This document shows positions 1-7,064 of a stretch of DNA of 7,064 bases, piece after piece. The notes under the pieces are model-generated. The model was given only the letters and a program-made list of their open reading frames with translations, was not told the DNA's origin and made no database searches. Origin of the DNA: an uncultured Demequina sp. (lineage in GTDB: Bacteria > Actinomycetota > Actinomycetes > Actinomycetales > Demequinaceae); the NCBI GenBank assembly GCA_937925595.1, contig CALALQ010000455.1, positions 1 through 7,064 on the forward strand, given 5' to 3'. Position 1 is the stretch's first letter; each line of letters begins with the position of its first letter. The translations under genes and the position numbers were made by a program.

Positions 1-242
1 TCCGCGAGGGTGAAGGTGTCCTCGGCGGCGTGCATCTCGAGCGCGGCGTAGGCGTCGGCCTCCTGCTCGTAGACGAGCTCAAGGCGCCCCGAACGGGGCC
101 GTGGCGCGATGAGGGTCACGGCGATGCCGCCAGAGATGAGGTCGTGGATGATGTTCTGCGACTGGCGCTCGGTCTGATAGCCGTGGACGATGAGCGGGGT
201 CGTCGTCTCGGAACTGGTCGTTGCGGTGATCACGGTGCTCAT
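1..242 (-). CDS. Small tail-associated protein, C-terminus cut by the window edge
   Basis: An open frame starts at ATG 242..240 and runs off the left edge, giving the first 80 residues. It begins MSTVITATTS and carries a central IAPRPRSGRLELVY stretch followed by an Ala-rich helix (EADAYAALEMHAAE) and FTLA. Its ATG overlaps the tape-measure stop by four bases (ATGA), and a GGAG lies about nine bases upstream, so it is probably translationally coupled. From memory, small proteins with this PRPRSG...L...Y pattern occur next to the tape measure in actinobacteriophages and are labelled tail or minor tail proteins. The exact role, such as distal tail or tape-measure-tip component, cannot be fixed here. 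That it is coding is well supported by the overlap, the codon usage and the lack of stops. The product name is inference from position and recalled resemblance. Confidence 0.8.
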   Translation of the reverse strand, partial: MSTVITATTSSETTTPLIVHGYQTERQSQNIIHDLISGGIAVTLIAPRPRSGRLELVYEQEADAYAALEMHAAEDTFTLA

Positions 243-1546
243 ACGCGCTGACTCCGCGAGTTGTATGCGCCACCGGTGCTGGCTTCGTAGATGACGGTGC
301 CGCGCAGTGTCGGCGGCCGGTAACGGTCCACGTTGCGGCTGTCGACATTGAGCTTGAGGCGGATGTCCTTGCGGGACAGGCGCTGAATCTTGCCGTCCGC
401 GTCGCCATAGAAGCGGTCCATGTCCTGGTGCGCCTGCTTCGTCTTCGCGTCGACTACGAACTCGGTGCCGTCCGGGAGCTTGATCAGCTCGTTGCCGAAC
501 TCATCAATCTCGCGTGTGGCCGACTCGGCTTTCGCGGCGGCATCGAGCAGGAACTCTGAGGTGATGCGCTTGGAGTTCGCCGCGGCGTTCCGTTGCTCCT
601 TGGTCGCATCGGTGAGCGCGTTCCACCGGTCGCGCAGCGAAGACGCCTCATCGGAAAGGCTCTTGTTCTTGCCATAGATGGAGTCGAGGTGCGCGTCCTC
701 GGACTCGAGGTACTTGTTGATCTCCTGCTGCACGATCGCCTGCGACTGGAGGTCACCAGCGTTCGCCTTGATCAGGATCGACTCGTCAAGGTGCAGGGTC
801 TTCGCGTCCTCGCGGAGCTTCTTGTACTCGTCAGCCCGGTCGGGGTTGAACAACAGGTCGTTGGCTTCGGCGATGAGGTGGGCCACGTCGAGGTAGTCGC
901 GGCCGTCCTCGGCGGCTCCTCGGTATGCGGCACCGAGACGGTCACGCAACTCGTCTGCGGCCTCTTGCTGTTCTGTGAGGCTCTGGGTGATCGCTCCCCA
1001 CCCGACGGCACCCGCGGCCAGAGCGATTGCGCCCACGATGCCCGCGGGGCCGGTTCCGGCGAGCGTGGCTGCGAGACCACCGAGGGTGTCCTGGCCGACC
1101 TGGCTGAGGTCGGTGAGGTCGCCGCTGAACGACGAGACGGCTTCGCCGAGGTTCTGGCCGATCTCCTGCTGGAGTTCGCCTGCGCCGTCCTTGATCTTCC
1201 CGAAGCCCTGCGCCCCGCCGTCGCCCACGTCATCGAGGGCGTTTTCGGTCTTCTGCGATTGGCGCTGCGCGTCCCGCAGGGCGTCTTCCAGGGCGTCGAG
1301 CTGGCGGGCTCCATCGCGCCCAGAGTCTTCCGCTGCACGACCTACGTCGTCGACGGCGCGCTCGGTGCGGTCGGCCTGGCTGTCGATGTCCTTGAGGCTG
1401 TCTTCGATGCCATCAAGGTCGCGGCTGCTGCGGCCTGCGTCGCTCACTGCGCGTTCGAGGTTCTCGAGTGCGCGTTCGCCATCCTTGGCGCCCTTTGCGA
1501 TGTCGGACGTGTTGAGCCCGATATCGACGATGATCTTCCCGCTCAT
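239..1546 (-). CDS. Short tape-measure protein
   Basis: This 435-residue protein is the likely tail-length ruler, filling the tail tube and guiding its assembly. Residues 20 to 110 are strongly charged and helical, with two related 26-residue repeats at 44-69 and 83-108 (39-residue period, both ending TE.A.DDVG). A Gly/Ala-rich hydrophobic segment spans about 157-186, as in many tape measures with a membrane-active region. Helical, charged sequence follows to about 350, and then a more beta-like tail (LPDGTEFVVDA, then IRLKLNVDSRNVD). I chose ATG 1546 over an in-frame ATG at 1603 because it overlaps the upstream stop as ATGA and has GAGG eight bases upstream, and because the extra 19 residues look like read-through of the previous gene. 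Position after the major tail protein supports the call. It is short for the family, which usually exceeds 600 residues. It is complete, ending in a natural TGA. Confidence 0.8.
   Translation of the reverse strand: MSGKIIVDIGLNTSDIAKGAKDGERALENLERAVSDAGRSSRDLDGIEDSLKDIDSQADRTERAVDDVGRAAEDSGRDGARQLDALEDALRDAQRQSQKTENALDDVGDGGAQGFGKIKDGAGELQQEIGQNLGEAVSSFSGDLTDLSQVGQDTLGGLAATLAGTGPAGIVGAIALAAGAVGWGAITQSLTEQQEAADELRDRLGAAYRGAAEDGRDYLDVAHLIAEANDLLFNPDRADEYKKLREDAKTLHLDESILIKANAGDLQSQAIVQQEINKYLESEDAHLDSIYGKNKSLSDEASSLRDRWNALTDATKEQRNAAANSKRITSEFLLDAAAKAESATREIDEFGNELIKLPDGTEFVVDAKTKQAHQDMDRFYGDADGKIQRLSRKDIRLKLNVDSRNVDRYRPPTLRGTVIYEASTGGAYNSRSQRV
1223..1417 (-). repeat. Two diverged 26-residue repeats in the tape-measure protein
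   Basis: Codons for residues 44-69 (1417..1340) and 83-108 (1300..1223) encode related segments. Each starts LD..ED.L.D and ends TE.A.DDVG, with 14 of 26 residues identical and a 39-residue period. Nearby residues 29-43 resemble the end of the unit. This suggests growth of the ruler by internal duplication in a helical region. Confidence 0.55.
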
Positions 1547-2031
1547 CGGCGCAGCCTCGCTTCGAGCATGTCGTGAGCGGTGCGGTACACGGTCTGCACC
1601 CACAGCGCGGCGATGCGGGGGATCATGTCGGACGCGGTCGGGTAGACGACGTAGCCCTTCGGCTTGAAGTTCCAGAACTGCGCCGCGGTGCGGCGCCGCA
1701 CGCGGTGCTTGCCGCCTCGCCGGTTCCTGCGGCTGTACTCGTTGAACTCGTTGCGCCGCGCGCCGAACTCGGTTTCGCGGGTGAAGTTGTCGGCTCGGTC
1801 TGAGCCCGCCACGAGCCGGGCGCCGCGATCAGTGACGTAGACCGTGGACGGCTTCACGAGGCGGTCATGGAAGACAGGCGCGGGCGCACGCTCAGCCAGT
1901 CCTTTACGCCACTCGGGCGCGATGATGGACTTGCTGTACGCGCGCGTCGTCTTCGCCACCTCCCGCGGCATGGTTGCCATGACTTCGATAGCCGCGGCTA
2001 GGCTCGGCGACCGGCGGGCGTCGAGCTGCAC
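1543..2031 (-). CDS. Basic virion protein, possibly HK97 gp10-like neck protein
   Basis: This 162-residue protein lies between the major tail protein and the tape measure. The N-terminal third is helical. A middle strand region (PSTVYVTDRGARLVAGSD) leads to ETEFG at 86-90, then a strongly basic stretch around 101-114 (RRNRRGGKHRVRRR), and finally GYVVYPTASDMIPRIAALW and a C-terminal helix. A beta strand ending in EFG, followed by a proline-containing strand and a closing helix, recalls HK97 gp10-type neck or tail-completion proteins. That likeness is from memory and weak. The start is GTG 2031..2029, supported by GAGGAG at 2043..2038 with a six-base spacer. The stop overlaps the tape-measure ATG as ATGA. 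Tail assembly chaperones normally occupy this slot, but the protein is basic and shows no slippery site or second overlapping frame, so I do not call it one. Confidence 0.75.
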   Translation of the reverse strand: MQLDARRSPSLAAAIEVMATMPREVAKTTRAYSKSIIAPEWRKGLAERAPAPVFHDRLVKPSTVYVTDRGARLVAGSDRADNFTRETEFGARRNEFNEYSRRNRRGGKHRVRRRTAAQFWNFKPKGYVVYPTASDMIPRIAALWVQTVYRTAHDMLEARLRR

Positions 2032-2034
2032 GGC

Positions 2035-2448
2035 TTACTCCTCGACCGGAACGAGCGCGGGCTTGCCGGAGACGCCGAGGGTGACCGTGGCGACGGCGAC
2101 GGAGTCCACGGAACCGCCGATCGCACCCGGCGTGATGATGACCGTCGCGGTGAACGAAGGGCCGCCTGCCTTGGGAACGAAGGTCATCTCGACGGACTCG
2201 CCCTCGTTCTCGAACAGGTACACGGAGAGGCTGTTCGCCGTGCTCCAGTCCTGCGCGTAGGCGAGCGTGCAGGTCCAGGTGGCGGTAGTGCCGAAGCTGT
2301 GCACGCTGGTGGGCGTGAGGCCCTTCCAGGTGACGGTAGAGGCAGACGGCACGAATTCGACCTGTGACACGTGTGCCTGGTAGTCGTCCGCGCCGACGGT
2401 GAGCGTCACGTCGTTGAGGACGATGGGCTCGACGGTGATGGTGGCCAT
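2035..2448 (-). CDS. Major tail protein (tail tube subunit)
   Basis: The 137-residue product is predicted to form the rings of the tail tube. It is almost wholly beta-rich. LNDVTLTVG and a HVSQVEFVPSASTVTWKGLTP region (about 26-47) are followed by TTATWTCTLAYAQDW (54-68), LSVYLFENEGESVEMTFVPK (74-93) and GGPSFTATVIITPGAIGG (95-112), closing with VTLGVSGKPALV. This arrangement closely matches, from memory, the short major tail proteins of actinobacteriophages. The start is ATG 2448, with GAGGAG nine bases upstream, and the stop is TAA at 2037..2035. It follows the tail terminator, as is usual in siphophage operons. It has no Ig-like C-terminal extension, so it is the minimal tube form. Confidence 0.88.
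   Translation of the reverse strand: MATITVEPIVLNDVTLTVGADDYQAHVSQVEFVPSASTVTWKGLTPTSVHSFGTTATWTCTLAYAQDWSTANSLSVYLFENEGESVEMTFVPKAGGPSFTATVIITPGAIGGSVDSVAVATVTLGVSGKPALVPVEE
2038..2043 (-). promoter_or_regulatory. Ribosome binding site for the GTG-started gene
   Basis: GAGGAG on the minus strand is followed by TAAGCC and GTG. The motif is the last two Glu codons of the major tail gene, so its end doubles as the next gene's Shine-Dalgarno. It decides the non-ATG start at 2031. Confidence 0.75.
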
Positions 2449-2454
2449 GGTGGG

Positions 2455-2826
2455 TTACTCCTCGGTGAAGTTGATCGGGAACGAGAGGGTGATCTGCCAG
2501 CACGGCAGCTCCGTATTGGGGAAGGTGCCTGGCGTGGCTTCGGCGCCCTGGCCCGCTCGGTTGCGGAACAGGCCCGGCAGCAGCTCGAGCAGAGCGTCGT
2601 CGAGGGCGTCGGCGGTCGCCTTCGCGTCCTGCATGGCGGGGTGCAGGAGGAAGAACGCAGCGTCGACCGCGAGGGCGCCGAACGTCGCACCGGGGCGGAT
2701 GGTGCGGATGTCGCACATGACGATGGGGCGCTGAATGTCGCCGGGGTTCTCCGTGTAGTCGACCGCGTCCCAGCCCTCGGGGATGTAGTCGCTGAGCGAC
2801 GCGAGGATGTCTGCACGCCAGCTCAT
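2455..2826 (-). CDS. Tail terminator protein
   Basis: This 123-residue protein is predicted to cap the tail tube on the head side, stopping polymerisation and making the joining surface. It opens MSWRADILASLSDYIPEGW, has strands at about 33-44 and 50-62, a helix at about 65-85 rich in Ala, Asp and Leu (DALDDALLELL), and a final beta strand (CWQITLSFPINF). An N-terminal helix, beta strands, a long helix and a closing strand fit the terminator fold, and the place between adaptor and major tail protein agrees. An in-frame ATG at 2991 would add 55 Arg-rich residues overlapping the adaptor gene. I prefer ATG 2826 because it overlaps the adaptor stop as ATGA and has GGAGGG eight bases upstream. The family assignment rests on position and pattern, not on a search. 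Confidence 0.78.
   Translation of the reverse strand: MSWRADILASLSDYIPEGWDAVDYTENPGDIQRPIVMCDIRTIRPGATFGALAVDAAFFLLHPAMQDAKATADALDDALLELLPGLFRNRAGQGAEATPGTFPNTELPCWQITLSFPINFTEE
2458..2463 (-). promoter_or_regulatory. Ribosome binding site of the major tail gene
   Basis: GAGGAG on the minus strand lies nine bases before ATG 2448. As at 2038-2043, it consists of the two terminal Glu codons of the upstream gene, here the tail terminator, directly followed by TAA. Confidence 0.65.
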
Positions 2827-3194
2827 CCGACCGACCCTCCGAACACGGTGCGCGGGCGCAGCCGCTGCTTGATCGACCAGTCCAGCGGGAACACGGTGAG
2901 AGCAAAGCCCTCGCCGTCTGCGCCGATCCCGGCCGACGGGTTCACGGTCGCCGCATTCCAGACGTTGCGCGCGTGCTGACGCTGAGCCCACCTGTAGCCC
3001 TCGGGGACGGTCTGCACCTCATAGGGCTCGCCTTCCTCGGGAGTGACAGTTTCGGTGTTCTCAGGGTCCAGCGGAGGGGCGTAGGCGAGGATCTCCAGGC
3101 GTGCCACCTCGAGCAGCTCTGCCAGCACCGCGTCGTCTGCGGGCGCGCCGAGCCATGCCGCTCGCGCGGTCTCGGGTGTGTGCCAGGTTGCCAT
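2823..3194 (-). CDS. Head-to-tail adaptor (connector) protein
   Basis: The 123-residue product should bind under the portal ring and begin the neck. Helices at about 6-16 (TPETARAAWLG) and 20-38 (DDAVLAELLEVARLEILAYAP) are followed by an acidic loop at 43-58, a third helix (GYRWAQRQHARNVWNAA, 66-82), and a C-terminal VFPLDWSIKQRLRPR at 101-115. That last motif and the helical layout match, from memory, actinobacteriophage head-to-tail adaptors related to HK97 gp6. It begins 17 bases after the capsid stop. Its upstream sequence has only a GGGGCG-like Shine-Dalgarno, weaker than its neighbours, so translation may partly depend on ribosomes arriving from the capsid gene. Its stop overlaps the terminator ATG. 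Confidence 0.82.
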   Translation of the reverse strand: MATWHTPETARAAWLGAPADDAVLAELLEVARLEILAYAPPLDPENTETVTPEEGEPYEVQTVPEGYRWAQRQHARNVWNAATVNPSAGIGADGEGFALTVFPLDWSIKQRLRPRTVFGGSVG

Positions 3195-3211
3195 CGCCTA
3201 CGCCCCGTGGA

Positions 3212-4201
3212 TCAGGCTTCGCCGTCGTCGTAGGTCGCGGTGTCCACCGACACGATCGCGGCCGCGTTGTGCGTGAGCGAGGCCCAGTAGGCGTAGACGG
3301 CGGGGTCGATCGAGCCGTTGTGCGGGTCGACGGCGTCCACACGGATCACGCCGGGCTGCGTGTAGAAGGTGATCGCGGGCTTCGCGCCGACGATGACCTT
3401 GCCGGTGCCGACGGCGCCGGGGAGCAGCTTGAAGCCCTCCATCTCGCCGGAGGTGAGGCCGAAGCCTGCCTGGAGGTAGGCGAGCACGTCGTTCTTGCCG
3501 GTCAGCACGATGTCACGCCACAGCTCGGCGGAGACGATGCCGAAGGTCGGCAGGTTGTCGGTGGCGATCACGCCGAGGGCGGCATCGACGATTCCGGCGA
3601 GACCGACAGGGTAGGGCTCCGAACCGGCGTAGAGGATGCTCGAGACCGTCTTCGCGGTCGCCGCGCCGGTGATCGCGGCGAGCGCCTTGGCGTCGATCTT
3701 GCGCGCCACGTCCTCGGTCTGGAGGCGGAAGTAGGACTCGATGACGCCCTGGTCGCCGAAGTCCTGGAAGCGGCGGTCGATCTTGTGTCCGCCGGCGATG
3801 CGCTGCGCGGTGGTGGTCACGGGCTCGGTGTCGACGGCCGCGCTCGGCACCTCGGACACGTTGCCCGAGTAGTCGCCGACAACAGGCTCGGTCGTCCAGC
3901 GCCAGCCGTCCACCTTGAAGCTGGTGAGCGTGCCCTGGTTCAGCAGCGGAACGAACTTCTGCTCGTAGGGCTGCCGCTTCCAGAGTTCGCCGACGTAGCC
4001 GGGCTGCTGCACGTCGGCGCCAATGGTGACGGTCGACGGGCCGGAGTGCTGGATGTTCGCGATCGCGAACAGGGCACTGCGGTCGCCCGTGCGCTCGGCG
4101 GTGGCGATCGCGGCGAACAGGCCGCTCGCGCTGGTGTCGACGGTTCCTTCGTTGCCCGCGGGGCTAGCGACGCCCTCGGGCAGAGTCGCGATATCGGTCA
4201 C
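3212..4201 (-). CDS. Candidate nested capsid protein from an internal GTG
   Basis: In frame with the fusion, GTG at 4201..4199 (Val174) is preceded by AAGGAGG at 4213..4207 with a five-base spacer. Translation here would give a 329-residue protein starting MTDIATLPEGV and holding the whole capsid part but none of the protease or acidic linker. A free capsid protein of about this size would be normal for an HK97-fold shell, which needs several hundred capsid copies but far fewer proteases. The position fits a start retained after a stop codon was lost between two ancestral genes. Two things are visible: the motif, and its placement at the domain boundary. That it is used in the cell is inference. 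Against it, AAG GAG GAA is also an ordinary way to encode Lys-Glu-Glu in an acidic linker. Confidence 0.55.
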   Translation of the reverse strand: MTDIATLPEGVASPAGNEGTVDTSASGLFAAIATAERTGDRSALFAIANIQHSGPSTVTIGADVQQPGYVGELWKRQPYEQKFVPLLNQGTLTSFKVDGWRWTTEPVVGDYSGNVSEVPSAAVDTEPVTTTAQRIAGGHKIDRRFQDFGDQGVIESYFRLQTEDVARKIDAKALAAITGAATAKTVSSILYAGSEPYPVGLAGIVDAALGVIATDNLPTFGIVSAELWRDIVLTGKNDVLAYLQAGFGLTSGEMEGFKLLPGAVGTGKVIVGAKPAITFYTQPGVIRVDAVDPHNGSIDPAVYAYWASLTHNAAAIVSVDTATYDDGEA

Positions 4202-4720
4202 GACTTCCTCCTTGTCTGCGGTCTCGGCCGCATCGTTGTCCGCGTCGGGCGTTTCCTCGGCGGGGGTTTCGGTGTCTTCATCCGCGACGCTCTCGGCGAG
4301 AGCGAAGAGTGCCGCGGAAGCGAATGCGCCCTCGGTGACGAGGGCTGCGCCGGTGAGGCGGGCGCGCGTGCGGTCGGCGGCGAACCGCACTTCGGCGCTG
4401 AGCTTGCGGAGGTTCTCGCGCTGGCGGGCGAGCCAGTCGTCGGCCTCGTCGGTATCGGCGAGCTGGAACTCTGCGACGACGCCGCGCTCGGTCTTCTCGA
4501 GCACGGTGGCGCGGCCGACCGGGTCGTGCCGGTCGTGCTCGCGGTTGAGCGTGACCACGGACGGGTCGCGCGGAAGGTCGAGCGTGTCGGCGCTGAACTC
4601 GATGTCGGTCTGTCCGGTGCTCGCGGTGCGCGACTTCTCGCCGAACGGGACGAGCAGGCCGCGGAGGGTGCGTGCGTCGGGGTCGTAGGTGAAGTCGCCG
4701 AAGGTCTCGAGGTCAGTCAT
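3212..4720 (-). CDS. Fused prohead maturation protease and major capsid protein
   Basis: This 502-residue product joins two roles usually held by separate genes. Residues 1-142 look like an HK97-type (S78) prohead protease. A REHDRHDPVGR segment gives the likely catalytic His at 62 (65 is the alternative), KLSAEVRF gives the likely nucleophile Ser108, and a closing TGAALVTEGAFASAAL strand (123-138) matches the family's end. Residues 143-172 form an acidic, Ala- and Glu-rich linker. Residues from about 190 to 502 look like an HK97-fold major capsid protein, including GYVGELWKRQPYEQKFVPLL, the HKIDRRFQDFG region, and a C-terminal TFYTQPGVIRVDAVDP domain. The start ATG overlaps the portal stop by eight bases, with GGAG nine bases upstream. 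Such fusions are known in some actinophages. An internal start may also yield capsid alone (see the nested entry). Confidence 0.85.
   Translation of the reverse strand: MTDLETFGDFTYDPDARTLRGLLVPFGEKSRTASTGQTDIEFSADTLDLPRDPSVVTLNREHDRHDPVGRATVLEKTERGVVAEFQLADTDEADDWLARQRENLRKLSAEVRFAADRTRARLTGAALVTEGAFASAALFALAESVADEDTETPAEETPDADNDAAETADKEEVVTDIATLPEGVASPAGNEGTVDTSASGLFAAIATAERTGDRSALFAIANIQHSGPSTVTIGADVQQPGYVGELWKRQPYEQKFVPLLNQGTLTSFKVDGWRWTTEPVVGDYSGNVSEVPSAAVDTEPVTTTAQRIAGGHKIDRRFQDFGDQGVIESYFRLQTEDVARKIDAKALAAITGAATAKTVSSILYAGSEPYPVGLAGIVDAALGVIATDNLPTFGIVSAELWRDIVLTGKNDVLAYLQAGFGLTSGEMEGFKLLPGAVGTGKVIVGAKPAITFYTQPGVIRVDAVDPHNGSIDPAVYAYWASLTHNAAAIVSVDTATYDDGEA
4207..4213 (-). promoter_or_regulatory. 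Internal near-consensus Shine-Dalgarno in the capsid fusion gene
   Basis: AAGGAGG on the minus strand is followed by AAGTC and GTG. It is the longest match to the anti-Shine-Dalgarno that I see before any start in the window, stronger than the GGAG serving the full-length ATG at 4720. Confidence 0.55.
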
Positions 4721-5750
4721 CCGAGGGTTCTCCGTCCGGTGCCTGCTGGGTCTGGTAGGTGATGTCGAAGCGGACGCGCTGGCCGCGGGGCATCACGTCG
4801 TCCATCGACAGGCGGTGCTCGAGCGGGGCGGTCCAGTAGCGCAGCGTCTGCTCGTGGAACGACGAGCGCTGCCCCTCGGCGGTCGTGTAGGTGAGGGAGG
4901 CGGTGGCCGTCGATCCGTCGAGCAGGGAAGCGGGGATGTTGGTCTGGTTGGCGATGTCCAGGCGCACGGCGTTGCGGCCCTGGATGAACATGGCCGAGTC
5001 GTCGATCGCGTTCGGGAACTTCGCGGTGATGCCGTAGGGGACGAAGCCGACCGCGGCGCTGTCGGGGTTCTGGCGGGCGGCGCGCCACTTCGCGAGAAGG
5101 TCGGCGACCTCGCTCTCGCTGGCGACTTCCTGCTCGGTCTGCTCGAACAGCGTCGGCGGGATGGGGGTGCGCACGCGCGCCTGCCATGCGCGCTCGATCG
5201 CGCGGGCTCCGCGGATCGTGCCTGCGGCCGTCTGAAGCAGGCCCTCGCCGGGGCCGGGGATGATGACCACTTCGTTGGCCGGGGCGGGCTTGTTGTCAAC
5301 GAGGACGCGGCCGCTCGCGTCCACGTCCCATCGGTGCTTGGGCACGCGGACGAAGTCGATCGGGTAGCCGTCGGCGCCGTTCTGCCGCGCCCACAGGCTG
5401 ACGCCGTAAAACAGGAAGTCGTCGAGGGTCGCGGCGAGGCGGTGCCACGGGCTGAGCGGGCCGCTGGTGCGGTACGTCCAGGTCGGCTGCGTGGCCAGGC
5501 GCTCCTGCCCGCGGTAGGCGACGAGGGGGAGGTCGGCGACAGCGCCGACGATCAGTGCGCGTGCCCGCGAGACGGCCGGGACTTGGAGGGCCGTCTCGCG
5601 GGTGACCACGGACTCGTCAGGACTGAAGTGCTCCTGCCACGCGAGCATGGCGATGTTGGAGCTGTCCGACCAGGGGGAGACGAGAGCTGATCCGATCGCA
5701 GGGGCAACGGGCTGCGGTGTCCGCGATGTCAGAAAGCTCCAGAGTCCCAT
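4713..5750 (-). CDS. Portal protein
   Basis: This 345-residue protein is the predicted dodecameric ring at the head vertex through which DNA is packaged and ejected. It starts MGLWSFLTSRTP, a common portal opening. Then come a helical VTRETALQVPAVSRARALIVGAVADLPL region (49-76), a PWHRLAATLDDFLFYGVSLW helix (101-120), a strand-rich wing with RVPKHRWDVD, and a C-terminal half with FIQGRNAVRLDIANQTNIPASLLDG (255-279), typical of phage portals of the HK97 or SPP1 type. It is somewhat short, since HK97 portal is about 420 residues. The start is uncertain. ATG 5750 fits the family, but its purine-rich GGAAGGA lies almost against it. GTG 5759 would add only Met-Glu-Gly and has no Shine-Dalgarno. 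Its stop overlaps the capsid fusion ATG by eight bases. Confidence 0.88.
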   Translation of the reverse strand: MGLWSFLTSRTPQPVAPAIGSALVSPWSDSSNIAMLAWQEHFSPDESVVTRETALQVPAVSRARALIVGAVADLPLVAYRGQERLATQPTWTYRTSGPLSPWHRLAATLDDFLFYGVSLWARQNGADGYPIDFVRVPKHRWDVDASGRVLVDNKPAPANEVVIIPGPGEGLLQTAAGTIRGARAIERAWQARVRTPIPPTLFEQTEQEVASESEVADLLAKWRAARQNPDSAAVGFVPYGITAKFPNAIDDSAMFIQGRNAVRLDIANQTNIPASLLDGSTATASLTYTTAEGQRSSFHEQTLRYWTAPLEHRLSMDDVMPRGQRVRFDITYQTQQAPDGEPSDD

Positions 5751-5807
5751 TCCTTCCACGCTATTTCGCTAAATGTCACATTCAGCGGGGTGGTGCTGGG
5801 CAGACTG
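5751..5807 (-). other. Only intergenic gap of note, locally AT-rich
   Basis: These 57 bases separate the terminase stop (TAG 5810..5808) from the portal start. Bases 5761-5784 are AT-rich against a GC-rich background and include most of an imperfect palindrome. I see a GTGACA that resembles a -35 hexamer on the minus strand but no TATAAT-like partner at a fitting distance, so I do not call a promoter. There is no U tract for a terminator. Confidence 0.6.
5767..5787. repeat. Imperfect 21-bp palindrome between terminase and portal genes
   Basis: On the plus strand, CGCTAAATGT, a central C, and ACATTCAGCG form two 10-base arms with one mismatch (5771 against 5783). The core AATGT-C-ACATT is perfect. 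In minus-strand RNA the mismatch becomes a G-U wobble, so an eight-pair stem with a five-base loop (GUGAC) is possible. It could be a protein operator, an RNA processing or stability hairpin, or chance. No U run follows, so an intrinsic terminator is unlikely. Confidence 0.6.
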
Positions 5808-7064
5808 CTAAAGATCGGCGTTGAGCGCGCGGGCGTCGACCTTGACGGCTGTGCGGAGGAATTGGTCGTCATACGCCTTCAGTGCGAGCGCCCACGCCTC
5901 CAGCGGTGTCGGGTCGTCCTCGGCGAGCACGCGACCGAAGCTGAATCCACCGACGCCGATCTTGCGAGCGACTGCGGTACGCGCGGCCTCGTTCATCTGG
6001 CCTTGGTTGTAGTGGACCGCGTTGCCTTCGTGAACGTCCCGCACCAGGAGAGCGGCGGCGGTCTTCACGTCGTTGGCGGTGGCGGGCAGCAGCTTCGGCT
6101 TGGGGCGTGCGCGCTCGAGGTGCTCGGCGATGGTCCGCGCGAACCCGAAGTGCGGGTCGTAGGCGGTGGCCATGCCGTACTTGCCGAACAGCTCCTGGAG
6201 GCGGCCGGGGACGGCGGTGTACTCGGTGAGGGTGTCCAGCAGCAGCCCGTGCGCTTTGCCCGCGGTGTCGCGCCACGCGGCCACGATGCTCGCTCGCGGC
6301 AGTTCCGCGTGGACCGCGTAGGCGAGCCCGAACCGCGATGGCGGGCTCGGCAGCGGGGCGTCAGTGCCCGCGTCGGCCCACTTGTCGGTGCGCAGGATGG
6401 TCTTGGCGCCGCCCACGTCGCCGAACACTCCGAGGTACTCGCGGGCGAACCGCGCGGGGCCGAGCTTCAGGTAGCGGGCTCGGATCTTGTCGATCGGCGT
6501 CAGCCCTGCCGCCACGCCCGGATGCGTCGCCCACACGAGCGGCTCGACGGCCTCCCACGTGTCGAGCATCTCGATCGGTACGTCGTCGCCGATGGAGTAG
6601 AACGCGACCGCGCCGGCCGGGTCGTGCAGTGCCTCCCACAGCATGTTCCCGTCGCGGTAGTCGCCGGGTGTGCCCGCGTAGATCACCTGCCCGTCGCGGG
6701 TGTCCATCGTGGCGAGGATCGCGCCGTTCAGGTCGTCGCCCTGCGCGAGCGTGGCTTCGCCTGCTTCGTCCACGAGCACGAGGTCGTAGGCGGATGCGCG
6801 GAAGCTGTCGCCGATGGGCGTCTCGACGAAGTACTCGGAGCCGTTGGGGAACTCGATGCCGGTGCGCGAGTTGCCGCGCAGCGTCTTCATCGGCCGGGTC
6901 TTCGGGTCCGGGTACACCCGCTCGATCGGGCCGAGCACGTCCGACAGGAACACCCCGCGCGCCTTCGCGCCCTTCGTGGTGAGCGTCATCGCCGCCCGGT
7001 AGTCCTCGCGGAGCATCAGCCGCCCGAGGATCACGGCCTGCGTGCTCGTGCTCTTGGTCGCGCG
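5808..7064 (-). CDS. terL: Terminase large subunit, N-terminus cut by the window edge
   Basis: The frame is open through the right edge and gives the last 418 residues of the DNA-packaging motor. The first visible residues, RATKSTSTQAVILGRLM, hold the end of the ATPase Walker A loop (KST). LVLVDEA at 95-101 is Walker B, with Asp99 and Glu100, and IYAGTPG at 128-134 is the following coupling-type motif. The nuclease half includes LLLDT (275-279), TAYDPHFG (300-307), a KTAAALLVRDVHEGNAVHYNQ stretch (334-354) and EDDPTPLEAWALALKAYD (382-399), whose acidic residues suit metal binding. An in-frame GTG at 7034 is not the true start, since the Walker A residues lie upstream of it. The gene leads the late operon, as is usual, and a small terminase subunit would be expected beyond the edge. 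Confidence 0.92.
   Translation of the reverse strand, partial: RATKSTSTQAVILGRLMLREDYRAAMTLTTKGAKARGVFLSDVLGPIERVYPDPKTRPMKTLRGNSRTGIEFPNGSEYFVETPIGDSFRASAYDLVLVDEAGEATLAQGDDLNGAILATMDTRDGQVIYAGTPGDYRDGNMLWEALHDPAGAVAFYSIGDDVPIEMLDTWEAVEPLVWATHPGVAAGLTPIDKIRARYLKLGPARFAREYLGVFGDVGGAKTILRTDKWADAGTDAPLPSPPSRFGLAYAVHAELPRASIVAAWRDTAGKAHGLLLDTLTEYTAVPGRLQELFGKYGMATAYDPHFGFARTIAEHLERARPKPKLLPATANDVKTAAALLVRDVHEGNAVHYNQGQMNEAARTAVARKIGVGGFSFGRVLAEDDPTPLEAWALALKAYDDQFLRTAVKVDARALNADL

Follow-up and report, generated by a model that had tools for sequence, protein, structure and literature searches.

In the lambda C/Nu3 and herpesvirus UL26/UL26.5 systems, protease and scaffold are encoded by nested genes in one reading frame, which give a protease-bearing long form and an abundant short C-terminal form; the herpesvirus short form is made from a separate transcript. 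The short product is a scaffold in both systems, whereas the locus presented here would make the capsid protein as its short form. The herpesvirus/T4 protease fold is also seen in the protease domain of this locus. In-frame internal starts as such are already known, from these two systems and from endolysin genes. For the latter, the accessible text of PMC9430671 reports experimentally validated two-product genes with in-frame internal starts (iTSS), whose isoforms can form a multimeric enzyme. The coding strategy proposed below is the same as in these endolysin genes, with different proteins.

HK97 encodes its protease gp4 and its capsid protein gp5 in separate neighbouring genes (accessible text of PMC8508860), whereas the locus studied here has one frame; the HK97-type capsid fold is shared. 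Genes described as “major capsid and protease fusion protein” in small actinophages (PHROG 2263; clusters EE, AN, AX, FE, CW and DM; phage RRH1) have the same domain order as this locus, and several of these phages belong to its family. The accessible sections of PMC7302621 and PMC5513430 describe protease-scaffold-capsid fusions as common to siphoviruses with uncommonly small genomes, and present the actinophage gene as a fused gene without mention of a nested start. Records of the phage collection matching the fusion protein (86 records) are mostly annotated as protease/capsid fusion among the 60 matches listed, so that the fusion itself was already known, in agreement with these same sections. 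The sole Pseudomonas record among the 86 is Hadban (OR067381.1, 3990-4757), labelled as a P. aeruginosa phage yet matched at the coordinates of Arthrobacter phage Adaia, which makes its host label look odd. No report of a nested start in a protease-capsid fusion was identified in a literature search with thin coverage of subscription papers. Within the literature searched, what seems new is a short product that is the capsid protein, in an arrangement recurring in unrelated protease-capsid fusions.

The window, i.e. the whole stretch of 7,064 nucleotides that was analysed, carries on its minus strand an operon of head genes from a small actinophage or prophage, as identified by profile searches and gene position. 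Gene order is terminase, portal, protease-capsid fusion, two small genes, major tail protein, one more gene and a possible tape measure. Terminase, portal and major tail protein were identified by profile, the two small genes (no profile match) by position only, and the possible tape measure by a Pfam match below cut-off. The order portal-fusion-adaptor-terminator-major tail was compared with annotated Arthrobacter phages, adaptor and terminator being placed by position only; lysis genes precede the fusion in the Gordonia relatives. The portal gene (4713..5759, minus strand; ORF and profile) overlaps the start of the fusion with its 3' end, and this overlap suggests that upstream initiation of the fusion may be coupled to the portal gene. 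Virtually no Shine-Dalgarno (-0.4 kcal/mol) precedes the GTG listed as portal start (5759, minus strand), and the real start may be further in. Viral contig IMGVR_UViG_3300005286_000141 is 99.7% identical to the window over 4483 nt; further close relatives for which DNA is available come from viral contigs and from genome contigs of Microbacterium (47-60%).

The full-length ORF (3212..4720, minus strand; 502 aa, ATG start) comprises a prohead protease, a linker and a major capsid protein, and its residues 15-495 match the profile of PHROG 2263, “major head protein” (E 2e-53), which is a full-length family match. The protease domain (residues 1-145; 4286..4720, minus strand) combines the herpesvirus/T4 protease fold with conserved His and Ser residues, as in prohead proteases of the S78/herpes-T4 type. 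Since His62 and Ser108 are invariant in the 43 sequences of the protease alignment, the enzyme is probably active. Sequence searches gave no Pfam S78 match for the window protease and a weak TIGR01543 match (E 0.028); six of the 21 members of A1 match S78. The C-terminal part has the HK97 fold in the structural model: its core (residues 227-502; 3212..4042, minus strand), delimited by structural alignment, aligns to HK97 gp5 (1ohg) from model residue 227, corresponding to gp5 residue 107. An acidic disordered linker (residues 137-198; 4127..4312, minus strand; pLDDT <50 at 137-193 and 195-198) holds the nested start, which sits in this stretch of pLDDT <50 between the two folded domains.

Within the linker, the minus strand reads AAGGAGG-AAGTC-GTG-ACC-GAT-ATC-GCG, with the GTG in frame with the fusion, which confirms the motif, the five-base spacing and the frame given in the preliminary description of this DNA. 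The motif was present as described there, and its position was corrected: the Shine-Dalgarno (4207..4213, minus strand) has its first base at 4213, and the GTG, codon 174 of 502, is located at 4201-4199 (4199..4201, minus strand). The claim that this is the strongest Shine-Dalgarno of the window also held, with -11.4 kcal/mol against -10.0 for the runner-up among the 482 ATG/GTG/TTG sites of both strands. The pattern AAGGAGG-N4-8-DTG occurs once in the window, for 0.10 occurrences expected, and at least once in 18 of 200 shuffles; because of these shuffles, the single sequence of the window is insufficient as proof. The predicted product of the nested start is a free capsid precursor of 329 aa (3212..4201, minus strand), in which residues 174-226 (4043..4201, minus strand) precede the HK97 core of the model and would be delta/scaffold-like by position.

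On the basis of the sequence comparisons reported below, we consider it highly probable that the nested start is functional and that one frame yields both a protease-capsid fusion and a free capsid precursor, which supports the reading given in the preliminary description. Translation of this frame would begin at two sites: the ATG at 4720 would give the 502-aa fusion, carrying the maturation protease into the prohead, and the internal Shine-Dalgarno/GTG (4213-4199) would give a capsid precursor of 329 aa that starts with a short delta/scaffold-like segment and has the layout of HK97 gp5 with its delta domain. Mixed assembly would produce a head in which free capsid subunits predominate over those bearing the protease, and the protease would then cleave the linker and the delta-like segments. 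We infer the synthesis of both products, their ratio and the maturation cleavage. By analogy with the phage c2 record discussed below, a putative delta/scaffold-like segment at the N-terminus of the nested product (~50 residues) may be removed on maturation. As this segment may be removed, absence from mature virions of the N-terminal peptide Met-Thr-Asp-Ile-Ala, proposed as a check in the preliminary description, would not contradict the two-product model.

Conservation was evaluated on the family of the window. The viral scan for relatives took the best 80 of 167 relatives. From 111 loci, three truncated at their 5' end (L064, L073 and L078) and L107 (whose domains lie in different frames on either side of a run of N) were dropped; this left 107 fusions, of which 84 were non-redundant (<80% core identity). 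The motif-based comparative tests and the RNA-openness control far exceeded chance, and the duplex-energy tests against synonymous recoding did not. In the motif-anchored count, Shine-Dalgarno-like 5-mers were located regardless of start codons and an ATG or GTG was sought 3-10 nt downstream; this test was devised after the negative energy test and after the motifs were seen, so it was not blind, and kinship inflates its p-values. A 5-mer followed by an in-frame ATG/GTG was present in 56 of the 84 fusions, for 32.4 ± 3.0 after synonymous recoding (maximum 44, 100 draws) and a mean of 12.6 after shuffling the codon order of the linkers (maximum 20, 100 draws). Conservation of the motif beyond what the amino acids require, proposed as a check in the preliminary description, was therefore obtained in the motif-anchored form (56/84 vs 32.4), whereas the duplex-energy tests for selection beyond protein sequence found no excess over synonymous recoding in the fusions of this family. 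Per-locus sites and the energy test are consistent with fusions often using a moderate signal, e.g. AAGGAA, rather than the strongest that their codons permit.

Among 148 linker motif clusters, 58 had an ATG/GTG 3-10 nt downstream in frame and 1 off-frame; the corresponding values were 18 and 6 for the 119 clusters of the protease part, and 35 and 22 for the 255 clusters of the capsid part. With a slightly different script, the pair was found in 56/84, 36/50 and 21/26 fusions at <80, <60 and <45% core identity, respectively, against 35.7, 21.2 and 14.9 for synonymous recoding and 14.1, 9.2 and 4.6 for codon order. The excess was above every draw of both nulls at all three cut-offs for the six-motif and 4-mer sets; for the three-motif set, it was above all synonymous draws at two of the three cut-offs and equalled the maximum at <45%. 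Counts for AGGAG alone were inside the synonymous draws at all three cut-offs, and those of the control sets (reverse-complement and arbitrary motifs) were inside their draws.

By class, 57 of the 84 fusions carry a 5-mer, 16 a 4-mer only, and 11 no Shine-Dalgarno 4-mer with ATG/GTG in the tested zone (two of the latter, L049 and L056, have one nearer the core). One of the 57 5-mer sites (EricDab, REDGIH) lies inside the protease rather than the linker. The AGGA core is used in several codon phases (41, 12 and 2 of the 57 sites, with GAGG in 2), and the signal is encoded through differing peptides such as ADKEEV, NPQGEI and PEGEFG, i.e. conservation is observed at the nucleotide level. These fusions have the features of an internal start, namely a Shine-Dalgarno of its own and an in-frame start kept in relatives, the energy-based versions of this comparison being negative. 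Six loci (L027, L059, L074, L090, L095 and L105) have, shortly 5' of an ATG/GTG, a weaker variant, GAAAG(C/T)GAGA or GAGAGTGAGA, at the place where others carry AGGA; this variant often reads Glu-Ser-Glu-Thr and is perhaps an alternative ribosome signal. A strong nested site outside the 84 is that of Microbacterium phage PensacolaC28, with a GTG at codon 216 (-10.3). Two homologues, P0028 (343 aa) and P0039 (330 aa), start at or near the nested Met and may be truncated contigs or separately called capsid genes; they were excluded as evidence since their contigs are possibly truncated.

A corresponding start codon, ATG (15) or GTG (6), is present 64-80 codons ahead of the core in each of the 21 distinct loci whose capsid identity is 45% or higher; additional loci outside the 84 were used solely in this count and in the protease alignment. 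The bare presence of a start codon says little here, because several of these loci have further in-frame GTG codons nearby. A Shine-Dalgarno 4-mer is present at 20 of the 21 (L121 being without one), and the peptide ahead of the nested start varies (KEEV, EEND, QGEI, EGEFG, EGAFA) while the nucleotide signal stays. RNA openness is unusually high at the 57 nested starts (z +1.53 ± 0.11) but not in the controls: z was -0.15 ± 0.04 (n=691) for the rest of the same linkers, and other such motifs were not open either in linkers (-0.05 ± 0.14, n=63) or in protease and capsid parts (-0.12 ± 0.05, n=451).

The relative strength of the two Shine-Dalgarno sequences was compared by hand in 17 of 21 fusions, the remaining four having no clear nested site. 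The preliminary description held the nested one to be better than that of the full-length start, which is true of the window (-11.4 vs -6.6) but of just 10 of the 17 fusions, the upstream one being stronger in 7. Because of this proportion, Shine-Dalgarno strength alone is no proof of free capsid being the main product.

An independent occurrence was found in Pseudomonas phage PAJU2, whose capsid polyprotein is a protease-capsid fusion with the same nested Shine-Dalgarno/ATG arrangement as the window, a strong site (-10.8) located between the protease and a coiled-coil-like segment. The PAJU2-like family and that of the window are not close in sequence, since PAJU2 is absent from the 86 phage records matching the window protein. 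The match of the free-capsid model TIGR01554 to PAJU2 starts at residue 205, shortly past the nested Met197, and the protease/MCP fusion model NF045541 scored 60.6 of 525 bits, far under its cut-off. The scan of this second family took the best 80 of 157 relatives, using six search peptides, one of which spanned the nested start. The motif-start pair was present in 18 of 20 non-redundant fused genes, and in 17 of 19 without the search peptide over the nested start; synonymous recoding gave 9.7 (maximum 14) and codon order 4.6 (maximum 9). With three motifs, the count was 11/20, against 7.9 for synonymous recoding (maximum 11, merely equalled) and 3.3 for codon order.

Among the 80 PAJU2-like loci, 68 are fused, 10 are split and 2 have no protease match, i.e. 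the domains are separate genes in 10 of the 78 two-domain loci. Nine split loci were examined, L236 being left out as a near-copy of L235. A capsid start is available in these nine loci 88-95 codons ahead of the core, and the nested ATG of fused relatives lies at 82-102. No frameshift error is needed to account for the nine split loci, because the protease frame stops before the capsid start. On a capsid tree of 63 rows (54 fused, 9 split), the fused/split character requires at least 7 changes, all seven forced by well-supported branches; the labels are weakly clustered on the tree (33 and 25 of 500 shuffles need equally few changes). Position of the nested ATG at the available capsid start of split relatives and repeated switching together imply that, in the PAJU2-like family, fusing and splitting leave the capsid start in place, as the preliminary description proposed for the gene of the window. 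Split relatives have so far been found on the PAJU2 side only. The proposal of the preliminary description that two genes were joined by loss of a stop codon is left without a clearly split relative among the 111 loci of the window's own family, although the PAJU2-like family shows both states. One candidate split relative of the window family, L085, was rejected, as it is actually fused.

Phage c2 also has a strong nested Shine-Dalgarno + ATG (-8.7) between the protease and a coiled-coil-like segment; its 28 relatives are all 93-100% identical in their best segment, one being a fragment. Q54 (-6.0) and Nocturne116 (-5.6) have moderate nested sites, each outranked in energy by another in-frame site of its gene. 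According to its record, the mature protein of c2 starts at codon 206, which is 75 codons past the nested ATG. This position, together with a protease that, from its invariant His62 and Ser108, is probably active, suits a pure polyprotein, in which each capsid subunit would be made with its own protease and released by autocleavage within the linker, without any use of the internal motif. Gordonia phages SallySpecial and Emperor, which have no credible nested site before the capsid, may work so; the site of EricDab is weak. Cleavage data by themselves do not speak for the polyprotein, because nested initiation followed by cleavage would be compatible with the c2 terminus. A pure polyprotein also leaves unexplained the conservation of motif plus start beyond amino-acid need, the interchange of ATG and GTG, the RNA opening confined to the site, and the match to the capsid gene start of split relatives, and we regard it as improbable for the window.

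Less probable still is retention by descent only, the nested start marking the beginning of a formerly separate capsid gene. Existence of PAJU2-like split relatives, which can share the start position, is in keeping with such a vestige; it would, however, have had to survive in linkers of highly divergent sequence and length, and 18 of 20 PAJU2-like fused genes keep the signal despite the at least 7 fused/split changes. A coding coincidence, whereby the Lys-Glu/Glu-Glu codons of an acidic linker spell AAGGAG/GAGGAG with a Met or Val sometimes next, is the least likely explanation and already largely refuted, for although amino acids alone produce the pair in about 32/84 fusions, energy tests are without excess and the window alone has a 9% chance of a match (18/200), codon-order shuffles of the same linkers give 12.6/84, in-frame starts outnumber off-frame ones 58:1 in linkers, the EGAFA, QGEI and EGEFG encodings preserve the nucleotide signal, RNA opening is limited to the site, and the signal recurs in unrelated families.

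Extending the two-product reading beyond the window, we think it reasonably likely that most tailed-phage protease-capsid “fusion” genes, in several unrelated lineages, are two-product genes, that read-through fusion repeatedly retains the old capsid start as nested start, that fusion and fission are nearly neutral, and that initiation sets the protease:capsid ratio. If true, many annotated fusion proteins are mis-described, the real capsid protein being an unannotated short form, and the annotation of many phage capsid genes would have to be corrected. This would also settle the stoichiometry problem that fused protease-capsid genes pose in the smallest tailed phages, and provide a case of repeated gene fusing and splitting in which a translation start and dosage control persist.

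Several other fusion genes were recorded during this survey. Gordonia phages EricDab, SallySpecial and Emperor (L009, L011 and L014) have a membrane-like N-terminal segment fused ahead of the protease, and GAAAGGA...ATG right before the protease at codons 117, 134 and 121, respectively; the nested start may have shifted upstream in these phages. KU160640, considered as a cluster AM fusion, was rejected, being the record of phage Bennie, whose examined stretch contains no such gene. In PDB entries 9sz9/9sza, the capsid chain matches Lactococcus phage Nocturne116 and the deposited 516-aa sequence includes the protease part; a literature search found no paper containing the code 9SZ9. Finally, Pseudomonas phages F10 (L277, 4387-6468) and MD8 (L278, 4371-6452) carry ClpP-type protease-capsid fusions with a Shine-Dalgarno + ATG at codons 185 (probably within the protease) and 220.
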